DNA of 64,000 bases from Rhodothalassiaceae bacterium (lineage in GTDB: Bacteria > Pseudomonadota > Alphaproteobacteria > Sphingomonadales > Rhodothalassiaceae): the NCBI GenBank assembly GCA_026004935.1, contig BPKC01000001.1, positions 1,775,491-1,839,490 on the forward strand, given 5' to 3'. Positions 1 to 64,000 of this stretch are shown piece by piece. A program made the position numbers and the translations under genes. A model generated the notes under the pieces. It did no database searches, had not been told where the DNA came from, and worked only from the letters and a program-made list of their open reading frames with translations. Positions within the stretch are counted from its first letter, which is position 1, and every line of letters starts with the position of its first letter.

Positions 1-369
1 ATCTCGCTGGAATATCAGGGCTATCTGCTGATCGCGAGCGCGCTTCTGCCCCAGGGGCGGGTGCTGCGCGACGGCCGCGCGCTCGCCTTCCGCCTGCTGC
101 TCGACCGGCTGCCCGCCGGCCCGCGCGCGGCGGCCGAGATCGCGGGACGCCTCGTCGCGGCGGCCGCCGCCGCGGGCATGGCGGCGGCCCTGTGGGATCT
201 CGCCCTGTTCTCGCTGGCGACCGGGGCGCGGTCCTATTTTCCGAGCGCGACCGCGCTGTTCTGGCCGCAGGCGCTGGCGGCGCTGGGTGCGAGCGGGCTC
301 GCGCTCGCCTGCCTCATCGGTCTCGTCGGCCCGCAGCCCGGCACCCGCCGGCAGGAGGATGGCGCATGA
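1..369 (+). CDS. TRAP transporter small permease (DctQ-like), 5' partial
   Basis: The reading frame is already open at base 1 and runs to a TGA at 367-369, so the N-terminus lies outside the window. The visible 122 residues contain two hydrophobic stretches separated by a short polar loop, as expected for the C-terminal half of a four-helix DctQ subunit of a tripartite (TRAP) solute importer. Assignment rests mainly on the next gene, a clear DctM large permease whose ATG overlaps this stop (ATGA), which implies translational coupling. The periplasmic binding protein that would define the substrate is not in the window. Confidence 0.72.
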   Translation: MSLEYQGYLLIASALLPQGRVLRDGRALAFRLLLDRLPAGPRAAAEIAGRLVAAAAAAGMAAALWDLALFSLATGARSYFPSATALFWPQALAALGASGLALACLIGLVGPQPGTRRQEDGA

Positions 370-1631
370 GCCCCGAGCTGCTGCTGATCGTTCTGCTTGC
401 GGCCCTCCTGCTGCTCGGCGTGCCGGTGGGGCTGGCGCTGCTGATGGCGAGTCTGGCCGCGATCGCCGCGGGCTCCGAGGTGGACGCGCTGGCGCTCCTC
501 GGCGGCGACGTGTGGCGGAGTCTGACGGCGCCGGAGCTCGTCGCGCTGCCGCTGTTCATCCTCATGGGCGAGCTCGTCTCCCGCGGCGGGCTGGCGGATC
601 AGGTGTTCGGCGCGCTCGCGCGGCCGCTGGCGCGCCTGCCGGGCGGTCTGCTGCAGGTCAATGTCGTGGCGGCGACCATGTTCGCCGCGATCACCGGCTC
701 CTCGGCCGCGACCACCGCGACGGTGGGCCGGATCACCGTGCCGGCGTTGGTGAGAGCCGGATACGACCGGCGGGCGATCGTCGGCTCGCTTGCGGGCGCC
801 GGCACCCTCGGCTTTCTCATTCCACCGTCTCTCGTGCTCATCCTCTACGGCGTCGCCGCACGCCAGTCGATCGTGGACCTGTTTCTGGCCGGCGTCCTGC
901 CCGGCCTCGTCTTCGCGCTCTCCGCCATGGTCTGGCTCGGGGTTGTGACGCGGCGGCCGCCCGCCGACGCGCACGGGGAGGAAGACGAGCGGGCGGAGCC
1001 GGGGGCATGGCCGGTCGTCAAGCTCCTCGCCGTGATTGCGGCCGTGGTCGGCGGCATGGCCGCGGGCGTGATCGGCCCGAGCGAGGCGGCCAGTCTGGGC
1101 GCGGCGCTGGTGATCGCGATCCAGGCGCGCGACTTCCTCGCCCGTCCCCGCGCGCTGTGGCAGGCGGTGCGCGGCGCGGCCAGGGCCACGGCGGTGCTCG
1201 CGCTGCTGCTCGTCGGCGCGCTGTTCTTCGCGAAGGCCGTCGCGCTCTTCGAGATTCCCGCCCGCCTCGGCGACGCGATCGCGGCCGCCGGGCTGTCTCC
1301 CTTCGCGCTGTTTCTGCTGCTGATCGCCGTGCATGCGCTGGCGGGCATGCTGCTCGACGGGTTGTCGCTGGTGCTGCTGTCGGTGCCGCTCACGCTGCCG
1401 CTCGCCGAGGCCGCGGGCTTTCATCCGGTCTGGTACGGGATCGTGCTCGTGATCACCGTCGAGATGGCCCAGATCACGCCGCCCGTCGGCTTCAACCTTT
1501 TCATCGTCCGGGACATCGCCGGCGTGTCGATCGGCGAGGCGGCGCGGGCCGCGCTGCCCTTCTTTTCCCTCTTGTTCGCGCTCGCGCTTTTGCTCTATGT
1601 GGTGCCCGCGATCGCGCTCTGGCCCCTGTAA
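366..1631 (+). CDS. TRAP transporter large permease (DctM-like)
   Basis: A 421-residue, almost entirely hydrophobic protein with about a dozen predicted membrane segments, the usual length for DctM. It would form the ion-coupled translocation channel of a TRAP importer in the inner membrane, together with the small permease encoded just upstream. Family-typical features include the glycine-rich N-terminal helices, an ITGSSAATTATVG segment around residues 115-130, an FLIPPSLVLILYG segment, and a C-terminal QITPPVGFNLF motif. The start was set at the ATG in the ATGA overlap with the preceding stop. The substrate cannot be deduced. The next gene, purC, is 140 bp away and unrelated. Confidence 0.88.
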   Translation: MSPELLLIVLLAALLLLGVPVGLALLMASLAAIAAGSEVDALALLGGDVWRSLTAPELVALPLFILMGELVSRGGLADQVFGALARPLARLPGGLLQVNVVAATMFAAITGSSAATTATVGRITVPALVRAGYDRRAIVGSLAGAGTLGFLIPPSLVLILYGVAARQSIVDLFLAGVLPGLVFALSAMVWLGVVTRRPPADAHGEEDERAEPGAWPVVKLLAVIAAVVGGMAAGVIGPSEAASLGAALVIAIQARDFLARPRALWQAVRGAARATAVLALLLVGALFFAKAVALFEIPARLGDAIAAAGLSPFALFLLLIAVHALAGMLLDGLSLVLLSVPLTLPLAEAAGFHPVWYGIVLVITVEMAQITPPVGFNLFIVRDIAGVSIGEAARAALPFFSLLFALALLLYVVPAIALWPL

Positions 1632-1772
1632 GGGGCGGAGCGGCCGCGGGCCTCCGGGACAGTTCGCGCGGGCGGCATCCGGAACGGCGCAATCCAGATC
1701 GACCATCGGGTGAACATGACCAAGAGCATCCGGCCTCCGGTCATCCCCCTTCCAGCACGTCCGGAACGGCAG

Positions 1773-2537
<765 letters not shown>

Positions 2538-2580
2538 GCGCGCGCCGCGCGTCAGCGGCTGCCAGGGACAGGGGTGAGAC

Positions 2581-2838
2581 ATGGCGATCACGGCCGAGGT
2601 GCGGGTATCATTGAAACCCGGGGTGCTCGATCCCCAGGGCAAGGCGATCCAGCACGCGCTGGCGGTGCTGGGCTTTTCGGGCGTGCGCGAGGCGCGGGTC
2701 GGCAAGGTCATCACGCTGACCCTCGATGAGACGGATCCCGCGAAGGCCCGCGCGGCCGTCGAGGACATGGCGAAAAAGCTGCTCGCGAACCCCGTGATCG
2801 AGAACTGGTCGATCACCATTCGCGACGGGGAGGCCTGA
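2581..2838 (+). CDS. purS: phosphoribosylformylglycinamidine synthase subunit PurS
   Basis: An 85-residue protein of the usual PurS size. PurS bridges the glutaminase PurQ and the synthetase PurL in the FGAM synthase complex and helps channel ammonia. Family motifs include a start resembling A.VRVSLKPGVLDPQG followed by the VREARVGKVI segment. It lies 43 bp after purC and 6 bp before purQ, so the three genes are probably one transcript. The ATG at 2581 is preceded by an AGGGGTGAG ribosome-binding region. Confidence 0.95.
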   Translation: MAITAEVRVSLKPGVLDPQGKAIQHALAVLGFSGVREARVGKVITLTLDETDPAKARAAVEDMAKKLLANPVIENWSITIRDGEA

Positions 2839-2844
2839 GGGCCG

Positions 2845-3540
2845 ATGCGCGCCGCCGTCATCATCTTCCCCGGCTCCAACTGCGACCGCGACATGATGGA
2901 GGCGCTCGCCAGGGTCACGGGGCGTCCGGCCATCCCGGTCTGGCACCGGGATGCGAGCCTGCCCGATGTCGATCTCGTCGCGCTGCCGGGCGGGTTCTCC
3001 TACGGCGACTATCTGCGCTGCGGGGCGATCGCGGCGCGCTCGCCGATCATGCGCGCGGTGGTGGAGGCGGCGCGGCGCGGCGTGCGGGTGCTCGGCGTGT
3101 GCAACGGCTTCCAGATCCTGACGGAGGTCGGTCTGCTGCCCGGCGCGCTGCTGCGCAACCGGGATCTGCTGTTCATCTGCCGCGACGTGCATCTGAGGGT
3201 GGAGACCACGGATTCGCCGTTCACGGCCGCGATGCGCAAGGGCGACGTGCTGCGCATCCCGATCGCCCATCACGACGGCAACTACTTCATCGACGCCGAC
3301 GGCCTGAAGCGGCTGGAGGACGAGGACCGCATCGTCTTCCGCTACGCCGATGCCGACGGGCGGGTGGACGAGGCCGCCAATCCCAACGGCTCGCGCGCCA
3401 ATATCGCCGGCGTGCTGAACGAGGGGCGCAACGTCCTCGGCATGATGCCGCATCCCGAGCGCGCGGTCGAACCCGAGCTCGGCGGCACCGACGGCCGGCT
3501 GCTCTTCGAAAGCCTGCTCGAAAGTCTGGCCGCGGCCTGA
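2845..3540 (+). CDS. purQ: phosphoribosylformylglycinamidine synthase, glutaminase subunit PurQ
   Basis: A 231-residue class I glutamine amidotransferase that supplies ammonia to PurL for FGAM formation. The nucleophile elbow GVCNGFQIL (Cys near residue 90) and the C-terminal [11 protein letters not shown] motif carrying the catalytic His and Glu are present, as is the N-terminal FPGSNCDRD signature of PurQ. The start ATG follows purS by 6 bp. The gene ends 6 bp from the end of the convergent YibQ-like gene, leaving no room for purL, which must be elsewhere. Confidence 0.95.
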
Positions 3541-3546
3541 CGCCCG

Positions 3547-4532
3547 TCAGCGCGCGCCGCCGGCGATCCCCGTGCCGCGGGCGATGCGCGGCGCCTCCAA
3601 GGTGACGACCGCCGAGATCGGCACATAGGCGAGCCCGTCGCGATCGGCGCGGCCGAGCCGATGCCGCACGGCAGCCAGCGTCAGCCGGTGGGGATGGCCG
3701 ATCGCGACGACGGGGCCCGTGGCCGCCAGCGCCTCGATGCGCGCGAAGGCCTCCTCCAGCGCGCGCCGGCCGCGCTCGTGATCGAGGAAGACCCGGCGCA
3801 CCGCATGGGGCACGCCCTGTTCCCGCGCGGCATCGGCGGCGACCGAAGCCGGGGTCGTGCGCGAGTCGAGGAAGATCAGCCCGCGCGCCTTCAGGTCCCG
3901 CATCAGCCAGCGCATGGCGGTGCGATCGGCCGTGAGGCGGCTGCCCATGTGGTTGTTGACGCCGACATAGCCGTCGAACCGCGTGAGATTCCAGGACAGC
4001 CGCTCGAGGAAGGCGCGGCGGTCGAGCCCGCTCGTCAGCGCCATCGGTCCGGGATCGGCGCCGCCTTCCGGCTCCATGGGCAGGTGCACGAGAATCTCGT
4101 GGCCGCGCGCGCGCGCCCGCCCGCACCTGCTCGGCCACGTCCGGCGCATAGGGCAGGAAGGCGAGGGTGACGACGGCCGGCAGCGCGATGGCCCGGGCGG
4201 TCGCCCGGCGGTCCATGCCGAGATCGTCGATGACGATCGCGACCATGCCGGGCCCCGGCGCGCGGCGGCCGCACCGCAGTGGCCGGCGGCGGCGCGATGA
4301 GGGAACGCGCCGCCCCCTCTTCCGGCGCATGGCCGCGCGGCGCCCGCACCGCCGGCCCCTCCGGAACGATGGGAGCGAAGACCGTCGCGGCGATGAGCAG
4401 CACGGCCGCAATCAGGGCGCATGCCAGCGCGCCCTGCAGCAGCCGGGCACGCCGGACGCCGCGCGCGCGCCGGACGAGCCGGCCGAACCGCCGTCTGCCG
4501 CCGCGTCGGTGCCCGTCTTGCGATCGGCCCAC
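3547..4532 (-). pseudogene. divergent polysaccharide deacetylase (YibQ-like), two frame breaks
   Basis: Three consecutive minus-strand segments in different frames together give one divergent polysaccharide deacetylase (DUF610/YibQ) of about 329 residues. The N-terminal part, from a GTG at 4530-4532 behind an AAGGAGG site, has an Arg-rich start and one membrane anchor. The middle part carries VAIVIDDLGMDRRAT. The last part carries GHEILVHLPMEPEGG, GYVGVNNHMGSR, LDSRTTPASVA and IGHPHRLTL, all family motifs. Frame changes fall near 4250-4262 and inside a CG dinucleotide run at about 4104-4116, where adding one CG would restore ARARGHEILVHLP. The protein would be a periplasmic, membrane-anchored hydrolase. 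Whether this is real decay or a consensus error in GC runs is unresolved. Confidence 0.8.
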
Positions 4533-4784
4533 GCCCGCTTCCTCCTTCCGGTCCGGACGAGCCCTTCCTTCTAGGCCGGCGGGCGCACGCCGGCAATGCC
4601 GCCCGCGCGCTCCCGCCTTCTCGATCACACGCGCCCGGGCGCCCGTCCATTCCGGCCCGCGCGGCGGTCGGCGGATGCTGGTCAAGCCCGGGCCGCCCTG
4701 ATAGAAGGCCGGGGAATCGGGCGCGTGCGGTCCAGGCGTCGGCGCGTCGCCGTGCGGCCGGACGCAGGTTCTCGGGGTGCGGGC

Positions 4785-5405
4785 ATGCTGCTGCTCGTCG
4801 ACAACTACGACAGCTTCACCTGGAACCTCTTCCACTATCTGGAGGAGCTCGGGGCCGAGGTCGTCGTGCGCCGCAACGATGCCGTGACCGTCGAGGAGGC
4901 GCTCGCCTCGCCGGTGCGCGCGATCGTCATCTCCCCCGGCCCGGGGCGACCGGAGGACGCCGGGATCACGCCGGCGCTGGTGGAGGCGGCGGCGCGCGCC
5001 CGCCGGCCGCTGCTCGGCGTCTGCCTCGGCCATCAGGCGATCGGCCATGTCTTCGGCGCGCGGATCGTGCGGGCGCGGCGCGTCATGCACGGCAAGACGA
5101 GCCCCGTGCGCCACGAGGGGACGGGCGTCTTCGCGGGCCTTCCCTCGCCCTTTGCCGCCACCCGCTACCACAGCCTCGTGATCGCGCGCGACCGCCTGCC
5201 GGACGAGCTCGTGATCACCGCCGAAAGCGAGGACGACGGCGAGATCATGGGCATCGCCCACCGCGACCTGCCGCTTCACGGCGTGCAGTTTCATCCCGAA
5301 TCCATCGCCTCCGAGCACGGCCACCGCCTGCTCGCCAACTTCCTGAAGCTTGCGGGATTCGCGCCGCGCGAGCCGGCGGGTGCGCCGCAGAGGGTCGTGG
5401 CATGA
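4785..5405 (+). CDS. trpG: anthranilate synthase component II (glutamine amidotransferase)
   Basis: A 206-residue class I amidotransferase that provides ammonia to TrpE for anthranilate, the first step of tryptophan synthesis (it may also serve PabB for folate). It starts [15 protein letters not shown], the diagnostic TrpG/PabA N-terminus, and has the nucleophile elbow [11 protein letters not shown] and the late GVQFHPESI motif with the catalytic His and Glu. A longer in-frame start at 4596 gives an unrelated Arg-rich leader and was rejected. The stop overlaps trpD (ATGA). trpE is not in the window. Confidence 0.95.
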
Positions 5406-6427
5406 CGGCGTTCCGCGCCATCATCGCGGCGCTGGCGGAGGGCCGGCGCCTCGCGCGGGAGGAGGCGCGGGCCGCCTTCGACATGATGATGCGCGGGGAC
5501 GTCGGCGAGATCGAGATGGCCGCCTTCGTCATGGCGCTCAGGGTGCGCGGCGAGACGGTGGACGAGATCACCGGCGGCGTCGAGGCGCTGCGCGCGCGCG
5601 GAAGCCGCATTCCCGCCCCGCCGGGCACGATCGACACCTGCGGCACGGGCGGCGACGGGCTGAAGACCCTCAACGTCTCGACCGCCGTCGCGATCGTCGT
5701 GGCGGCAGCGGGCGTGCCGGTGGCCAAGCACGGCAATCGCGCGGTCTCGTCCGCCTGCGGCTCGGCGGACGTGCTGGAGGCGCTCGGCGTGCCGCTCGAG
5801 CAGGAGGAGGCCGAGGCCGCCCGCACGCTTTCCAGCCTCGGCATCTGCTTCCTGCTCGCCCCGCGCCACCACCGGGCGATGCGGCATGTGGCGCCCGTGC
5901 GCAAGGCGCTCGGCATCCGCACGATTTTCAACATCCTGGGGCCGATGGCGAACCCCGCCGGCGCGCGACGCCAGCTGATCGGCGTCTACGACCGCCGCTG
6001 GCTTCAACCCATGGCCGAGACCCTGCGCGCACTGGGGACCGAACGCGCCTGGCTGGTGCACGGCTCGGACGGCATGGACGAGCTCACCGTGACGGGTCCG
6101 TCCGAGGTCGTCGCGCTGGAGGAGGACGGGCGCATCCATGCGTTCACCGTCGCGCCCGAAGATGCGGGGCTTGCACGGCATCCGGGCGCCGAGCTCGCCG
6201 GCGGGGATGCGGCGGCGAACGCCGCGGCGCTGGTCGCGCTGCTGGAGGGCCGGCCGGGCGCCTATCGCGACATCGTGCTGCTCAATGCGGCCGCGGCGCT
6301 GCTCATTGCGGGGCGCGTGCCGGATCTCGAGGCGGGCGCGAAGCTTGCGGCCGAGACCATCGATTCGGGTGCGGCCCGGGCGCTGCTTGCGCGCTGGCGT
6401 GCGGCCGGAGGGCAAGGGCAGGGATGA
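5402..6427 (+). CDS. trpD: anthranilate phosphoribosyltransferase
   Basis: TrpD transfers the phosphoribosyl group of PRPP to anthranilate. The 341-residue product is full length. It contains the PRPP/glycine-rich signature [17 protein letters not shown] (around residues 78-94), the [20 protein letters not shown] motif and [11 protein letters not shown]. It is coupled to trpG upstream and trpC downstream by ATGA overlaps. Unlike its neighbour trpC, the frame is intact. Confidence 0.96.
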
Positions 6428-7229
6428 TGGCGGACCGTCTGGCCGAAATCTGCGCCCGCAAGCGCGAGGAGGTGGCCGCCGGCCGGCGGCGGATTCCGCT
6501 GGCGACGCTGGAGGCCGAAGCACGGGCGGCCGGGCCATGCCGCGGGTTCCGCGCGGCGCTCGCGCGGCGGATCGCGGCGGGAGAGGCGGCCGTCATCGCC
6601 GAGTTCAAGCGCCGCAGCCCGTCGGCCGGCGCCATCAGGCCGGGTGCCGAGCCGGCCGCCATCGCCCGGGCCTACGAGGCGGCGGGCGCGGCCGCGCTCT
6701 CGGTGCTGACGGATGCGCCCTTCTTCGGCGGCGCGCCCGGGGATCTGAAGGCGGCGCGCGCGGCGACGGGCCTGCCCGTGCTGCGCAAGGACTTTCTCGT
6801 CGATCCCTGGCAGATCCCGGAATCCCGGGCGATGGGGGCTGACGCCGTGCTCGTCATCATGGCGGCGGTGGACGACGGGCTGGCATGCGAGCTGATCGCG
6901 GCGGCGCGCGATCACGGCATGGACGTGCTGGTGGAGGTGCACGACGAGGCCGAGCTCACGCGCGCCTGGCGCTCGACGCCCAGGTCGATCTCATCGGCAT
7001 CAACAACCGGGACCTTAAGCGCATGGTCGTGGACATCGGGACGGGCATCCGCCTTGCCGCCCGGCTTCCCGAAGGGATCCTGGGCGTCGCCGAGTCGGGG
7101 CTGAAGACGCGCGAGGATCTGCTGCGCTGCCGGGCCGCGGGACTCCACGCCTTCCTGATCGGCGAGACGCTGATGCGCGCACCCGATCCCGGCCGGGCGC
7201 TCGCCATGCTTGTGGGAGAGGACGGATGA
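6424..7229 (+). pseudogene. trpC: indole-3-glycerol phosphate synthase, single frame break
   Basis: The first frame (from ATG 6424, coupled to trpD by ATGA) encodes an N-terminus with the IAEFKRRSPSAG, VLTDAPFFGG and LRKDFLVDPWQI motifs of TrpC. At about 6961-6966 the frame is lost. The continuation, LALDAQVDLIGINNRDLKR, then ILGVAESGL and a GETLMRA-type end, lies one base out of phase to the stop at 7229. Adding one base inside the local GCGCGCC run restores a 268-residue TrpC barrel with no other damage. The enzyme closes the pyrrole ring in tryptophan synthesis. A sequencing indel seems more likely than true loss because all flanking catalytic motifs are preserved. Confidence 0.88.
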
Positions 7230-7756
7230 GCGCGGGCGGGCGTGCGGATTTCACCCATCTCGACGAGACGGGTGCGGCGCGGATGGTGGATGTCACGGAA
7301 AAGCCCGCAACCGCGCGCGAGGCGGTGGCGGAAGGCCTTCTCGAGATGACGGCGGCCATGCGCGAGCTCTTCCGCAGCCGGGCGCTCGCCAAGGGGGATG
7401 CGCTGGCGGTGGCCCGCGTCGCCGGGATCATGGCGGCCAAGGAGACGGCGCGGCTGATCCCGCTTGCGCACCCCATTCCGACCGAGGCGGTGGCGATCGA
7501 CTTCGCCTTCGTGGACGCCGGAATCCGGATCACCGCGCGGGTGCGCACGCGGGCGCCGACCGGGGTCGAGATGGAGGCGCTCGCGGCCGTCTCGGTGGCT
7601 GCGCTCGCGCTCTACGACATGGGCAAGGCGGTGGAGCGGGGCATGCGGATCACGGGCATCCGGCTGCTCGAAAAGCGGGGCGGTCGCAGCGGCCACTGGC
7701 GCGCCGAAGACGCCCGCCTGTCGGCGGACGAGGAGAACGAGCGCGATGGCCGGTGA
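7226..7756 (+). CDS. moaC: cyclic pyranopterin monophosphate synthase
   Basis: MoaC converts the MoaA product to cyclic pyranopterin monophosphate in molybdenum cofactor synthesis. The 176-residue product has the typical FTHLDETGAARMVDVTEK N-terminus, a PLAHPIP segment with the conserved His, and the GKAVERGM-type catalytic region. The C-terminus carries about 20 extra charged residues beyond the usual end near LLEKRGGRSG. It is joined to trpC by an ATGA overlap and to moeA by an 11-bp overlap, so tryptophan and Moco genes are probably co-transcribed, a known alphaproteobacterial arrangement. Confidence 0.95.
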   Translation: MSAGGRADFTHLDETGAARMVDVTEKPATAREAVAEGLLEMTAAMRELFRSRALAKGDALAVARVAGIMAAKETARLIPLAHPIPTEAVAIDFAFVDAGIRITARVRTRAPTGVEMEALAAVSVAALALYDMGKAVERGMRITGIRLLEKRGGRSGHWRAEDARLSADEENERDGR

Positions 7757-8973
7757 TCTCATCGGCGAGGAAGAGGCGCGCCGGCGCCTGCTCGCGCGAT
7801 CTCGAACCGATCCGCGAAACCGAAGACCTGCCCGCTGGAGGAGGCGGCCGGCCGGGTGCTGGCCGCGATCTCGCCGCCCGGCTCACCCAGCCGCCGGCGG
7901 ATCTGTCCGCCATGGACGGCTACGCCCTGCGCGCCGCCGACGCCCGCCCGGGCGCGCGGCTGAAGGTGATCGGGGAGTCGGCGGCCGGCCATCCGTTTGC
8001 CGGGCGCGTGGGCCCGGGCGAGGCGGTGCGCATCTTCACGGGCGCCGCGGTGCCGGCGGGCGCGGACGCCATCCTCGTGCAGGAGGAGGCGCGGCGCGAG
8101 GGCGATGTCGTGATCGTCGGGGGCGACGTCACGGCCGGCCGGCACATCCGCCGCGCGGGCGGGGATTTTCGTGAAGGCGAGGTGGTGCTCGCCGCCGGCA
8201 CGCAGCTTTGCGTGCGCCATCTGGCGCTTGCGGCCGCGGCCGACCATGCGGAGCTGCCCGTCGTGCGCCGGCCGCGGGTGAAGATCTTCGCCACCGGGGA
8301 CGAGCTGAGGCCGGCGGGGGGCGCGGCGCAACCGGGCGGCATCGTCGACAGCAACGGGCCGGCGCTCGCGGTGATGCTGCGCGCGGCGGGCGCCGAGATC
8401 GTCGAGCGCGCGATCCTGCGGGACGAGGAGCGGGCGATCCGGCGCCTTGCGGCGGCCGCCCGTGACGCCGATCTCGTGGTGACCATCGGCGGCGTGTCCG
8501 TCGGCGACCGCGATCTGGTGCGGCGGCTGCTGCCCGACCATGGTTTCGAGACGGCCTTCTGGCGGATCGCGATCAAGCCGGGCAAGCCGCTGCTCTTCGG
8601 CCGCGTCGGCACGACGCCGCTGATCGGTCTGCCCGGCAATCCGGTTTCGGCGCTGATCACGGCGCGGCTGTTCGTGGTGCCGGCGCTGCTGCGGCTGCAG
8701 GGCGTGCCGCCGGCCGCCGCCGAGCCGGTTTTCACCCTTGCCGTCCTCGCCGCGGACATGCCGGCGAACGGCCCGCGCCAGGCCTATGTGCGCGCGGCGC
8801 TCGGCTGCGAGGACGGGCGGGCGCTCGCGCGGCCCCTCGCCGTCCAGGACAGCGCGCATCTGTCCTCGCTTGCGGCCGCCGGGGCGCTCATCCGCCGCCC
8901 GCCCCACGCGCCGGCCGCCGCGGCCGGGCAGCCCGTGCCCGTGCTCCCGCTCGTCGCCGCCGAGACGCTTTAG
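7746..8973 (+). pseudogene. moeA: molybdopterin molybdotransferase, three frame breaks near the N-terminus
   Basis: MoeA inserts molybdate into adenylylated molybdopterin. From about 7867 to the stop the frame is intact and carries the family motifs LSAMDGYALRAAD, IFTGAAVPAGADAI, TGDEL, DSNGPAL, GGVSVGDRD, KPGKPLLFG and GLPGNPVS. The first 40 codons switch frame three times: near 7791-7799 (after MAGDLIGEEEARRRLLA), near 7831-7836 (before LEEAAGRVLA) and near 7861-7868. The three stretches join to a normal MoeA N-terminus, so the gene is complete apart from small indels. The ATG at 7746 lies inside moaC. lexA, often next in related genomes, is absent; a repeat array follows. Confidence 0.85.
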
Positions 8974-8991
8974 GGGCGCGGGCCGGTTCGG

Positions 8992-9020
8992 TCGTCGGTC
9001 ATCAGTCATCGGCGATCGGA
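8992..9020. repeat. heptanucleotide tandem repeat tract
   Basis: About four copies of a 7-bp unit of the type NNATCRG (units such as TCATCAG and TCATCGG). It lies directly after moeA and before the hairpin array. The same repeat recurs at five other places in the window. Confidence 0.7.
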
Positions 9021-9027
9021 ACGGGAA

Positions 9028-9345
9028 GCGTCACCCGCCGGCTTGACCGGCGGGTTCAGTCCCCCCTCGTCATCCGCCGACTTGATCGGCGGATCCAGCG
9101 GGAAGCGAACCACCTGCAGACGGCGGGGATGCCGTCGCCACCAGCCGGGTTCGCCGGTCAAGCCGCCACACGACGCGACGGGAAAGGCGCCACCCGCCGC
9201 TGTGCCCCCTCACTCGTCACCCGCCGGCTTGACCGGCGGGTCCAGCGGCAACCGGGGACAGCCTCAAGCGCCGGGATCGTCCTCGGCGGCGGCTGGATTC
9301 GCCGCTTTCGCAGCGAATGACGAGAAAGGAAGCGTCACCCGCCGC
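9028..9345. repeat. hairpin repeat array 1
   Basis: Fills most of the 388-bp gene-free gap between the convergent ends of moeA and the OmpA-like gene. It contains at least four palindromic modules, including CCGCCGGCTTGACCGGCGG, CCGCCGACTTGATCGGCGG, a GGTTCGCCGGTCAAGC-type copy with a degenerate arm, and TTCGCCGCTTTCGCAGCGAA. Modules are flanked by CGTCA on one side and TCCAGC on the other, in both orientations. No protein-coding signal is visible here. Confidence 0.9.
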
Positions 9346-9361
9346 TGCGCACTCCCGACCG

Positions 9362-10750
9362 TCACTCTCCGATCAGGATCTCGACGCGCCGGTTCTGCGG
9401 CTCGCGCACGCCGTCATCCGTCGGCACCAGCGGGTCCTTTTCGCCGCGGCCGACGGTCACCATGGCCTCGGCCGGCACGCCGCGCGCCGCGAGCGCCTTC
9501 TTCACCGCTTCCGCCCGGCGCAGAGACAGCCGGTCGTTGTACCAGTCCGGACCGGCGCGGTCCGCGTGCCCGACGAGCTGGATGCGCGTGAAGCCGTACT
9601 TCCTGTAGTCGGCCGCCGCGCGGTCGAGGATCGCCTCGGCCTCCGGCTTGATGGCGGCCGAATCGAAGTCGAAGAAGACGAGATAGGGCCCGACCTCGGG
9701 AGCCGTCACCTCGACGGTGACGGTGGCCGTGGCCTCGCCGCCATGGCCGTCGCCGACGCGGTAGGTGAAGCTGTCCGTGCCGCGGAAGGAGGCATCCGGC
9801 GTGTAGAACAGCGCCCCGCCGGCCCGCCGCAGCGTGCCGTGGGCGGGCGTGCCGAGATCGACGAAGGTGAGGGCGCTGCCCTCCGGATCCCGGTCGTTCG
9901 CCAGCGGATCAAGACGGGTTTCCTGGCCCGCCACGGCCGTAAAGCGGTCGTCCTGCGCGATCGGCGCCTGATTGACCGGTGCGGGCGCCGGCGCCGGGGC
10001 GGGGGCCGGTGCGGCTGCGGCCGCGGGTTTCGGTGCGGGCTTCGCGCCGCCGAAGCGCCAGGTCAGCCCGAAGAGCAGGCCGTGGTCCTTGGCCTTGCGG
10101 CGCAGGAAGCGGTCCTCGCCGAGCGTGAGCTGCGCCTTGTCGGTGACGAGATAGCGGTAGCCGACCTCGGCCGACAGCTGCGGGGTGATCTTCACGGCAA
10201 GCCCGGCGAGCACCTGGGCGCCGAGAACCACATCGTCGCCGCCGATCAGGCGATTGCCGCTGCCGGCGAGAATGGCGTCCGAATCGATGTCGACGAAGCC
10301 GCCGCCCGCACCGAAGAAGGGCCGGATGCCGCCGGACCGGTTGAGCTCGACGATCGCGTTCGCCATCACGCTGGTCGCGTTCACATGCCCGCGCGAGAGG
10401 ACGTTCGGCCCGTTCGCGGTCACCAGCCCCAGCTCGCCGGCCAGCCCGCCGTCGTTCGTGACGGTCACGATCTGAAGATCGTTGTTGCGGTGCAGATACT
10501 CGATCTCGAAACGCAGGGGATTGAGATCATAGCCGATCGCGCCGCCGACCGCCCAGCCGTTGTGGGTGTCGTCGCGCGCCAGAAAATCGTTGCGCTGGCC
10601 GACGAGCCGCCGGCCCTCGTTCCAGTTGAAGCCGCCGCGGGCCGAAACATAGAACCCGCCTTCCTCCCGGTCCTGCGCCCATGCGGTCTGCCCGCCGACC
10701 AGCAGCGCCAGCGCCGCCGCACCCGTCAGAAGAATGCATCTCGTCGCCAT
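9362..10750 (-). CDS. OmpA-family outer membrane protein with an inserted cadherin/VCBS-like domain
   Basis: A 462-residue protein starting MATRCILLTG with a Sec signal peptide cut after about AWAQ. Residues ~25-235 look like an eight-strand barrel with alternating aromatic and polar residues and several GGxxGY turns. An Ala/Pro hinge follows, then an Ig-like/cadherin-type repeat (~265-350: APIAQDDRFT, DPLANDRDPEG, GTDSFTYRVGDGHGG). The C-terminal ~110 residues form an OmpA peptidoglycan-binding domain (FFDFDSAAIKPEA, LVGHADRAG, LSLRRAEAV, NRRVEI). The inserted Ig-like module is unusual for OmpA porins. It probably tethers outer membrane to cell wall. The ATG at 10750 has AAGGGA upstream. Confidence 0.88.
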   Translation of the reverse strand: MATRCILLTGAAALALLVGGQTAWAQDREEGGFYVSARGGFNWNEGRRLVGQRNDFLARDDTHNGWAVGGAIGYDLNPLRFEIEYLHRNNDLQIVTVTNDGGLAGELGLVTANGPNVLSRGHVNATSVMANAIVELNRSGGIRPFFGAGGGFVDIDSDAILAGSGNRLIGGDDVVLGAQVLAGLAVKITPQLSAEVGYRYLVTDKAQLTLGEDRFLRRKAKDHGLLFGLTWRFGGAKPAPKPAAAAAPAPAPAPAPAPVNQAPIAQDDRFTAVAGQETRLDPLANDRDPEGSALTFVDLGTPAHGTLRRAGGALFYTPDASFRGTDSFTYRVGDGHGGEATATVTVEVTAPEVGPYLVFFDFDSAAIKPEAEAILDRAAADYRKYGFTRIQLVGHADRAGPDWYNDRLSLRRAEAVKKALAARGVPAEAMVTVGRGEKDPLVPTDDGVREPQNRRVEILIGE

Positions 10751-10874
10751 CGTCCGTCCCTTCCGCACCATCATCCGCCCCGGTGTCGCCGCGGGTTCGT
10801 ACCCGCCGGTCCGGTCCACGATCCCCGGGCCGCGCAGGCGGCCGACCTGTCTCGCCGCACTTGACAACCGGGAA

Positions 10875-10891
10875 TCATGGACAATCCATGA
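10875..10891. promoter_or_regulatory. perfect inverted repeat in divergent promoter region
   Basis: TCATGGA-CAA-TCCATGA, 7-bp arms around a 3-bp centre, in the 263-bp gap between the divergently transcribed OmpA-like gene and tadA. A TTGACA hexamer lies just upstream at 10861-10866. The size and symmetry fit a dimeric repressor operator, but no cognate regulator can be named. Confidence 0.4.
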
Positions 10892-10948
10892 CCGAATTTC
10901 GACGCGCGCGCGGCACATTTCCAGAGGCCGGCGAAATTTTTCTGGAAA

Positions 10949-10968
10949 GTGATGCAAAAATGCATCAC
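10949..10968. promoter_or_regulatory. perfect A-centred inverted repeat upstream of tadA
   Basis: GTGATGCA-AAAA-TGCATCAC, 8-bp arms, in the same divergent gap. It is far more AT-rich than its surroundings. It could be an operator for tadA or the OmpA-like gene; it lacks the T-run of a terminator. Confidence 0.4.
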
Positions 10969-11013
10969 CTCCCGCTTGTGCGAGATCGACGAGGCGATCA
11001 GGGGCCGGAGGCG

Positions 11014-11481
11014 ATGACCGGGCACGGGGCCGTCATGCCGGATGCGCCGATGGCGCTGGCGCTGGAGGAGGCGCGTGCGGCCGCGGCGGCGGGCGAGGTG
11101 CCGGTGGGCGCGGTGCTGCTCGATCCGGCCGGCAGGCTGCTTGCCCGCGCCGGCAACCGCGTGCTGCGCGACCGCGATCCCACCGCCCATGCCGAGATGC
11201 TGGTGATCCGCGAGGCGGCGCGCAGGCTCGGCAACGAGCGTCTCGCGGGCTGCGCGCTCCATGTCACGCTCGAGCCCTGCCCCATGTGCGCCCAGGCGAT
11301 CAGTCTTGCGCGAATCGCGCGGCTCTATTTCGGTGCGGAGGATCCGAAGGGCGGCGGCGTGCTGCACGGCCCGCGGATCTTCGCGCAACCGACCTGTCAT
11401 CACCGCCCCGAGATCTACCCGGGCATCGGCGAGCGGGAGGCGGCGCGGCTGCTTAGAGACTTTTTCGCCGCGCGCCGCTAG
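11014..11481 (+). CDS. tadA: tRNA-specific adenosine-34 deaminase
   Basis: TadA deaminates A34 to inosine in tRNA-Arg(ACG). The 155-residue product carries the zinc-site HAEMLVIREA and the PCPMCAQAIS motif, with the catalytic Glu in HAE. The length is normal for the family. The ATG at 11014 sits five bases after a GGAG; a second ATG at 11035 is possible. Upstream lies a divergent regulatory gap with two strong inverted repeats, and downstream, 39 bp away, an MscS-like channel. Confidence 0.93.
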   Translation: MTGHGAVMPDAPMALALEEARAAAAAGEVPVGAVLLDPAGRLLARAGNRVLRDRDPTAHAEMLVIREAARRLGNERLAGCALHVTLEPCPMCAQAISLARIARLYFGAEDPKGGGVLHGPRIFAQPTCHHRPEIYPGIGEREAARLLRDFFAARR

Positions 11482-11520
11482 AATCGGCGCCGGCTGCGGA
11501 ACATGGGCAGGAAAGACCCG

Positions 11521-12840
11521 ATGAATCCCGCTCTTCGCGACTGGCTGGCGAGGCTTGCGGAGGCTCTCCCGCGCGAGCTGGTGGAGCAGCTCTGGAGCCG
11601 GGATTCGCTCATCGCGCTGGCGGTGCTCGCGGCCGCGTTCGCGATCGCCCATGTGCTGGCGGGGCTTGCCGAGCGCGGCGTGGGCGAGCTGGCGCGCGAC
11701 GTGCCGTGGCTGCAGCGGATCCGGATCCTGCGCCGGCCGATCATCTGGTCGACCCTCGTGCTGCTCATCGTCTATCTGGGCGAGCGGCTGTTCGCCGCCT
11801 TGGGCCTCAGCACGGCGCTGCTGTCGATCGCGGTCAGCCTGCTCGCGGCCTGGGTGGTGATCCGGATCACCGTCACCTTCATCCGCGCGCGCACCCTTCG
11901 CCGCCTCGTCGCCTGGATCGCCTGGAGCATCGCGGCCCTCAACATCCTCGGACTCTGGGAGCCCATCGTCAGGGCCTTCGACGCCGTGCGCATCGAGATC
12001 GGGGACTTCCGCCTGTCCTTTCTCTCGCTCGCCCAGGGGCTGATCGCCTTCGCGGTCATGCTGTGGCTCGCGAAGACGGTCTCCGACATCGGCGAAAGCC
12101 GGATCCGCCGCCTGCGCGAGCTCGACCCCTCGCTTCGCGAGCTGACGGCGAAGCTGCTCCGGATCGGGCTCTACACGGTTGCCTTCCTGGCCGGCCTCAA
12201 CGCGATGGGTGTCGACCTGACGGCGCTCGCGGTCTTCTCGGGCGCGCTCGGCGTCGGCATCGGCTTCGGTCTGCAGAAGGTGGTGGCGAACTTCATCTCG
12301 GGGCTGATCCTGCTGCTGGACCGTTCGATCAAGCCGGGCGACGTGATCGAAACCCAGGGCACCTACGGCTGGATCAACCATCTCGGCGCCCGCTACACCT
12401 CGATCATCACCCGCGACGGCACGGAATATCTCATTCCCAACGAGGACCTCATCACCCAGCCGGTGATCAACTGGTCCTTCTCCGACCGGCGCGTGCGACG
12501 CCGGCTCAAGGTCTCGGTGGACTACGCGACGGATCTCGAGAAGGCGATGGCGCTGATGCGCGAGGCGGCGGCCGAGACGGATCGCGTCCTCGCCGATCCG
12601 CCGCCCGTCGTGCATCTCGCCAATCTCGGCGACAACGGCGTGGAGCTGGAGCTCAGGTTCTGGATCGAGGATCCCCAGAACGGCATCTCCAACGTCTCAA
12701 GCGACGTGTTGCTGAAGATCTGGCACAAGTTCCACGAGGCCGGCATCGTCTTCCCCTTCCCGCAGCGGGTCGTCCACATGGCGACACCGGTGCAGGTCGC
12801 GCGCGACGGCGATGGAGGCGGTTCGCCGGCGCGCGCCTGA
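11521..12840 (+). CDS. MscS-family mechanosensitive ion channel
   Basis: A 439-residue inner-membrane protein with about five to six hydrophobic segments in the first 230 residues, then the MscS pore helix region (TALAVFSGALGVGIGFGLQK, residues ~235-255) and the beta domain (SIKPGDVIE, GWINHLGARYT, IPNEDLITQPVINWS). Such channels release solutes on osmotic downshock. The extra N-terminal helices make it longer than E. coli MscS (286 residues). The ATG at 11521 was chosen over 11503 because AGGAAAG precedes it at a good distance. Confidence 0.9.
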   Translation: MNPALRDWLARLAEALPRELVEQLWSRDSLIALAVLAAAFAIAHVLAGLAERGVGELARDVPWLQRIRILRRPIIWSTLVLLIVYLGERLFAALGLSTALLSIAVSLLAAWVVIRITVTFIRARTLRRLVAWIAWSIAALNILGLWEPIVRAFDAVRIEIGDFRLSFLSLAQGLIAFAVMLWLAKTVSDIGESRIRRLRELDPSLRELTAKLLRIGLYTVAFLAGLNAMGVDLTALAVFSGALGVGIGFGLQKVVANFISGLILLLDRSIKPGDVIETQGTYGWINHLGARYTSIITRDGTEYLIPNEDLITQPVINWSFSDRRVRRRLKVSVDYATDLEKAMALMREAAAETDRVLADPPPVVHLANLGDNGVELELRFWIEDPQNGISNVSSDVLLKIWHKFHEAGIVFPFPQRVVHMATPVQVARDGDGGGSPARA

Positions 12841-12992
12841 GGGGCCCCGCGCAGACCGTGAGGCGTTGCTCGAGCCGAGCGGAACCGCCGCGCCCATGGT
12901 CTAATTTCGGCCAGATTTCTCGGTTCTCGTGTCCGGGCCGGAAGCGAATCATGCGCCATGGGGCGGCGCATGCCAGGCAGGGAGGGCTTTCC

Positions 12993-13628
12993 ATGACGAA
13001 CACAGCGACAAACGGGCGTCGGCACATCCGCCGGATTGCGGGGCTTGCGGCCGGGCTGGCTCTTGCGGCGCCGGCGCTGGCCGCGGCGCAGGAGGATCTT
13101 CCGCCGCCGCCGAGCTGGCATTTCAGCGGCTATGCCGCGGGTGTCGGCGCGGGGACCTTCGCCCCCAAGCTCGGCGGCAGGGTCGACGGCCAGCCGGTGA
13201 AGGCCAGAACGACGGATGGAGAGGCCTGGTTCTTCGCCAACTTCAATCTGCGCCTTGACGATCACTGGCTTGTGGGCATCGAGGGCGAGCTGTCCATCAC
13301 CGGCGGCCTCGATGCGCCGGAGATCTTCCCGCCGACGTTCCTTGGCGATATTTTCGGGGGGTCCGCCGCACTGGGGCTCCGGCTGCAGCATGCCGTCAAC
13401 GACCGCTTCGCACCCTATGTGCGGGCGAGCTGGGCGCGCATCGAGATCCGCGACATGGACCTCAACGGCTACCGGCTGGCCGGCGGTTTCGAGCTGCGGA
13501 TCCTGCGCGGGCTCATGGCGCGCTTCGAGGTGATGCACGACGACTTCAGCCGGCGGACGGTCGCGCCGGGCCGCACCATCTCGCCGTCGATCACCAGCGT
13601 GCGGGGTGGTCTGCTGTACCGGTTCTAG
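12993..13628 (+). CDS. outer membrane beta-barrel protein (OmpW/Opa-like size)
   Basis: A 211-residue secreted protein. It has a signal peptide (Arg-rich start, Ala/Leu core, cleavage near ALAAAQ) followed by repeating amphipathic strands and a C-terminal GGLLYRF ending in Phe, the classic outer-membrane insertion signal. It looks like an eight-strand barrel. The function is unknown; the family may be the general outer-membrane beta-barrel (OMP_b-brl) group. The ATG follows a GGGAGG site. It is 152 bp after mscS and 122 bp before the metal exporter, probably transcribed alone. Confidence 0.75.
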   Translation: MTNTATNGRRHIRRIAGLAAGLALAAPALAAAQEDLPPPPSWHFSGYAAGVGAGTFAPKLGGRVDGQPVKARTTDGEAWFFANFNLRLDDHWLVGIEGELSITGGLDAPEIFPPTFLGDIFGGSAALGLRLQHAVNDRFAPYVRASWARIEIRDMDLNGYRLAGGFELRILRGLMARFEVMHDDFSRRTVAPGRTISPSITSVRGGLLYRF

Positions 13629-13750
13629 GCGGCATCACCCCCGTCTTCGCGCCCGCCGGCGGTTGCGCGCGCGCGCCCGCCTGCCGATAATGCCGCCGCG
13701 GCCGGACCGGCGCCGGGTGCCGGTCCATGGCATGAGGGCGAGCGCAGGCG

Positions 13751-14851
13751 ATGGCGGACGCGCAGGCGCAAGACGGAGGACCGCAGGCCGGTTGCGACAG
13801 CGACGGCCGGACGGCGGGCGACGCGGCTGCCGGCGGGGGGCGTGCCGCCGCGCCCGGCCGCCACGACCACCACCATCACGCCCACCACCACGAGCGGCTG
13901 AGCTGGGCGGCGTTCGCCGTCATCGTCACCTTCATGCTGGTCGAGATCGCGGGCGGCATCTACGCCCGCTCGCTGGCGCTCATCGCCGACGCCGGGCACA
14001 TGGCGAGCGATGCGCTGGCGCTGCTGCTCGCCGCCTTCGCCTTTCGCCTCGCGCGGCGGCCGCGGGACGAGGCCCGCAGCTACGGCTACGCCCGGGCCGA
14101 GGTGCTGGCCGCCTTCGTCAACGGCCTCGGACTCCTCGTCCTCGTCGTCTGGATCGTGGTCGAGGCCGTCGCACGGATCCTCCACCCGCCGGTGGTGAAG
14201 GCGGGTCCGATGCTGGCGGTGGCGGCGGCCGGGCTCGTCGCCAATGTCGTCGCCCTTCTGCTGCTCCACCGCGGGGACCATGACAATCTCAACATCCGGG
14301 CGGCGATCTGGCACGTCATCGGCGACATCCTGGGCTCGGTCGCGGCGATCGCGGCGGCGCTCGTCATCCTGTCGACCGGCTGGACGCCGATCGATCCGAT
14401 TCTTTCGCTCGCGATCGCCCTGCTGCTGCTGTGGGCGGCCTGGGGCGTCCTGCGGCCTTCCGTCCACATCCTGATGGAGGGCACGCCCGAGGAGATCGAT
14501 CCCGCCGAGCTCGAGCGCCATCTTCTCGCCCATGTGCCGCAACTTGCGGGCATCCACCACGTCCACGTCTGGTCGCTGAGCCGGCGCGAGCGGCTGCTGA
14601 CCGCCCATCTCGAGGTGGCCGACATGGCCCATGGGCCGGAGGTCATGCGCCGGACGAAGGAGGAGCTGGCCAGCCGCTACGGCATCCACCATTCGACGCT
14701 TCAGCTCGAGGAGCGCGACTGCGCGGACCGGCCTGCGCCCCCGGACGGGGAGGCAAGCGGGGGCGACGCCGCTCAGCCGCGCCGACAGCGGGCGAGCCGC
14801 CGCCACACGGGCAGCAGATCCTCGTCGAGCACGGTGCGCCAGTCCGGATGA
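13751..14851 (+). CDS. cation diffusion facilitator family metal (Zn/Co/Cd) exporter
   Basis: A 366-residue CDF protein that exports divalent cations with proton antiport. A His cluster near residue 40 (HDHHHHAHHH) probably collects metal. Six membrane helices follow; helix 2 carries ADAGHMASD and helix 5 IWHVIGD, the paired HxxxD metal site of zinc-type CDFs. The C-terminal cytoplasmic domain has HHVHVWSLS and HSTLQLEE. The last ~30 residues overlap the 3' end of the convergent glycosyltransferase gene (14773-14851), an unusual tail-to-tail overlap that makes the C-terminal end less certain. Confidence 0.92.
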   Translation: MADAQAQDGGPQAGCDSDGRTAGDAAAGGGRAAAPGRHDHHHHAHHHERLSWAAFAVIVTFMLVEIAGGIYARSLALIADAGHMASDALALLLAAFAFRLARRPRDEARSYGYARAEVLAAFVNGLGLLVLVVWIVVEAVARILHPPVVKAGPMLAVAAAGLVANVVALLLLHRGDHDNLNIRAAIWHVIGDILGSVAAIAAALVILSTGWTPIDPILSLAIALLLLWAAWGVLRPSVHILMEGTPEEIDPAELERHLLAHVPQLAGIHHVHVWSLSRRERLLTAHLEVADMAHGPEVMRRTKEELASRYGIHHSTLQLEERDCADRPAPPDGEASGGDAAQPRRQRASRRHTGSRSSSSTVRQSG

Positions 14852-16062
14852 CGCCGGCGCGCGCGCGCGGCGATCCCGACGCGCTCCCGCGCCCGCGCCT
14901 CGGCATCCTGCCGGGCGAGCGCCGCGACCGCCTCGGCCCAGGCGGCGGGTGCGCCCGCGGGCAGGGCGAATCCGTCCCGCCCCGGCTGCTCCACGAGCTC
15001 GGCGACGGCCTCGGATCCGGGAACGAGGATCGGCAGCCCGGCGGCCTGCGCCTCGCGAAGGACGTTCGCGGCCGCCTCCGACGGCGAGGGAAAGACGAAG
15101 GCGTCCGCCGAGGCCATGATGCGCGCAAGCTCGTCCTGGGCCAGCGCCCCCGGCGCCGTCACGCGCGCGCCGAGGGAGGCCTTCGCGCGCGCGCGCCAGG
15201 GCCCGTCGCCGGCGATGAAGAGGTGGAGGCGGGGCACCACCCGCATCGCGGCGCCGACCGCTTCCAGCAGCAGCGGCGCGCCCTTCGATTCGTCGACGCG
15301 GCCCGCGAACAGCAGCAGGAACCGGTCCCGCGGCACGCCGTGGGCGGTCTCGAGCCAGGCGCGGTCGCGCCGGTCGGGCGAGAAGCGGGCGAAGTCCACC
15401 CCGCGCCGCCACAGGCTCACGCGCGCAGGCGGATGAATCTCGCACAGTCGGGCAAGTTCCGTGCGCGAGGAGGCGAGGATGTGGTCCGCCGTCGCCATCA
15501 GATGCGCGATCCGCGTGCCGGTGCGCGCGGCGAACCGTGCCGGCAGCCGGAGGCGCTCATCCAGCACGCGAGCGGCCCGCTCGCCCAGCAGCCGCGCCAG
15601 GATCGCCCGCGAATAGATGGCGGCGAAGACGTCGTGGCGGGTCTGCACGGCGTAGACGAGCGCGCGCCCGCGCCGCTTCGCCCAGCGCGCCGCCGTGCGC
15701 CCGAAGCCGAACGGGTCGCTGATGACGACGACATCGGGCGCGAGCGCCTCCAGCCGGCGCCGGAGCGCGGGCGAGGGCGAGAAAAGCTCCGTGCCGCCGG
15801 CGGCGGTGCGCGCAAAGGGCAGGCGGTCGCTGTCGAGCAGCGGGGGAACGCGGTGGATGCGCACATGCGGCGCGCGCGCCTCCGCGGCCGGTGCGCCGGC
15901 CCGGCGCAGGAACAGGAGATCGAGCTGAAGACCGGCTCCCGCTCCGGCCGCGGCGGCCTCGGCCACCCTCAGCCACACCCCCGCATGGCCGCCGACGGGC
16001 CGGCGGTCGGCAAGCCCGGTGACGACGGCCACCCGGACCGGCTCCGGCGTCCCGTCAACCAT
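14773..16062 (-). CDS. glycosyltransferase, GT4 family-like
   Basis: A 429-residue GT-B fold glycosyltransferase. The N-terminal half includes VRVAVVTGL and a GGHAGVWLRV donor/acceptor-site loop. The C-terminal half shows LLFAGRVDESKGAPLLLEAV, LFIAGDGPWR, and FPSPSEAAANVLREAQAAGLPILVPG, the E-x7-E region typical of GT4. Such enzymes transfer nucleotide-activated sugars to lipid or polysaccharide acceptors. The start at 16062 (MVDGTPEPVRVAVV) was picked because the protein core begins there; a GTG about 24 bases upstream is also possible. The substrate is unknown. Confidence 0.85.
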   Translation of the reverse strand: MVDGTPEPVRVAVVTGLADRRPVGGHAGVWLRVAEAAAAGAGAGLQLDLLFLRRAGAPAAEARAPHVRIHRVPPLLDSDRLPFARTAAGGTELFSPSPALRRRLEALAPDVVVISDPFGFGRTAARWAKRRGRALVYAVQTRHDVFAAIYSRAILARLLGERAARVLDERLRLPARFAARTGTRIAHLMATADHILASSRTELARLCEIHPPARVSLWRRGVDFARFSPDRRDRAWLETAHGVPRDRFLLLFAGRVDESKGAPLLLEAVGAAMRVVPRLHLFIAGDGPWRARAKASLGARVTAPGALAQDELARIMASADAFVFPSPSEAAANVLREAQAAGLPILVPGSEAVAELVEQPGRDGFALPAGAPAAWAEAVAALARQDAEARARERVGIAARARRRHPDWRTVLDEDLLPVWRRLARCRRG

Positions 16063-16181
16063 CGTTGGGGGAGATTGCGCCACCCGTGTGCTCCCGCTAG
16101 CCTGCCGGCGTGGCATCGCCGGCCGGGCGCGAAGAAGTCAAGCGCGCCGGCCATGGCGGCAGGGACCGGGAGGAGAGCGTG

Positions 16182-18563
16182 ATGACGGCGGGTATCGGTG
16201 TGCGCGGCGGCCGTGGCGGCCTGCGGGGGATCGCGGTCATGGTCTGGTCGGCCGTGATCGGCATGGCGGCTCACGGGGCCGCGATCGCGGGCAAGGGGCC
16301 GGAGGACGTCTTCCGCCAGCTCGACGAGGAATTCCCGACGCCGACGGACACGCGCACGGCCTCCGGCGCGCCGGGGCCCGCCTACTGGCAGCAGAAGGTG
16401 GACTACCGCATCGCCGTCCGCCTCGACGAGCAGGCGAAGCGCATCGAGGGCGAGGAGACCATCACCTACCACAACAATTCGCCCGACACGCTGACCTATC
16501 TGTGGGTCCAGCTGGACCAGAACCGCTTCCGCAAGGATTCGAAGGCCGTGCTCTCCGCCACCGTGTCGCCGGACACGCGGAAGATGCCCTTCAACGCCCT
16601 GGATGCGATGCTGCAGATCGAGGAGAAGGGCTACGGCGACGTGATCACCGCCGTGACCGACGCCGACGGCCGGCCGCTCTCCCACGAGATCCTGGACAGC
16701 TACATGCGCATCGATCTGCCGCGGCCGCTGCCGCCGAAGGGCGCGTTCACCTTCCGCATCGCCTGGCACTACGTCATCCCGGAAGGCCGCGTGGTCGGCG
16801 CGCGCGGCGGCTATGAGGAATTCAAGGACGGCAACGCCATCTTCTTCCTCGCGCAGTGGTACCCGCGGCTCGCCGCCTACACGGATTACGGCGGCTGGCG
16901 GCTGATGCCGTTTCTCGGCGCCGGCGAGTTCACCGTCGAGTTCGGGGATTTCGACGTGCGCATCACGGTGCCCGCGGATCACGTCGTCGCGGCCACCGGC
17001 ACGCTGCAGAACCCGGATGAAGTCCTGAGCGCGCGCCAGCGCGAGCGGCTGAAGAAGGCGGCGGACGCGGAGCGCCCCGTCTTCATCGTCACGCCCGAGG
17101 AGGCGAAGGACAACGAGAAGAAGAGGGACTCCGGCACGAAGACCTGGCACTTCCGCGCCGAGAATGTGCGTGATTTCGCATGGGCTTCCTCGCGCAAGTT
17201 CGTCTGGGACGCGAAGGGCTTCCGCTATCCGTCCGGGCGCTTCGTGCTCGCCCAGTCCTTCTATCCGAACGAGGCGATGCCGCTGTGGCATCTCTATTCC
17301 ACCGAATCGATCATCCAGGCGCTCGACGTCTATGCGCGGATCACCGGCCTCGAATACCCGTGGCCGCATGCGGATTCGGTGAACGGCCCGCTTTCGGGGG
17401 GGATGGAGTATCCCATGATCACCTCGAACGGGCCGCGGCCGAAGGATCCGCCGAGCTATTCGCGGCGCGAGAAATATGCGCTGATCGGCGTCGTCATCCA
17501 CGAGATCGGGCATGACTGGTTCCCGATGATCCTGAATTCCGACGAGCGCCGCTGGGCCTGGCTGGACGAGGGGCTCAACTCCTTCGTCCAGAACATCGCC
17601 GAGCGCCTGTGGGAGAAGGACTATCCGAGCCGGCGCGGGCTGAACGAGGACATCTTCCGCTACATGAAGGGCGCGGAGCAGCGCCCGATCATGACCGCGC
17701 CCGACGAGGTGCTCCAGCTCGGCAACAACGCCTATGCCAAGGTCGTCGCCGCGCTGACGGTATTGCGGGACGTGGTGCTGGGGCGGGAGGTGTTCGACCG
17801 GGCGTTCCGGGAGTATGTGCGGCGCTGGGCGTTCAGGCGGCCGACGCCCTATGACTTCTTCCGCACGATGGAGGATGCCTCGGGTGTGGATCTGGACTGG
17901 TTCTGGCGCGGCTGGTTCTACGGCACGGACCATGTGGATGTCGCGGTCGCGCGCGTCGTGCGCGCGCGCATCGACACGAAGGATCCGCAGCGCGAGATGG
18001 CGTGGAAGCGGGCGCGGGACGAGGCGCTGGGCCCCAATCTGCAGGAGAAGCTGGATGCGGGGCTTCAGCGCCGGGTGGACCGGGATCCCCATCTGAAGGA
18101 CTTCTACAACGAGCACGACGAATACACGGTCTCGCCGAAGGACGTGGCGGACTACGAGAAACTCCTCGAAGGCCTGAGCGAGAAGGAGAAGGCGCTGCTT
18201 GCGACCGGCAAGCGGCTCACCTTCGTGACCTTCGAGAACCTGGGCGGGCTGGTGAGCCCGCTGCCGCTGGAGATCCGCTATGCGGACGGCAGCACCACCC
18301 GGCTCACCCTGCCGGCGGAGATCTGGCGGCGGGATCCCCGCAAGGCCACCAAACTCTTCGTCACCGACAAGGAGATCACGGGCATCCGCTTCGATCCGGA
18401 CCGGGGCACGGGCGACGTCGATCTCTGGAACAACGCCTGGCCGCGCGAGCCGGAGGAGATCACCATCGAGCTCACCAAGCCCGAACCCCAACGCAACCTC
18501 ATGAAGGAGTTCGAGGAGGCGAAGGAGGGCGCTGCGGGCGGCAGCGGCGGCAAGCGGCGTTAG
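16182..18563 (+). CDS. M1-family zinc metallopeptidase (first of tandem pair)
   Basis: A 793-residue exported peptidase with an N-terminal signal/anchor. The M1 zinc motif is VIHEIGHDWF with His440/His444 and the third ligand Glu 18 residues later in WLDEGLNSF. GGMEYPM about 40 residues upstream is the M1 GxMEN-type substrate site. The C-terminal third is nearly identical at DNA level to that of the next gene (17755-18509 versus 20152-20906). The ATG at 16182 is preceded by GGGAGGAG. It probably degrades peptides in the periplasm. It lies 12 bp from the second copy, so they are likely co-transcribed. Confidence 0.9.
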   Translation: MTAGIGVRGGRGGLRGIAVMVWSAVIGMAAHGAAIAGKGPEDVFRQLDEEFPTPTDTRTASGAPGPAYWQQKVDYRIAVRLDEQAKRIEGEETITYHNNSPDTLTYLWVQLDQNRFRKDSKAVLSATVSPDTRKMPFNALDAMLQIEEKGYGDVITAVTDADGRPLSHEILDSYMRIDLPRPLPPKGAFTFRIAWHYVIPEGRVVGARGGYEEFKDGNAIFFLAQWYPRLAAYTDYGGWRLMPFLGAGEFTVEFGDFDVRITVPADHVVAATGTLQNPDEVLSARQRERLKKAADAERPVFIVTPEEAKDNEKKRDSGTKTWHFRAENVRDFAWASSRKFVWDAKGFRYPSGRFVLAQSFYPNEAMPLWHLYSTESIIQALDVYARITGLEYPWPHADSVNGPLSGGMEYPMITSNGPRPKDPPSYSRREKYALIGVVIHEIGHDWFPMILNSDERRWAWLDEGLNSFVQNIAERLWEKDYPSRRGLNEDIFRYMKGAEQRPIMTAPDEVLQLGNNAYAKVVAALTVLRDVVLGREVFDRAFREYVRRWAFRRPTPYDFFRTMEDASGVDLDWFWRGWFYGTDHVDVAVARVVRARIDTKDPQREMAWKRARDEALGPNLQEKLDAGLQRRVDRDPHLKDFYNEHDEYTVSPKDVADYEKLLEGLSEKEKALLATGKRLTFVTFENLGGLVSPLPLEIRYADGSTTRLTLPAEIWRRDPRKATKLFVTDKEITGIRFDPDRGTGDVDLWNNAWPREPEEITIELTKPEPQRNLMKEFEEAKEGAAGGSGGKRR
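17755..18509 (+). repeat. 755-bp direct repeat, copy 1 (in first M1 gene)
   Basis: Matches 20152-20906 base for base at a constant offset of 2397, with about nine substitutions and no indels by eye. It begins at TGACGGTATTGCGGGACG and ends at the shared ATGAAGGAG. Sequence on both sides diverges sharply, indicating gene conversion rather than simple duplication age. Confidence 0.9.
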
Positions 18564-18575
18564 GGGAGGCCGAAG

Positions 18576-20948
18576 GTGCGGTACAGCGGCCTGCGCCGGC
18601 CGCGGAAGCGGCCGGGCAGTCTTGCGCTCCTTGCGGCGGTCCTGCTCGCCGGTGCGGTGAGCGGGCCGGCAGCGCTGCGGGCGGCGGAGCAGGGCGCGCC
18701 CGGCGGCGATCCCTTCGCGCAGCTCGACGAGGTTTTCCCGGCCCCGACCGCTGCGCGCACCGCATCAGGCGCGCCGGGGCCCGGCTACTGGCAGCAGCAT
18801 GTGCGCTACCGGATCGACGTGCGGCTCGACGACGGGCTGGAAAGCATCTTCGGCGACGCGCGGATCATCTACGAGAACCGCTCCCCGCACGCATTGTCCT
18901 ACCTGTGGTTCCAGCTCGACCACAACCGCTTCCGGCCGCACGCGCTCTCGCAGCTTTCCCGCACCGACGAACCGGGGCCGAGGCTGCCCTTCGCGCGGCT
19001 CACCGAGATCCTGACGGTCGAGGAGGCCGGACTCGGAATCTCCATCGAACGCGTGGAGGACGAAGCGGGAAAGGAGCTGGCCCATCACATCGTCGATACC
19101 ATGATGCGTGTGGACCTGCCCCGCCCGCTGCAGCCGGGGGGCGAGGTGACGCTGAAGATTTCCTGGCATCTCAGGATCCCGCCGGCGAAGGAGGTCTCGA
19201 ACCGCTCGGCCATGGAGCGCTTTGCGGATGGTGCGCCAAGCTACTTCGTCGCGATGTGGTATCCGCGCCCGGCCGCCTACACGGACTACGGCGGCTGGAT
19301 CACCAAGGCCTTCCTCTATGGCGAGCCGGCGCTGGAGTTCGGCGATTTCGACGTCCGCATCACCGTGCCCGAGACCTTCACCGTCGCCGCCACCGGCACG
19401 CTCCAGAATGCCGACGACGTGCTCACGGAGGAAGAGCGCCGGCGGCTCGATGCGGCGCGCGCGGCGGACCGGCCGGTGTTCGTGGTCACGCCGGAGGAGG
19501 CGCGCGCGCGCAGCGCCCGCAAGGCCGCCGGCACGAAGACCTGGCGGTTCCGGGCCGAGAACGTGCGGGACTTCGCCTGGGCCGCGTCTCCGCGCTTCGT
19601 CTGGGACGCGAAGGGCTTCCGCTATCCGTCCGGGCGCTTCGTGCTCGCCCAGTCCTTCTATCCGCCGGAAGGCATGCCGATCTGGGACCGGTTTTCGACG
19701 GAGGCCGTCATCCAGGCGCTCGACGTCTATGCGCGGATCACCGGCCTCGAATACCCGTGGCCGCACGCGACATCGGTGAACGCGCCCATCCGCTCCGGGA
19801 TGGAATACCCGATGATCTCGGCCAACGCCCCGCGGCCGAAGGATCCGCCGAGCTATTCGCGGCGCGAGAAATATGCGCTGATCGGCGTCGTCATCCACGA
19901 GGTGGGGCACAACTGGTTTCCCATGATCGTCAACTCCGACGAGCGCCACTGGCTGTGGATGGACGAGGGGCTCAACTCCTTCGTTGACGCCATGGCCATG
20001 CGGCTGTGGGACCGCGATGCGCCCCCCTCGGGCGGCCTGCCGGAGCGGATCGCGCCCGTCATGACGCGGGCCGCACAGCGGCCGATCATGACCCAATCTG
20101 ACGCCTATCTGGATCGGGGCGCGACCGGCTACCGCAAGGTGGAAGCCGCCTTGACGGTATTGCGGGACGTGGTGCTGGGGCGCGAGGTGTTCGACCGGGC
20201 GTTCCGGGAGTATGTGCGGCGCTGGGCGTTCAGGCGGCCGACGCCCTATGACTTCTTCCGCACGATGGAGGATGCCTCGGGTGTGGATCTGGACTGGTTC
20301 TGGCGCGGCTGGTTCTACGGCACGGACCATGTGGATGTCGCGGTCGCGCGCGTCGTGCGCGCGCGCATCGACACGAAGGATCCGCAGCGCGAGATGGCCT
20401 GGAAGCGGGCGCGGGACGAGGCGCTCGGTCCCGATCTGCAGGAGAAGCTGGATGCGGGGCTTCAGCGCCGGGTGGACCGGGATCCCCATCTGAAGGACTT
20501 CTACAACGAGCATGACGAATACACGGTCTCGCCGAAGGACGTGGCGGACTACGAGAAGCTGCTTGAAGGCCTGAGCGAGAAGGAGAAGGCGCTGCTTGCG
20601 ACCGGCAAGCGGCTCACCTTCGTGACCTTCGAGAACCTGGGCGGGCTGGTGAGCCCGCTGCCGCTGGAGATCCGCTATGCGGACGGCAGCACCACCCGGC
20701 TCACCCTGCCGGCGGAGATCTGGCGGCGGGATCCCCGCAAGGCCACCAAACTCTTCGTCACCGACAAGGAGATCACGGGCATCCGCTTCGATCCGGACCG
20801 GGGCACGGGCGACGTCGATCTCTGGAACAACGCCTGGCCGCGCGAGCCGGAGGAGATCACCATCGAGCTCACCAAGCCCGAACCCCAACGCAACCTCATG
20901 AAGGAGATGGGCGAGGCGCCGCCCGATGCCGGCCACCGCCGCCGCTAG
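18576..20948 (+). CDS. M1-family zinc metallopeptidase (second of tandem pair)
   Basis: A 790-residue paralogue of the preceding gene, starting with GTG behind GGGAGG. It has a signal peptide, the substrate-site motif GMEYPM and the zinc site VIHEVGHNWF ... WMDEGLNSF (His441, His445). The N-terminal two thirds have clearly diverged from the first copy but contain short blocks of identical DNA. The last ~250 codons before the tail differ by only about nine bases over 755 bp, with one amino-acid change noted (Asn to Asp). The two copies keep different active-site surroundings, suggesting different substrates despite a homogenised C-terminus. Confidence 0.9.
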   Translation: MRYSGLRRPRKRPGSLALLAAVLLAGAVSGPAALRAAEQGAPGGDPFAQLDEVFPAPTAARTASGAPGPGYWQQHVRYRIDVRLDDGLESIFGDARIIYENRSPHALSYLWFQLDHNRFRPHALSQLSRTDEPGPRLPFARLTEILTVEEAGLGISIERVEDEAGKELAHHIVDTMMRVDLPRPLQPGGEVTLKISWHLRIPPAKEVSNRSAMERFADGAPSYFVAMWYPRPAAYTDYGGWITKAFLYGEPALEFGDFDVRITVPETFTVAATGTLQNADDVLTEEERRRLDAARAADRPVFVVTPEEARARSARKAAGTKTWRFRAENVRDFAWAASPRFVWDAKGFRYPSGRFVLAQSFYPPEGMPIWDRFSTEAVIQALDVYARITGLEYPWPHATSVNAPIRSGMEYPMISANAPRPKDPPSYSRREKYALIGVVIHEVGHNWFPMIVNSDERHWLWMDEGLNSFVDAMAMRLWDRDAPPSGGLPERIAPVMTRAAQRPIMTQSDAYLDRGATGYRKVEAALTVLRDVVLGREVFDRAFREYVRRWAFRRPTPYDFFRTMEDASGVDLDWFWRGWFYGTDHVDVAVARVVRARIDTKDPQREMAWKRARDEALGPDLQEKLDAGLQRRVDRDPHLKDFYNEHDEYTVSPKDVADYEKLLEGLSEKEKALLATGKRLTFVTFENLGGLVSPLPLEIRYADGSTTRLTLPAEIWRRDPRKATKLFVTDKEITGIRFDPDRGTGDVDLWNNAWPREPEEITIELTKPEPQRNLMKEMGEAPPDAGHRRR
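20152..20906 (+). repeat. 755-bp direct repeat, copy 2 (in second M1 gene)
   Basis: Partner of 17755-18509. Most of the differences between the copies are silent, clustering near a GGCCCCAAT/GGTCCCGAT site and a AAACTCCTC/AAGCTGCTT site. Confidence 0.9.
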
Positions 20949-21026
20949 CGCGCCGGCGGGCCCGCTTGTCCCGGGGGCGCCAAGCGTGTCATGCTCGCGC
21001 GTGGAGCGAGAAGGGCGCGAGGGGCC

Positions 21027-21974
21027 ATGACCGGCGGGACCGAGCAGGCTGCGACCGGGGCGCGCGCGCGGGCGCGGGGCATCGCGCTGGTTTCGGTGCT
21101 GTGGGCGCTGGCGCTGATCGCTCTCGTGGTCGCCGGCTTCCGCGCCGAGACGGTGGCCGGGCTGACCTCGGTGCGCGCCGGCCAGGAGCAGGCCCGCGCC
21201 CGTGCGCTGGCGGATGCGGCCGTGCACACGGCGATCGCGCGCCTGCTCGAGCAGATCTATCTGGGCGGCGGCGAAGGCGGCCGGGCGCTGCCGGTGGACG
21301 GCACGCCGCTGTCGCTGCGCTTTCCGGAAGGCGAGGTGGCGCTGTCGGTCACGGATGCGGGCGGGCTCGTCGATCTCAACGCCGCCGAGCCGGCGCTGCT
21401 TGCGGGCGTGCTGCGCCGGGTCGGCGCGTCGGAGGCGGAGGCCGCGGCGCTTGCGGCGCGCATCGTGGATTTCCGCGATCTCGACGACCGGCCGCTGCCG
21501 GGCGGCGCGGAGGATGCGGATTACGCGGCCGCGGGGCTGCCCTTCGGCGCCAAGGATGCCCCGTTCGAGAGCATCGACGAGCTGCCGCAGGTGCTCGGCA
21601 TCTCCTATGCGCTGGCGGCGCGGATGAAGCTCTTCGTGACGGTGATGAACGGGCTGCCGCAGATCGACCCGCTCGTCGCCCCCGTCTTCGTGCTCGAGGC
21701 CGTGCCCGGCCTGACGCCGGCGGCGCGCAACGTCCTGCTGGGGCTGCGGGCCCGCCTCGGCGGCGTCTTCCGCCGCGCGGAGCGGCCGGTGGACAACCCA
21801 TTCTTCGGCGCCTCGACGCGCGCGAGCTACCGCATCATCGCCAGCGCGCGGCTGGCGGGCGGGGCGCGGTTCACCCGCGAGGCGGTGGTGCAGATCCGCG
21901 GCAGCGGCAGCCCGCCCTTCTTCCTGCGCCGCTGGGCGACGCAGCTCACCCCGCTTGACGCCAGGGGGCGGTGA
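21027..21974 (+). CDS. gspK: type II secretion system minor pseudopilin GspK, orphan
   Basis: A 315-residue GspK-like protein. The prepilin-type N-terminus is an Arg-rich leader and the hydrophobic GIALVSVLWALALIALV helix. Then comes a large globular domain with VTDAGGLVDLNAAE and IVDFRDLDD, typical GspK signatures, and helix-hairpin-helix-like DELPQVLGIS and EAVPGLTP segments. GspK caps the pseudopilus tip in type II secretion. No other gsp gene is visible, and the upstream neighbours are the M1 peptidases, which could be substrates. The ATG at 21027 follows GAGGGG. Confidence 0.85.
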   Translation: MTGGTEQAATGARARARGIALVSVLWALALIALVVAGFRAETVAGLTSVRAGQEQARARALADAAVHTAIARLLEQIYLGGGEGGRALPVDGTPLSLRFPEGEVALSVTDAGGLVDLNAAEPALLAGVLRRVGASEAEAAALAARIVDFRDLDDRPLPGGAEDADYAAAGLPFGAKDAPFESIDELPQVLGISYALAARMKLFVTVMNGLPQIDPLVAPVFVLEAVPGLTPAARNVLLGLRARLGGVFRRAERPVDNPFFGASTRASYRIIASARLAGGARFTREAVVQIRGSGSPPFFLRRWATQLTPLDARGR

Positions 21975-21987
21975 GCGGATCTCCCCC

Positions 21988-22500
21988 TCGTCACCCGCCG
22001 GCTCGACCGGCGGGTCCAGCCGCCGGCGGGGCCAACTGCCGGCGTCGAAGCCGTCACGCATGGCCGCTGGATTCGCCGCATTCGCGGCGAATGACGAGGA
22101 AGGAGAGCGTCACCCGCCGGCTCGACCGGCGGGTCCAGCCGGAAGCGGGGCCAACTGCCGGCGTCGAAGCCGTCACGCATGGCCGCTGGATTCGCCGCAT
22201 TCGCGGCGAATGACGAGGAAGGAGAGCGTCACCCGCCGGCTCGACCGGCGGGTCCAGCCGCCGGCGGGGCCAACTGCCGGCGTCGAAGCCGTCACGCATG
22301 GCCGCTGGATTCGCCGCATTCGCGGCGAATGACGAAAAAGAAATGCGTCACCCGCTGACACTTTCTCTTCGTCACCCGGCGGCTTGACCGGCGGGTCCAG
22401 CGGATGGTGAAGCATTCACGGGCGTCAAAGTTGCTCTCACGGTTGCCTGGATTCGCCGGTCAAGCCGGCGAATGACGTGAGAGGGGAACGTCCCTGTCGG
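21988..22500. repeat. hairpin repeat array 2 with 119-bp tandem unit
   Basis: Most of the gap between gspK and the M16 peptidase. Three copies of a 119-bp unit start at 21991, 22110 and 22229. Each holds a CCGCCGGCTCGACCGGCGG hairpin, a spacer, and an oppositely oriented TTCGCCGCATTCGCGGCGAA hairpin. Two further modules follow. No coding capacity is supported; the apparent open frames only read through the repeat. Confidence 0.92.
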
Positions 22501-22514
22501 CTTGTCGCCCGTTT

Positions 22515-22545
22515 CTGATGACTGATGACTGATCACTGGTGACCG
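22515..22545. repeat. heptanucleotide tandem repeat tract
   Basis: Roughly four 7-bp units (TGATGAC, TGATGAC, TGATCAC, TGGTGAC) in the gap before the M16 gene. Confidence 0.6.
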
Positions 22546-22578
22546 GCAGGGTTCGCCGGTCGAGCCGGCGAACGACGT

Positions 22579-22612
22579 ATCGGTCATCAGTCATCGGTCA
22601 TCGGTGATCAGC
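22579..22612. repeat. heptanucleotide tandem repeat tract
   Basis: Four to five 7-bp units (TCATCAG, TCATCGG, TCATCGG, TGATCAG), separated from the previous tract by a single TTCGCCGGTCGAGCCGGCGAA hairpin module. Confidence 0.65.
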
Positions 22613-22743
22613 GCGGCATGGCGCGCCCTACCCGCACGAGGCGGCTGCGGGTGGCCGGTCGTCGTCTTGACAGGCGGCGGCGGCGCCGCCTAACGCTGGT
22701 GCGCAGACGCGGGGCACGGCTTGCGAAGGGGAGGGAATCGCTC

Positions 22744-25740
22744 ATGCCCAAGGGACGCACTACCGGATTCATCGCCCGGACTCTGGCGCGCGCAACCGGC
22801 GCGATCTTCGCGGCGGCGCTGATCGCCCGGGTCGCCGTTGCGGCCGCGGCCGCGCCGCCGCCCTTCCCGCACGAGACGAACCCCTATGGCCTGAGGCCCG
22901 ATCCGGCCTTTCATTTCCTGCGTCTTCAAAACGGTCTCACGGTCGTGCTGGTGCCGAATGCGACACCGCCGAAGGAGGTGGTGGTGTCGATGCGGGTTCT
23001 GGCCGGCGCGCTGGACGAGCCGGAGGAGAAGGCGGGCCTCGCCCATCTGCTCGAGCATCTCGCCTTCCAGGGCAGCCGGCGGGCGGACGAGCCCGTTTTC
23101 ACGCGGCTCGAACGCCTCGGAATCCGTGCGGGCGCGGACGCCAACGGCAGCACGGACATGACGCGGACCGAATACGGCTTCCGCCTGCCGGACAACGCGG
23201 AAGACAAGGTCCGCGCGCTGGTCGCCATCATGCGCGACATCGCCGACGGCCTTGCCCTCGATCCCGTGACCATCGAGCAGGAGCGCGCGGTCGTCGAGCA
23301 GGAGCGGGTGGACCGCGACAGCGCCCAGCGCCGCTTCGTCTACGGCCTCTACGGCTTCCTCGTGCCCGACGCCGAGGCGGGCCGCCATCCGGTGAGCGGC
23401 ACGAAGGAGAGCATCGCGGCGATCACCCGCGAGGATCTCGTCAGCTTCTACGAGCGCTTCTACCGGCCGGAGAACATCGTCCTGGTCATGGCCGGCGACC
23501 TGCCGCGCGAGACCATGGAGGCGATCGTGCGCGCCGAGTTCGGAGACTTCCGGCGCAGCTCGCCCGCACCCGCGCGCGATCTCGAGCCCGAGGTCGCCGT
23601 GCCGCAGGCCTTCCGCGCCGGCCATTTCGTCTCCGCCGACACGACGCCGGCGGTGCTCCTGTTCTCCCACATGCCGCTCGCGGACTGGGCGCTGGCCGAT
23701 CCCGAATATGCGGGCCGCCACGCGCCGAGGGTTCCGCCCGAGCGGCGCAAAGAGGCCTTTCGCGAGGCGCTCAAGCGCGAGATCGCCTGGCAGGCGGCGC
23801 AGTACAGCTTCGCGCTCCGGCTGCAGAAGCTGCAGTTCGGTCAGGATCCCGGTTTCGCCGCCGGCGGCTTCGGCATTCTCAATGTGCCGCGGGCCGCCCA
23901 GTTCCTGTCGCTCACCTTCGTACCCCAGGGTGACGACTGGCGGCGGGCGATGGATGTGATGGCGCGCGAGCTCACGCGCCTCATCGCGAAGGGAATCGGA
24001 GACGACGAGCTGCGCCGGGCGCTCGACACCTTCGGCGAGCAGTTGAAGCGCGCGGCCGAGCAGGCCGCGACCCGCCCGTCCGCCCGGCTCGCGGCCGCCG
24101 CGCTCGACTCGCTGACCGATCGGCGCGTGCTGCGGGCGCCGTCCGACCAGCTCGCCGATTTCGAGGCGGTGCGCGGCGAGGTGACGACGGCGGACGTGCT
24201 GGCCGAGATCCGGCGGCGCTTCGCGGGCCGGCCGCAGGCGGTCTTCCTGCGGGCGCGCCAGCCGCTGGAGAGCGGCGAGGGTGCGCCGGACACGGCGGTC
24301 CTTCTCGCCTGGCGGAAGGCCGCGCAGGCCGCCGCGGGCGCGCTGGCCCGCGAGGAGCGGGAGCCCGCGGCGGAGTCCGCGGCAACCGCCTCGGCCGACG
24401 GTCTGCCCTATGACCGCTTCGGCCCGCCGCAGGAGCCCGCCGCGCGCAGCACCGTGGCCGGCTGGGACTTCGAGACCTGGCGCTATCAGAACAACCTGAT
24501 CGCCCATGTGAAGCGGACCGAGCTCGAGAAGAACAAGGTGCGCTTCATCGCCCATCTCGGCGAGGGCGTGGGCGGGGTGCCGCGGGACAAGCCGGCGCTG
24601 ATGATCGCCGGCTCCACCCTTGCGATCTTCGGCGGCCTGGGCAAGGCGGACTATCCGACGCTGGCGCCGCTTCTCAACCGCAAGGGCGTCATGGTCAACG
24701 CACTGTTCGGCGCGCGCGGCGTGACGATCCTGGGCGAGGTGGCGGCGGCGGAATTCCCCTTCGCGATGCGGTACCTGGCGGCGCTGCTGAGCGACGCGGC
24801 CTTCCGCGAAGGCGGGCTTGCGCTCGTGCACCGGATCCTCCAGCAGCAGTATGCGGTGTGGGAGCGCGCGCCGGACGGCGTCTACCTCCTGCACGGCGCC
24901 GCCCGGGTCTACGGCGGGGATGCGCGCTTCGTGGGCATCCCGCCGCGCTTTGCGGATCTCGAGGCGCTCAAGGCCGACGAGGTCGCGGCCTTCATGCGGC
25001 CGATCCTGAAGCAGGAGTTCCTCGAGCTCAGCGTCGTCGGCGACATTGCGCCCGATGCCGTCCGCGCCGCGCTTGCGACCACGCTCGCCGCGCTGCCCGC
25101 CCGCGCGGCCGAGCCGGCGCGGCTGACCTGGCTGCCCGCGCCGTGGCGGACGCAGGGCGAGACGGTCCAGCTCACCTATGCCGGCAAGGATGTCGGCAGC
25201 CGGGTGATCCTGACCTGGCCGCTTGCGGACGAGCGCACGCGCGAAGAGGCGGTGGCGCTGGACGTGCTGGCGGACGCGCTCGCCATCATGGCGCGCGAGC
25301 GGGTGCGGGAAGGAGCGCGGCTGTCCTACTCGCCCTCCGCCAACGCCGATCTCGACCGCCGGGCAGGGTACCGGGGTGCGCTGACCCTGACGGCCGACGG
25401 GCCGAGCGGCCGGAGCACGGAGGTCGCGCGCGCGCTCGAGGATCTCCTGCACGAGCTGGCAAGCCGGCCGGTGGACGTCGACATCCTGCGCCGCGCGAAG
25501 GAGCCGCAGCTCAAGGCGATCGAGAAGATCCGCGACACGAACCAGAGCTGGCTGTTCCGGGTGCTGGACGGACTGGCGCGGGATCCGGACCGGCTGCACC
25601 GGCTCGAGACCGCGCGCGATCTCGTCGCGGCGGTGAGCGCCGAGGACGTGCAGCGCGCGGCCGAATCCGTGCTGCGCAGCGCGCCCCATCCCTGGCGCTT
25701 CCTGATCGAACCGGCGCAACCGGGCGGGTCGGCACCCTGA
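22744..25740 (+). CDS. M16-family zinc peptidase, two-domain (PqqL-like architecture)
   Basis: A 998-residue exported peptidase. After a signal peptide, an active M16 domain has the inverted zinc motif HLLEHLAFQGS (His101, Glu104, His105) and the downstream acidic EQERAVVEQER region. M16_C-like segments follow (SFYERFYRPENIVLVMAGD). A second, zinc-less M16 half occupies residues ~570-998. One polypeptide carrying both halves resembles PqqL/insulinase-type enzymes, rather than the two separate ~450-residue genes common in Alphaproteobacteria. The ATG at 22744 follows GGGAGGG; an upstream ATG at 22618 gives an Arg-rich leader and was rejected. Confidence 0.9.
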   Translation: MPKGRTTGFIARTLARATGAIFAAALIARVAVAAAAAPPPFPHETNPYGLRPDPAFHFLRLQNGLTVVLVPNATPPKEVVVSMRVLAGALDEPEEKAGLAHLLEHLAFQGSRRADEPVFTRLERLGIRAGADANGSTDMTRTEYGFRLPDNAEDKVRALVAIMRDIADGLALDPVTIEQERAVVEQERVDRDSAQRRFVYGLYGFLVPDAEAGRHPVSGTKESIAAITREDLVSFYERFYRPENIVLVMAGDLPRETMEAIVRAEFGDFRRSSPAPARDLEPEVAVPQAFRAGHFVSADTTPAVLLFSHMPLADWALADPEYAGRHAPRVPPERRKEAFREALKREIAWQAAQYSFALRLQKLQFGQDPGFAAGGFGILNVPRAAQFLSLTFVPQGDDWRRAMDVMARELTRLIAKGIGDDELRRALDTFGEQLKRAAEQAATRPSARLAAAALDSLTDRRVLRAPSDQLADFEAVRGEVTTADVLAEIRRRFAGRPQAVFLRARQPLESGEGAPDTAVLLAWRKAAQAAAGALAREEREPAAESAATASADGLPYDRFGPPQEPAARSTVAGWDFETWRYQNNLIAHVKRTELEKNKVRFIAHLGEGVGGVPRDKPALMIAGSTLAIFGGLGKADYPTLAPLLNRKGVMVNALFGARGVTILGEVAAAEFPFAMRYLAALLSDAAFREGGLALVHRILQQQYAVWERAPDGVYLLHGAARVYGGDARFVGIPPRFADLEALKADEVAAFMRPILKQEFLELSVVGDIAPDAVRAALATTLAALPARAAEPARLTWLPAPWRTQGETVQLTYAGKDVGSRVILTWPLADERTREEAVALDVLADALAIMARERVREGARLSYSPSANADLDRRAGYRGALTLTADGPSGRSTEVARALEDLLHELASRPVDVDILRRAKEPQLKAIEKIRDTNQSWLFRVLDGLARDPDRLHRLETARDLVAAVSAEDVQRAAESVLRSAPHPWRFLIEPAQPGGSAP

Positions 25741-25801
25741 CGGAGGCCGGCGCCCCCGGCTCCGGTGATGGGCTCCGCCGCCGGCCGGCCCCGCGGGTCG
25801 C

Positions 25802-26905
25802 GCCGGCGGGTGACGCGAAGCAGTGTGCCGGCGGGTGACACTCTCCTCTTTTCGTCATTCGCCGCGAAGGCGGCGAATCCAGCCGGCGGTGACGACAGCT
25901 CCTACGCCTGTGGTGGGCTCCGCCGTCCGCTGGATCCGCCGATCAAGTCGGCGGATGACGAGAAGGGGGCTGGACCCGCCGGTCGAGCCGGCGGGTGATG
26001 CGAAGCTGTGTGCCGGCGGGTGACGAGGGGGGAGCGCACGGGCGGTGCCGCCTTCCCCGACGCGTCGTTCGCCGGCTTGACCGGCGAACCCATGAGGCGG
26101 TCGTCGTATCCCCGGCGCAAGAGACCGTCTTCGCCTTCGGCTGAACAAGCCGGTCTAGCCGGCGGGCGACGCTTTTTTTCCTCGTCATTCGCCGCGAAGG
26201 CGGCGAATCCAGCCGGCGGTGACGACAGCTCCTACGCCTGTGGTGGGCTCCGCCGTCCGCTGGATCCGCCGATCAAGTCGGCGGATGACGAGGAGAGGGA
26301 ATGGACACCCCGGTCGAGCCGGCGGGTGACGAGGGGGGAGCGCACGGGCGGTGCCGCCTTCCCCGACGCGTCGTTCGCCGGCTTGACCGGCGAACCCATG
26401 AGGCGGCGGTGACCATCCCGGCTTTGGCGGTTGGCCCTGCCGCCCGTTGGATCCGCCGATCAAGTCGGCGGATGACGAGAAGGGGGCTGGACCCGCCGGT
26501 CGAGCCGGCGGGTGACGAGGGGGAGCGCACGGGCGGTGCCGCCTTCCCCGACGCGTCGTTCGCCGGTTTGACCGGCGAACCCATGAGGCGGCGGTGACCA
26601 TCCCGGCTTTGACGGTTGGCCCTGCCGCCCGCTGGATCCGCCGATCAAGTCGGCGGATGACGAGAAGGGGGCTGGACCCGCCGGTCGAGCCGGCGGATGA
26701 CGAGGGGGGAGCGCACGGGCGGTGCCGCCTTCCCCGACGCGTCGTTCGCCGGCTTGACCGGCGAACCCATGAGGCGGCGGTGACCATCCCGGCTTTGGCG
26801 GTTGGCCCTGCCGCCCGCTGGATCCGCCGATCAAGTCGGCGGATGACGAGAAGGGAGCTGGACCCGCCGGTCGAGCCGGCGGGTGACGAAGAGAGAGTGA
26901 GGGCG
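25802..26905. repeat. hairpin repeat array 3 with ~185-bp tandem unit
   Basis: The largest array, in the gap between the convergent M16 and desaturase genes. A 185-186-bp unit recurs from 26338, 26523 and 26709, with an earlier related copy near 26030. Each has a GTTCGCCGGCTTGACCGGCGAAC hairpin, a GATCCGCCGATCAAGTCGGCGGAT-type hairpin and an ACCCGCCGGTCGAGCCGGCGGGT-type hairpin in alternating orientation. A second unit with a TTCGCCGCGAAGGCGGCGAA stem occurs twice (near 25855 and 26187). No genes. Confidence 0.92.
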
Positions 26906-26909
26906 GGTG

Positions 26910-27055
26910 ACGAGGAGAGAGCGCCGGCGGTAGCGAAGAGAAAGAGGCGGTTGAGGAAGAGAGAGGGCGGGCGCGTGATGGAGGGAAAGGGGAGGGAGAG
27001 GAGGCGATCCCCCTCTCACGGCGCGGGGGCGACGCCGGGGCAGGCGATCCGGCGC
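26910..27055. other. strand-asymmetric purine tract, no gene seen
   Basis: Follows array 3. The + strand is dominated by G and A (runs such as GAAGAGAGAGAGGGCGGG) for about 100 bases before the desaturase stop. No ORF or RNA gene is supported. Confidence 0.5.
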
Positions 27056-27057
27056 GT

Positions 27058-28164
27058 TCAGGCCCGCGGCTGGCGCTTGCGGGCCGCGCCGGCGTCGCGC
27101 CACAGGCGGATGAGGGCGTCGAGGAGGCTGCGGCGGCAGGTCATGCGGTAGGCCGTGGTGTCGGAAAGTTCCGCCAGCAGCAGCCGGTGCGCCTTCGGCA
27201 GCTCGTGATAGGGCAGCGAGGGAAAGAGATGGTGGGTCGCGTGAAAGCGCAGGCCCACCGGCGCCCACAGCGCCGAGATCGGCGCGAACCCCGGCACGTT
27301 CACGGAATCGAGAAACTCCTCCACGCGGCCCATCGGCGGGCCGTCCTCGGGATTGCGGTAGGCATGGGCGGCGAGCGTGCGCAGGGAATTGGTGAAGAAG
27401 ATCACGACCGCGACCAGATACCAGGTCACACCGAAGGCCCGGGGCAGCCATCCCGCCGCCATCGCCACGAGCGCACCCGCGCCGAAGACGAAGGCCATCG
27501 CCTCCTCGATCCGCCAGTGGGGATCGTCGCCCTTGCCGGGCGGCGGCCGCCGGTAGGAGAGATCGATGGTCAGCGACGAGAACCGCTCCCAGACGATCCG
27601 CCGGATTCCGGGGCTCGCCCAGCACAAGGGGGTCAGCACCACGAAGCGCAGCACGAAGAGCGCCGGAAGAAACACGGATTCAAGAGGATAGAGCAGGATC
27701 TTCCAGCGCGGCCCGGCGCCGAAGGGGCGGTATTCGCCGTCCAGCTTCGTGCCGTATATGCGCGCGCGGTGATGGTCGCTGTGCACGCGGGTGTAGGTGA
27801 AGGAGGGCACCAGCATCGGCATGCCGGCGAGCAGGTTCCACACCCAGCGGAAGGCCCGGAACTGCCGCTGCGGGATGTGCGCGAGCTCATGGATGAAGAT
27901 CACCGCCCGGTAGAGCGCAAGGGAGGCGACGATGACGGCGAGCGGGTAGCCGGGCAAATCATAGGCATGCATCACGGCCCAGGCGAAGGCGCCCCAGCCG
28001 ATCGCCGCCGATGCCAGAAAGTCCGGCCAGTAGATCTCCGGGCGTGGGCCGGACAGACGCTGGACGATCCGCCGCGCCTCGTTGATGGGAAAGCCGGCGG
28101 CGAGCGCGCGGCGATCGGCGCCCGCACCCGCTCCGGCTTCCGCCAGCCTGGCGCCATCGGGCAT
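27058..28164 (-). CDS. membrane fatty acid desaturase
   Basis: A 368-residue membrane di-iron desaturase. The three histidine boxes are HELAH (residues ~92-96), HSDHH (~128-132) and HATHH (~308-312), the order and spacing of the fatty-acid desaturase family. Four to five hydrophobic segments lie between them. It would introduce a double bond into acyl chains, affecting membrane fluidity. The start at 28164 (MPDGARL) is preferred; 12 more codons are possible. It is 97 bp downstream of the sigma-like gene and on the same strand as clpB, which would fit a stress or temperature response. Confidence 0.88.
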   Translation of the reverse strand: MPDGARLAEAGAGAGADRRALAAGFPINEARRIVQRLSGPRPEIYWPDFLASAAIGWGAFAWAVMHAYDLPGYPLAVIVASLALYRAVIFIHELAHIPQRQFRAFRWVWNLLAGMPMLVPSFTYTRVHSDHHRARIYGTKLDGEYRPFGAGPRWKILLYPLESVFLPALFVLRFVVLTPLCWASPGIRRIVWERFSSLTIDLSYRRPPPGKGDDPHWRIEEAMAFVFGAGALVAMAAGWLPRAFGVTWYLVAVVIFFTNSLRTLAAHAYRNPEDGPPMGRVEEFLDSVNVPGFAPISALWAPVGLRFHATHHLFPSLPYHELPKAHRLLLAELSDTTAYRMTCRRSLLDALIRLWRDAGAARKRQPRA

Positions 28165-28261
28165 GGTCCTGCGCTCCCGTCCTCTCGACGCGGTTCTCAC
28201 CCCGCAGGCTTTAGCGCCTTAGCCCGCCGCCGTCGAGATCTCCCGCCGCGCGCGGGCGCTT

Positions 28262-28954
28262 TCAGCTCTCGCGGCTGCGGGCGACCAGCGCCTCGGCGTT
28301 CTGGCGCGCGGAGATCAGCGCGAGCCGGACCTCCTCCACCGAACGCCGGAGGATCACCGCGATCTCGGGAAGCGGCAGATGCTGGCGGTCGTGCAGCAGC
28401 AGCACGCGCCGCTCGAAGGCCGGCAGCCGCTCCCGTTCCGCGGCCGACTCCAGCACGAAGGCGACATCCTCGGGCGTGATGCTCGTGCCCGGCAGCACGT
28501 CCTCGTAGCGGGTCAGGTCATCCGGCTGATACCACTCCCAGAACTCCTCGTCGTCGTCATAGACCGGAGGCGGCGGCACGCGGTCCTCCAGCGAGACGGC
28601 CTCCTCCACCTCGCGCACGCGCCGGCGGTGGCGGGCGATGCGCTCGGCCGTGCGGATCAGGACGCCCGACAGCCAGGCCTTGAGCGAGAGCGCGCGCGGC
28701 TTGCGCCGGCGCCCGCGCCAGGCGACGCCAAGCGTCTCGCCGACCAGCTCCTTCGGCGTGATCCAGTCGGGATCCAGATCGCCCAGATTCGTGAAATAGG
28801 CGATCTCGTGGCACGCGAGCTCTTCCAGATCCGCGATGAGCGGCTCGACGAGGGCGGAAAACGCCGCCCTGTCGTCACGCGCCACCGCCTCCCAGAAGCG
28901 GCCCTCGGTGGCCGCGTCGTCGCCGGTTCCGCCCTTTTGCAGCTTGTCGCTCAT
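28262..28954 (-). CDS. sigma-70-like / ECF-type regulator
   Basis: A 230-residue protein resembling a sigma-70 family factor. Residues ~15-100 have the helical region-2 pattern (FWEAVARDDRAAFSALVEP ... LKAWLSGVLIRTAERIARHRR). After an acidic linker rich in Asp/Glu/Tyr/Trp, the C-terminal part looks like region 4 (FERRVLLLHDRQHLPLPEIAVILRRSVEEVRLAL), a helix-turn-helix. The linker is longer and more acidic than in typical ECF factors. The start ATG lies 34 bp after the clpB stop, so it may be read through with clpB. No anti-sigma gene is adjacent. Targets are unknown. Confidence 0.65.
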   Translation of the reverse strand: MSDKLQKGGTGDDAATEGRFWEAVARDDRAAFSALVEPLIADLEELACHEIAYFTNLGDLDPDWITPKELVGETLGVAWRGRRRKPRALSLKAWLSGVLIRTAERIARHRRRVREVEEAVSLEDRVPPPPVYDDDEEFWEWYQPDDLTRYEDVLPGTSITPEDVAFVLESAAERERLPAFERRVLLLHDRQHLPLPEIAVILRRSVEEVRLALISARQNAEALVARSRES

Positions 28955-28988
28955 GGGTCCGCCCTTCCCATGCCGTGCGTGCCGCCTC

Positions 28989-31580
<2,592 letters not shown>

Positions 31581-31604
31581 CTTCTTCTTTTCCCGTTTCC
31601 GTCT

Positions 31605-31808
31605 TCAGTCGCTGCGGCCGCCCGCCGGATCCCGGCTGTCCCCGCCGGTGGCATCCTCCTCATCCTCGTCCGCGATCTCCGCGATCCGCGTGACGGTGGC
31701 ATCCGTCCAGGCGGGCGGATCGCTCGCAGGAAAGGACTCCACGTCCGCCTCCTCGACCGGGTCGAGGGGCGGGGGCCCGTCGCGTTCCGGACGATGCTCG
31801 CAAGCCAT
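31605..31808 (-). CDS. small acidic protein with SFPASDPPAW motif
   Basis: A 67-residue acidic protein starting MACEHRPERDG with an AGGAAGG ribosome-binding site. The central VEEADVESFPASDPPAWTD resembles a short motif seen in many small uncharacterised proteobacterial proteins. No membrane segment or signal peptide is seen, so it is probably cytosolic. It lies 24 bp upstream of clpB on the same strand, suggesting co-expression with the chaperone. Function unknown. Confidence 0.65.
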   Translation of the reverse strand: MACEHRPERDGPPPLDPVEEADVESFPASDPPAWTDATVTRIAEIADEDEEDATGGDSRDPAGGRSD

Positions 31809-32017
31809 CCGCATCCTTCCTGCTCCAACCGCCTGTCCGCCGGCGCCTTTCGGCCGCATTCACCGCCACCAACGCCGGAGGCGGCAATTGGTTTCCGCAC
31901 CGCGGTTTTCCGCGCCGCGGCCTTGTCCAAAGGTCGTCGAAGGGCGCACGGCGCACCGCCGCGGCGGCCGTCCGGCCGGTGTGCGCCCGCCCCGGGAGCG
32001 GGGAAGGGGTGTTCCGC

Positions 32018-32941
32018 CTATTCGGTGGGCAGGAAGTCCTCGACCGAGAGATACCGCTCGCCGGTGTCGTAGCAGAAGCCGAGGATGCGGCTGCCGCGGT
32101 CGAACTCCGGCAGCTTCTTGGCGATGGCGGCCAGCGTGGCGCCGGAAGAGATGCCGACCAGCATGCCTTCCTCGCGCGCGGCCCGGCGGGCCATCTCCTT
32201 GGCCTCCCCGGCCTCGACCTGGACGACGCCGTCGAGCAGGGCGACATTCATGATCGCCGGGATGAAGCCGGCGCCGATGCCCTGGATGGGATGCGGGCCG
32301 GGCTTGCCGCCCGAGAGCACCGGGCTCGCCGCAGGCTCCACCGCAAACACCCTGAGCCCCGGCCACTCGGCCTTCAGCACCTCGGCGCAGGCGGTGATGT
32401 GGCCGCCGGTGCCGACGCCGGTGATCAGGGCGTCGATGGGATCATCGCGGAAGTCCTCGAGGATCTCGCGGGCCGTGGTCTCGCGATGGGCCTTGAGGTT
32501 GGCCGGGTTCTCGAACTGCTGCGGCATCCAGGCGCCCTCGATCTCGGCGACCAGCTCCTGGGCCTTCTGCACCGCGCCCGACATGCCCTTCTCGCGCGGG
32601 GTCAGCACGAATTCGGCACCATAGGCGAGCATCAGCCGCCGGCGCTCGATCGACATGGATTCCGGCATCACCAGGATCAGACGATAGCCCTTGACCGCGG
32701 CCACCATCGCAAGGCCGATTCCGGTATTGCCCGATGTCGGCTCGATGATCACGCCGCCGGGTTTGAGCGCACCGGAGCGCTCGGCCTCCTCCACCATGTA
32801 GAGCGCGATGCGGTCCTTGATGGAGCCGGCCGGATTCACCCGCTCCTGCTTGATCCAGACCTCGTGGTCCGTGCCGAACAGGCGGTTGATCCGCACATGC
32901 GGCGTGTTGCCGATGGTCTCGAGAATGTTGCGCGCGCGCAT
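32018..32941 (-). CDS. cysK: cysteine synthase (O-acetylserine sulfhydrylase)
   Basis: A 307-residue PLP enzyme making cysteine from O-acetylserine and sulfide. The PLP lysine is in PAGSIKDR (Lys42). The substrate loop [11 protein letters not shown] and the phosphate-binding [10 protein letters not shown] are present, and SSGATLAAI lies near the C-terminus. It is encoded 45 bp downstream of the serine acetyltransferase gene, the enzyme that makes its substrate and usually binds it in a complex. The start codon is ATG 32941. Confidence 0.95.
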
Positions 32942-32986
32942 TCCTTCTTCCCTCTCGCTCTTCTTCGTTCCTGCGAAGACCCGATC

Positions 32987-33880
32987 CTAGATCACGAAGT
33001 CGTCCGGGCGTTCGGGCTCGGGTTCCGTCAGCCCCTGCCAGCCCGTGGAGCGGTACATGACGCGGCTGCCCGGCGGCACGCTCTTCGTGATCCAGACATT
33101 GCCTCCGATGATGGATCCGCGGCCGATGACGGTGTCGCCGCCCAGGATGGTGGCACCGGAGTAGATCACGACATCGTCCTCGATGGTGGGATGCCGTTTC
33201 GTGCCCTTGAAGGCGCGCTTGACCGAGAGCGCGCCGATCGTCACGCCCTGGTAGATCTTCACGCGGTCGCCGATGATCGCCGTCTCCCCGATGACGATGC
33301 CTGTGCCGTGGTCGATGCAGAAGGAGCGGCCGATCCGCGCGCCGGGGTTGATGTCGATGCCGGTCAGCCGGTGGGCGTGCTCGCTGATGAGCCGCGGCAA
33401 GAGCGGCACGTCCGCGCGGGCGAGCTCGTGCGCCACGCGATAGGCCGCCACCGCATAAAGGCCGGGGTAGGCGAGGATGACCTCGTCGAGGGAATTGGCC
33501 GCCGGGTCGCCTTCTAGCATGGCCTCGGCGTCGAGCTTCAGGGATTCCGCGATGCGCGGCAGGACGGCGACGAAGCGTCGGGCGATGCCCCAGGCCTTCT
33601 CGCACTGCTCCGGCATCACCTCGCAGAGCATGTAGCGCAGGCGCCCGAGGAGCTCGATGAGCCGCGCCTCGATCTCGCGCTCGGCACGCGGGCGCGGGCG
33701 GGCGTGGTGCGGGAAGAGGAGACCGAGGCAGTCCTCGAAGAAACGGCCGGCCGCCGCCATGTCGAGGTCGGGGACCGTCCCGAAGCCGCGGTGGCGGCCC
33801 GCAAGATCGCGGGCGATGGCAAGGAGACTCGCCAGCTCGCCGTTCACCCCGTCCGGCTTTCTGCCGCCGCCGTCCGCCAC
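32987..33880 (-). CDS. serine O-acetyltransferase (EpsC/CysE type)
   Basis: A 297-residue left-handed beta-helix acetyltransferase that makes O-acetylserine for CysK. After a helical N-terminal domain, the hexapeptide repeats run through GIDINPGARIG, FCIDHGTGIVIGE and GVTIGALS, with the catalytic-type HGTG and a KRHPTIEDDVVIYSGATILGG segment. The length fits the EpsC-like branch rather than E. coli CysE. The start was set at the GTG at 33880, behind GGAGAGGG and 19 bp after the plsC stop; the longer ATG frame would overlap plsC by about 55 bp. Confidence 0.9.
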   Translation of the reverse strand: MADGGGRKPDGVNGELASLLAIARDLAGRHRGFGTVPDLDMAAAGRFFEDCLGLLFPHHARPRPRAEREIEARLIELLGRLRYMLCEVMPEQCEKAWGIARRFVAVLPRIAESLKLDAEAMLEGDPAANSLDEVILAYPGLYAVAAYRVAHELARADVPLLPRLISEHAHRLTGIDINPGARIGRSFCIDHGTGIVIGETAIIGDRVKIYQGVTIGALSVKRAFKGTKRHPTIEDDVVIYSGATILGGDTVIGRGSIIGGNVWITKSVPPGSRVMYRSTGWQGLTEPEPERPDDFVI

Positions 33881-33899
33881 GGTCCGTCCCTCTCCGTGC

Positions 33900-34712
33900 T
33901 CACGCCGCCCGATCCGTCCGGTCCGTCCGCGCCCGGTCCGCATCGGGCGCATCACCGCCGAACCAGTCGCGCCAGGCCGGATCGGCCCGCATCAGCTCCT
34001 CCGAGCGGCGGATGACATGCTCCTCGGCGAGCGCCATGAAGCTTTCCTTGTCCGTGACATGGGGCAGCGGTGGCCCGAATTCGTAAATGACGAGGCCGGG
34101 GCGCACGAGCGCCCGCCCCTTCGGCCAGTGCAGCCCCGAGTTGGTGGCGACGGGGATGACGGGGATGTCGCCGTCGAGCTGCAGGTAGAAGGCGCCGCTC
34201 TTCAGCTTGCGCCGCTCCCCGGGCCTGACCCGCGTGCCCTCGGGATAGACGACCAGCGGCCGCGCCGCCGCCTTCACCGCCGCCAGCACCTGCGGCATCT
34301 GCTCATGCGCCCGCCCCGACTGCCGGTCCACGCGCACGATCGCGAGCTTGCGCAGGATCGTGCCGATGAAGGGAATGCGGAACAGCTCCTTCTTGGCCAG
34401 CGCCGTCATGCGCGGCAGGCGCGCGAAGGTGATGATCGGGTCGAGGTTGCTCATGTGCTTGGCGAGCAGGATCACCGCCCGGTCATGCGGGACATGCTCG
34501 AGCCCGCGCACCTCCACGCGGATGCCGGCGATCCACCCGAGCAGCACGCGCTCGACGAAGGCGAGCCACATGAGGATTCCGGGCACCAGCGCCCGCTCGG
34601 CCGGGAAGGGCAGGGTGAAGATCACGAGCCCGGCCGCCCACAGCAGCGTGAGCGGGAAGAAGGTCGCGTTGAAGGCGACCGTGCGCAGCAGCAGTACCAG
34701 CCTTCGCGCCAT
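33900..34712 (-). CDS. 1-acyl-sn-glycerol-3-phosphate acyltransferase
   Basis: A 270-residue PlsC-type acyltransferase that adds the second acyl chain to make phosphatidic acid at the inner membrane. The HX4D motif is HMSNLD (~residue 85) and the glycerophosphate motif is YPEGTR. Two hydrophobic segments lie at the N-terminus. It is the first gene of a minus-strand run leading to the cysteine pair. A promoter with -35 TTGTCT and -10 TTATAG lies 52 bp upstream. Confidence 0.9.
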   Translation of the reverse strand: MARRLVLLLRTVAFNATFFPLTLLWAAGLVIFTLPFPAERALVPGILMWLAFVERVLLGWIAGIRVEVRGLEHVPHDRAVILLAKHMSNLDPIITFARLPRMTALAKKELFRIPFIGTILRKLAIVRVDRQSGRAHEQMPQVLAAVKAAARPLVVYPEGTRVRPGERRKLKSGAFYLQLDGDIPVIPVATNSGLHWPKGRALVRPGLVIYEFGPPLPHVTDKESFMALAEEHVIRRSEELMRADPAWRDWFGGDAPDADRARTDRTDRAA

Positions 34713-34763
34713 CAGCGGTTCCGTCTCTCGCCCCCGGCATTCCGCGGCCCTGCCCGTGCCCTG

Positions 34764-34792
34764 CTATAATCCGCGACATGCGGCCTAGACAA
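34764..34792 (-). promoter_or_regulatory. sigma-70-type promoter for plsC
   Basis: On the minus strand TTGTCT (34792-34787) is separated by exactly 17 bp from TTATAG (34769-34764). It reads toward plsC, whose ATG begins 52 bases further on. The complementary strand shows TATAAT at 34765-34770 but no matching -35. Confidence 0.55.
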
Positions 34793-34954
34793 GGAAAGAT
34801 GATCTTGCCCATTGTTTAGTGCAATTTAACCTCGCGCATGTCAGCCTCGCTCACCATGACGCGGGCTTGACGGGCCGACTGGTCGCCGGACGGGAGACGG
34901 AAGACGCCGGAGACCGCAACGAGGACGGATCGCACGAGGGGGGCGCTCCCCGTG

Positions 34955-36757
34955 ATGCGCGCGGAGCACGTGCTGCTTGCGCTTTCACCCTTCGTCGTGC
35001 TGGGGCTGGACCGGCTCGCGCTCACCTTCCAGGGTCCGCTCGGGGCGAGCCCCTGGTATCCCTCGCTGGGGTTCGCGCTGGCGCTCGGCGCGCATGCCGG
35101 CTGGCGTGCGCTCGGACCCGTTCTGGTCGGATTCCTGCTGGCGGCGGTTTTCGTCTGGACGACGCCGGTGGGCCCGACGGCGCTTTACGGCGCGGCCGTC
35201 AAAAGTCTCGTCGGCATCGGCGCGGGCGTCTGGCTGGGGCGGGATCCCGCGGTCCGCGGGCCGTGGTGGCCGCCGGCGACCGTCCTGCGCTTTCTCGGGA
35301 TCGCGGTGGCGATGGCCCTCACCACGACCGCCCTCGGCAACCTGCCGTATCTCGCCACCGCCGCGCCCGACCCGCTGTGGCGCCGGCTCGGCGGCTGGGC
35401 GGCGGGCGATTTCGTCGGCGTCTTCGTCTTCGGCCCCGTTTTCGTCCTGCTCGTCAGCCATCTGACGAACCGGGGGCGACTGGCGCCCGCGCCCGCGCGG
35501 GTCGCCGAATTCCTCGGCTATCTCGTGATCGTCGGGGGCTTCGTGTGGGCCGTGCTGCTGACGCCCTGGGGCTGGCACTACAATCTGCTGTTCCTGTCCT
35601 TCGTCATCATCGTGATCGCGGCGACGCGCATGGGATTCGCCGCGACCGTCTGGCTCGCGGCGCTGATCGATGCGGCCGTCCTGCTCACGGTGGGGCTGAC
35701 CCGCGCCGAGACGGTGATGCTCGCCGATCCGGTGCGGCTCTACATCCTCCAGCTCTTCATCGCGACACTGGCGGGCGTCGCCCATCTTCTGGGCTCGACG
35801 ATCGAGGGCTATCGCCGGCTCAGCCGCGAGCTGGAGGCGCACCGTCAGCACCTCGAGGAGCTCATCGCCGAGCGCACGCGCCAGCTTGCGGGCGAGGTGG
35901 AGGAGCGGCGACGGGCGGAGGAGGCGCTTGCCGAAGCCAATGCGCTGCTCGAGGCCAGGCTGGATGAGCGCGAGCGGGCGCTGCTGGCGGCGATGCGCGA
36001 GGCCGAGCAGGCGAGCCGGGCCAAGACCCGCTTCCTGCAGAACCTCTCGCATGAGCTCAGAACCCCGCTCAACGCCATCGTCGGCTTCGGCACCATGATG
36101 CTTTCGGGCATGCGCGGCCCCCTGCGGCCGGCGGTCTACCGGGACTATGTGCAGCACATGGTCGATGCCGGCGAACATCTGAAGCAGCTCGTCGAACGCC
36201 TGCTCAACGTCGAGCAGGCCGACGACGTCAGCAACTTTGCGACCGGACCCGTCGATGCCGTCGCCATCGCGCGGCAGAGCATCGACCTGATGACGCCCGC
36301 GGCTCGCGCGCGCGGCGCTGAACTCATGTTGAAGGCCGGGCGCGGGCTGCCTCCCGTGCTCGGCGAGCCGGCGCGGCTGAAGCAGGTGCTGCTCAATCTC
36401 ATCGACAATGCGATCAAATACGGGCCGCAGGGTCAGACGGTGACCGTATCTCTCGCCCGCGAGGATGCCGCGGGAGCCGATAAGGCCCCGGACGGCGCGC
36501 AACATCGGGTCGTGATCATGGTGGATGACGAGGGCCCGGGCGTGCCGTCCGCCATGCGCGAGCGGATCTTCGAGCGTTTCGGCCGCCTCAATGATCCCGA
36601 GGTCGCGGACGGCCCACCGGGCCTCGGCATCGGGCTGTATGTCGTGCGCCGCATCGTCGAGGCCATGGGCGGCACGATCCATGTCACCGATGCGCCGGGC
36701 GGCGGCGCGCGCTTCGTCGTCCGGCTGAAGATTGCAAGCGCCCCGGAAAAGCCGTAA
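34955..36757 (+). CDS. membrane sensor histidine kinase (MASE1-like input)
   Basis: A 600-residue hybrid-less sensor kinase. The first ~270 residues hold about eight membrane helices, MASE1-like in pattern. A coiled coil (~285-355, rich in Glu/Arg/Leu) leads to the HisKA box SHELRTPLNAI with the phospho-His near residue 366. The HATPase domain has the N-box NLIDNAIKYGP, the G1 box VDDEGPGVP and GLGIGLYVV. No response regulator is adjacent; the nearest is at 61440-62132. A GTG three bases upstream of the ATG is an alternative start. The signal is unknown. Confidence 0.88.
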   Translation: MRAEHVLLALSPFVVLGLDRLALTFQGPLGASPWYPSLGFALALGAHAGWRALGPVLVGFLLAAVFVWTTPVGPTALYGAAVKSLVGIGAGVWLGRDPAVRGPWWPPATVLRFLGIAVAMALTTTALGNLPYLATAAPDPLWRRLGGWAAGDFVGVFVFGPVFVLLVSHLTNRGRLAPAPARVAEFLGYLVIVGGFVWAVLLTPWGWHYNLLFLSFVIIVIAATRMGFAATVWLAALIDAAVLLTVGLTRAETVMLADPVRLYILQLFIATLAGVAHLLGSTIEGYRRLSRELEAHRQHLEELIAERTRQLAGEVEERRRAEEALAEANALLEARLDERERALLAAMREAEQASRAKTRFLQNLSHELRTPLNAIVGFGTMMLSGMRGPLRPAVYRDYVQHMVDAGEHLKQLVERLLNVEQADDVSNFATGPVDAVAIARQSIDLMTPAARARGAELMLKAGRGLPPVLGEPARLKQVLLNLIDNAIKYGPQGQTVTVSLAREDAAGADKAPDGAQHRVVIMVDDEGPGVPSAMRERIFERFGRLNDPEVADGPPGLGIGLYVVRRIVEAMGGTIHVTDAPGGGARFVVRLKIASAPEKP

Positions 36758-36844
36758 ACGCGCTGCAGGCGTGCGGTCCGCGTCCGCGCACTTGCGGACG
36801 GCCGCCGCGCGGCGGGGACGGATCGGGTGCAAGGGAGCGCATCG

Positions 36845-38074
36845 GTGGCGGATTCGCGGGTGGTCGTCGCGGTCTTTTTCGGCGGGCGCAGCGTCGAGCA
36901 TGACGTGAGCGTGCTGACCGGCCTGCAGTTTCTGGCCGCGCTCGACCAGTCGCGTTACCGCGGCATCCCCGTCTACATTGACCCGGACGGACGCTTCTGG
37001 ACCGGCGCGCGCCTGCTGCGCCGCAGCGCCTATCCGCTCTCCGGCGAGCCGGCCGATGATCTGCGCCCGGTGACGCTCGCCGCCGGCCTGAAGACCGGGG
37101 GGAGGCCCGTGCTGCATGCGACGCGCCGGCGCCTTTGGCGCGAGGAGGTGGAGACGATCCCCTTCGACGTCGCCGTGCCCGCGCTCCACGGCAGCTTCGG
37201 CGAGGACGGCGCGATCCAGGGCCTGTTCGAGTTCGCCGACATCCCCTACGCCGGGCCGCGGCTGTTCGGGGCGGCGGCGAGCATGGACAAGCATGTGACC
37301 AAGGAAATCCTGCGCGCCGCGGGCCTGCCCGTGCTGCCCCATGCGCTGATCGCCCGGCCCGAGGATCACCACTTCGTCGAGGCGCCGCAGGTGCTGCCCG
37401 CGGTCGAGGAGGCGCTCGGGGCGGAGCCCTTTCCCGTGATCGTCAAGCCGCGCCGGCTCGGCTCGTCGGTGGGGGTGGCGCGCGCCGACGACGCGGAAGA
37501 GCTGGTCGCCGCGGTGAACGCGGTCTTTCGCCTCGACACCTTCGCCCTCGTCGAACCCCTCGTGCCCCATCTCGTGGAATACAATGTCGCGGTCCGGCGC
37601 GAGGGCGCGGCGCATGTCACCAGCGCGATCGAGCGGCCGCTCAAAGCCGGCGAGAACGAGGTGCTGAGCTTCTCGGAGAAGTATCTTGCCGGCACCGGCG
37701 GCCGGCCGAAGCTCGATGACGCGCCGCTCGAGGGCCTGGCCGAGCTCACCCGCGAGATCAACCCGACCAGCCTGTCCGCCGCCCAGGAGGAGAACATCCG
37801 CGACTGGGCGAAGCGGGCCTTCCGCGCCTTCGATCTGGCGGGCACCGCGCGCATCGATTTTCTGTGCAACGGCGAGACGGGCGAGATCTGGCTCAACGAG
37901 GTCAACAGCATCCCGGGCTCCTTCGCCTATTATCTCTGGCAGGTGGCGCCGGTGCCGATCTCCTTCACGGCGCTGACCCATCTGTTGATCGAGGAGGCCT
38001 TCGCGCTGCACAGGCGCGAGCGGCGGCTGACCGATGCCGCAGCCGGCGGCGCGCAGATCTTCGCCCGCGGGTAG
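36845..38074 (+). CDS. D-alanine--D-alanine ligase-like ATP-grasp enzyme
   Basis: A 409-residue ATP-grasp ligase. It has the Ddl N-terminal FFGGRSVEHDVSVLTG, the HGSFGEDGAIQGLFE loop, the ATP-site KPRRLGSSVGVARA and the C-terminal IDFLCNG and NEVNSIPGSFAYYLW metal/substrate region. It is longer than typical DdlB (~310), with an extra insertion around residues 60-100. GTG at 36845 follows GGGAG; GTG 36827 is an alternative. It is 5 bp from an alpha/beta hydrolase and coupled to a membrane MurF-like protein, away from any dcw cell-wall cluster, so its dipeptide may serve a special purpose. Confidence 0.85.
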   Translation: MADSRVVVAVFFGGRSVEHDVSVLTGLQFLAALDQSRYRGIPVYIDPDGRFWTGARLLRRSAYPLSGEPADDLRPVTLAAGLKTGGRPVLHATRRRLWREEVETIPFDVAVPALHGSFGEDGAIQGLFEFADIPYAGPRLFGAAASMDKHVTKEILRAAGLPVLPHALIARPEDHHFVEAPQVLPAVEEALGAEPFPVIVKPRRLGSSVGVARADDAEELVAAVNAVFRLDTFALVEPLVPHLVEYNVAVRREGAAHVTSAIERPLKAGENEVLSFSEKYLAGTGGRPKLDDAPLEGLAELTREINPTSLSAAQEENIRDWAKRAFRAFDLAGTARIDFLCNGETGEIWLNEVNSIPGSFAYYLWQVAPVPISFTALTHLLIEEAFALHRRERRLTDAAAGGAQIFARG

Positions 38075-38079
38075 CCGGC

Positions 38080-38916
38080 ATGGCGGACGCCCCGCAGGCG
38101 CACGCTCCCTGGCACGCCCGCGCGCTCGGCGGGCAGGGCGGCGGCGACATCCAGTTCCTGCTGCTCCACGGCTGGGGCCGGACGGGCGAGAGCCTGGTGC
38201 CGCTCGCGCGCCAGCTCGCCGCGCACGGACACTGCTGGCTGCCGGACCTGCCGGGTTTCGGCCGCACGCCGATGCTGGCGGAGGGCGCCGGCAGCGCCGA
38301 GTATGCCGCGGCCCTGCTGGCCCAGCCCGTGCACGCCCAGGCGCGCGCGGCCGGGCGGCGCATCGTCGTGATCGGGCATTCCTTCGGCGCGCGGGTGGCC
38401 TTGCGGGCCGCGGTGCGCGATCCGGCCTTCGCGGATGCCCTCGTGCTGATCGCAGGTGCGGGGCTTCGGCGCCGGCGCAGCCTGCCGTTCCGCCTGCGCG
38501 CGGCGATGCTCAAGGCCGTCGGCCGGCTGCTGAAGCGCTGCGACCGCGTCCTCGGCACGGGGCTGTTCGCCCGCTACGCCGCGCGCGTCGGCAGCCGGGA
38601 CTACCGCGAGGCGGGCCGGCTGCGCGCGACGCTGGTGAGCGTCGTCAACGAGGATCTGTCTGCGGTCGCCGCCGCGGTCCGTCGGCCGACGCTGCTCGTC
38701 TACGGCGCCGCGGATCGGGAGACGCCGCCGGAATTCGGCCGGCGCTATGCGGCGCTGATGCCGGATGCCGAACTCGTGATCCTTGACGGCTTCGGCCATC
38801 TCGACATCCTTGGCCCGGGCGCCTTCCAGTGCGCGCACCGCATCCTGGACTTTCTCGCGCGCAAGGGTCTGGTGGGCCCGGCCGAGGGCGCCGGGCAGGG
38901 GGAGGGGGCCGGATGA
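38080..38916 (+). CDS. alpha/beta-fold hydrolase
   Basis: A 278-residue serine hydrolase. An LLLHGWG oxyanion-hole motif near residue 30, the nucleophile elbow GHSFGARVA, an Asp in YGAADRETPPEF and a His in FGHLDIL give a complete triad. No signal peptide. It begins five bases after the ligase stop and its stop overlaps the membrane MurF gene (ATGA). The tight coupling suggests an esterase, peptidase or proofreading role on a product of the neighbouring ligases. The substrate is unknown. Confidence 0.8.
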   Translation: MADAPQAHAPWHARALGGQGGGDIQFLLLHGWGRTGESLVPLARQLAAHGHCWLPDLPGFGRTPMLAEGAGSAEYAAALLAQPVHAQARAAGRRIVVIGHSFGARVALRAAVRDPAFADALVLIAGAGLRRRRSLPFRLRAAMLKAVGRLLKRCDRVLGTGLFARYAARVGSRDYREAGRLRATLVSVVNEDLSAVAAAVRRPTLLVYGAADRETPPEFGRRYAALMPDAELVILDGFGHLDILGPGAFQCAHRILDFLARKGLVGPAEGAGQGEGAG

Positions 38917-40568
38917 ACGGGCTCATTCCCGCCTTTCTGCTTCCGGTCGGGCTGCTGCTCTGCGGCTTTGCCGGCGCGCGGCTCGCCGCGCTGCTGCTGT
39001 TCTTCCAGCAGGAGGAATACGACGGCCCCCGCTTCGCCCGCTGGCTCTCTGAGGCGGGCGCGCGCGACCGCCGGACCTCGCTTGCGGCCGCGATCGGGGC
39101 CGTCGTCGGATTCTCCCCGGCCGACTGGGCGCAGGCGGCGGGCCTTACCCTCGTCGCGCTCGGGCTGATCGAGGGGATCCGCCGCAGCCTGACCGTGCTC
39201 GCCCGCGCAAAGAAACCGCTGAGGCTCACGGCGCGCGCATGGCGGATTCTCGCGCTCGCCTTTGCGCTCGCGGTGCTCGTCCTCGTCCTCCTGTTCCTCG
39301 CGGCGGCGCGGTTCGCGGGGATCGACCACCCGGCGGTCGCGACGGGGATCGGCGCGCTGCTCGTGGCGCAGGGCGCGCCGTTCCTCCTCATCGCCGCGAA
39401 CGCGCTGCTGGCGCCCGTGGAGCGCCGGATCCGGCGCCGCTACCGCGCCGAGGCCGAGGCGCGGCTGAAGGAGATCGACCCCTGCGTCATCGGCATCACC
39501 GGCTCCTTCGGCAAGACCTCGACCAAGCACATTCTCGGGCATCTGCTGGAAAGCCTCGGGCCGACGCTGATCACGCCGGGCAGCGTCAACACCGAGATGG
39601 GGATCGTGCGCATCATCCGCGAGAAGCTGGAGCCGCGGCACCGCCATTTCGTCGTCGAGATGGGCGCCTATGGTCCCGGCTCCATCGCGCGGCTGTGCGC
39701 GCTCACCCCGCCGCGGATCGGGGTGCTGACCGCCGTCGGCGAGGCGCATTACGAGCGATTCACGAGTCTCGAGACCGTCGCCCGCGCGAAGATGGAGCTG
39801 GCCGAGGCGGTCTGGCGGCAGGGCGGCCCGCTTGTCGCCGTCCTCGACGGCATCGCGGAGCCCGCGCTCAAGAGCCGGCTGGCCGCGCGCGCCGTGCCGG
39901 GGCGGGTGATCCTCGTCGGCAGCGGCGAGGAGGCCGACTGGCGGGTGCGGGAGATCGCCGAGGACGCGGACGGCATCACGTTGCGCTTCTGCCCGCCGGG
40001 CGGCGGCGAGACGGTCTGGCGCGCGCCGCTCCACGGCCTGCATCAGGGCTGGAACCTGATCGCCGCGGCGGCGGCCGCGCATGAGCTCGGCATGCCGCTT
40101 GCCGCGATCGCTGGAGCCCTCGGCAGCCTCACGCCGGTCGCCCATCGTCTCGCCGTCACCCGCAGCGCGGCCGGGGTGACGGTGATCGACGATGCCTACA
40201 ACAGCAATCCCAGGGGATTCCGCGCGGCGCTCGCGCTTCTCGACGAGCTGGGCCGGCGCGCCGGCGGCCGGCGCATCCTGCTCACGCCGGGCATGGTCGA
40301 GCTCGGCGCGCGCCACGATGAGGCCCACCGAGCGCTCGGCGAGGAGGCGGCGGGGCGCGTCGACATCGCGCTGCTCGTGCGCCCGGAGCGCTTCCCCAGC
40401 TTCGAGGAGGGCCTGCGGGCCGCAGCCGGCGCACGCGCGCCGGAGATCCTGCACTTCGCCCGTCAGGCGGACGCCGAGGCCTGGCTGAAGGCGCACGGGC
40501 GTCCCGGCGACGTGGTGCTGGTGGAGAACAATCTGCCCGACCTCTACGAGGCGCCGCCGCGCTTCTAG
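38913..40568 (+). CDS. membrane-fused MurF-like Mur ligase
   Basis: A 551-residue protein. The first ~165 residues have about four hydrophobic segments (around 8-30, 70-90, 112-135, 145-165). A Mur-ligase catalytic part follows: P-loop GITGSFGKTSTK (~197-205), NTEMGIVRIIRE, EMGAYGPGSIARL, and DDAYNSNPRGF near residue 425, which is the MurF-type substrate signature. Canonical MurF is soluble and has no such helices. MurF normally adds D-Ala-D-Ala to UDP-MurNAc-tripeptide, matching the ligase two genes upstream. The membrane fusion recalls PgsB-like polymer ligases. Acceptor unknown. Confidence 0.85.
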   Translation: MNGLIPAFLLPVGLLLCGFAGARLAALLLFFQQEEYDGPRFARWLSEAGARDRRTSLAAAIGAVVGFSPADWAQAAGLTLVALGLIEGIRRSLTVLARAKKPLRLTARAWRILALAFALAVLVLVLLFLAAARFAGIDHPAVATGIGALLVAQGAPFLLIAANALLAPVERRIRRRYRAEAEARLKEIDPCVIGITGSFGKTSTKHILGHLLESLGPTLITPGSVNTEMGIVRIIREKLEPRHRHFVVEMGAYGPGSIARLCALTPPRIGVLTAVGEAHYERFTSLETVARAKMELAEAVWRQGGPLVAVLDGIAEPALKSRLAARAVPGRVILVGSGEEADWRVREIAEDADGITLRFCPPGGGETVWRAPLHGLHQGWNLIAAAAAAHELGMPLAAIAGALGSLTPVAHRLAVTRSAAGVTVIDDAYNSNPRGFRAALALLDELGRRAGGRRILLTPGMVELGARHDEAHRALGEEAAGRVDIALLVRPERFPSFEEGLRAAAGARAPEILHFARQADAEAWLKAHGRPGDVVLVENNLPDLYEAPPRF

Positions 40569-40627
40569 ACCCCGCCCCCGTGCGGGGTGCCGGGGCGCAG
40601 AAGAAAAGGGGGCCTGGCGCCCCCTTT
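40569..40627 (+). terminator. two consecutive hairpins after the ddl-hydrolase-MurF operon
   Basis: The first is ACCCCGC / GCGGGGT (40569-40575, 40582-40588). The second is AAAGGGGGC / GCCCCCTTT (40605-40613, 40619-40627) with a 5-base loop and a short T run. Positioned immediately after the stop codon. Confidence 0.6.
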
Positions 40628-40631
40628 GTCC

Positions 40632-41410
40632 CGCCATCCGCCGACTCGATCGGCGGGTCGCGCGTCCTTCTTGCGCCATCCGCCGGCGCGACCGGCGGCT
40701 CGACCGGCGGTGCGAGCCCCTTTCTTCGTCATCCGCCGGCTCGACCGGCGGCTTGACCGGCGGTGCGAGCCCCTTTCTTCGTCATCCGCCGGCTTGACCG
40801 GCGGATCCAGCGGAAAGCGGGGTAACATCGACCGTCGGGCGTTTTCACTCCTCGCGGCTGGATTCGCCGCTTTCGCGGCGAATGACGAAAGAAGAAAGCG
40901 TCATCCGCCGGCTCGACCGGCGGATCCAGCGGGAAGCGGGGGGTAACATCGACCGTCGGGCGTTTTCACTCCTCGCGGCTGGATTCGCCGCTTTCGCGGC
41001 GAATGACGAAAGGAGAAAGCGTCATCCGCCGGCTTGACCGGCGGGTCCAGCGGGCGGTGGAACAATCAACGGCGTCGGAGCTGCACGCACCGTCCGCTGG
41101 GTTCGCCGGTCAAGCCGGCGAACGACGTGTCCGGGAGACCGTCACGCGCCGGTGCCCGCTCCCAAGCGTCATCCGCCGGCTCGACCGGCGGATCCAGCGG
41201 AAAGCGGGGTAACATCGACCGTCGGGCGTTCTCACTCCTCGCGGCTGGATTCGCCGCTTTCGCGGCGAATGACGAAAGGAGAAAGCGTCATCCGCCGGCT
41301 TGACCGGTGGATCCAGCGCACGGCGGAGCCGATCACCGGCGCGGGCGACAGCGTCCCCGCCCGATGGGTTCGCCGCATCTGCCGGCGAACGACGCGTTTC
41401 GAAGGGCGTC
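40632..41410. repeat. hairpin repeat array 4
   Basis: Lies between the convergent ends of the MurF-like and mini-TonB genes. It contains about ten modules. A unit with CCGCCGGCTCGACCGGCGG, the spacer containing GGTAACATCGACCGTCGGG, and TTCGCCGCTTTCGCGGCGAA occurs three times with almost identical spacer sequence. No gene seen. Confidence 0.92.
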
Positions 41411-41488
41411 ACCTGCTGCTGCCCCCTCCCGATCGCCATCCGCCGGTGCGCTTTCTCCTCTGTCATCTCGCGCGATCGCGGCCGCGCC

Positions 41489-41869
41489 TTAGCGCAGCGA
41501 CCAGACGATCGGCACCACCAGCGTCAGATCGCCGTCGCTCGCGCCCGCGGGCGGGGCGGGCAGGGGATCGATGCGCGCGATCAGCCGCTCGAGCTCGCGG
41601 TCCAGCACCTCCTCGCCGGTGGGCTGGATGATCTCGTAGGAGGCGATCCTGCCGGAGCGGTCCACGACGATCTTGACCTTCGCCGTGCCCTCGATCTCGC
41701 GCGCGAGCGCCGAGCGAGGATAGGTCTGCTTCGTGGCGATGGTGGCGGCGACGGCCTTCAGCCAGGCGCTCTTGTCGGCGGCCCGGGCGGGAAGAGCCGT
41801 GGAGGCCAGCATCAGCCCGGCGAGCGCCGCGGCCGCGAAGATCCCCGTGCGCAAGCGTGCCTTCGTCAT
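41489..41869 (-). CDS. secreted TonB C-terminal domain protein
   Basis: A 126-residue protein with a signal peptide (MTKARLRTG..., cleavage near ARAAD). It consists only of a TonB/TolA C-terminal-like domain: YPRSALAREIEGTAKVKI, VDRSGRIASYEI, then LPAPPAGA. It lacks the membrane anchor and Pro-rich linker of true TonB. It could be a periplasmic partner or decoy for outer-membrane receptors. The start at 41869 follows AGGGAGACGACGAG. No receptor or ExbBD gene is near. Confidence 0.72.
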   Translation of the reverse strand: MTKARLRTGIFAAAALAGLMLASTALPARAADKSAWLKAVAATIATKQTYPRSALAREIEGTAKVKIVVDRSGRIASYEIIQPTGEEVLDRELERLIARIDPLPAPPAGASDGDLTLVVPIVWSLR

Positions 41870-42047
41870 CTCGTCGTCTCCCTGAACCTGGGGCGGGGCG
41901 GGCAGGCGCCCGTCCTCCGCGCGTGCCATCAGGACATGCCGCCCGCGGCTTCGCCGGCGCGAAGCGGCGGTGTGCATGTGCCCGCCATGACCAGAAGCGT
42001 TCCGACCCGAATCGCCGGTCCTGGCGCGGCCTTCCTTCCCGCGCGGG

Positions 42048-42079
42048 GGTTAACGACCGGTTGCGGCACATGGTTAACG
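42048..42079. promoter_or_regulatory. two GGTTAACG boxes, one a CtrA-type half-site
   Basis: GGTTAACG occurs at 42048-42055 and 42072-42079, 24 bp apart. Read on the minus strand the second gives TTAACCAT, the consensus half-site of the alphaproteobacterial cell-cycle regulator CtrA. They lie about 180-210 bp upstream of the mini-TonB start. The remainder of the 500-bp gap to tRNA-Thr shows no gene. Confidence 0.35.
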
Positions 42080-42368
42080 CCCGCCCCGCGCATCGCTCCT
42101 CCCGGAACCGGGAAGGGATCGGCGAAAGCCCGGCCTTCATCGCGGGCGGCGCCGTCCGCGGTGACAAACGGCCGACGCGCCGGCGGAGACGTTCGCTACG
42201 ACTCCGTGCTACCGCAAACCCGGCCGCCTGCGGGTGTTTCGTCGGGGCGCAGAGGGCGTTCCCCCGGGTCGGGATCCTGCGCGGGCGGGAAGGGCGCGGC
42301 GCAAGCGGATGGAACCGTGACGGCGGGATGCGGCATGCGGGTCGAACGGCCGCAATGATCTTCGAAAC

Positions 42369-42443
<75 letters not shown>

Positions 42444-42595
42444 TCCCGTGCCCGGGCGGCCCCGGGACTCTGGCGGGGCGGGCGGCGTCGCGCCCGCCGG
42501 GCGGTGGCGTGCAGCCGGCGGCTCTTTGCCACAGGCCGCCGCCACTGGCAAGCCCGTCCAGGGCATGACGAGCCGGTCCGGCGCCCCTTCTTCCG

Positions 42596-43560
42596 CGTCA
42601 CCCGCCGGCTTGACCGGCGGGTCCAATCCCCTCCCTCGTCACCCGCCGGCTTGACCGGCGGGTCCAGCGGGAAGCGGGGTCGATTCCCGGCGCCGGAGCC
42701 CTCACGCCAAGCGGCTGGATTCGCCGCTTTCGCGGCGAATGACGAAAGAGGAGAGCGTCACCCGCCGGCACCTTCTCTCTGCGTCACCCGCCGGCTTGAC
42801 CGGCGGGTCCAGGGGGAAGCGGGGCCGATTCCCGGCGCCGGAGCCCTCACGCCAAGCGGCTGGATTCGCCGCTTTCGCGGCGAATGACGAAAGAGGAGAG
42901 CGTCACCCGCCGGCACCCTCTCTCTGCGTCACCCGCCGGCTTGACCGGCGGGTCCAGCGGGCGGCGAAGCCGACCACAGACCTCGGAGCTGCGTTCCCCG
43001 CCGGCTGGGTTCGCCGGTCCAGCCGGCGAACGACGCGATGGGGGAAGGGCACCTGCCGTTGCGCACTCCCGGTCACCACGCCCGATGGGCGCGTCCATCG
43101 TCGCCCGCCGGCGGCGTTTCCGTCTCACCCGCCGGCACCCTCTCTCTGCGTCACCCGCCGGCTTGACCGGCGGGTCCAGCGGAAAGAGAAGCAATCCCGA
43201 GCGCCGGGATCGTCGCGCATGGCGGCTGGATTCGCCGCTTTCGCGGCGAATGACGAGGAGAAAGGGCGTCACCCGCCGGCTTGACCGGCGGGTCCAGCGG
43301 GAAGCGGGGCCGATTCCCGGCGCCGGAGCCCTCACGCCAAGCGGCTGGATTCGCCGCTTTCGCGGCGAATGACGAGAAAAAGAGAGCGTCACCGCCCGGC
43401 ATCATCTCTTTCTCACCCGCCGGCACAATATCCCCTCGTCACCCGCCGGCTTGACCGGCGGGTCCAGCGGGAAGCGGGGTCGATTCCAGGCGCCGGAGCC
43501 GTCACGCACGGCGGCTGGGTTCGCCGGTCAAGCCGGCGAACGACGCGAATGGGGGAGGGC
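42596..43560. repeat. hairpin repeat array 5
   Basis: Upstream of tRNA-Thr. It has about fifteen modules. The unit CCGCCGGCTTGACCGGCGG, then spacer with GATTCCCGGCGCCGGAGCC, then TTCGCCGCTTTCGCGGCGAA recurs at least three times (starting near 42640, 42786 and 43270) with near-identical spacers. Isolated TTCGCCGG-type stems are interspersed. The long open frames through it only reflect repeat composition. Confidence 0.92.
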
Positions 43561-43579
43561 CACCCGCCGGCGCGGCCTC

Positions 43580-43675
43580 GCGGGATTTCCGGTACGGTCT
43601 TGCGCGGGATTACAGGTGCGGTCCCTCGCAGGATTCCCGGCGCGGTCTTGCGCGCGATTTCCGGTGCCGTCGGGC
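43580..43675. repeat. 24-bp minisatellite, four units
   Basis: Units start at 43580, 43604, 43628 and 43652, each of the form GCGGGATTTCCGGTRCGGTC plus four bases. The 24-bp period would encode an eight-residue repeat, but no frame through it has a credible gene context. Confidence 0.75.
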
Positions 43676-43755
43676 GCGTCGCGCCTTGGCGCCTTGGCAG
43701 GATTCTGCGCGGCGCACCTCGGAGCGGGCGGGTGCCGAAGAGGTGTGGTGACGGG

Positions 43756-43998
43756 TCAGCCCTCCGGCCGGGTCGTCTCGATCGTCCAGACCTTGCGGCC
43801 GAAGCGCCAGGCCACATAGAGGATCGGCACGGCCGTCACCCCCATCGCGACCTCCGTCGGCCATTCGGGCAAGCCGAACAGGCGCAGCAGCGCCCATTCG
43901 AGGCCGTCGATGATCAGCAGCATGCTGACGGTGACCAGCACGACCATCGAGACGGTCATCGCCAGCGCCCGCCAGGAAAAGACGTGCCGCGTGGTCAT
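43756..43998 (-). CDS. small membrane protein, two helices
   Basis: An 80-residue protein with two hydrophobic segments (around residues 10-32 and 48-65) and a short charged tail ending TIETTRPEG. Not recognised. It starts 24 bp after another small membrane protein gene on the same strand, so the two may work together, for example as a small heterodimeric complex. Confidence 0.55.
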   Translation of the reverse strand: MTTRHVFSWRALAMTVSMVVLVTVSMLLIIDGLEWALLRLFGLPEWPTEVAMGVTAVPILYVAWRFGRKVWTIETTRPEG

Positions 43999-44022
43999 GG
44001 GCCCGCTCCCGCGATCTGCGCC

Positions 44023-44280
44023 TCACTCGACCGCGAAGGCCTGGAAATGCGAGCCGTCCGCAAGCGACCGGTATAGCCTGCGCGCGCGTCCGGCCGCGTA
44101 GACCGCAAAGGCGAGGCAGCCGACCAGCCCGATGGCGATGGTCACGTAATGCAGCGTCTCGTCGAGGCCCAGGAGATCGTCGATCCACCACAGCGTGCCC
44201 TCGAAGACGATCCCGAAATTGATGAAGCCGATGAGGAAGGCGGTGATCGCCGGCACCGTCGCGTTTGCGGGCTTGTCCAT
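44023..44280 (-). CDS. small membrane protein, two helices
   Basis: An 85-residue protein starting MDKPANATVPAI, with two membrane segments (about 10-33 and 48-68) and a basic RARRLYR stretch after the second. Not recognised. GGAG lies six bases before the ATG; an ATG two codons earlier is possible. It is divergent from nadE across a ~170-bp gap. Confidence 0.55.
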   Translation of the reverse strand: MDKPANATVPAITAFLIGFINFGIVFEGTLWWIDDLLGLDETLHYVTIAIGLVGCLAFAVYAAGRARRLYRSLADGSHFQAFAVE

Positions 44281-44448
44281 GACCATCTCCACGCCTGCGC
44301 TGCAGCCACCCGTCTTTCCACCGAAAGCCGCGCCGGCGTCAAGCCCGCCGGCGAGGGCGCTTGTCTTGGGCCCCTGCGCCGCGCTAGGCCCCGGCTGCGG
44401 ACGCCGCGGCCGGCCGAAGGCGTCCGTGAAGCGGGAAGGGACGCGCCG

Positions 44449-46140
44449 ATGGGCGGGACCGTCAGCATCGCGATCGCGCAGATCGACCAGACCGTCGGGG
44501 ATCTGGAGGGCAACCGCGCGCGCATCATCGCGGCGGCCGAACGGGCAGCCGCGCTGGGCGCGGATCTCGTGATCACGCCGGAGCTCTCGCTCGTCGGCTA
44601 CCCGCCCGAGGACCTCGTGCTGAAGAACGCCTTCATCGAGGGGGCGCGCGCGATGCTGGACTCGCTTCTCGCGTGGTCCGGCGAGAGGGCGCCGGCGCTC
44701 GTCGTGGGACTTCCGTGGGCGGAGGAGGGCCGCCTCTACAACGCCGCCGTCGTCGTGGAGCGCGGGCGGATCGCGGCGCGCGTCTTCAAGCGCATGCTGC
44801 CGAATTACGGCGTCTTCGACGAAAAGCGCCACTTCACCCCGGCGGCCACCGCCGAACCCGTCGTCTTCCGGGACCTGCCGCTCGGGCTCATGATCTGCGA
44901 GGACATGTGGTTTCCCGACGTCCCGGGCGAGCTCAAGGCCAAGGGGGCGGCGATTCTCATCGCCGTCAACGCCTCGCCCTTCGAGACCGAAAAGCACGCC
45001 CACCGGCTGGACGTCGCGCGCGCGCGGGTGGCCGAGACCGGGCTCGCGCTCGTCTTCGCCAACCAGATCGGCGGCCAGGACGAGCTCCTGTTCGACGGCG
45101 CCTCCTTCGTGCTGGACGCCACGGGGCAGGCCGCGGCACGGCTTGCGGCCTTTGCCGAGGACCTGGCGATGATCGAGGTGGATGGCGGCCGGGCCCCGGC
45201 GCGCATCCGCATCCGCCACGGGGGCGATGCGCACTGGGAGGAGGGGGAGGCCGCGATCTATCTGGCGCTCGTCCTCGGCATCCGCGACTATGCGCGCAAG
45301 AACGGCTTCCGGCAGGCGGTGCTGGGCCTGTCCGGCGGCATCGACTCGGCGCTGGTGGCCGCGCTTGCCGCCGATGCGCTGGGGCCCGACCAGGTCTGGG
45401 GGGTGATGCTGCCCTCGCCCTACACCAGCCGCGAGAGTCTGGAGGACGCGGCCGCCGTGGCGCGCAATCTCGGCATCCGCCACGACGTGATCCCCATCAC
45501 CCCGGCGATGGAGGCGGTGGAAGAGATGCTGCGGCCCGTCTTCCACGGTCTTGCGCCCGACGAGACCGAGGAGAACATCCAGGCGCGCCTGAGAGGACTC
45601 GTGGTGATGGCGCTGTCCAACAAGTTCGGGCACCTCGTGCTGTCCACCGGCAACAAGTCCGAGCTGTCGGTGGGCTATGCCACGCTCTACGGCGACATGG
45701 CCGGCGGGTTTTCTCCCTTGAAGGACGTCTACAAGACGCTGGTCTACCGGCTGGCCCGCTGGCGCAACGCCCATCACCCGACAGGCGCGCTGGGGCCGAA
45801 GGGTGTCGTGATCCCGGAGCGCATCCTCACCAGGGCGCCGAGCGCCGAGCTCAGGCCCGGCCAGACGGATCAGGACAAGCTGCCGCCCTATCCGGTGCTC
45901 GACGACATCCTCCACGGCCTGATCGAGGAGGAGCTCGGGTTCGCCGACATCGTCGCGCGCGGGCATCCGCCGGAGCTGGTGGCGCGGGTCGAGGCGATGC
46001 TCTATGCCGCCGAATACAAGCGCCGGCAGGGCGCACCCGGAATCAAGATCACGCGCAAGAGCTTCACCCGCGACCGGCGCTATCCGGTCACGAACGCCTT
46101 CCGGACCGCCAGGCTGCGCATGGTCGAACGCAAAAATTGA
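44449..46140 (+). CDS. nadE: glutamine-hydrolysing NAD+ synthase
   Basis: A 563-residue two-domain enzyme making NAD+ from deamido-NAD+, the last step of NAD synthesis. The N-terminal nitrilase-type glutaminase has the Glu/Lys/Cys triad in PELSLVGYP (near residue 45), FKRMLPNYGVFDEKRHF and MICEDMWFPD. The synthetase domain has the P-loop GLSGGIDSALVAAL (~293) and LSTGNKSELSVGY. The ATG follows GGAAGGG. The stop overlaps gltX by one base (TGATG), starting a tightly coupled four-gene operon. Confidence 0.96.
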   Translation: MGGTVSIAIAQIDQTVGDLEGNRARIIAAAERAAALGADLVITPELSLVGYPPEDLVLKNAFIEGARAMLDSLLAWSGERAPALVVGLPWAEEGRLYNAAVVVERGRIAARVFKRMLPNYGVFDEKRHFTPAATAEPVVFRDLPLGLMICEDMWFPDVPGELKAKGAAILIAVNASPFETEKHAHRLDVARARVAETGLALVFANQIGGQDELLFDGASFVLDATGQAAARLAAFAEDLAMIEVDGGRAPARIRIRHGGDAHWEEGEAAIYLALVLGIRDYARKNGFRQAVLGLSGGIDSALVAALAADALGPDQVWGVMLPSPYTSRESLEDAAAVARNLGIRHDVIPITPAMEAVEEMLRPVFHGLAPDETEENIQARLRGLVVMALSNKFGHLVLSTGNKSELSVGYATLYGDMAGGFSPLKDVYKTLVYRLARWRNAHHPTGALGPKGVVIPERILTRAPSAELRPGQTDQDKLPPYPVLDDILHGLIEEELGFADIVARGHPPELVARVEAMLYAAEYKRRQGAPGIKITRKSFTRDRRYPVTNAFRTARLRMVERKN

Positions 46141-47552
46141 TGCACCGGAACGGGATAGCAGAGAATCCTGAGAAGAAAGGTGAAGCGGCTGCGACGCGGC
46201 GCGAAGGCGCAGGCGCCGGCGTCGTCGTGCGCTTTGCGCCCTCGCCCACGGGATTGCTGCATCTCGGCAACGTCCGGGCGGCGGTGCTGAACTGGCTCTT
46301 CGCCCGCCGCCACGGCGGCCGCTTCGTCCTGCGCTTCGACGACACGGATCCCGGCCGCGTGCGCGAGGAATACGTGGCGGCGATCCGCGAGGATCTCGCC
46401 TGGCTCGGCCTCGACTGGGACGAGGAGATCCGCCAGTCCGCCCGCATCGATCGCTACCGGCGGGCGGCGGAACGGCTGAAGGAGGCCGGCCGGCTCTATC
46501 CCTGCTACGAGACCCCCGAAGAACTCGATCTCAAGCGCCGCGTGCAGCGCATGCGGGGGCGGCCACCCGTCTATGATCGCGCGGCACTGGGCCTATCGGA
46601 GGAGGAGCGCAGCCGGCTCGAAGCGGAGGGCCGTCGGCCGCACTGGCGCTTTCTGCTCGAAACCGATGCCCCGGTGGAATGGGACGACCTCATCCGCGGC
46701 CGGCAGCGGATCGATCCCGCCTCGCTCAGCGATCCCGTACTGGTCCGCGAGGACGGCAGCTTCCTCTATCTGCTTCCTTCGGTGGTGGACGACATCGAGC
46801 TTGGCATCACCCACGTGATCCGCGGCGAAGACCACGTCACCAATACCGCCGAGCAGATCCAGCTCGTCACCGCGCTCGGCGGCCGGCCGCCGGCGTTCGC
46901 GCATTTCCCGCTGCTGCTGGCGGCCGACGGGCGCCCGCTGTCCAAGCGCGCCGGAGATGCGAGTCTCAGACGCCTGCGGGAGGAGGGCGTGGAGCCGCTC
47001 GCCATCGTCGCGCTGCTCGCGACCCTCGGGACAGGGCGTGCAGCCGAATCCGTCACCTCGCTGGACGCGCTCGTGGCCGATTTCGATCTTGCGGCCTTCT
47101 CGAAAGCGGCGGTGCGGCTCGATTCCGACCAGCTCCATCGGCTCAGCCGGCATGCGCTGCACCATCTTCCGTGGGCGGCCGTCGCGGATCGGGCCGAGCT
47201 CGCGGGTGTCGGCCCCGAGCTGTGGGAGGTGGTGCGCGGCAATCTGGATTCGCTCGTCGATCTCGGGCATTGGAAGCGCGTGGTCGCAGGCGGCATCGCC
47301 CCCGTGATCGCCGATGCGGACCGCGGCTTTCTGGCCGAGGCCGCCGAGCTGCTGCCGGAGGACTGGTCGGGCGACGTGTGGAGCCGCTGGACCGCGGAGG
47401 TCAGGGCGCGCACGGGCCGGAAGGGGCGGGCGCTGTTCCTGCCGCTCAGACGCGCGATCACCGGGCGCGAGAGGGGTCCGGAGATGAGCCGGCTGCTGCC
47501 GCTCATCCCGCGCGCGCTGGTGGAGCGGCGCCTGAAGGGCGAGGAAGCATGA
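46140..47552 (+). CDS. gltX: glutamyl-tRNA synthetase
   Basis: A 470-residue class I aminoacyl-tRNA synthetase that charges tRNA-Glu. The HIGH-type motif is HLGN in [13 protein letters not shown] (residues ~33-44). The KMSKS-type motif is PLSKRAGD (~266). RFDDTDPGR and VIRGEDHV are also family marks. About 28 extra residues precede the catalytic core. It is coupled by TGATG to nadE and ATGA to cysS. A second gltX may exist elsewhere, as is common in Alphaproteobacteria, so its exact tRNA range is open. Confidence 0.95.
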
Positions 47553-48901
47553 CGATGGACGGGGTCGTGATCCGGCTCACAAACACCCGCACAGGCGAGA
47601 AGGAGGTCTTCACGCCGATCGATCCGCAGCGCGTGCGGATGTACGTCTGCGGGCCGACGGTCTATGACTACGCCCATATCGGCAACGCGCGGCCCGCCGT
47701 GGTCTTCGACGTGCTGTTCCGCCTGCTGCGGCACGTCTACGGCGCCCGGCACGTGATCTATGCGCGCAACATCACGGACATCGACGACAAGATCATCGCC
47801 CGCGCGCGCGAGACCGGCGAGGAGATCGCGGCGATCACCGCGCGCTACGCCGAAATCTACCGGGCGGACATGGCGGCGCTCGGCGTCCTGCCGCCGACGG
47901 TGGAGCCGGCCGCCACCGCCCACATCCCCCAGATGATCGCGATGATCGAGCGCATGCTCGCGCGCGGCTGCGCCTATGTGGCGGATGGACACGTGCTGTT
48001 CTCGGTGGCGCATCTGCCGGACTACGGCGCGCTTTCCCACCGCTCGCGCGAGGAGATGATCGCGGGCGCGCGTGTCGAGGTCGCCCCCTTCAAGCGCGAT
48101 CCGGCGGACTTCGTGCTGTGGAAGCCGAGCGCGGATGATCAGCCCGGCTGGGACAGCCCCTGGGGGCGCGGCCGGCCCGGCTGGCATCTCGAATGCTCGG
48201 CGATGATCCACACCCATCTGGGCCACCCCATCGACATCCACGGCGGCGGCCAGGACCTCGTCTTCCCCCATCACGAGAACGAGCGCGCCCAGAGCGCCTG
48301 CGCCTTCGGCGGCGAGTTCGTGCGGATGTGGGTGCACAACGGCTACGTGATCTCGGGCGGCGAGAAGATGTCGAAGTCGCTCGGCAACTTCTTCACCGTC
48401 CACGAGCTGCTCGCGCGCCACCGGGGCGAGGCGATCCGGCTCGCATTGCTGTCCGCTCATTACCGCCAGCCGCTTGACATCACGGAAGCTCTGCTCGGCG
48501 AGTGCCGCCGTCGGCTGGACCGCTGGTATCGCCTCGTGCGCGGCGTCGCCCCGGCCGCCGCGGTGCCGGAGCCGGTGCTCGCGGCGCTGGCCGACGACCT
48601 CAACACGCCGAAGGCGATGGCGGCGCTAGAGGAGCTCGCGGCGCCGGAAAGCGCGGCCGATCTCCTCGCCGGCGCGCGGTTCCTCGGGCTGCTCGGCGAG
48701 GATCCGGAAACCTGGCTCAAGGGTGCCGACGAGGCGGGCCCGCCGCGCGCGGAGATCGAGGCGCTGATCGCCGAGCGCGCGGCCGCCCGCAAGGCGCGGG
48801 ATTTTGCGCGTGCGGATGCCATCCGCGATCGCCTGGCCGCACAGGGCATCCGGCTGCTCGACCGGCCCGACGGCACCACCGACTGGGAGCGCAGCGGCTG
48901 A
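47549..48901 (+). CDS. cysS: cysteinyl-tRNA synthetase
   Basis: A 450-residue class I synthetase. The N-terminal [16 protein letters not shown] carries both the zinc-site Cys and the HIGH-type HIGN motif. The HHENERAQS segment adds zinc ligands, and KMSKSLGN (residue ~272) is the second ATP motif. Length is normal. It is coupled to gltX by ATGA and to the methyltransferase by TGATG. Confidence 0.97.
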
Positions 48902-49707
48902 TGGCGGAGAGCACGAGCCCGCAGCGCACGGCCGCGCCCGTACCGCCCGTCATCATCCTGGTGCGGCCGCAGCTCGGCGAGAACATCGGCAAGGCGGCGC
49001 GCGCCATGCGCAATTTCGGCCTCGACGAACTGCGGCTCGTCGCCCCGCGCGACGGCTGGCCCAATCCCGCGGCCGGTCCGGCCGCCGCCGGGGCCGATGA
49101 CGTGCTGGCGGGCGCGCGCGTGTTCGAGACGGTGGCGGACGCCATATCCGACCTCGAGCTCGTGCTGGCCACGACAGCGCGCATGCGCGAGCTGCCGAAG
49201 CCCGCCCTCGATCCCGAGGAGGCGATCGCCCAGTGCCGCGCGGCGGCGCCGGCGCGAGCCGGGATCCTGTTCGGCCCCGAGCGCTCCGGACTCGACAATG
49301 ACGACATCGCGCTGGCGGACGCGCTGGTGACGATCCCGACCGATCCGGGCTTCTCCAGCCTCAATCTCGCCCAGGCCGTGCTGGTGCTGGCCTATGAATG
49401 GGGCCGGCAGGTGCTGCGCCCGACGCAGGTGCTGCGCCAGCCGGTGAGGCCCGCCGCCCCGCGCGAGCTCTATCTGAGGCTGTTCTCGCTCATCGAGCCG
49501 GCGCTGGATGCGCGCGGCTATTTTCCCTCGCCGCAGCGCCGGCCGGTGCAGATCCGGGCGCTGCGCACGCTGCTGCTGCAGGCGCGCTGGAGCGGGCAGG
49601 AGCTGCAGACGCTGCTCGGCGTCGTCAAGGCGCTGCTGCGCCCGCCGCGGGGCCCGTCGAGCGGGCCGGCGGACCGGGATCGTGACAGCGGCGCGGAACT
49701 GGAGTAG
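48901..49707 (+). CDS. SPOUT-family tRNA/rRNA methyltransferase (TrmJ-like)
   Basis: A 268-residue SpoU/TrmJ-like 2'-O-methyltransferase. The knot motifs are IILVRPQLGENIGKAARAM, GILFGPERSGLDNDDI and IPTDPGFSSLNLAQAV. TrmJ methylates position 32 of the tRNA anticodon loop; the exact target here is inferred. It is the last gene of the nadE-gltX-cysS operon, joined by a one-base TGATG overlap, which fits a tRNA-related role. Confidence 0.88.
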   Translation: MAESTSPQRTAAPVPPVIILVRPQLGENIGKAARAMRNFGLDELRLVAPRDGWPNPAAGPAAAGADDVLAGARVFETVADAISDLELVLATTARMRELPKPALDPEEAIAQCRAAAPARAGILFGPERSGLDNDDIALADALVTIPTDPGFSSLNLAQAVLVLAYEWGRQVLRPTQVLRQPVRPAAPRELYLRLFSLIEPALDARGYFPSPQRRPVQIRALRTLLLQARWSGQELQTLLGVVKALLRPPRGPSSGPADRDRDSGAELE

Positions 49708-49752
49708 GCTGCTTAGGCCCCGGACGACGGCCATGGACAAGGACATCCCATC

Positions 49753-50490
49753 GTGAAGAACGGACGAGACCGAAGGCGGGCCCGCCCGCGCTGGTGCGGC
49801 GCGCTCGTGATGATGCTGCTCTTCGGCCTGGCGGCCGGCGCGGCCGCCGCGCAGGAGGCCCCGCCGGCAACCGAAACGCCGGATCGGCCGAGCCCCGCGC
49901 AGCTGCGGGATGCGCTGGGTTCGCTCTACGCCGGCGCGCTGCTCGCCTGGTTCGTGGAGGGGCGCTGCCGGATCCTCTCGCACGACGACGTGCTGCGCTT
50001 CGAGTGGGGCGTCGGCACGCTCACCCGCGCGCTGCTGCAGGCGGGGGTGGCGCCCGAGGATGTCGGCGGTCTCCAGGAGGCGAGCGCCGCGGCGGCCGAT
50101 GATGCGGCCGCCTATCCCTGCGATGCGGCCGGCACGCGGGACTATGTGACCAAGGCCGTCGCGGCCACGGACCGGATGGTGCCGCAGCTCACCGGCCTCA
50201 GCTATGATGCGGCCACCGCCTTTCTCGACCGCCACGGGATTCTCTATCAGGCGGCGACGGCGGCGCTGGCGGTCGGCGATCTCTGCCCCGCGCTCGTCGA
50301 CCCGAAGCGCCGGCAGGCCTATCAGGCCCTGATCGCGGACGTGGAGCGGCGCGCGAAGGCGAACGGCGTGCCGCTCGCGGACTTCCGGGCCGAGGCGCTG
50401 GCCTGGGCGGGCGAGGTCAAGGCCTGCGATGCCGGGGCCGAGGCGCTCGTCGCCGAGGCGGCCGGCATCTTCGACGAGCTCGCGCCCTGA
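49753..50490 (+). CDS. secreted protein of unknown function
   Basis: A 245-residue protein from a GTG start, with an Arg-rich N-terminus and Leu/Ala signal core cut near AAAAQ. The mature part is helical and acidic. It has four well-spaced Cys residues (GRCRIL, YPCDAAG, DLCPAL, KACDAG) that could form two disulfides in the periplasm. Not recognised. It is 45 bp after the methyltransferase and 131 bp before glpX. Confidence 0.7.
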   Translation: MKNGRDRRRARPRWCGALVMMLLFGLAAGAAAAQEAPPATETPDRPSPAQLRDALGSLYAGALLAWFVEGRCRILSHDDVLRFEWGVGTLTRALLQAGVAPEDVGGLQEASAAAADDAAAYPCDAAGTRDYVTKAVAATDRMVPQLTGLSYDAATAFLDRHGILYQAATAALAVGDLCPALVDPKRRQAYQALIADVERRAKANGVPLADFRAEALAWAGEVKACDAGAEALVAEAAGIFDELAP

Positions 50491-50621
50491 CGCGTCGCGC
50501 GGCTGCGTCTTGCCACCGCCGCCCGCGGTCTGGTTAGAGGGCGCCGCGCGCCGGGCCCCGGTTTTCCTGCCCGGTCACGGCGCCGCGACGGGCTGAAAGG
50601 ACAGGGAAGGGATCACAAGGG

Positions 50622-51608
50622 ATGCCCGAGGGGATGCGACAGCCTTCGCTGGAGACGAAGCCGCTGGACCGGAGACTCGTGATGGAATTCGTGCGGGTCA
50701 CCGAGGCGGCCGCGCTCGCCGCCCATTCCTGGATCGGCCGCGGCAACGAACGCCGGGCGGATGCGGCTGCGGTGGAGGCCATGCGCCGCGCGCTCGACAG
50801 GCTGCCGATCGCCGGGCGCGTCGTCATCGGCGAGGGCGAGCGCGACGAGGCGCCGATGCTCTACATCGGCGAGGAATGCGGCTGCGGCGGCGAGGCGCTC
50901 GATCTCGCACTCGACCCGCTCGAGGGCACGACGCTGACCGCCAAGATGGCGCCGAATGCGCTCACCGTGATCGCGGCGGCCTGGCGCGGCCATCTGCTGC
51001 ATGCGCCGGACGTCTACATGAACAAGATCGCCGTCGGCCCCGGCCTGCCGGAGGGAGTGGTCGGCCTCGACCGGTCGCCGGGCGAGAACGTGCGGGCGCT
51101 GGCCGAGGCGAAGGGGGTGCCGGTGGACGAGGTCACCGTCTGCATCCTCGATCGCCCGCGCCACGAGGCGATCATCAAGGAGCTGCGGGAGCTCGGGGCG
51201 CGCATCGTGCTGATCCCCGACGGCGACATCGCCGGCGTCATCGCGACCACCGATCCCGGCACCGGCATCGACATGTATCTCGGCATCGGCGGCGCGCCCG
51301 AAGGCGTGCTGGCGGCGGCCGCGCTCAACTGCATCGGCGGCCAGTTCGAGGGCCGGCTGCTGTTCCGCAACGACGAGGAGAAGGAGCGAGCCCACCGCCT
51401 CGGGATCACCGATCTCGACCGGCTCTACCGGCTGCATGATCTGGCCTCGGGTGACACGATCTTCGCCGCCACGGGGGTGACGGACGGGACGCTGCTGAAG
51501 GGCGTGCGCCGCACGGGCCGCGGCTACCGCACGCAGTCGGTGGCGATGCGGGCCTCGTCGGGCACGATCCGCTGGATCGAGACCGAGCATCTCGGCAAGA
51601 GGCCGTGA
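50622..51608 (+). CDS. glpX: fructose-1,6-bisphosphatase class II
   Basis: A 328-residue GlpX-type phosphatase of gluconeogenesis and, where present, the Calvin cycle. The metal/substrate motifs IGEGERDEAPMLYIGE and DPLEGTTL, and later DPGTGIDMYLGIGGAPEG, are characteristic. It is linked to recJ by a GTGA overlap, a pairing seen in many Alphaproteobacteria. Confidence 0.94.
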   Translation: MPEGMRQPSLETKPLDRRLVMEFVRVTEAAALAAHSWIGRGNERRADAAAVEAMRRALDRLPIAGRVVIGEGERDEAPMLYIGEECGCGGEALDLALDPLEGTTLTAKMAPNALTVIAAAWRGHLLHAPDVYMNKIAVGPGLPEGVVGLDRSPGENVRALAEAKGVPVDEVTVCILDRPRHEAIIKELRELGARIVLIPDGDIAGVIATTDPGTGIDMYLGIGGAPEGVLAAAALNCIGGQFEGRLLFRNDEEKERAHRLGITDLDRLYRLHDLASGDTIFAATGVTDGTLLKGVRRTGRGYRTQSVAMRASSGTIRWIETEHLGKRP

Positions 51609-53443
51609 CACCCGCCGAGGCCCCGACCGGCGAGACGCGCCGCGGCCGGCCGCTTCTCGGCGGCGCGGAATCCTTTTCGGGCCGGCGCTGGCGCCTGCGG
51701 CCGGTGGACCCGCGCGGGACCGCGCTGCTCATCCAGCGCCACGGCCTCGACGAGGCGGTGGCCGCCTTCCTTGCCGCGCGCGGCATCGCCCCCGACGACG
51801 TGCCCGACTTCCTTGAGCCCAAGCTCCAGCGCTGGATGCCGGAACCGTTCTCGCTTGCGGACATGGAGGCGGCGGTCGCGCGGCTCGTCGCGGCGATCGC
51901 GCGCGGGGAAACCATCGCCGTCTTCGGTGACTACGACGTCGACGGCACCTGTTCGGCGGCGCTGCTGATCGGCTTTCTTGCGGCCGTCGGCGCGCGCGTC
52001 ATCAGCTACGTGCCGAACCGCCTGACGGAAGGCTACGGCCCCAACGAGGCGGCGCTGGAGCAGCTGAAGAGCCGCGGGGCGGCCGTCGTCGTCACCGTCG
52101 ACTGCGGGACGACGGCGCATGCGCCGCTCGCGATTGCACGCGATATCGGCCTCGACGTCATCGTCCTCGACCACCACAAGGTCGAGGGACAGCTGCCGCC
52201 GGCGGTGGCGATGGTCAATCCCAACCGGCCGGACGATGCCTCCGGTCTGGGCCATCTGTGCGCGGCGGGCGTCGTCTTCCTGACCCTGGTTGCCCTGCGC
52301 CGGGCCCTGCGCGAGCAGGGGCTGATCGAAGGCGGGGGGCCGGATCTGCTCGCCGGCCTCGATCTCGTCGCGCTTGCGACCGTCTGCGACATGGTTCCCC
52401 TCGTCGGCCTCAACCGCGCCTTCGTCGCCCAGGGGCTGAAGGTGCTGGCCCGGCGCGCGCGGCCGGGGCTCGCCGCGCTCGCCGATGTCGCCCGGTTGCA
52501 GGAGGCGCCGCAGGCCTGGCATCTCGGCTTCCTTCTCGGTCCGCGCATCAATGCGGCCGGGCGCGTGGCGGAGGCCGACATCGGGCTGAAGCTGCTCACC
52601 ACGGCCGACGAGGGCGAGGCGGCACGGCTGGCGGCCATTCTCGACCGCCTCAATGCGGAGCGCCAGGCGCTCGAGCAGGAGGTGGCCGAGGCGGCCGCGG
52701 CGGTGATCGAGGGCCGGCGCGCGAAGGGCGAGGAACCGGCGGTGTGGGTGGCCGCCGGACGCGGCTGGCATCCCGGCGTCGTCGGCATCGCGGCCCAGCG
52801 GCTGGTCCAGCGCTTCGGGCGGCCGGCGGTGGTGCTGAGCCTTGACGGGGAGGGCGGAGCATCGGGCTCCGCGCGCTCGATCGCGGGCGTGGACATCGGA
52901 TCGGCGGTGATCGCGGCCTCGCAGGCCGGCATCCTCGAGAAGGGCGGCGGGCATCCCATGGCCGCGGGCATGACGCTGAAAGCCGCGCGGCTCGCGGAGC
53001 TCGAGGCCTTTTTCGACCGGCAACTTGCGCGCGCCGTCGATGCCGCGCTGGCCGAGCGCGCCGTCCTCGTCGATGCGGCCGTCTCTCTTGGCGGCGTGCG
53101 CCCCGAGCTGGCCGCGGCGCTCGAACGGGCGGGCCCGTTCGGCATCGGCCATCCGGCGCCGCGGCTGCTGGTGCCCGCGGTGCGGATCGTGAAGGCCGAC
53201 GATGTGGGCAACGGCCATGTGCGCCTCATTCTCGCCGATGAAAGCGGCGCGCGCGGGACGGCGATCGCCTTCCGGGCGGCCTCGGATCCGCTCGGCGTGC
53301 GGCTCCTGGCTGCGCTCGGCGAGCGGGTGCACGTCGTCGGCCAGATCAAGCGCAACGACTGGCAGGGCCGGTCCAGCGCGGACATCGTCATCGAGGATGC
53401 GGCGCCCGGCCATCTGCCGCTGGACGATGCGGCGCGCGCCTAG
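51605..53443 (+). CDS. recJ: single-stranded-DNA-specific exonuclease RecJ
   Basis: A 612-residue 5'-3' ssDNA exonuclease for recombination and mismatch repair. The DHH motifs are FGDYDVDGTCSAAL (~residue 105), VDCGTTAH and VLDHHKVEG. The DHHA1 part contains GGHPMAAGMTL, and a C-terminal OB-like domain follows. The GTG start at 51605 overlaps the glpX stop. tRNA-Glu is 94 bp downstream. Confidence 0.94.
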   Translation: MTPAEAPTGETRRGRPLLGGAESFSGRRWRLRPVDPRGTALLIQRHGLDEAVAAFLAARGIAPDDVPDFLEPKLQRWMPEPFSLADMEAAVARLVAAIARGETIAVFGDYDVDGTCSAALLIGFLAAVGARVISYVPNRLTEGYGPNEAALEQLKSRGAAVVVTVDCGTTAHAPLAIARDIGLDVIVLDHHKVEGQLPPAVAMVNPNRPDDASGLGHLCAAGVVFLTLVALRRALREQGLIEGGGPDLLAGLDLVALATVCDMVPLVGLNRAFVAQGLKVLARRARPGLAALADVARLQEAPQAWHLGFLLGPRINAAGRVAEADIGLKLLTTADEGEAARLAAILDRLNAERQALEQEVAEAAAAVIEGRRAKGEEPAVWVAAGRGWHPGVVGIAAQRLVQRFGRPAVVLSLDGEGGASGSARSIAGVDIGSAVIAASQAGILEKGGGHPMAAGMTLKAARLAELEAFFDRQLARAVDAALAERAVLVDAAVSLGGVRPELAAALERAGPFGIGHPAPRLLVPAVRIVKADDVGNGHVRLILADESGARGTAIAFRAASDPLGVRLLAALGERVHVVGQIKRNDWQGRSSADIVIEDAAPGHLPLDDAARA

Positions 53444-53467
53444 GCCGCCCGCGCCCGCCGGGGGGAC

Positions 53468-53496
53468 TTGACCGCCCGCACCCCCTCCGTTAGGAA
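53468..53496 (+). promoter_or_regulatory. promoter candidate for tRNA-Glu
   Basis: TTGACC at 53468-53473 and TTAGGA/TAGGAA around 53490-53496 with a 16-17 bp spacer, about 45 bp before the tRNA. Confidence 0.4.
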
Positions 53497-53537
53497 GCGC
53501 CGCGTTGCGCCGGCCCGGGCGCGGGCCGGGCACGCAC

Positions 53538-53613
53538 GGCCCCTTCGTCTAGCGGTCTAGGACGCCGCCCTTTCACGGCGGAAACACGGGTTCGAGTCCC
53601 GTAGGGGTCACCA
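53538..53613 (+). tRNA. tRNA-Glu (TTC anticodon)
   Basis: The cloverleaf is complete. The acceptor stem is GGCCCCT / AGGGGTC, the anticodon stem CCGCC-CTTTCAC-GGCGG with anticodon TTC, and the T arm ACGGG-TTCGAGT-CCCGT. CCA is encoded at 53611-53613. The 430-bp gap that follows has a GCACCCCC/GGGGGTGC palindrome at 53907-53923 but no gene until speD. Confidence 0.96.
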
Positions 53614-54044
53614 TCTTGATTCTCCTATGGAAATACCGGCGTACCCCCGGGTGTTTGCCGCTTCGGTCGAGGTTCCTGCCGCTTTCTGCGTGTGTTGCAG
53701 GCCTCGGCCGGTTCCGATGCCGACGCGCACATCGGGCGGCAGGGCCGCGGCGGTGCGGGCGGGCGCCATCCGCGGATTGCCCGCCATTTTCTCTCTCGAC
53801 CCCGCCATCGGGCCTTGCCTCGGGCCGCCTTGCCCCCTATATGGCGCGCACGGGGCGCGCGGTGCGCGTCCGGTGGATCTGTTCGCAAGATTGGCGCACT
53901 GCTCCGGCACCCCCGGGGGGTGCGTTTCGCATCAGGAGGACCGCGGCGTCCGGAGATGGGGCGGCGGCGATCCGGCGGCGAAACACCATCCATCGCGCCA
54001 GAGCGAACGCTTTCATTGCTGGTTTGCGGAAGGGAGGCGGGCCC

Positions 54045-54506
54045 ATGCGACCCACTCTTGCCCAAATCGGGGTGAAAGCCGTGGAAGCTCGGCTGCCCCA
54101 GGCACGTGAGAACGACGGCGCCGCGGCGGCGGCGAACGACCATTTCGTCGAGCGCAACGGCCTGCGCTATGCGGGCACCCATCTGATCCTCGATCTGTGG
54201 GAGGCCGAACGCCTCGACGACCCCGAGCTGATGCGCAGCGTTCTCGAGCGCGCGGTCGAGGCCGCGGGCGCGACGCTGCTGCACATCCATCTCCACCGCT
54301 TCGGCGACGGCGGCGGCGTATCGGGGGTGGCGGTGCTCGCGGAAAGCCACATCTCGGTCCACACCTGGCCCGAGCGGCGCTTTGCGGCCTTCGACGTGTT
54401 CATGTGCGGGAGCGCGGACCCCTACGCCGTGATCCCGATTCTGAAGGAGGCCTTCCGGCCGCAGCGCATGACGGTGACGGAACACATGCGGGGGTGCCTC
54501 GGATGA
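54045..54506 (+). CDS. speD: S-adenosylmethionine decarboxylase proenzyme
   Basis: A 153-residue class 1B SpeD that makes decarboxylated SAM for spermidine synthesis. The self-cleavage site is ESHISVHTWPE, where Ser101 becomes the pyruvoyl cofactor. FDVFMCG and the HRFG region are family marks. It has ~30 extra N-terminal residues. The ATG at 54045 follows AAGGGAGG; a far-upstream TTG frame was rejected. It overlaps speE by ATGA. Confidence 0.93.
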   Translation: MRPTLAQIGVKAVEARLPQARENDGAAAAANDHFVERNGLRYAGTHLILDLWEAERLDDPELMRSVLERAVEAAGATLLHIHLHRFGDGGGVSGVAVLAESHISVHTWPERRFAAFDVFMCGSADPYAVIPILKEAFRPQRMTVTEHMRGCLG

Positions 54507-55426
54507 CACGGACCGACGCAAAGAACGAGGAGTGGTTCGAGGAGACGCTCTATTCGGCCCACTGGCGCCAGCGTCTGAAGGTCACCCGCACGCTCGCGCG
54601 CGGCGAGACCGCCTGGCAGAAGATCTGGCTGTTCGAGAACCCCTCCTGGGGCAAGGTGCTGGTGCTGGATGACGCCCTGCAGCTGACCACGGGAGACGAA
54701 TTCTCCTATCACGAGATGCTCGCGCATCCGCCCATCCTGGCCCACGGGCGCGCGCGCCATGTGGCGATCGTCGGCGGCGGCGACGGAGGAACGCTGCGCG
54801 AGGTCTGCCGGCATGCGGGCGTCGCGCGCGTGACGATGATGGAGCTCGATCCCGACGTCATTGCGTTTTCGAAGAAGCATCTGCCGGAGGTGAGCGGCGG
54901 CGCCTTCGATGATCCGCGCCTTGATCTCGTGATCGGGGATGCCGCCCGCTCCGTGGCCGCAGACGGGCCCGGCTTCGACGTCATCATCGTCGATTCGACG
55001 GACTGCTTCGGCCCCGGCGAGGTGCTCTTCGGCGAGGCCTTCTATGCGGCCTGCCGGCGCCGGCTCAATCCCGGCGGCATCCTCGTCACCCAGCTCGGCA
55101 ATCCGGCCATCGACGGCTTCGTGATGGAAAAGGCGCTCGCAAACCAGGCCCGGGCGGGATTTGCGGATGTGCGCATCTATCTGACGGTGGTGCCGACCTA
55201 CATCGGCGGGCATCTGGCCGTCGGCTGGGCGAGCGACGATCCGGCCGTCTACGACGTGCCGCTCGATGCGCTGCGGGAGCGCCCGGTGCCGGAGGGTCTG
55301 CGCTACTACTCGCCCGAGATCCACGCCGCCGCGCGGGTGCTGCCGCCCTGGCTCGGCGAGCTGGTGGCGCGCAGCCTGGCGGGCGCCCGTGCCGGCTCCG
55401 ATGCCGCCTCCGCATCCGCGGACTGA
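54503..55426 (+). CDS. speE: spermidine synthase
   Basis: A 307-residue aminopropyltransferase that makes spermidine from putrescine and decarboxylated SAM. The SAM-binding GGGDGGTLREV, the MELDPDVI acidic loop and the DVIIVDSTD catalytic segment (Asp near residue 165) are present. The C-terminal ~20 residues are Ala/Ser rich. Translationally coupled to speD, its direct supplier. Confidence 0.95.
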   Translation: MTRTDAKNEEWFEETLYSAHWRQRLKVTRTLARGETAWQKIWLFENPSWGKVLVLDDALQLTTGDEFSYHEMLAHPPILAHGRARHVAIVGGGDGGTLREVCRHAGVARVTMMELDPDVIAFSKKHLPEVSGGAFDDPRLDLVIGDAARSVAADGPGFDVIIVDSTDCFGPGEVLFGEAFYAACRRRLNPGGILVTQLGNPAIDGFVMEKALANQARAGFADVRIYLTVVPTYIGGHLAVGWASDDPAVYDVPLDALRERPVPEGLRYYSPEIHAAARVLPPWLGELVARSLAGARAGSDAASASAD

Positions 55427-55599
55427 GCCCCGCGCCGCGCATCTTCGCCGCCGGGCGGCCCGACCGGCGGGTCCGTTCCCTCTCCCTCGTCACCCGCCGG
55501 CTCGACCGGCGGGTCCAGCCGGCGGCGGAGCAAACCCCGGCGCGGGCTTCCGTCACGCCCGGCGGCTGGATTCGCCGCTTTCGCGGCGAATGACGATTC

Positions 55600-55635
55600 A
55601 ATGATCAGTGATCAGTTATCGGTGATCGGGGACCG
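55600..55635. repeat. heptanucleotide tandem repeat tract
   Basis: Four to five 7-bp units (TGATCAG, TGATCAG, TTATCGG, TGATCGG) inside array 6. Confidence 0.65.
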
Positions 55636-55782
55636 GCTTGACGGGCGTCACCGGCCGCCCCTCTCTAATCGTCACCCGCCGACTTGATCGGCGGGTCCAG
55701 CGCGAGAGGGGGCCGCTCCCTTGGGCTGGGTGCTGTCACCACCGCTTCATGGGTTCGCCGGTCAAGCCGGCGAACGACGATT

Positions 55783-55814
55783 CAGTGATCAGTCATCGGT
55801 CATCAGTCATCGGC
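55783..55814. repeat. heptanucleotide tandem repeat tract
   Basis: Four units (TGATCAG, TCATCGG, TCATCAG, TCATCGG) inside array 6. Confidence 0.7.
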
Positions 55815-56187
55815 ACACCTCCACAACGAGCGTCACCCCGCCGGTGCGCACCCCCCCAAGTCGTCACCCGCCGGCTTGACCGGCGGGTCCAGCGGAAGGC
55901 GGAGCCAACCTTGGCGTGGGCTTCCGTCACGCCCGGCGGATGGATTCGCCGCTTTCGCGGCGAATGACGAGAAAAAAAAGGGCGTCACCCACCGGCATCC
56001 TCCCTTCGTCACCCGCCGGCTCGACCGGCGGGTCCAGCGCGAGAGGGGGCCGCTCCCTTGGGCTGGGTGCTGTCACCACCGCCTCATGGGTTCGCCGGTC
56101 AAGCCGGCGAACGACGCGTAAAGGGGAGCGTCACCCGCCGCTTCATGAGGCGCGGGGAAAAGCATTCTTGCGCGGGCGAGAAATTTC

Positions 56188-56217
56188 TTGACGCGAAGGG
56201 GGCGGATCCGGTATCAA
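56188..56217 (+). promoter_or_regulatory. promoter of the SAM-II/hom transcript
   Basis: TTGACG (56188-56193), an 18-bp spacer and TATCAA (56212-56217). The expected start near 56224 places the riboswitch at the very 5' end of the RNA. Confidence 0.55.
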
Positions 56218-56232
56218 AGCGTCCGCTGGACA

Positions 56233-56285
56233 AGCGCCGATTTGAGACCACAGCTTGCGGGCGCTCTAACAAATGCCGCTAAAGC
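56233..56285 (+). ncRNA. SAM-II riboswitch aptamer
   Basis: A compact H-type pseudoknot candidate. P1 is AGCGCC (56233-56238) with GGCGCT (56260-56265). The loop starts GATTTGA and ends GCTTGC before the 3' arm. The 3' tail has TAACAAATGCCGCTAAAG. These match the SAM-II (metA) consensus GCGC-GATTT...TTGCAAGCGC...AAATG..GCTAAA found before methionine genes in Alphaproteobacteria. It would sense S-adenosylmethionine and lower expression of the homoserine dehydrogenase downstream. Confidence 0.82.
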
Positions 56286-56287
56286 GT

Positions 56288-56318
56288 GGAAGAAAAAGTC
56301 TCCCGCCTTTTTTCTTCC
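56288..56318 (+). promoter_or_regulatory. A/U-rich hairpin next to the SAM-II aptamer
   Basis: GGAAGAAAAAG (56288-56298) pairs with CTTTTTTCTTCC (56307-56318) with one bulged base. It starts three bases after the aptamer. It could be part of the expression platform or a weak terminator, though it is not GC-rich. Confidence 0.5.
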
Positions 56319-56410
56319 CTCGCTCGGTGAACCCCGCATGCGCCTCGTGAAGCGGCGGTCTCTTCGCGCTTGCGATCCGGCGGAACGCAGACGTGAAGAG
56401 GAAAGGACCG

Positions 56411-57772
56411 ATGTCTCTCAAACCGCAGTTCGTCACCTTCTCGGAGCGCGGGCTCAAAAGCCCCGCCGCAGCGCGTCGCCTGGTGCGCGTGGCCTACAGG
56501 GCCTGGCGCGAGGGCCGGCAGACGATCGCGCTGATCCGGACGACCATGCGGGAGATCGAGACGATTATTGCGGGGTTCACGGATATCGGCATTCCGACGA
56601 CGACGCTGACACCGGCGGCCGTCGTCTCCCGTCCGGCGCGGCACGTGCGCGAGGCGCTCGCCGCGGGCGCAGGCGTCGTGGTGCTGCCGCTCTCCGGCGG
56701 GCCGTACTGGCAGGAGCAGGTGGTCGGCGCCCTGCGCTACAGCCTCGACCTGCCGGCGCCGCGCGATCTGGACCGCGACGGGGCAGGGGGGCTCGATGCC
56801 CCCGCGCCGGCCGCACCGGTCAAGGTCGCGCTGCTCGGCTGCGGGGCGGTCGGCAGTGCCGTGCTTGCGGCGCTGCTGGACGAGCCGCGGCATGTCGCGG
56901 TCGCAGCGGTCATGGCCCGCGATCTGGCGCGTCACCGCGCGCGCTTTCCGGGCGTGCGTTTCGTTCGCACACTGGATGAACTTGCGGCCGCAAGTCCCGA
57001 CATCTTCATCGATTTGGGCAGCCGCGAGGCACCGAGCGAGGAGGCGATGCGGCGCTTTCTTACGGCCGGGGTGCCGGTGATCACGGCCAACAAGCAGGTG
57101 CTGGCGGCCTCCTTCGACGCGCTGCGCGATGCGGCGCGGCGGGGGAGCGCGGCGCTGCTTCATTCGGCCGCCGTCGGCGGCAGCGCACCGGTGCTGGAGC
57201 TCGCGCGGCGCCTGGCTGGCGACGGGATCACGGCCGTGAGCGGCATCGTCAACGGCACGGTCAACTTCGTGCTGAGCCGCCTGGCCGACGGGGCGAGCTT
57301 CGAGGAGGCGCTGGATGCCGCGCGGGCGGCCGGGCTCGCGGAGGCCGACCCCAGCGACGATCTCGAAGGTCACGACGCCGCGGCCAAGGCCGTGCTCGTG
57401 GCGCACGCCGCCTTCGGCCAGGCGCCCGATGCCGCGCCCGGTCGCGAGACGCTGGGCGAGGCGCTGGCGCGGCTGCCGGATGCCGTGCGTGCGGGCCGGG
57501 TAAAGCAGGTGACCGAGGTCCGCCGCACGCCGGACGGCCGCATCGAGGCGTCGGTGCGCTTTCTCGCGCTGCCGGACGGCCATGCGCTGCTGCGTTGCCG
57601 GGACGCGGAGAACGCGGCGGAGGTGCGGCTTGCGGACGGCAGCCGGCATGCGGTCTTCGGGCTCGGCGCCGGCGGCGTGCCCACGGCGGCGGCGGTGCTG
57701 GCGGATCTGGAGGATCTGCTGATCGCGCGCGCCGGGGCGGCAGCGGCACCGCGGGCGGTCGCGAACGGCTGA
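56411..57772 (+). CDS. hom: homoserine dehydrogenase with unusual N-terminal domain
   Basis: A 453-residue enzyme. Residues ~140-430 form a homoserine dehydrogenase: NAD-site VKVALLGCGAVGSAVL, TANKQVL, SGIVNGTVNFVLS, and the catalytic LAEADPSDDLEGHDAAAK. It makes homoserine for methionine and threonine. The first ~120 residues are not a known ACT domain and lack aspartokinase ATP motifs; they may be a decayed kinase fold. The usual C-terminal ACT domain is missing. A SAM-II riboswitch upstream ties it to methionine control. The ATG at 56411 has GGA-type pairing upstream. Confidence 0.85.
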   Translation: MSLKPQFVTFSERGLKSPAAARRLVRVAYRAWREGRQTIALIRTTMREIETIIAGFTDIGIPTTTLTPAAVVSRPARHVREALAAGAGVVVLPLSGGPYWQEQVVGALRYSLDLPAPRDLDRDGAGGLDAPAPAAPVKVALLGCGAVGSAVLAALLDEPRHVAVAAVMARDLARHRARFPGVRFVRTLDELAAASPDIFIDLGSREAPSEEAMRRFLTAGVPVITANKQVLAASFDALRDAARRGSAALLHSAAVGGSAPVLELARRLAGDGITAVSGIVNGTVNFVLSRLADGASFEEALDAARAAGLAEADPSDDLEGHDAAAKAVLVAHAAFGQAPDAAPGRETLGEALARLPDAVRAGRVKQVTEVRRTPDGRIEASVRFLALPDGHALLRCRDAENAAEVRLADGSRHAVFGLGAGGVPTAAAVLADLEDLLIARAGAAAAPRAVANG

Positions 57773-57800
57773 GCCGTCGATCGCAAGGACCGGATGGGAA

Positions 57801-57830
57801 GGGGGCGTCGGCCCGGCCGCCGGCGCCCCC
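57801..57830 (+). terminator. GC-rich hairpin after hom
   Basis: GGGGGCGTCGG pairs with CCGGCGCCCCC around an eight-base loop (one G-U pair). It begins 28 bp after the hom stop, but no T run follows. Confidence 0.5.
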
Positions 57831-57839
57831 CATCCTTGC

Positions 57840-57869
57840 ATGCGCATTTAGCGCATAATGTATATTATG
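57840..57869. other. AT-rich double palindrome between convergent genes
   Basis: ATGCGC-ATTTA-GCGCAT followed directly by CATAAT-GTAT-ATTATG. This is strikingly AT-rich for this chromosome and lies at the junction of the convergent hom and secreted-protein genes. It may act as a bidirectional terminator or a protein-binding site. Confidence 0.45.
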
Positions 57870-57870
57870 T

Positions 57871-58359
57871 CTACAGTTCCCCGGACGACCCGGGCACGCG
57901 CTCCCCGGACGACCCGGGCACGCGCTCATCGCACACGTGTTCGCCGCCACGGCCGCGACGGGACGGCGTGGCCGCGTCGTCGGCACCAGCAGGCGCTGCG
58001 CTCTCTCCGCTCGCCCTGCCACTCAGAACGGGCCGGCCAGAGTTGTCCCGGTAGCAGGGCCCGCCGCGTCGATCCTTGCGCCCAGGATCTTCACACTCCA
58101 CCTTTTCGGTACGCGCGTCGGCCGGCGTGCATTCTTTCTTGCTGCCAGGCTTGGGATTGGCGCGTGCAGCCAGCACCTCGACCCCGTCGGACCGCGCAAG
58201 ACCGCTTTGGCCGTTCCCGGCACCGACGATGCCGAGCCCCGCCTCGCTGCCGGAATGGGCCTTCCAGGCGAAGGCCGGCGTCGTGGACAGAATGCCTGCG
58301 ACCGTCAACGCCGCGGCCAGCGCGATGATCGGGTTCGAACGACTCGTCCTGTTCCGCAT
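57871..58359 (-). CDS. small secreted protein of unknown function with duplicated C-terminal motif
   Basis: A 162-residue protein. The start MRNRTSRSNP is followed by a clean signal peptide (cut near AFAW). The mature region is Gly/Ser/Arg rich, with three Cys. The end repeats ERVPGSSGE twice, from a 21-bp direct repeat at about 57880-57924. Composition is less GC-extreme than its neighbours. Not recognised; possibly acquired. AAAGGAAA precedes the ATG. Confidence 0.6.
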   Translation of the reverse strand: MRNRTSRSNPIIALAAALTVAGILSTTPAFAWKAHSGSEAGLGIVGAGNGQSGLARSDGVEVLAARANPKPGSKKECTPADARTEKVECEDPGRKDRRGGPCYRDNSGRPVLSGRASGESAAPAGADDAATPSRRGRGGEHVCDERVPGSSGERVPGSSGEL

Positions 58360-58578
58360 ATGGGGTTTCCTTTCCGCCCTGTTCCAATGGCTACCGGTGC
58401 CTGATCCCAAGGCTCCGGCCTGAGCAATGATACACCAGATTGCGGCGAATTGGGGACATATCATGAGCGATCGGTCCGCATCCGCGCATGACGAAACCGA
58501 GCCGCACTCAATGCGGTCGAGACTGAACATGCCCGACCGCCGCGCAAAGCGGAAGAAACGGGCCCGCGGAGCTTGCGC

Positions 58579-60363
58579 CTAGCGGCGGCCGAAGAGGCGC
58601 TCGATCTCGGCCCAGCTCAGGAAAACGTGGGTCGGCCGGCCGTGGTTGCACTGGCCGGAATACGGCGTGCGCTCCATCTCGCGCAGCAGCGCGTTCATCT
58701 CTTCGATCGCAAGCCGGCGGCCGGCGCGCACGCTCATGCGGCAGGCCCGGTCGGCAAGCAGCGCGAGCAGCCGCTCCTCGAGCACCTCGCCGAACCGATC
58801 GTCGTCCAGGGCGTCCACGAGGTCGCGCACGAGGCCCGGAATGTCGAGGCGGTCGGCGAGCGCCGCCGGCACGGCGCGCACCGCCACCGCGTCCTCGCCG
58901 AAGGCCTCGATCACGAGGCCGAGTCTCTTGAGCCGCGCGGCTTCGCCCACGAGCAAGGCCGCCGCCTCGGGCGCGAGCTCCACGATCTCGGGCACGAGCA
59001 GAAGCTGCGGGCGCAGCGCGCCGGCGACGAGCTCGCGCTTCATCCGCTCGTAGACGAGGCGTTCATGGGCGGCATGCTGGTCGACGATGACGAGGCCGTC
59101 CGCGGTCTCTGCGATCACGTAGGTTCCCTTGACCTGCGCCCGCGCCGCCCCGAGCGGGAAGGACGCCGCCCGCCCCTCCTCTTCCCGCAGGTCACCCCCT
59201 GCCGCCTCCTCCACGGGGGCGGCGGGCGCCCAGTCCGCCCCGCTTTCCGCAAAGCCCGGCTGCACGCGCGTCGGGGCGGCCGGCGCACGGCTTCGCGCCG
59301 GTGCGGCCGCGGGCGCGACGAATCTGCGCGAAGGCTCCGCCGGGCGATGGCCGGCAGCGGCCAGCACCTCGCGCAGCGTGGACACGACGATGGCGCGCAC
59401 GCGCCCGGGATCGCGGAAGCGGACCTCGGCCTTGGCGGGATGGACGTTCACGTCCACCTCCTCGGGCGCGATCGCGAGCGCCAGCACGATCATCGGATGC
59501 CGGTCCGCGGCCAGCAGGTCGCGGTAGGCGCCCCGGATCGCACCGAGCAGCAGCCGGTCCTTCACGCTGCGGCCGTTGACGAAGAGATACTGATGCTGGG
59601 GGCTGCCGCGGGCGAAGGTCGGAAGCCCCGCCCAGCCCGACAGGCGCAGGCCCTCGCGCGTCACGGCGAAGGGCACGGCATGGGCGAGAAACTCCTCACC
59701 GAGGATCCCGGCAATGCGTGCATCCGCGCCGTCGGCGACGAGATCGGCGGCGGTCGCCGACAGCTGCAGCACCCGCCGCCCCCCGCTTTCGACGGTGAAC
59801 GCCACGCCCGGATGCGCCATCGCGAGCCGGCGCAGGACGTCGAGGCAGGCCGCGGTTTCGGCCCGCTCCGACTTGAGAAACTTGCGCCGCGCGGGGGTCG
59901 CGAAGAAGAGATCGCGCACCTCGACCCGCGTGCCGGGGGAAAGGGCCGCCGGCCGCACGGGCTCCACGCGCCCGGCCTCCACCCGGATCTCCGCGCCCTC
60001 GGGCGCATCCGCCGGGCGCGAACGGATGACGAGCCGGGCGACGGCGCCGATCGACGGCAGCGCCTCGCCGCGAAAGCCGAGGGTTGCGATGCGCGCCAGA
60101 TCCTCGGCGCGGGCGAGCTTGGAGGTGGCGTGGCGTTCTACGGCCAGCGCAAGCTCCTCCGCCGTCATGCCGCAGCCGTCGTCCTCCACGAGGATGCGGG
60201 AGACGCCGCCGCCCGTGATCGCGACGCCGATGCGCCGCGCGCCGGCGTCCAGGGCGTTCTCGACCAGTTCCTTGACGACGCTGGCCGGCCGCTCCACGAC
60301 CTCGCCGGCGGCGATGCGGTTGATCGTCGCCTCGTCCAGCCGGCGGATGCGCGCAGCGGTCAT
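58579..60363 (-). CDS. mutL: DNA mismatch repair protein MutL
   Basis: A 594-residue MutL. The GHKL ATPase core has KELVENALDAG, DDGCGM and GFRGEALPSI. The C-terminal dimerisation domain contains VIVDQHAAHERLVYERM, and the end shows the CNHGRPTHV motif. It matches MutS-bound mismatches to strand incision. The start at 60363 overlaps nothing; it follows a DUF3035 lipoprotein gene by 23 bp. Confidence 0.95.
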   Translation of the reverse strand: MTAARIRRLDEATINRIAAGEVVERPASVVKELVENALDAGARRIGVAITGGGVSRILVEDDGCGMTAEELALAVERHATSKLARAEDLARIATLGFRGEALPSIGAVARLVIRSRPADAPEGAEIRVEAGRVEPVRPAALSPGTRVEVRDLFFATPARRKFLKSERAETAACLDVLRRLAMAHPGVAFTVESGGRRVLQLSATAADLVADGADARIAGILGEEFLAHAVPFAVTREGLRLSGWAGLPTFARGSPQHQYLFVNGRSVKDRLLLGAIRGAYRDLLAADRHPMIVLALAIAPEEVDVNVHPAKAEVRFRDPGRVRAIVVSTLREVLAAAGHRPAEPSRRFVAPAAAPARSRAPAAPTRVQPGFAESGADWAPAAPVEEAAGGDLREEEGRAASFPLGAARAQVKGTYVIAETADGLVIVDQHAAHERLVYERMKRELVAGALRPQLLLVPEIVELAPEAAALLVGEAARLKRLGLVIEAFGEDAVAVRAVPAALADRLDIPGLVRDLVDALDDDRFGEVLEERLLALLADRACRMSVRAGRRLAIEEMNALLREMERTPYSGQCNHGRPTHVFLSWAEIERLFGRR

Positions 60364-60386
60364 GGGACGCTGCCGCTCGCCCCGCC

Positions 60387-60863
60387 TCAGCGCGGCGTGC
60401 GGGGTTCGGAGCGGACGCGTTCGATGGTCGAGCCGTCGGAGGCGAGGCTGCGCGGCGGCAGGGCCAGCAGCTCGGCCACCATCGGCCCCTTGCGCACGAC
60501 GTCGGTCTCGAGGCTGCCGACCGCGGCGCGGGCATCCGCGCGCACGGGTGCGCCCGCCCCCTCCTCGATGCGCTTGAGCAGCGCCTGCTCGCCGGCCGAC
60601 AGCGGGACCCGCTTGTCCCGGTCCGGGAAGAGCGCGTCCAAGACCTCCTCCGTCGGGCGGATGTCGATGGGGCTGGGCTTGCCCGGCTCGGGCGGGCGCA
60701 ACTGGAAGTCCGGCGGCACGATCAGCGGCCGCTTTTCCACGACGACGAAGGCATCCGGCACGTCCCGCCCGCCGCCGCAGGCGGCCAGCGTCAGCACGAC
60801 GGCCGCGCCGATCAGCGCGCCCGCCACCCGGGTTTTCCCCGCCGCCTTGTCGGTGATCCGCAT
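60387..60863 (-). CDS. DUF3035 lipoprotein
   Basis: A 158-residue lipoprotein. The lipobox LTLAAC places the lipid-anchored Cys near residue 29. The start of the mature protein, PDAFVVVEKRPLIVPPDF, is the DUF3035 signature found widely in Alphaproteobacteria beside lspA. LspA, the signal peptidase that matures lipoproteins, is encoded upstream. Function unknown. Confidence 0.88.
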   Translation of the reverse strand: MRITDKAAGKTRVAGALIGAAVVLTLAACGGGRDVPDAFVVVEKRPLIVPPDFQLRPPEPGKPSPIDIRPTEEVLDALFPDRDKRVPLSAGEQALLKRIEEGAGAPVRADARAAVGSLETDVVRKGPMVAELLALPPRSLASDGSTIERVRSEPRTPR

Positions 60864-60924
60864 CGCCCTGCGTCCTCGGCTGTCCGTCCGCTCTCGCCCT
60901 CCGCATAGGCGATTTCCGGGCCGA

Positions 60925-61440
60925 TCACAAGCGCCGCCCGCCCTCGTCGATGCTCTCCGCCGGATCCGACCGGATCAGGGCGAGCGCGAGCGCCACGGCG
61001 CCCAGGGTCAGCGCCGCATCGGCGAGATTGAAGACGTAGAAGCTCCAGCTTCCGACATGGACATGCACGAAGTCCATCACCGCGCCGAAGCGCAGCCGGT
61101 CGACGAGATTGCCGACGGCGCCGCCGAGAATCGCGCCGAGCGCAAGCGCCTCCAGGCTTGCGCGGGCGCGCCAGAGCCAGACGGCGACCATCAGGGTGAC
61201 GGCCGCGATCGCGACATTCAGCCAGGCGCCGGCATCCTGAAGCAGCCCCATGCTGATGCCGGTGTTCCAGACGAGCCGGAAATCCAGCACCGGCAGAAGC
61301 TCGATCACGCGCCCGCCGGCGAGATGCGGCAGCAGCCACCGCTTGCTGAGCTGATCGCAGACGAGAACGGCCGCGGCGAGCAGAAGACCTGCCCTGCGCG
61401 GGTCGCCGGGGCCCGGCCAGCTCGGCACCGCCCGCGCCAT
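60925..61440 (-). CDS. lspA: lipoprotein signal peptidase II
   Basis: A 171-residue, four-helix inner-membrane aspartic peptidase that cleaves prolipoproteins. Conserved motifs are DQLSKRW, WNTGISMGLL, GNLVDRLRFGAVMDFV and FNLADAAL, which provide the catalytic Asp pair. The ATG overlaps the response-regulator stop by one base. A DUF3035 lipoprotein follows. Confidence 0.94.
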   Translation of the reverse strand: MARAVPSWPGPGDPRRAGLLLAAAVLVCDQLSKRWLLPHLAGGRVIELLPVLDFRLVWNTGISMGLLQDAGAWLNVAIAAVTLMVAVWLWRARASLEALALGAILGGAVGNLVDRLRFGAVMDFVHVHVGSWSFYVFNLADAALTLGAVALALALIRSDPAESIDEGGRRL

Positions 61441-62132
61441 CACGAGCGCACGTTGAGCCGGTAGCCGCCGGGCTCGGTGATCAGCACCTGCGGCTCGGAG
61501 GCGTCGTCCTCGAGCTTCTGCCGCAGGCGGTAGACATGGGTCTCGAGCGTGTGGGTGGTGACCCGGGCGTTGAAGCCCCACACCTCGTCCAGCAGCTCCT
61601 GGCGGCTGACGACCCGGCCTTCCGCGCGCAGGAGATACTTCAGGATCGCGTTCTCCTTGTCGGTCAGCGGCGTGCGCTTGCCGGTGCGGGCGTGGACCAG
61701 CATCTTCGTCGCCGGCCGGTATTCCTGGTTGCCGAGATGGAAGGTGGCGTCCTCGCTGTGCTGGTGCTGGCGCAGATGGGCCCGCATGCGCGCCAGCAGC
61801 ACGCCGAAGCGGAAGGGCTTCGTCACATAGTCGTTGGCACCCGATTCGAGACCGAGGATCATGTCGGCGTCGGTGTCCGCCCCGGTCAGCATGATGATCG
61901 GCACGCGCACGCCGGCCTTGCGCATCATCCGGCAGGCCTCGCGGCCGTCGATGTCCGGCAGGCCGACGTCGAGCAGGATCATGTCGATCTGGCCCTGGCG
62001 GGCGCGCTCGATGCCCTCGCTGGCCGAACGCGCCTCGATCGGCTCGAACTCCTCGTGCAGCGCCAGCTGCTCGGCGAGCCCGCGGCGCAGCTCCTCGTCG
62101 TCGTCCACCAGCAGAATGCGTCGTCTCGACAT
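61440..62132 (-). CDS. OmpR-family DNA-binding response regulator
   Basis: A 230-residue two-domain regulator. The receiver domain has the acidic pocket VDDDE, the phospho-acceptor Asp55 in LLDVGLPDIDG, Thr in LTGAD, and KPF. The C-terminal winged helix ends TTHTLETHVYRLRQKLE ... GGYRLNVRS. No partner kinase is adjacent; the kinase at 34955-36757 is a distant candidate. Coupled to lspA by a one-base overlap. The ATG was placed at 62132 (MSRRRILLV). Confidence 0.9.
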   Translation of the reverse strand: MSRRRILLVDDDEELRRGLAEQLALHEEFEPIEARSASEGIERARQGQIDMILLDVGLPDIDGREACRMMRKAGVRVPIIMLTGADTDADMILGLESGANDYVTKPFRFGVLLARMRAHLRQHQHSEDATFHLGNQEYRPATKMLVHARTGKRTPLTDKENAILKYLLRAEGRVVSRQELLDEVWGFNARVTTHTLETHVYRLRQKLEDDASEPQVLITEPGGYRLNVRS

Positions 62133-62223
62133 CCCGGATCCCCGATCCCGCCGCACGCCGCGCCCGCTTGCCCCGTTGCGCCGGCCTCTGCTAGTCCACC
62201 GGCGCCCGTCCTATCTAATGTGC

Positions 62224-63402
62224 ATGGCGGGCCAGCGCAAATCCCCTTCGGTCCGGATGCGAAGACCGCCCGTGAACAGCGCCGCCACCACAGGATCGCC
62301 CGAGACCGGCCGCCTCGTGCGGCGGCTGCGCCACGCCGTGGCGGATCTGAGACTCGGCTGGCCGGTGCGCGTCGAGCTTGCCGGTGGCCGCGGGCTTCTC
62401 GCGATCGCGGCCGATGCCGTGCGCGAGCCCGCCGCGCCGGCCCCGGCGGCTGCGATCGCGCGGGCGCGTCCGGCCGGCGAGCTGTGGCTGAGTGCACCGC
62501 GCGCGGCGGTGCTGCATCTGCCGCACAAGGGCCGCCCCTTCGTGGCGCTGGAGCTTGCGGCGGGATGGGATCCGGACGAGCTTGCCGCGCTCGTCGATCC
62601 CACGCGCGACCTCGCCCGGCCGTGGAAGGGGCCCTGGCCGCGGGTCGAGCATGACGCGCATGCCGATGCCCTGGCCGAGACCCTGTTCGCGCTGCTCAGG
62701 GCCGCGGGTCGGCTTCCCGCCGTGCTTGTCACGGCCGGAGACGTGTGCGCAGGGGAGGATGCGCCCGTCACCGTCACGCCGGCGATGGGCGCACTGCTCG
62801 AGGAAGCCGCGCCGCAGCTCGTCGAGATCGCCCGCGCCGCGCTGCCGCTCGAGCGCGCGCCGGAGACCCGCATCGTCGCCTTCCGCCAGGGCGACGGCGG
62901 CCCGGAACATTTCGCGCTGCTCATCGGCGATCCCCTGCCCCGCCGCCCGGCCCTCCTGCGCCTGCATTCGGAGTGCTTCACGGGCGATCATCTGGGCTCG
63001 CTCAAATGCGACTGCGGCGACCAGCTCGCCGGAGCGCTGGCGCGGCTCGCGGCCGAGCCGGGCGGCGGGATCCTGCTCTATCTCGCCCAGGAGGGACGCG
63101 GCATCGGGCTTATCGCCAAGCTCAAGGCCTATGCGCTTCAGGACCAGGGATTCGACACCATCGAGGCCAACGAGCGCCTAGGGTTCGCCGCCGATCACCG
63201 CAATTTCGCGATCGCGGCGGCGATGCTGAAGGCCCTGGGGTTCACCCGCATCCGGCTGCTCACCAACAATCCCGACAAGGTCGCGGCGCTGGAGGCGGCC
63301 GGGATTACGGTTCTGGAGCGCGTGCCCCACCGCTTTCCCGCGCGGCCGGAGAACGCCCGCTATCTGGACGCCAAGCGCCGCAAGGCCGGCCACGACCTCT
63401 AG
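62224..63402 (+). CDS. ribA: GTP cyclohydrolase II with N-terminal extension
   Basis: A 392-residue RibA that opens GTP for riboflavin synthesis. The catalytic half has the zinc site RLHSECFTGDHLGSLKCDCGD (cut here to its key Cys pattern), YLAQEGRGIGLIAKLKAY and LLTNNP. About 190 residues precede it, a non-DHBP-synthase extension seen in alphaproteobacterial RibA. The start is uncertain: ATG 62224 or 62218, or GTG 62272. There is no clear ribosome-binding site, so a leaderless transcript is possible. Confidence 0.85.
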   Translation: MAGQRKSPSVRMRRPPVNSAATTGSPETGRLVRRLRHAVADLRLGWPVRVELAGGRGLLAIAADAVREPAAPAPAAAIARARPAGELWLSAPRAAVLHLPHKGRPFVALELAAGWDPDELAALVDPTRDLARPWKGPWPRVEHDAHADALAETLFALLRAAGRLPAVLVTAGDVCAGEDAPVTVTPAMGALLEEAAPQLVEIARAALPLERAPETRIVAFRQGDGGPEHFALLIGDPLPRRPALLRLHSECFTGDHLGSLKCDCGDQLAGALARLAAEPGGGILLYLAQEGRGIGLIAKLKAYALQDQGFDTIEANERLGFAADHRNFAIAAAMLKALGFTRIRLLTNNPDKVAALEAAGITVLERVPHRFPARPENARYLDAKRRKAGHDL

Positions 63403-63420
63403 CCGTCGGCGCACGGCGGT

Positions 63421-63486
63421 TCGGCGATCGGTCGTCAGTGATCAGTCATCAGTGATCGGTGATCAGTCATCGGTGATCGGTGACCG
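63421..63486. repeat. heptanucleotide tandem repeat tract, nine units
   Basis: The cleanest tract, 7-bp units of consensus NNATCRG (TCGTCAG, TGATCAG, TCATCAG, TGATCGG, TGATCAG and so on) directly after ribA. Confidence 0.85.
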
Positions 63487-63517
63487 GCCTGGCGAGCGCC
63501 ACGCGCCGGCCCCCTCT

Positions 63518-64000
63518 CCTCGTCACCCGCCGGCTCGACCGGCGGGTCTGCCCCTTCCCTCGTCACCCGCAGGCTCGACCGGCGGGTCCAGCGGAAAGCG
63601 GGGCAACGCCAGACGTTGGAGCCGTCATCCATGGCGGCTGGATTCGCCGCTTTCGCGGCGAATGACGACAAAGAGAGCGTCACCCGGCGGCACTCTCTCT
63701 CTTCGTCACCCGCCGGCACTCTCTCTTCGTCACCCGCCGGCTCGACCGGCGGGTCCAGCGGAAAGCGGGGCAACGGCAGACGTTGGAGCCGTCATCCATG
63801 GCGGCTGGATTCGCCGCTTTCGCGGCGAATGACGACAAAGAGAGCGTCACCCGCCGGCCCTCTCTCTTTGTCACCCGCCTCCCCCTCTCCTCGTCACCCG
63901 CCGGCTTGACCGGCGGGTCCAGCGGAAAGCGGGGCAACGGCAGACGTTGGAGCCGTCATCCATGGCGGCTGGATTCGCCGCTTTCGCGGCGAATGACGAC
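63518..64000. repeat. hairpin repeat array 7
   Basis: Runs off the window end. It has at least nine modules. A unit with CCGCCGGCTCGACCGGCGG, then spacer containing GCAGACGTTGGAGCCGTC, then TTCGCCGCTTTCGCGGCGAA occurs three times (near 63565, 63725 and 63895) with almost no spacer change. Confidence 0.92.

Follow-up and report, generated by a model that had tools for sequence, protein, structure and literature searches.

Organization of the locus

The window analysed here is a stretch of 64,000 nucleotides from Rhodothalassiaceae bacterium (contig BPKC01000001.1), in which three consecutive genes on the forward strand encode a D-alanine--D-alanine ligase (Ddl), an alpha/beta serine hydrolase and a membrane-embedded MurF-type ligase, designated TM-MurF. 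The genes and their main features are as follows.

36845..38074 (+): Ddl, D-alanine--D-alanine ligase, long form, 409 aa, GTG start at 36845 (Pfam PF01820, 98 bits; PF07478, 110 bits)
38080..38916 (+): alpha/beta serine hydrolase, obligate TM-MurF partner, candidate triad S101-D212-H240 (Abhydrolase_6, 72.6 bits)
38913..40568 (+): TM-MurF, membrane-embedded MurF-type ligase, 551 aa (TIGR01143, 213 bits; predicted structure; structural matches)
38913..39407 (+): predicted five-helix membrane domain, residues 1-165, where MurF has its UDP-binding N-domain (model helices, family hydropathy, no Pfam match before residue 195)
38994..39068 (+): predicted cytosolic loop 1, residues 28-52, FQQEEYDxxRFxxWxxxxxxxD (68-sequence TM-MurF alignment)
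39204..39248 (+): predicted cytosolic loop 2, residues 98-112, AKKPLxxTxRAxRI (68-sequence TM-MurF alignment)
39498..39521 (+): Mur ligase P-loop TGSFGKTS, including K201 (alignment with E. coli and P. aeruginosa MurF)
40188..40211 (+): MurF signature DDAYNSNP, residues 426-433 (aligned with MurF DDSYNAN)

The close packing of the three genes, described in the original prediction, was confirmed, with a gap of 5 bp between the Ddl stop codon (TAG, 38072-38074) and the hydrolase ATG (38080), and with the hydrolase stop overlapping the TM-MurF ATG in the sequence ATGA at 38913-38916. As that prediction also stated, the triplet lies outside the cell-wall (dcw) cluster of the source genome, which is located at 1.17 Mb; in many relatives, however, the hydrolase/TM-MurF pair resides within dcw, flanked by murB and a divergent ddl. 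The triplet is conserved in other genomes: Iodidimonadaceae, Rhodothalassium and Kordiimonadaceae keep its genes together in one operon. The hydrolase gene was positioned 5' of TM-MurF in essentially all 80 loci with upstream DNA, and the two genes overlapped in 51 of the 75 loci measured. A search for a defence-system link of the triplet using PADLOC gave no match.

Ddl and the serine hydrolase

The Ddl encoded here is the sole PF01820 match in the source genome. E18, S207, S208 and Y280 were invariant among 22 homologues, the invariant columns falling in VEHDVS (Glu), LGSSVG (Ser) and EKYLAG (omega-loop Tyr), to which we assign catalytic roles on the assumption that they correspond to their E. 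coli DdlB equivalents. Its scores were below the NCBI Ddl subfamily cut-offs (238 vs 262 bits and 224 vs 245.65 bits). Two tandem ATP-grasp proteins at 2.73 Mb, one with a fused GNAT domain, were considered as further Ddl enzymes and rejected, as they carry no Ddl N-domain and, with scores of 156 and 100 bits, fell short of the cut-off of 243.

The hydrolase was modelled with high confidence (pLDDT 93.5) in a BioH/esterase-like fold, and among 54 homologues S101 and D212 were invariant, with H240 present in at least 90%. General alpha/beta-hydrolase membership was found, while the score was far under the BioH cut-off (72.9 vs 206.95 bits), and a fold search returned generic esterases that gave no clue to the substrate. 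The hydrolase was present in exactly those 13 of 388 alphaproteobacterial genomes that encode TM-MurF, and it is an obligate accessory enzyme for TM-MurF. As a low-confidence guess, it might have an editing role, removing misligated stem peptides or dipeptides as an esterase or amidase.

Catalytic core and membrane domain of TM-MurF

TM-MurF contains Mur_ligase_M (residues 195-389) and Mur_ligase_C (residues 411-537) domains and matched TIGR01143 over model positions 29-403 (213-214 bits, E 5.6e-63), under the curated NCBI murF cut-off (213 vs 288.6 bits); related TM-MurFs scored 188-234 bits against the same model. The P-loop and DDAYNSNP signature were indeed both retained, and in the 68-sequence alignment (A4) G197, S198, G200 and K201 of the former and D427, N430 and N432 of the latter were invariant. 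The predicted structure reached a pLDDT of 94.3 and a pTM of 0.91. In a fold search with the whole protein (VIA/Foldseek), whose match lists were filled by the Mur core, the closest solved folds were MurF, led by 3zl8 (Z 37.3, rmsd 4.2, 367 residues) and followed by 4qf5 (Z 35.6, rmsd 2.8, 355 residues).

A UDP-binding N-domain was sought in TM-MurF and found to be absent, with no Pfam match before residue 195 and membrane helices in its place. Such helices had been anticipated, but as about four, whereas the structure model predicts five (residues 4-33, 53-65, 71-98, 107-134 and 140-165). Both predicted cytosolic loops were strongly conserved across the 68 sequences: Q32, Q33, Y36 and D52 of loop 1 were invariant and R40 and W44 exceeded 90%, and K101, T106 and R108 of loop 2 were invariant, with K100 at 99% and R111 at 94%. 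The conservation of these polar residues suggests that the loops have a role beyond anchoring.

Loss of canonical MurF in genomes encoding TM-MurF

The source genome (two contigs, 100% complete) was searched for a second MurF and none was found, the five Mur_ligase_M matches being MurC, MurD, MurE, FolC and TM-MurF itself; neither a separate canonical ddl nor a separate murF, the check suggested in the original prediction, is present, which is the outcome named there as contradicting it. In its dcw cluster the murE stop overlaps the mraY start, and MurC, MurD, MurE, MraY, MurG, MurB, FtsI and FtsW are intact, leaving TM-MurF as the sole D-Ala-D-Ala-adding candidate in a walled organism.

Among the 13 TM-MurF genomes of the 388 Alphaproteobacteria surveyed, 10 had no canonical MurF, one had a degenerate copy (225 bits) and two had an intact one, whereas about 366 of the 375 genomes without TM-MurF kept canonical MurF (Fisher P about 5e-15). 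Within one family (f96) four genomes encoded only TM-MurF and three only the canonical enzyme, and a switch between the two was also seen inside a single genus (g162). Canonical murF was cleanly lost from its old slot in the source genome (G000), several Kordiimonas, Labrys and Azospirillum halopraeferens; the slot held C-terminal remnants in two genomes (G355, G218) and ORFs lacking the P-loop, GNxNN and D-x-YN motifs in five others (G039, G063, G060, G270, G313), and in a member of the same genus as the source (G001) canonical MurF still occupies it. On the TM-MurF tree, canonical MurF required 7 label changes, at least 4 of them forced, and it has been lost repeatedly among TM-MurF lineages. 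Both enzymes were present in many Kordiimonadaceae and Iodidimonadaceae, and in these families the role of TM-MurF may therefore differ or extend further. Kordiimonas gwangyangensis has both MurFs, whereas Labrys okinawensis and Kordiimonas aquimaris are cultured species with TM-MurF only. In a sample covering one phylum, with the 68-sequence alignment as query, TM-MurF was found in Alphaproteobacteria only.

Proposed function and alternative explanations

TM-MurF has a MurF-type core with intact motifs and is obligately paired with a hydrolase and set in a dcw context in many relatives, and we have little doubt that it replaces canonical MurF. Because canonical MurF is absent or decayed in most TM-MurF genomes and has been lost repeatedly, TM-MurF is very probably the D-Ala-D-Ala-adding enzyme of the source organism. 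The best overall explanation, to which we assign a probability of roughly 0.6, is that TM-MurF took over from soluble MurF and ligates at the membrane on a lipid-linked tripeptide. Ddl would couple two D-Ala, and MraY, perhaps with MurG too, would act first, on UDP-MurNAc-tripeptide; TM-MurF, with ATP, would then ligate D-Ala-D-Ala, which we infer to be its donor, to the meso-DAP carboxylate of the stem tripeptide. By analogy with MurT/GatD, and because the UDP-binding N-domain has given way to a membrane domain whose polar cytosolic loops are conserved, the acceptor is probably lipid-linked. Lipid I-tripeptide or lipid II-tripeptide is the likeliest form, and the last two residues would be joined at the membrane. 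The hydrolase has no place in this scheme as it stands. MraY of B. subtilis lost only 17% of its activity on a nucleotide without D-Ala-D-Ala (PMC4987650). For scattered Alphaproteobacteria we slightly favour a picture in which MraY moves phospho-MurNAc-tripeptide to the lipid carrier, TM-MurF and its obligate serine hydrolase finish the pentapeptide on lipid I/II, and UDP-MurNAc-pentapeptide (Park's nucleotide) is absent.

All evidence for functional replacement fits equally well with a TM-MurF that still uses soluble UDP-MurNAc-tripeptide, its membrane domain only placing it beside MraY for direct hand-over of Park's nucleotide. Membrane proximity alone could help, since MurG is reported to scaffold the cytoplasmic Mur enzymes of Bordetella (PMC6420597). 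We nevertheless regard this explanation as rather unlikely: the N-domain of MurC-F binds the UDP moiety (PMC6113224), whereas TM-MurF has lost that domain and none is supplied in trans, the old gene being absent or reduced to its C-terminus in most genomes with TM-MurF only, and the invariant polar residues in both loops suggest more than an anchor.

In the original prediction, the three enzymes could together assemble a peptide, couple it to a lipid-linked acceptor and trim it, so modifying the envelope by a route separate from normal peptidoglycan synthesis. The coexistence of both MurFs in many relatives would allow a second role there, but a second MurF is missing from the source genome and from many others, dcw contains the hydrolase/TM-MurF pair in many lineages, and no ligase of the source genome other than the triplet Ddl has a Ddl N-domain, making a separate pathway very improbable. 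The lipid-linked acceptor is a plausible part of that proposal, though rather within normal peptidoglycan precursor synthesis. Least probable of all is that canonical MurF only seems absent because of assembly gaps or limited search sensitivity. Such effects presumably account for three genomes (G295, G300, G315) that seem to lack MurF without encoding TM-MurF, but they hardly apply to the complete two-contig source genome with its overlapping murE and mraY, nor to the many dcw clusters that were read directly and are contiguous over the slot, including that of Labrys sp. KNU-23 on a complete chromosome; moreover, all MurF candidates were scored.

Textbooks describe MurF as soluble and essential. 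It is a drug target, and peptidoglycan synthesis is considered to proceed universally from the nucleotide that it makes, Park's nucleotide. In a search of open-access papers, no description of a membrane or alternative MurF was found. If TM-MurF does ligate at the membrane on a lipid-linked tripeptide, a second route to the pentapeptide would have arisen by repeated natural swaps to a membrane enzyme without a UDP-binding domain, and cells without Park's nucleotide are predicted. The textbook order of precursor assembly would be altered, with the last peptide step taking place on a membrane-bound rather than a soluble precursor; a serine hydrolase would be strictly linked to cell-wall synthesis, and the seeming lack of murF in Labrys, Kordiimonas and such genera would be accounted for.

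Comparison with known systems

The triplet Ddl shares both Ddl Pfam domains and the catalytic residues with the long, DdlA-type form, and differs from known Ddl in its length of about 400 aa, its sub-cut-off scores and its operonic or divergent pairing with the hydrolase/TM-MurF genes. The hydrolase has the fold and candidate Ser-Asp-His triad of BioH and related alpha/beta-hydrolase esterases and, unlike BioH, is strictly tied to TM-MurF. Cyanophycin synthetase, which together with poly-glutamate enzymes had been offered as a comparison, has the Mur ligase core fold in common with TM-MurF, but the likeness in sequence is marginal (E 1.5e-4, vs 5.6e-63 for MurF), and a cyanophycin enzyme was rejected as its identity.

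MurT works with GatD in the complex that amidates lipid II. Like TM-MurF it is a Mur ligase with a partner and without a UDP-binding N-domain; it is not known to have a membrane domain. Its partner is a glutamine amidotransferase and its reaction the amidation of D-Glu, whereas the neighbour of TM-MurF is an alpha/beta hydrolase, no GatD amidotransferase being adjacent. TM-MurF scored 15 bits against the MurT model (cut-off 800), and its profile gave 45 bits for MurT vs 163 for MurF. MurT is known to act on lipid II while lacking a UDP-binding N-domain (PMC6113224).

The best match to TM-MurF in both sequence and structure was canonical MurF (TIGR01143; 1gg4, 4cvk/4cvm, 4qf5, 3zl8), with which it shares Mur_ligase_M/C, the P-loop, the Mg/carbamate-lysine region and the DD-x-YNxN signature. 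TM-MurF is set apart from it by five predicted membrane helices in a protein without the UDP-binding N-domain, about 25-32% identity in the structural matches, an obligate hydrolase partner and a gene located away from the murE-mraY slot.

The Ddl-hydrolase-MurF triplet and its neighbourhood

The three tightly spaced genes of the original prediction were confirmed in the source genome (G000, a Rhodothalassiaceae bacterium), with 5 bp between the Ddl and hydrolase genes and an ATGA overlap between the hydrolase and MurF-like genes:

36845-38074, + strand, Ddl; GTG start, matched by alignment of relatives
38080-38916, + strand, alpha/beta hydrolase (Abhydrolase_6)
38913-40568, + strand, MurF-like gene (TM-MurF; Mur_ligase_M and Mur_ligase_C)

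Pfam and NCBIfam searches detected both Ddl domains in the Ddl and gave TIGR01143 (murF) as the top family of the MurF-like protein (E 5.6e-63); both proteins scored under the curated NCBI cut-offs and are therefore off the canonical type. Relatives were taken as the best 80 of 401 from a genome-collection scan, and the conservation that the original prediction had left to be checked was found, the Ddl-hydrolase-TM-MurF operon being common to Iodidimonas, Rhodothalassium, Kordiimonas and related MAGs. Micavibrio-type genomes carry the hydrolase/TM-MurF pair within the cell-wall/division (dcw) cluster, flanked by murB and a divergent ddl. The hydrolase lies upstream of TM-MurF in essentially every locus with upstream DNA (overlapping in 51 of 75 measured), and the only families clearly shared among neighbours were TM-MurF at 80 loci, the hydrolase at 77, Ddl at 70 and dcw genes, with the remaining clusters examined resembling antisense frames or local synteny. 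Collectively, these loci show that the triplet is a conserved unit linked to peptidoglycan genes.

In many genomes (loci L080, L088, L104, L114 and similar), ddl is divergent from the hydrolase/TM-MurF pair across a short shared intergenic region. Directly 5' of the triplet lies a histidine kinase gene (34952-36757), with a same-position counterpart (31-33% identity) in three close relatives (L049, L050, L051), Iodidimonas muriae and Alpha proteobacterium Q-1 included, and this positional conservation makes a regulatory link to the triplet possible. A GC-rich palindromic repeat, CCGCCGGCTYGACCGGCGG with variants, has 56 copies in the window (0.44 expected), clustered at 40638-43539 and at about 9.0, 22.0-26.9, 55.5-56.1 and 63.5-63.9 kb; one cluster begins immediately 3' of TM-MurF.

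Anatomy of TM-MurF

The AlphaFold2 model (68 homologues; pLDDT 94.3, pTM 0.91) comprised five long N-terminal helices followed by two Mur domains, consistent with the family hydropathy, in which two polar loops separate hydrophobic stretches. Both loops, with motifs FQQEEYDxxRFxxW...D and AKKPLxxTxRAxRI and invariant residues Q32, Q33, Y36, D52, K101, T106 and R108, would face the cytosol, on the same side as the catalytic domains. The top structural matches were MurF (3zl8, Z 37.3; 4qf5, Z 35.6), and the TM-MurF profile scored 142-163 bits against MurF chains compared to 45 bits against MurT. The invariant core residues (P-loop K201, E249, H279, K293, R412, D427/N430/N432) align with MurF from both E. 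coli and P. aeruginosa.

Probable replacement of canonical MurF

The window covers C1 1775491-1839490 of the source genome, which comprises 2.91 Mb in two contigs, is 100% complete and encodes five Mur_ligase_M proteins, namely the window protein, FolC and the three dcw-encoded ligases MurC, MurD and MurE. Its dcw order is rsmH-ftsI-murE-mraY-murD-ftsW-murG-murC-murB-ftsQ-ftsA; murE (L014 7082-8596) overlaps mraY (8593-9672), leaving no room in the usual murF slot, and ddl is absent from the murB-ftsQ interval. A murF-model search with every candidate scored revealed no canonical MurF elsewhere in the genome, and the window Ddl was the sole match to the Ddl N-domain. The original prediction of an envelope modification apart from peptidoglycan synthesis, which named the lack of any other ddl or murF as refuting, is therefore not supported. 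A same-genus genome (G001) retains the canonical MurF C-terminus immediately upstream of mraY, so the loss in the source genome is recent; no TM-MurF was seen in the G001 assembly, which is 89% complete. At 2.73 Mb in the source genome, tandem ATP-grasp proteins with the Ddl C-domain only (L015 7758-8816 and 8960-10348, the latter carrying a fused GNAT acetyltransferase) follow what by eye resembles a lysine-2,3-aminomutase-type radical SAM gene, possibly a small peptide pathway.

In a set of 388 alphaproteobacterial genomes of 97% completeness or more, 13 matched the TM-MurF profile (E < 1e-150). Full-length canonical MurF above cut-off occurred in only two of these (G136 and G310), a third (G207) held a divergent 225-bit copy with the SYNNHWG and DESYNASP motifs gone, and none was found in the other 10. 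By comparison, about 366 of the 375 genomes without TM-MurF had a murF-model match, the exceptions being six genomes of family f50 (no match at all), G295, G300 and G315. The association with canonical MurF absence was strong (Fisher P about 5e-15, f50 set aside and G207 counted as MurF-positive), although such P values are indicative only, as genomes are correlated by descent, and the change count on a tree is the better measure. Because these class searches scored only the top candidates of each genome, 25 selected genomes were searched again for murF with every candidate scored, and the pattern was unchanged. Of 60 genomes sampled from the order, nine (one of which, G018, is fragmented) had TM-MurF and no canonical match, and 18 had both. 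Of the 24 genomes behind named loci, 17 carried TM-MurF alone, among them three Labrys, Azospirillum halopraeferens, Kordiimonas marina, K. aquimaris and Pseudokordiimonas caeni. Replacement of MurF by TM-MurF is thus supported by comparative genomics; the two occur together in many relatives, so both can be maintained.

Decay stages were read directly from dcw clusters. murF was cleanly absent in G031, G048, G051, G042, G099, G138, G208 and G085, as well as in Labrys, A. halopraeferens, Filomicrobium, UBA6503 and one MAG each of Rhizobium and Hyphomonadaceae, and only C-terminal remnants of 155-164 aa were left in G355, G218 and L163. In G039, G063, G060, G270 and G313, the slot holds in-frame ORFs of 349-482 aa without the P-loop, GNxNN and D-x-YN motifs:

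L129 3320-4768
L130 3323-4771
L131 8500-9549
L132 5041-6348
L133 10455-11741

These ORFs appear catalytically dead; those of G039 and G063 are near-identical and full length, as if retained for a non-catalytic role. The canonical MurF of G310 (L145 14246-15733) has early motif changes (e.g. NFTNHWG, EPVQMEF) and may represent a gene partway to being lost. When 51 TM-MurFs and three canonical outgroups were placed on a maximum-likelihood tree, absence of canonical MurF required seven changes, at least four forced by supported branches. Loss of canonical MurF is repeated and graded.

The hydrolase partner

A profile built from 54 hydrolases gave strong matches in exactly the 13 TM-MurF genomes and none of the 375 others; an identical set would arise by chance in 1 of C(388,13), about 2e-24, ignoring kinship. 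The hydrolase is present in G392 and G207 though on a different contig from TM-MurF, so the link exceeds proximity. Judged by this distribution, the hydrolase is an obligate partner of TM-MurF. S101 and D212 are invariant, H240 is at least 90% conserved, and the fold is that of a generic esterase; that it edits misligated products is only a guess.

Proposed reaction and comparison with MurT

TM-MurF would add D-Ala-D-Ala to lipid I/II-tripeptide, an acceptor we infer to be favoured by the MurT precedent, the position of the membrane domain and the tolerance of MraY. B. subtilis MraY was 17% less active on the nucleotide without D-Ala-D-Ala (PMC4987650), and MraY tolerates a changed order of steps. 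In MurC-F, the N-domain recognises UDP, while MurT, without this domain, acts on lipid II; its authors considered the domain unnecessary and likely to be in steric conflict with the membrane, given that the pyrophosphate is located at the boundary of the N and middle domains (PMC6113224). MurT and TM-MurF both lack the UDP-binding N-domain, and TM-MurF has its membrane domain exactly there.

Follow-up and report, generated by a model that had tools for sequence, protein, structure and literature searches.

The leader of the homoserine dehydrogenase gene hom in the window (the whole stretch of 64,000 nucleotides analysed here) raises the question of how a SAM-II aptamer could control a start codon located 121 nt after its P2 pseudoknot (ATG at 56411). 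An earlier sequence-only reading had started from the premise that SAM-II acts at ribosome access near the start codon. The solved examples, which hide the ribosome-binding site within P2, agree with this premise, and a 2024 review treats SAM-II as a case of direct occlusion (PMC10907184). It does not extend to the alpha- and beta-proteobacteria, where SAM-II is most often linked to predicted transcription terminators (Barrick and Breaker 2007, PMC2258182), so that the distance to the ATG is not odd by itself. The oddity of the leader is the absence of a terminator together with the presence of a sequence complementary to the aptamer (the anti-aptamer), the latter not being part of the earlier reading. 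The elements of the leader are the following.

56188-56217, + strand: predicted promoter, with -35 TTGACG at 56188-56193, -10-like TATCAA at 56212-56217 and an 18-nt spacer
56224-56232, + strand: 5' overhang ahead of P1, exceeding that of most relatives by about 8 nt (predicted start site)
56233-56289, + strand: SAM-II aptamer (P1, L1 and P2 pseudoknot), from the RF00521 match and the invariant core common to relatives
56233-56238/56260-56265, + strand: P1 stem (AGCGCC/GGCGCU)
56239-56245, + strand: conserved loop GATTTGA (GAUUUGA in the RNA)
56248-56251/56286-56289, + strand: P2 pseudoknot (CCAC/GUGG)
56252-56258, + strand: conserved AGCTTGC (AGCUUGC in the RNA)
56279-56284, + strand: conserved CTAAAG (CUAAAG in the RNA)
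56288-56318, + strand, with stem base 56283-56322: A/U hairpin with the conserved loop UCUCCCGCC, -15.2 kcal/mol
56340-56382, + strand: anti-aptamer, with 35 predicted pairs to the complementary segment 56224-56264
56360-56368/56392-56400, + strand: alternative helix adjoining the Shine-Dalgarno, which folds with the aptamer masked or P1 enforced
56399-56407, + strand: Shine-Dalgarno-like AGGAAAGGA
56411-57772, + strand: homoserine dehydrogenase gene hom, whose product belongs to the aspartokinase-fusion clade and has no C-terminal ACT tail

The Rfam SAM-II model RF00521 matched positions 56224-56299 of the + strand with 28.2 bits, at an E-value of 1.4e-4 over the 351 nt searched and of 2.7e-4 in a scan of the whole alphaproteobacterial genome (2.91 Mb). 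The Rfam match suggested as a check for the proposed 53-nt aptamer was found and is statistically significant, but its score falls under the gathering score of RF00521 (the curated cut-off, 36 bits), and a default Rfam scan does not report the aptamer for this reason. The structure line of RF00521 holds no P2 pairs, so that the intact P2 of the window earned no score at all. The P1 stem and the conserved core of SAM-II (GAUUUG, UUGC and CUAAAG) are present in the window, and so is P2, in which the P1 loop pairs with the 3' strand (4/4 pairs). This register of P2 was the best-pairing of the seven tried on 45 SAM-II copies (68% of cells versus 34-51%, n=4). The context is also that of a SAM-II, with a methionine/SAM-pathway gene (hom) downstream and a predicted promoter just before P1. 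The identity of a SAM-V riboswitch was ruled out, SAM-V being absent among the Rfam matches with E up to 5. No second (tandem) aptamer was matched in the spacer by RF00521 or by R1, our own model made from five sequences. Judged by its sequence, the window aptamer is a genuine SAM-II riboswitch, which presumably binds SAM. Its type and its target gene are ordinary and not new.

The single congener compared, G004, carries the same element before an orthologous hom (Hom 62% identical). This element scored 21.7 bits with RF00521 and 76.8 bits with R1; the window and G004 both sit in the training set of R1, which makes their R1 scores circular. The R1 search gave matches in 161 of 385 genomes of the class at E 0.01 or better, and 29 listed loci besides the window scored 65.2-76.6 bits. 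Twenty of those 29 loci (among L096-L124) were scanned with RF00521: the primary match passed the gathering score in 13, was short of it in six and was unlisted in one, making 7/20 below the cut-off or unlisted. The SAM-II sub-type of the window is common in the class and partly hidden by the Rfam cut-off, as a result of which the SAM regulons of alphaproteobacteria are probably under-counted. The genome of the window holds a second SAM-II (71.7 bits), located before another gene and with a terminator-like hairpin. More than one SAM-II-like copy per locus was observed at L105, L107, L110, L116, L117 and L121, and the segment after the UUGC motif was shorter in one copy at L107, L116, L117 and L121. 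The genes that follow the window's aptamer sub-type in two further genomes, G007 and G012, encode fusions of aspartokinase and homoserine dehydrogenase (586 and 576 aa, respectively). At these two loci (L017 and L018) SAM-II and SAM-I are placed back to back, on opposite strands of one intergenic region, with SAM-I (RF00162) scores of 84.0 and 82.3 bits; Barrick and Breaker (2007, PMC2258182) counted zero species with both SAM-I and SAM-II.

The gene downstream was correctly named from the sequence alone. The ORF that follows the RF00521 match is a homoserine dehydrogenase by Pfam (PF00742, E 5e-34; PF03447, E 4e-17), and PF00742 has no other match in the genome. In a tree, the window Hom grouped with the aspartokinase-homoserine dehydrogenase fusion clade (MetL/ThrA-like) with 99/99 support; rows L044 and L045 of this tree are wrong domain picks and are to be disregarded, both proteins being aspartokinase-Hom fusions by their domains. 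The window Hom is devoid of the approximately 105-aa C-terminal tail of ordinary Hom. An intact amino-acid kinase domain was not found, residues 1-130 matching no Pfam family. The N-terminal segment of about 130 aa (window 56411-56800) is 72% identical between the window genome and the congener and shows a weak likeness to the aspartokinase profile (hhalign P 5e-4, probability 31%). The five best PDB matches of its predicted fold were aspartate kinases, the best at E 2e-3 and none reaching 1e-3; the predicted structure of the full Hom was poor (mean pLDDT 53.2) and was not used. From these profile and fold comparisons, the N-terminal 120-130 aa look like a shrunken aspartokinase domain, and may correspond to a kinase domain reduced to a regulatory or structural relic. 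Just upstream of hom, itself predicted to be SAM-regulated, lie the genes for S-adenosylmethionine decarboxylase and spermidine synthase (PF02675 and PF01564, window 53616-55426). The segment between speE and the hom promoter (55427-56190) contains long interspersed palindrome-rich repeats, with copies of 137 and 110 nt at 91-92%. A 186-bp tandem array that resembles these repeats in composition (26252-26889, 3.4 copies, 96%) gives weak R1 matches on the minus strand.

The promoter was the weaker part of the earlier proposal. The TTGACG and TATCAA motifs are in place and the spacing of TTGAC is near-fixed in relatives (in 22 of the 34 related leaders it precedes P1 by 35-41 nt), but a strict sigma-70 scan returned 0 sites. 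The distance from TTGAC to P1 is 46 nt in the window and 45 nt in G004, so that the transcript should carry about 8 extra nucleotides at its predicted 5' end. In the pair list of the predicted SAM-free fold, this overhang (56224-56232) pairs with 56371-56382.

A U-rich hairpin had also been proposed to control hom. The A/U hairpin is indeed stable (z -3.96, 0/200 shuffles), and it is mutually exclusive with P2 since its 5' arm contains the P2 3' strand. Its candidacy as an intrinsic terminator was rejected because the U-run forms part of the stem and no U-rich stretch comes after it. Among 34 related leaders, a U-run hairpin after the aptamer with a stability of at least -11 kcal/mol was accepted by the script in 25, a count that omits the hairpin of G012, whose interrupted U-run was read from the fold instead. 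The same script found none in the window leader, and only a -4.6 kcal/mol candidate in G004. Transcription attenuation could still operate without a canonical terminator, for example in a Rho-dependent manner, with the hairpin or the long rod of the free fold shaping the access of Rho. This explanation would be in line with the terminators of most related leaders, with those that accompany the SAM-II of aspartokinase-Hom genes in two other families and with the terminator-like hairpin at the second SAM-II of the window's genome. We consider it unlikely, as none of the stable hairpins in the window leader is followed by a U-run and the leader prefix ending at the U-run has no terminator fold. 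The suggestion that hairpin and spacer form a non-standard platform gained support, the terminator being absent and the anti-aptamer being predicted to pair with the aptamer.

In the window as well as in G004, the predicted transcript begins with 42 nt to which the sequence before the ATG is approximately reverse-complementary. In the pair list of the predicted fold, the partners of the anti-aptamer are the 5' overhang, P1, L1 and the P1 3' strand. The 42-nt 5' half of the window was compared with dinucleotide shuffles of 56319-56410 (E -54.8, 35 pairs, z -5.11, 1/2000), and the equivalent test in G004 gave E -57.0 and 41 pairs, with z -6.26 and 0/2000. Shuffling the 5' half instead gave z values of -4.72 and -5.93, respectively. 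In a first control design, 28 other leaders ranged from z -2.20 to 1.65; in a second one, 35 other SAM-II leaders had a mean of 0.13 and a lowest value of -3.41 (L123). Neither design included four of the 34 leaders (L097, L099, L111 and L112), which lie at a contig end or are near-duplicates. No conserved upstream ORF was seen between the aptamer and the ATG on reading the aligned leaders.

The two genomes have diverged unequally along the leader. Identity is 55/58 in the aptamer (56233-56290) and 28/31 in the hairpin (56288-56318), versus 20/32 in the distal element and 13/26 just before the ATG. In drift simulations without indels, in which one distal region was changed at random, the energy observed in the other genome was reached in 0-3 of 2000 trials at 30-40% divergence (each of four runs), and in 29 and 0 of 2000 at 20% divergence. 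The complementarity is kept far above drift despite the distal divergence, and therefore seems to be maintained by selection, in a small sample of two related genomes. These two genomes are the only ones in which the anti-aptamer is predicted. Alternatively, the rod might serve mRNA stability or processing, or the leader might be a riboswitch in decay that is locked in the rod form. The great stability of the rod (free MFE -80.4) speaks for this explanation. Decay is disfavoured because the aptamer is the best-conserved part of the leader, and we hold the explanation as a whole to be rather improbable.

We propose that the leader is a SAM-II riboswitch which lowers Hom synthesis at high SAM, acting on translation through a bistable fold, a model that we hold to be somewhat more likely than not. 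In the absence of SAM, the segment 56340-56382 would pair with the first 41 nt or so of the transcript, thereby unzipping P1 along with L1. The A/U hairpin would take the P2 3' strand, and the Shine-Dalgarno would be left relatively open. When present, SAM would bind the newly made aptamer ahead of transcription of the anti-aptamer, and P1 and P2 would hold. The anti-aptamer, left single, would then pair next to the Shine-Dalgarno, and translation would fall. The helix 56360-56368/56392-56400 is available for this in the predicted folds once the anti-aptamer is released. The accessibility of the Shine-Dalgarno was calculated as the mean unpaired value, free or with the aptamer masked (which mimics the SAM-bound state), for five 3' ends. 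It was 0.45-0.84 free versus 0.17-0.19 masked in G004, and 0.37-0.85 versus 0.31-0.51 in the window, where the change was small with 40 nt of coding sequence included (0.37 versus 0.31). With P2 and SAM left uncounted, the free fold gained 23 and 17 kcal/mol over the P1-enforced one. This makes a kinetic switch likelier, in which SAM has to be bound by the time the anti-aptamer appears. Against the model, SAM may be unable to compete at equilibrium with an anti-aptamer fold of such stability, so that a kinetic switch has to be assumed. Also against it, P1 was not favoured at several lengths when the window aptamer was folded freely and in isolation, pseudoknots being outside the folding model.

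Translation could also be controlled from a standby site as in Sinorhizobium metA, the Shine-Dalgarno-like GUGGAAG of the P2 strand loading the ribosome for the distant ATG and SAM hiding GUGGAAG. Scheuer et al. (2022, PMC9373788) provide the precedent, a SAM-II translation control with the start 74 nt downstream. In the window, however, the ATG is preceded by a Shine-Dalgarno of its own, the P2 strand makes a poor Shine-Dalgarno and the anti-aptamer would be left unexplained, which makes a standby site improbable. That the complementarity arose by chance or from a GC-rich background is hardly credible, for although the leader is GC-rich and the control leader L123 reached z -3.41, the dinucleotide shuffles, the 35 control leaders and the persistence in two diverged genomes all speak against it.

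The kinetic translational switch can be formulated more precisely as a SAM-II with a built-in competitor, in which an anti-aptamer to the first 42 nt or so, including the overhang, and a hairpin capturing the P2 strand would together form a long-range device, possibly originating from an inverted duplication of the aptamer. For this full formulation we see the chances as evenly balanced. The expression platform, as predicted, is well supported and apparently of a new kind. No description of an anti-aptamer SAM-II was found in the literature searched (the figures of Scheuer et al. and most subscription papers being outside its scope), and keyword searches returned nothing on long-range anti-Shine-Dalgarno control. 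If true, the model would add a third way for SAM-II, beside the terminator and the ribosome site inside the pseudoknot. It would also provide a clean bistable RNA for folding studies, SAM-II being among the smallest riboswitches.

The window resembles the SAM-II of RF00521 (SAM_alpha, the metA motif of Corbino et al. 2005, PMC1273637) in its P1, GAUUUG loop, P2 and CUAAAG, in the promoter just upstream and in the methionine-pathway gene downstream. In that report the promoter is found just before P1 and terminators are frequent. The window differs from a typical RF00521 member by its score under the cut-off, the lack of a terminator, the Shine-Dalgarno outside P2 and the long complementary partner downstream. 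As a SAM-II target hom is not new, since SAM_alpha control of hom-metXC has been described in Hyphomonadaceae (Leyn et al. 2014, PMC4239095); a keyword search under SAM-II with homoserine dehydrogenase returned nothing. The Hyphomonadaceae have, like the window, a SAM-II before hom, there in an operon with metXC, whereas in the window the next Pfam-checked gene, mutL, is in an ORF on the strand opposite to hom. The metA SAM-II of Sinorhizobium meliloti shares with the window, as modelled, a control of translation at a distance; its Shine-Dalgarno is within the aptamer, and the text of that paper, figures aside, does not mention an anti-aptamer. A further parallel is provided by G007 and G012, where the same aptamer sub-type precedes a related gene, the aspartokinase-Hom fusion. 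A U-run hairpin follows the aptamer in these two genomes, whereas the window has the predicted anti-aptamer in its place.
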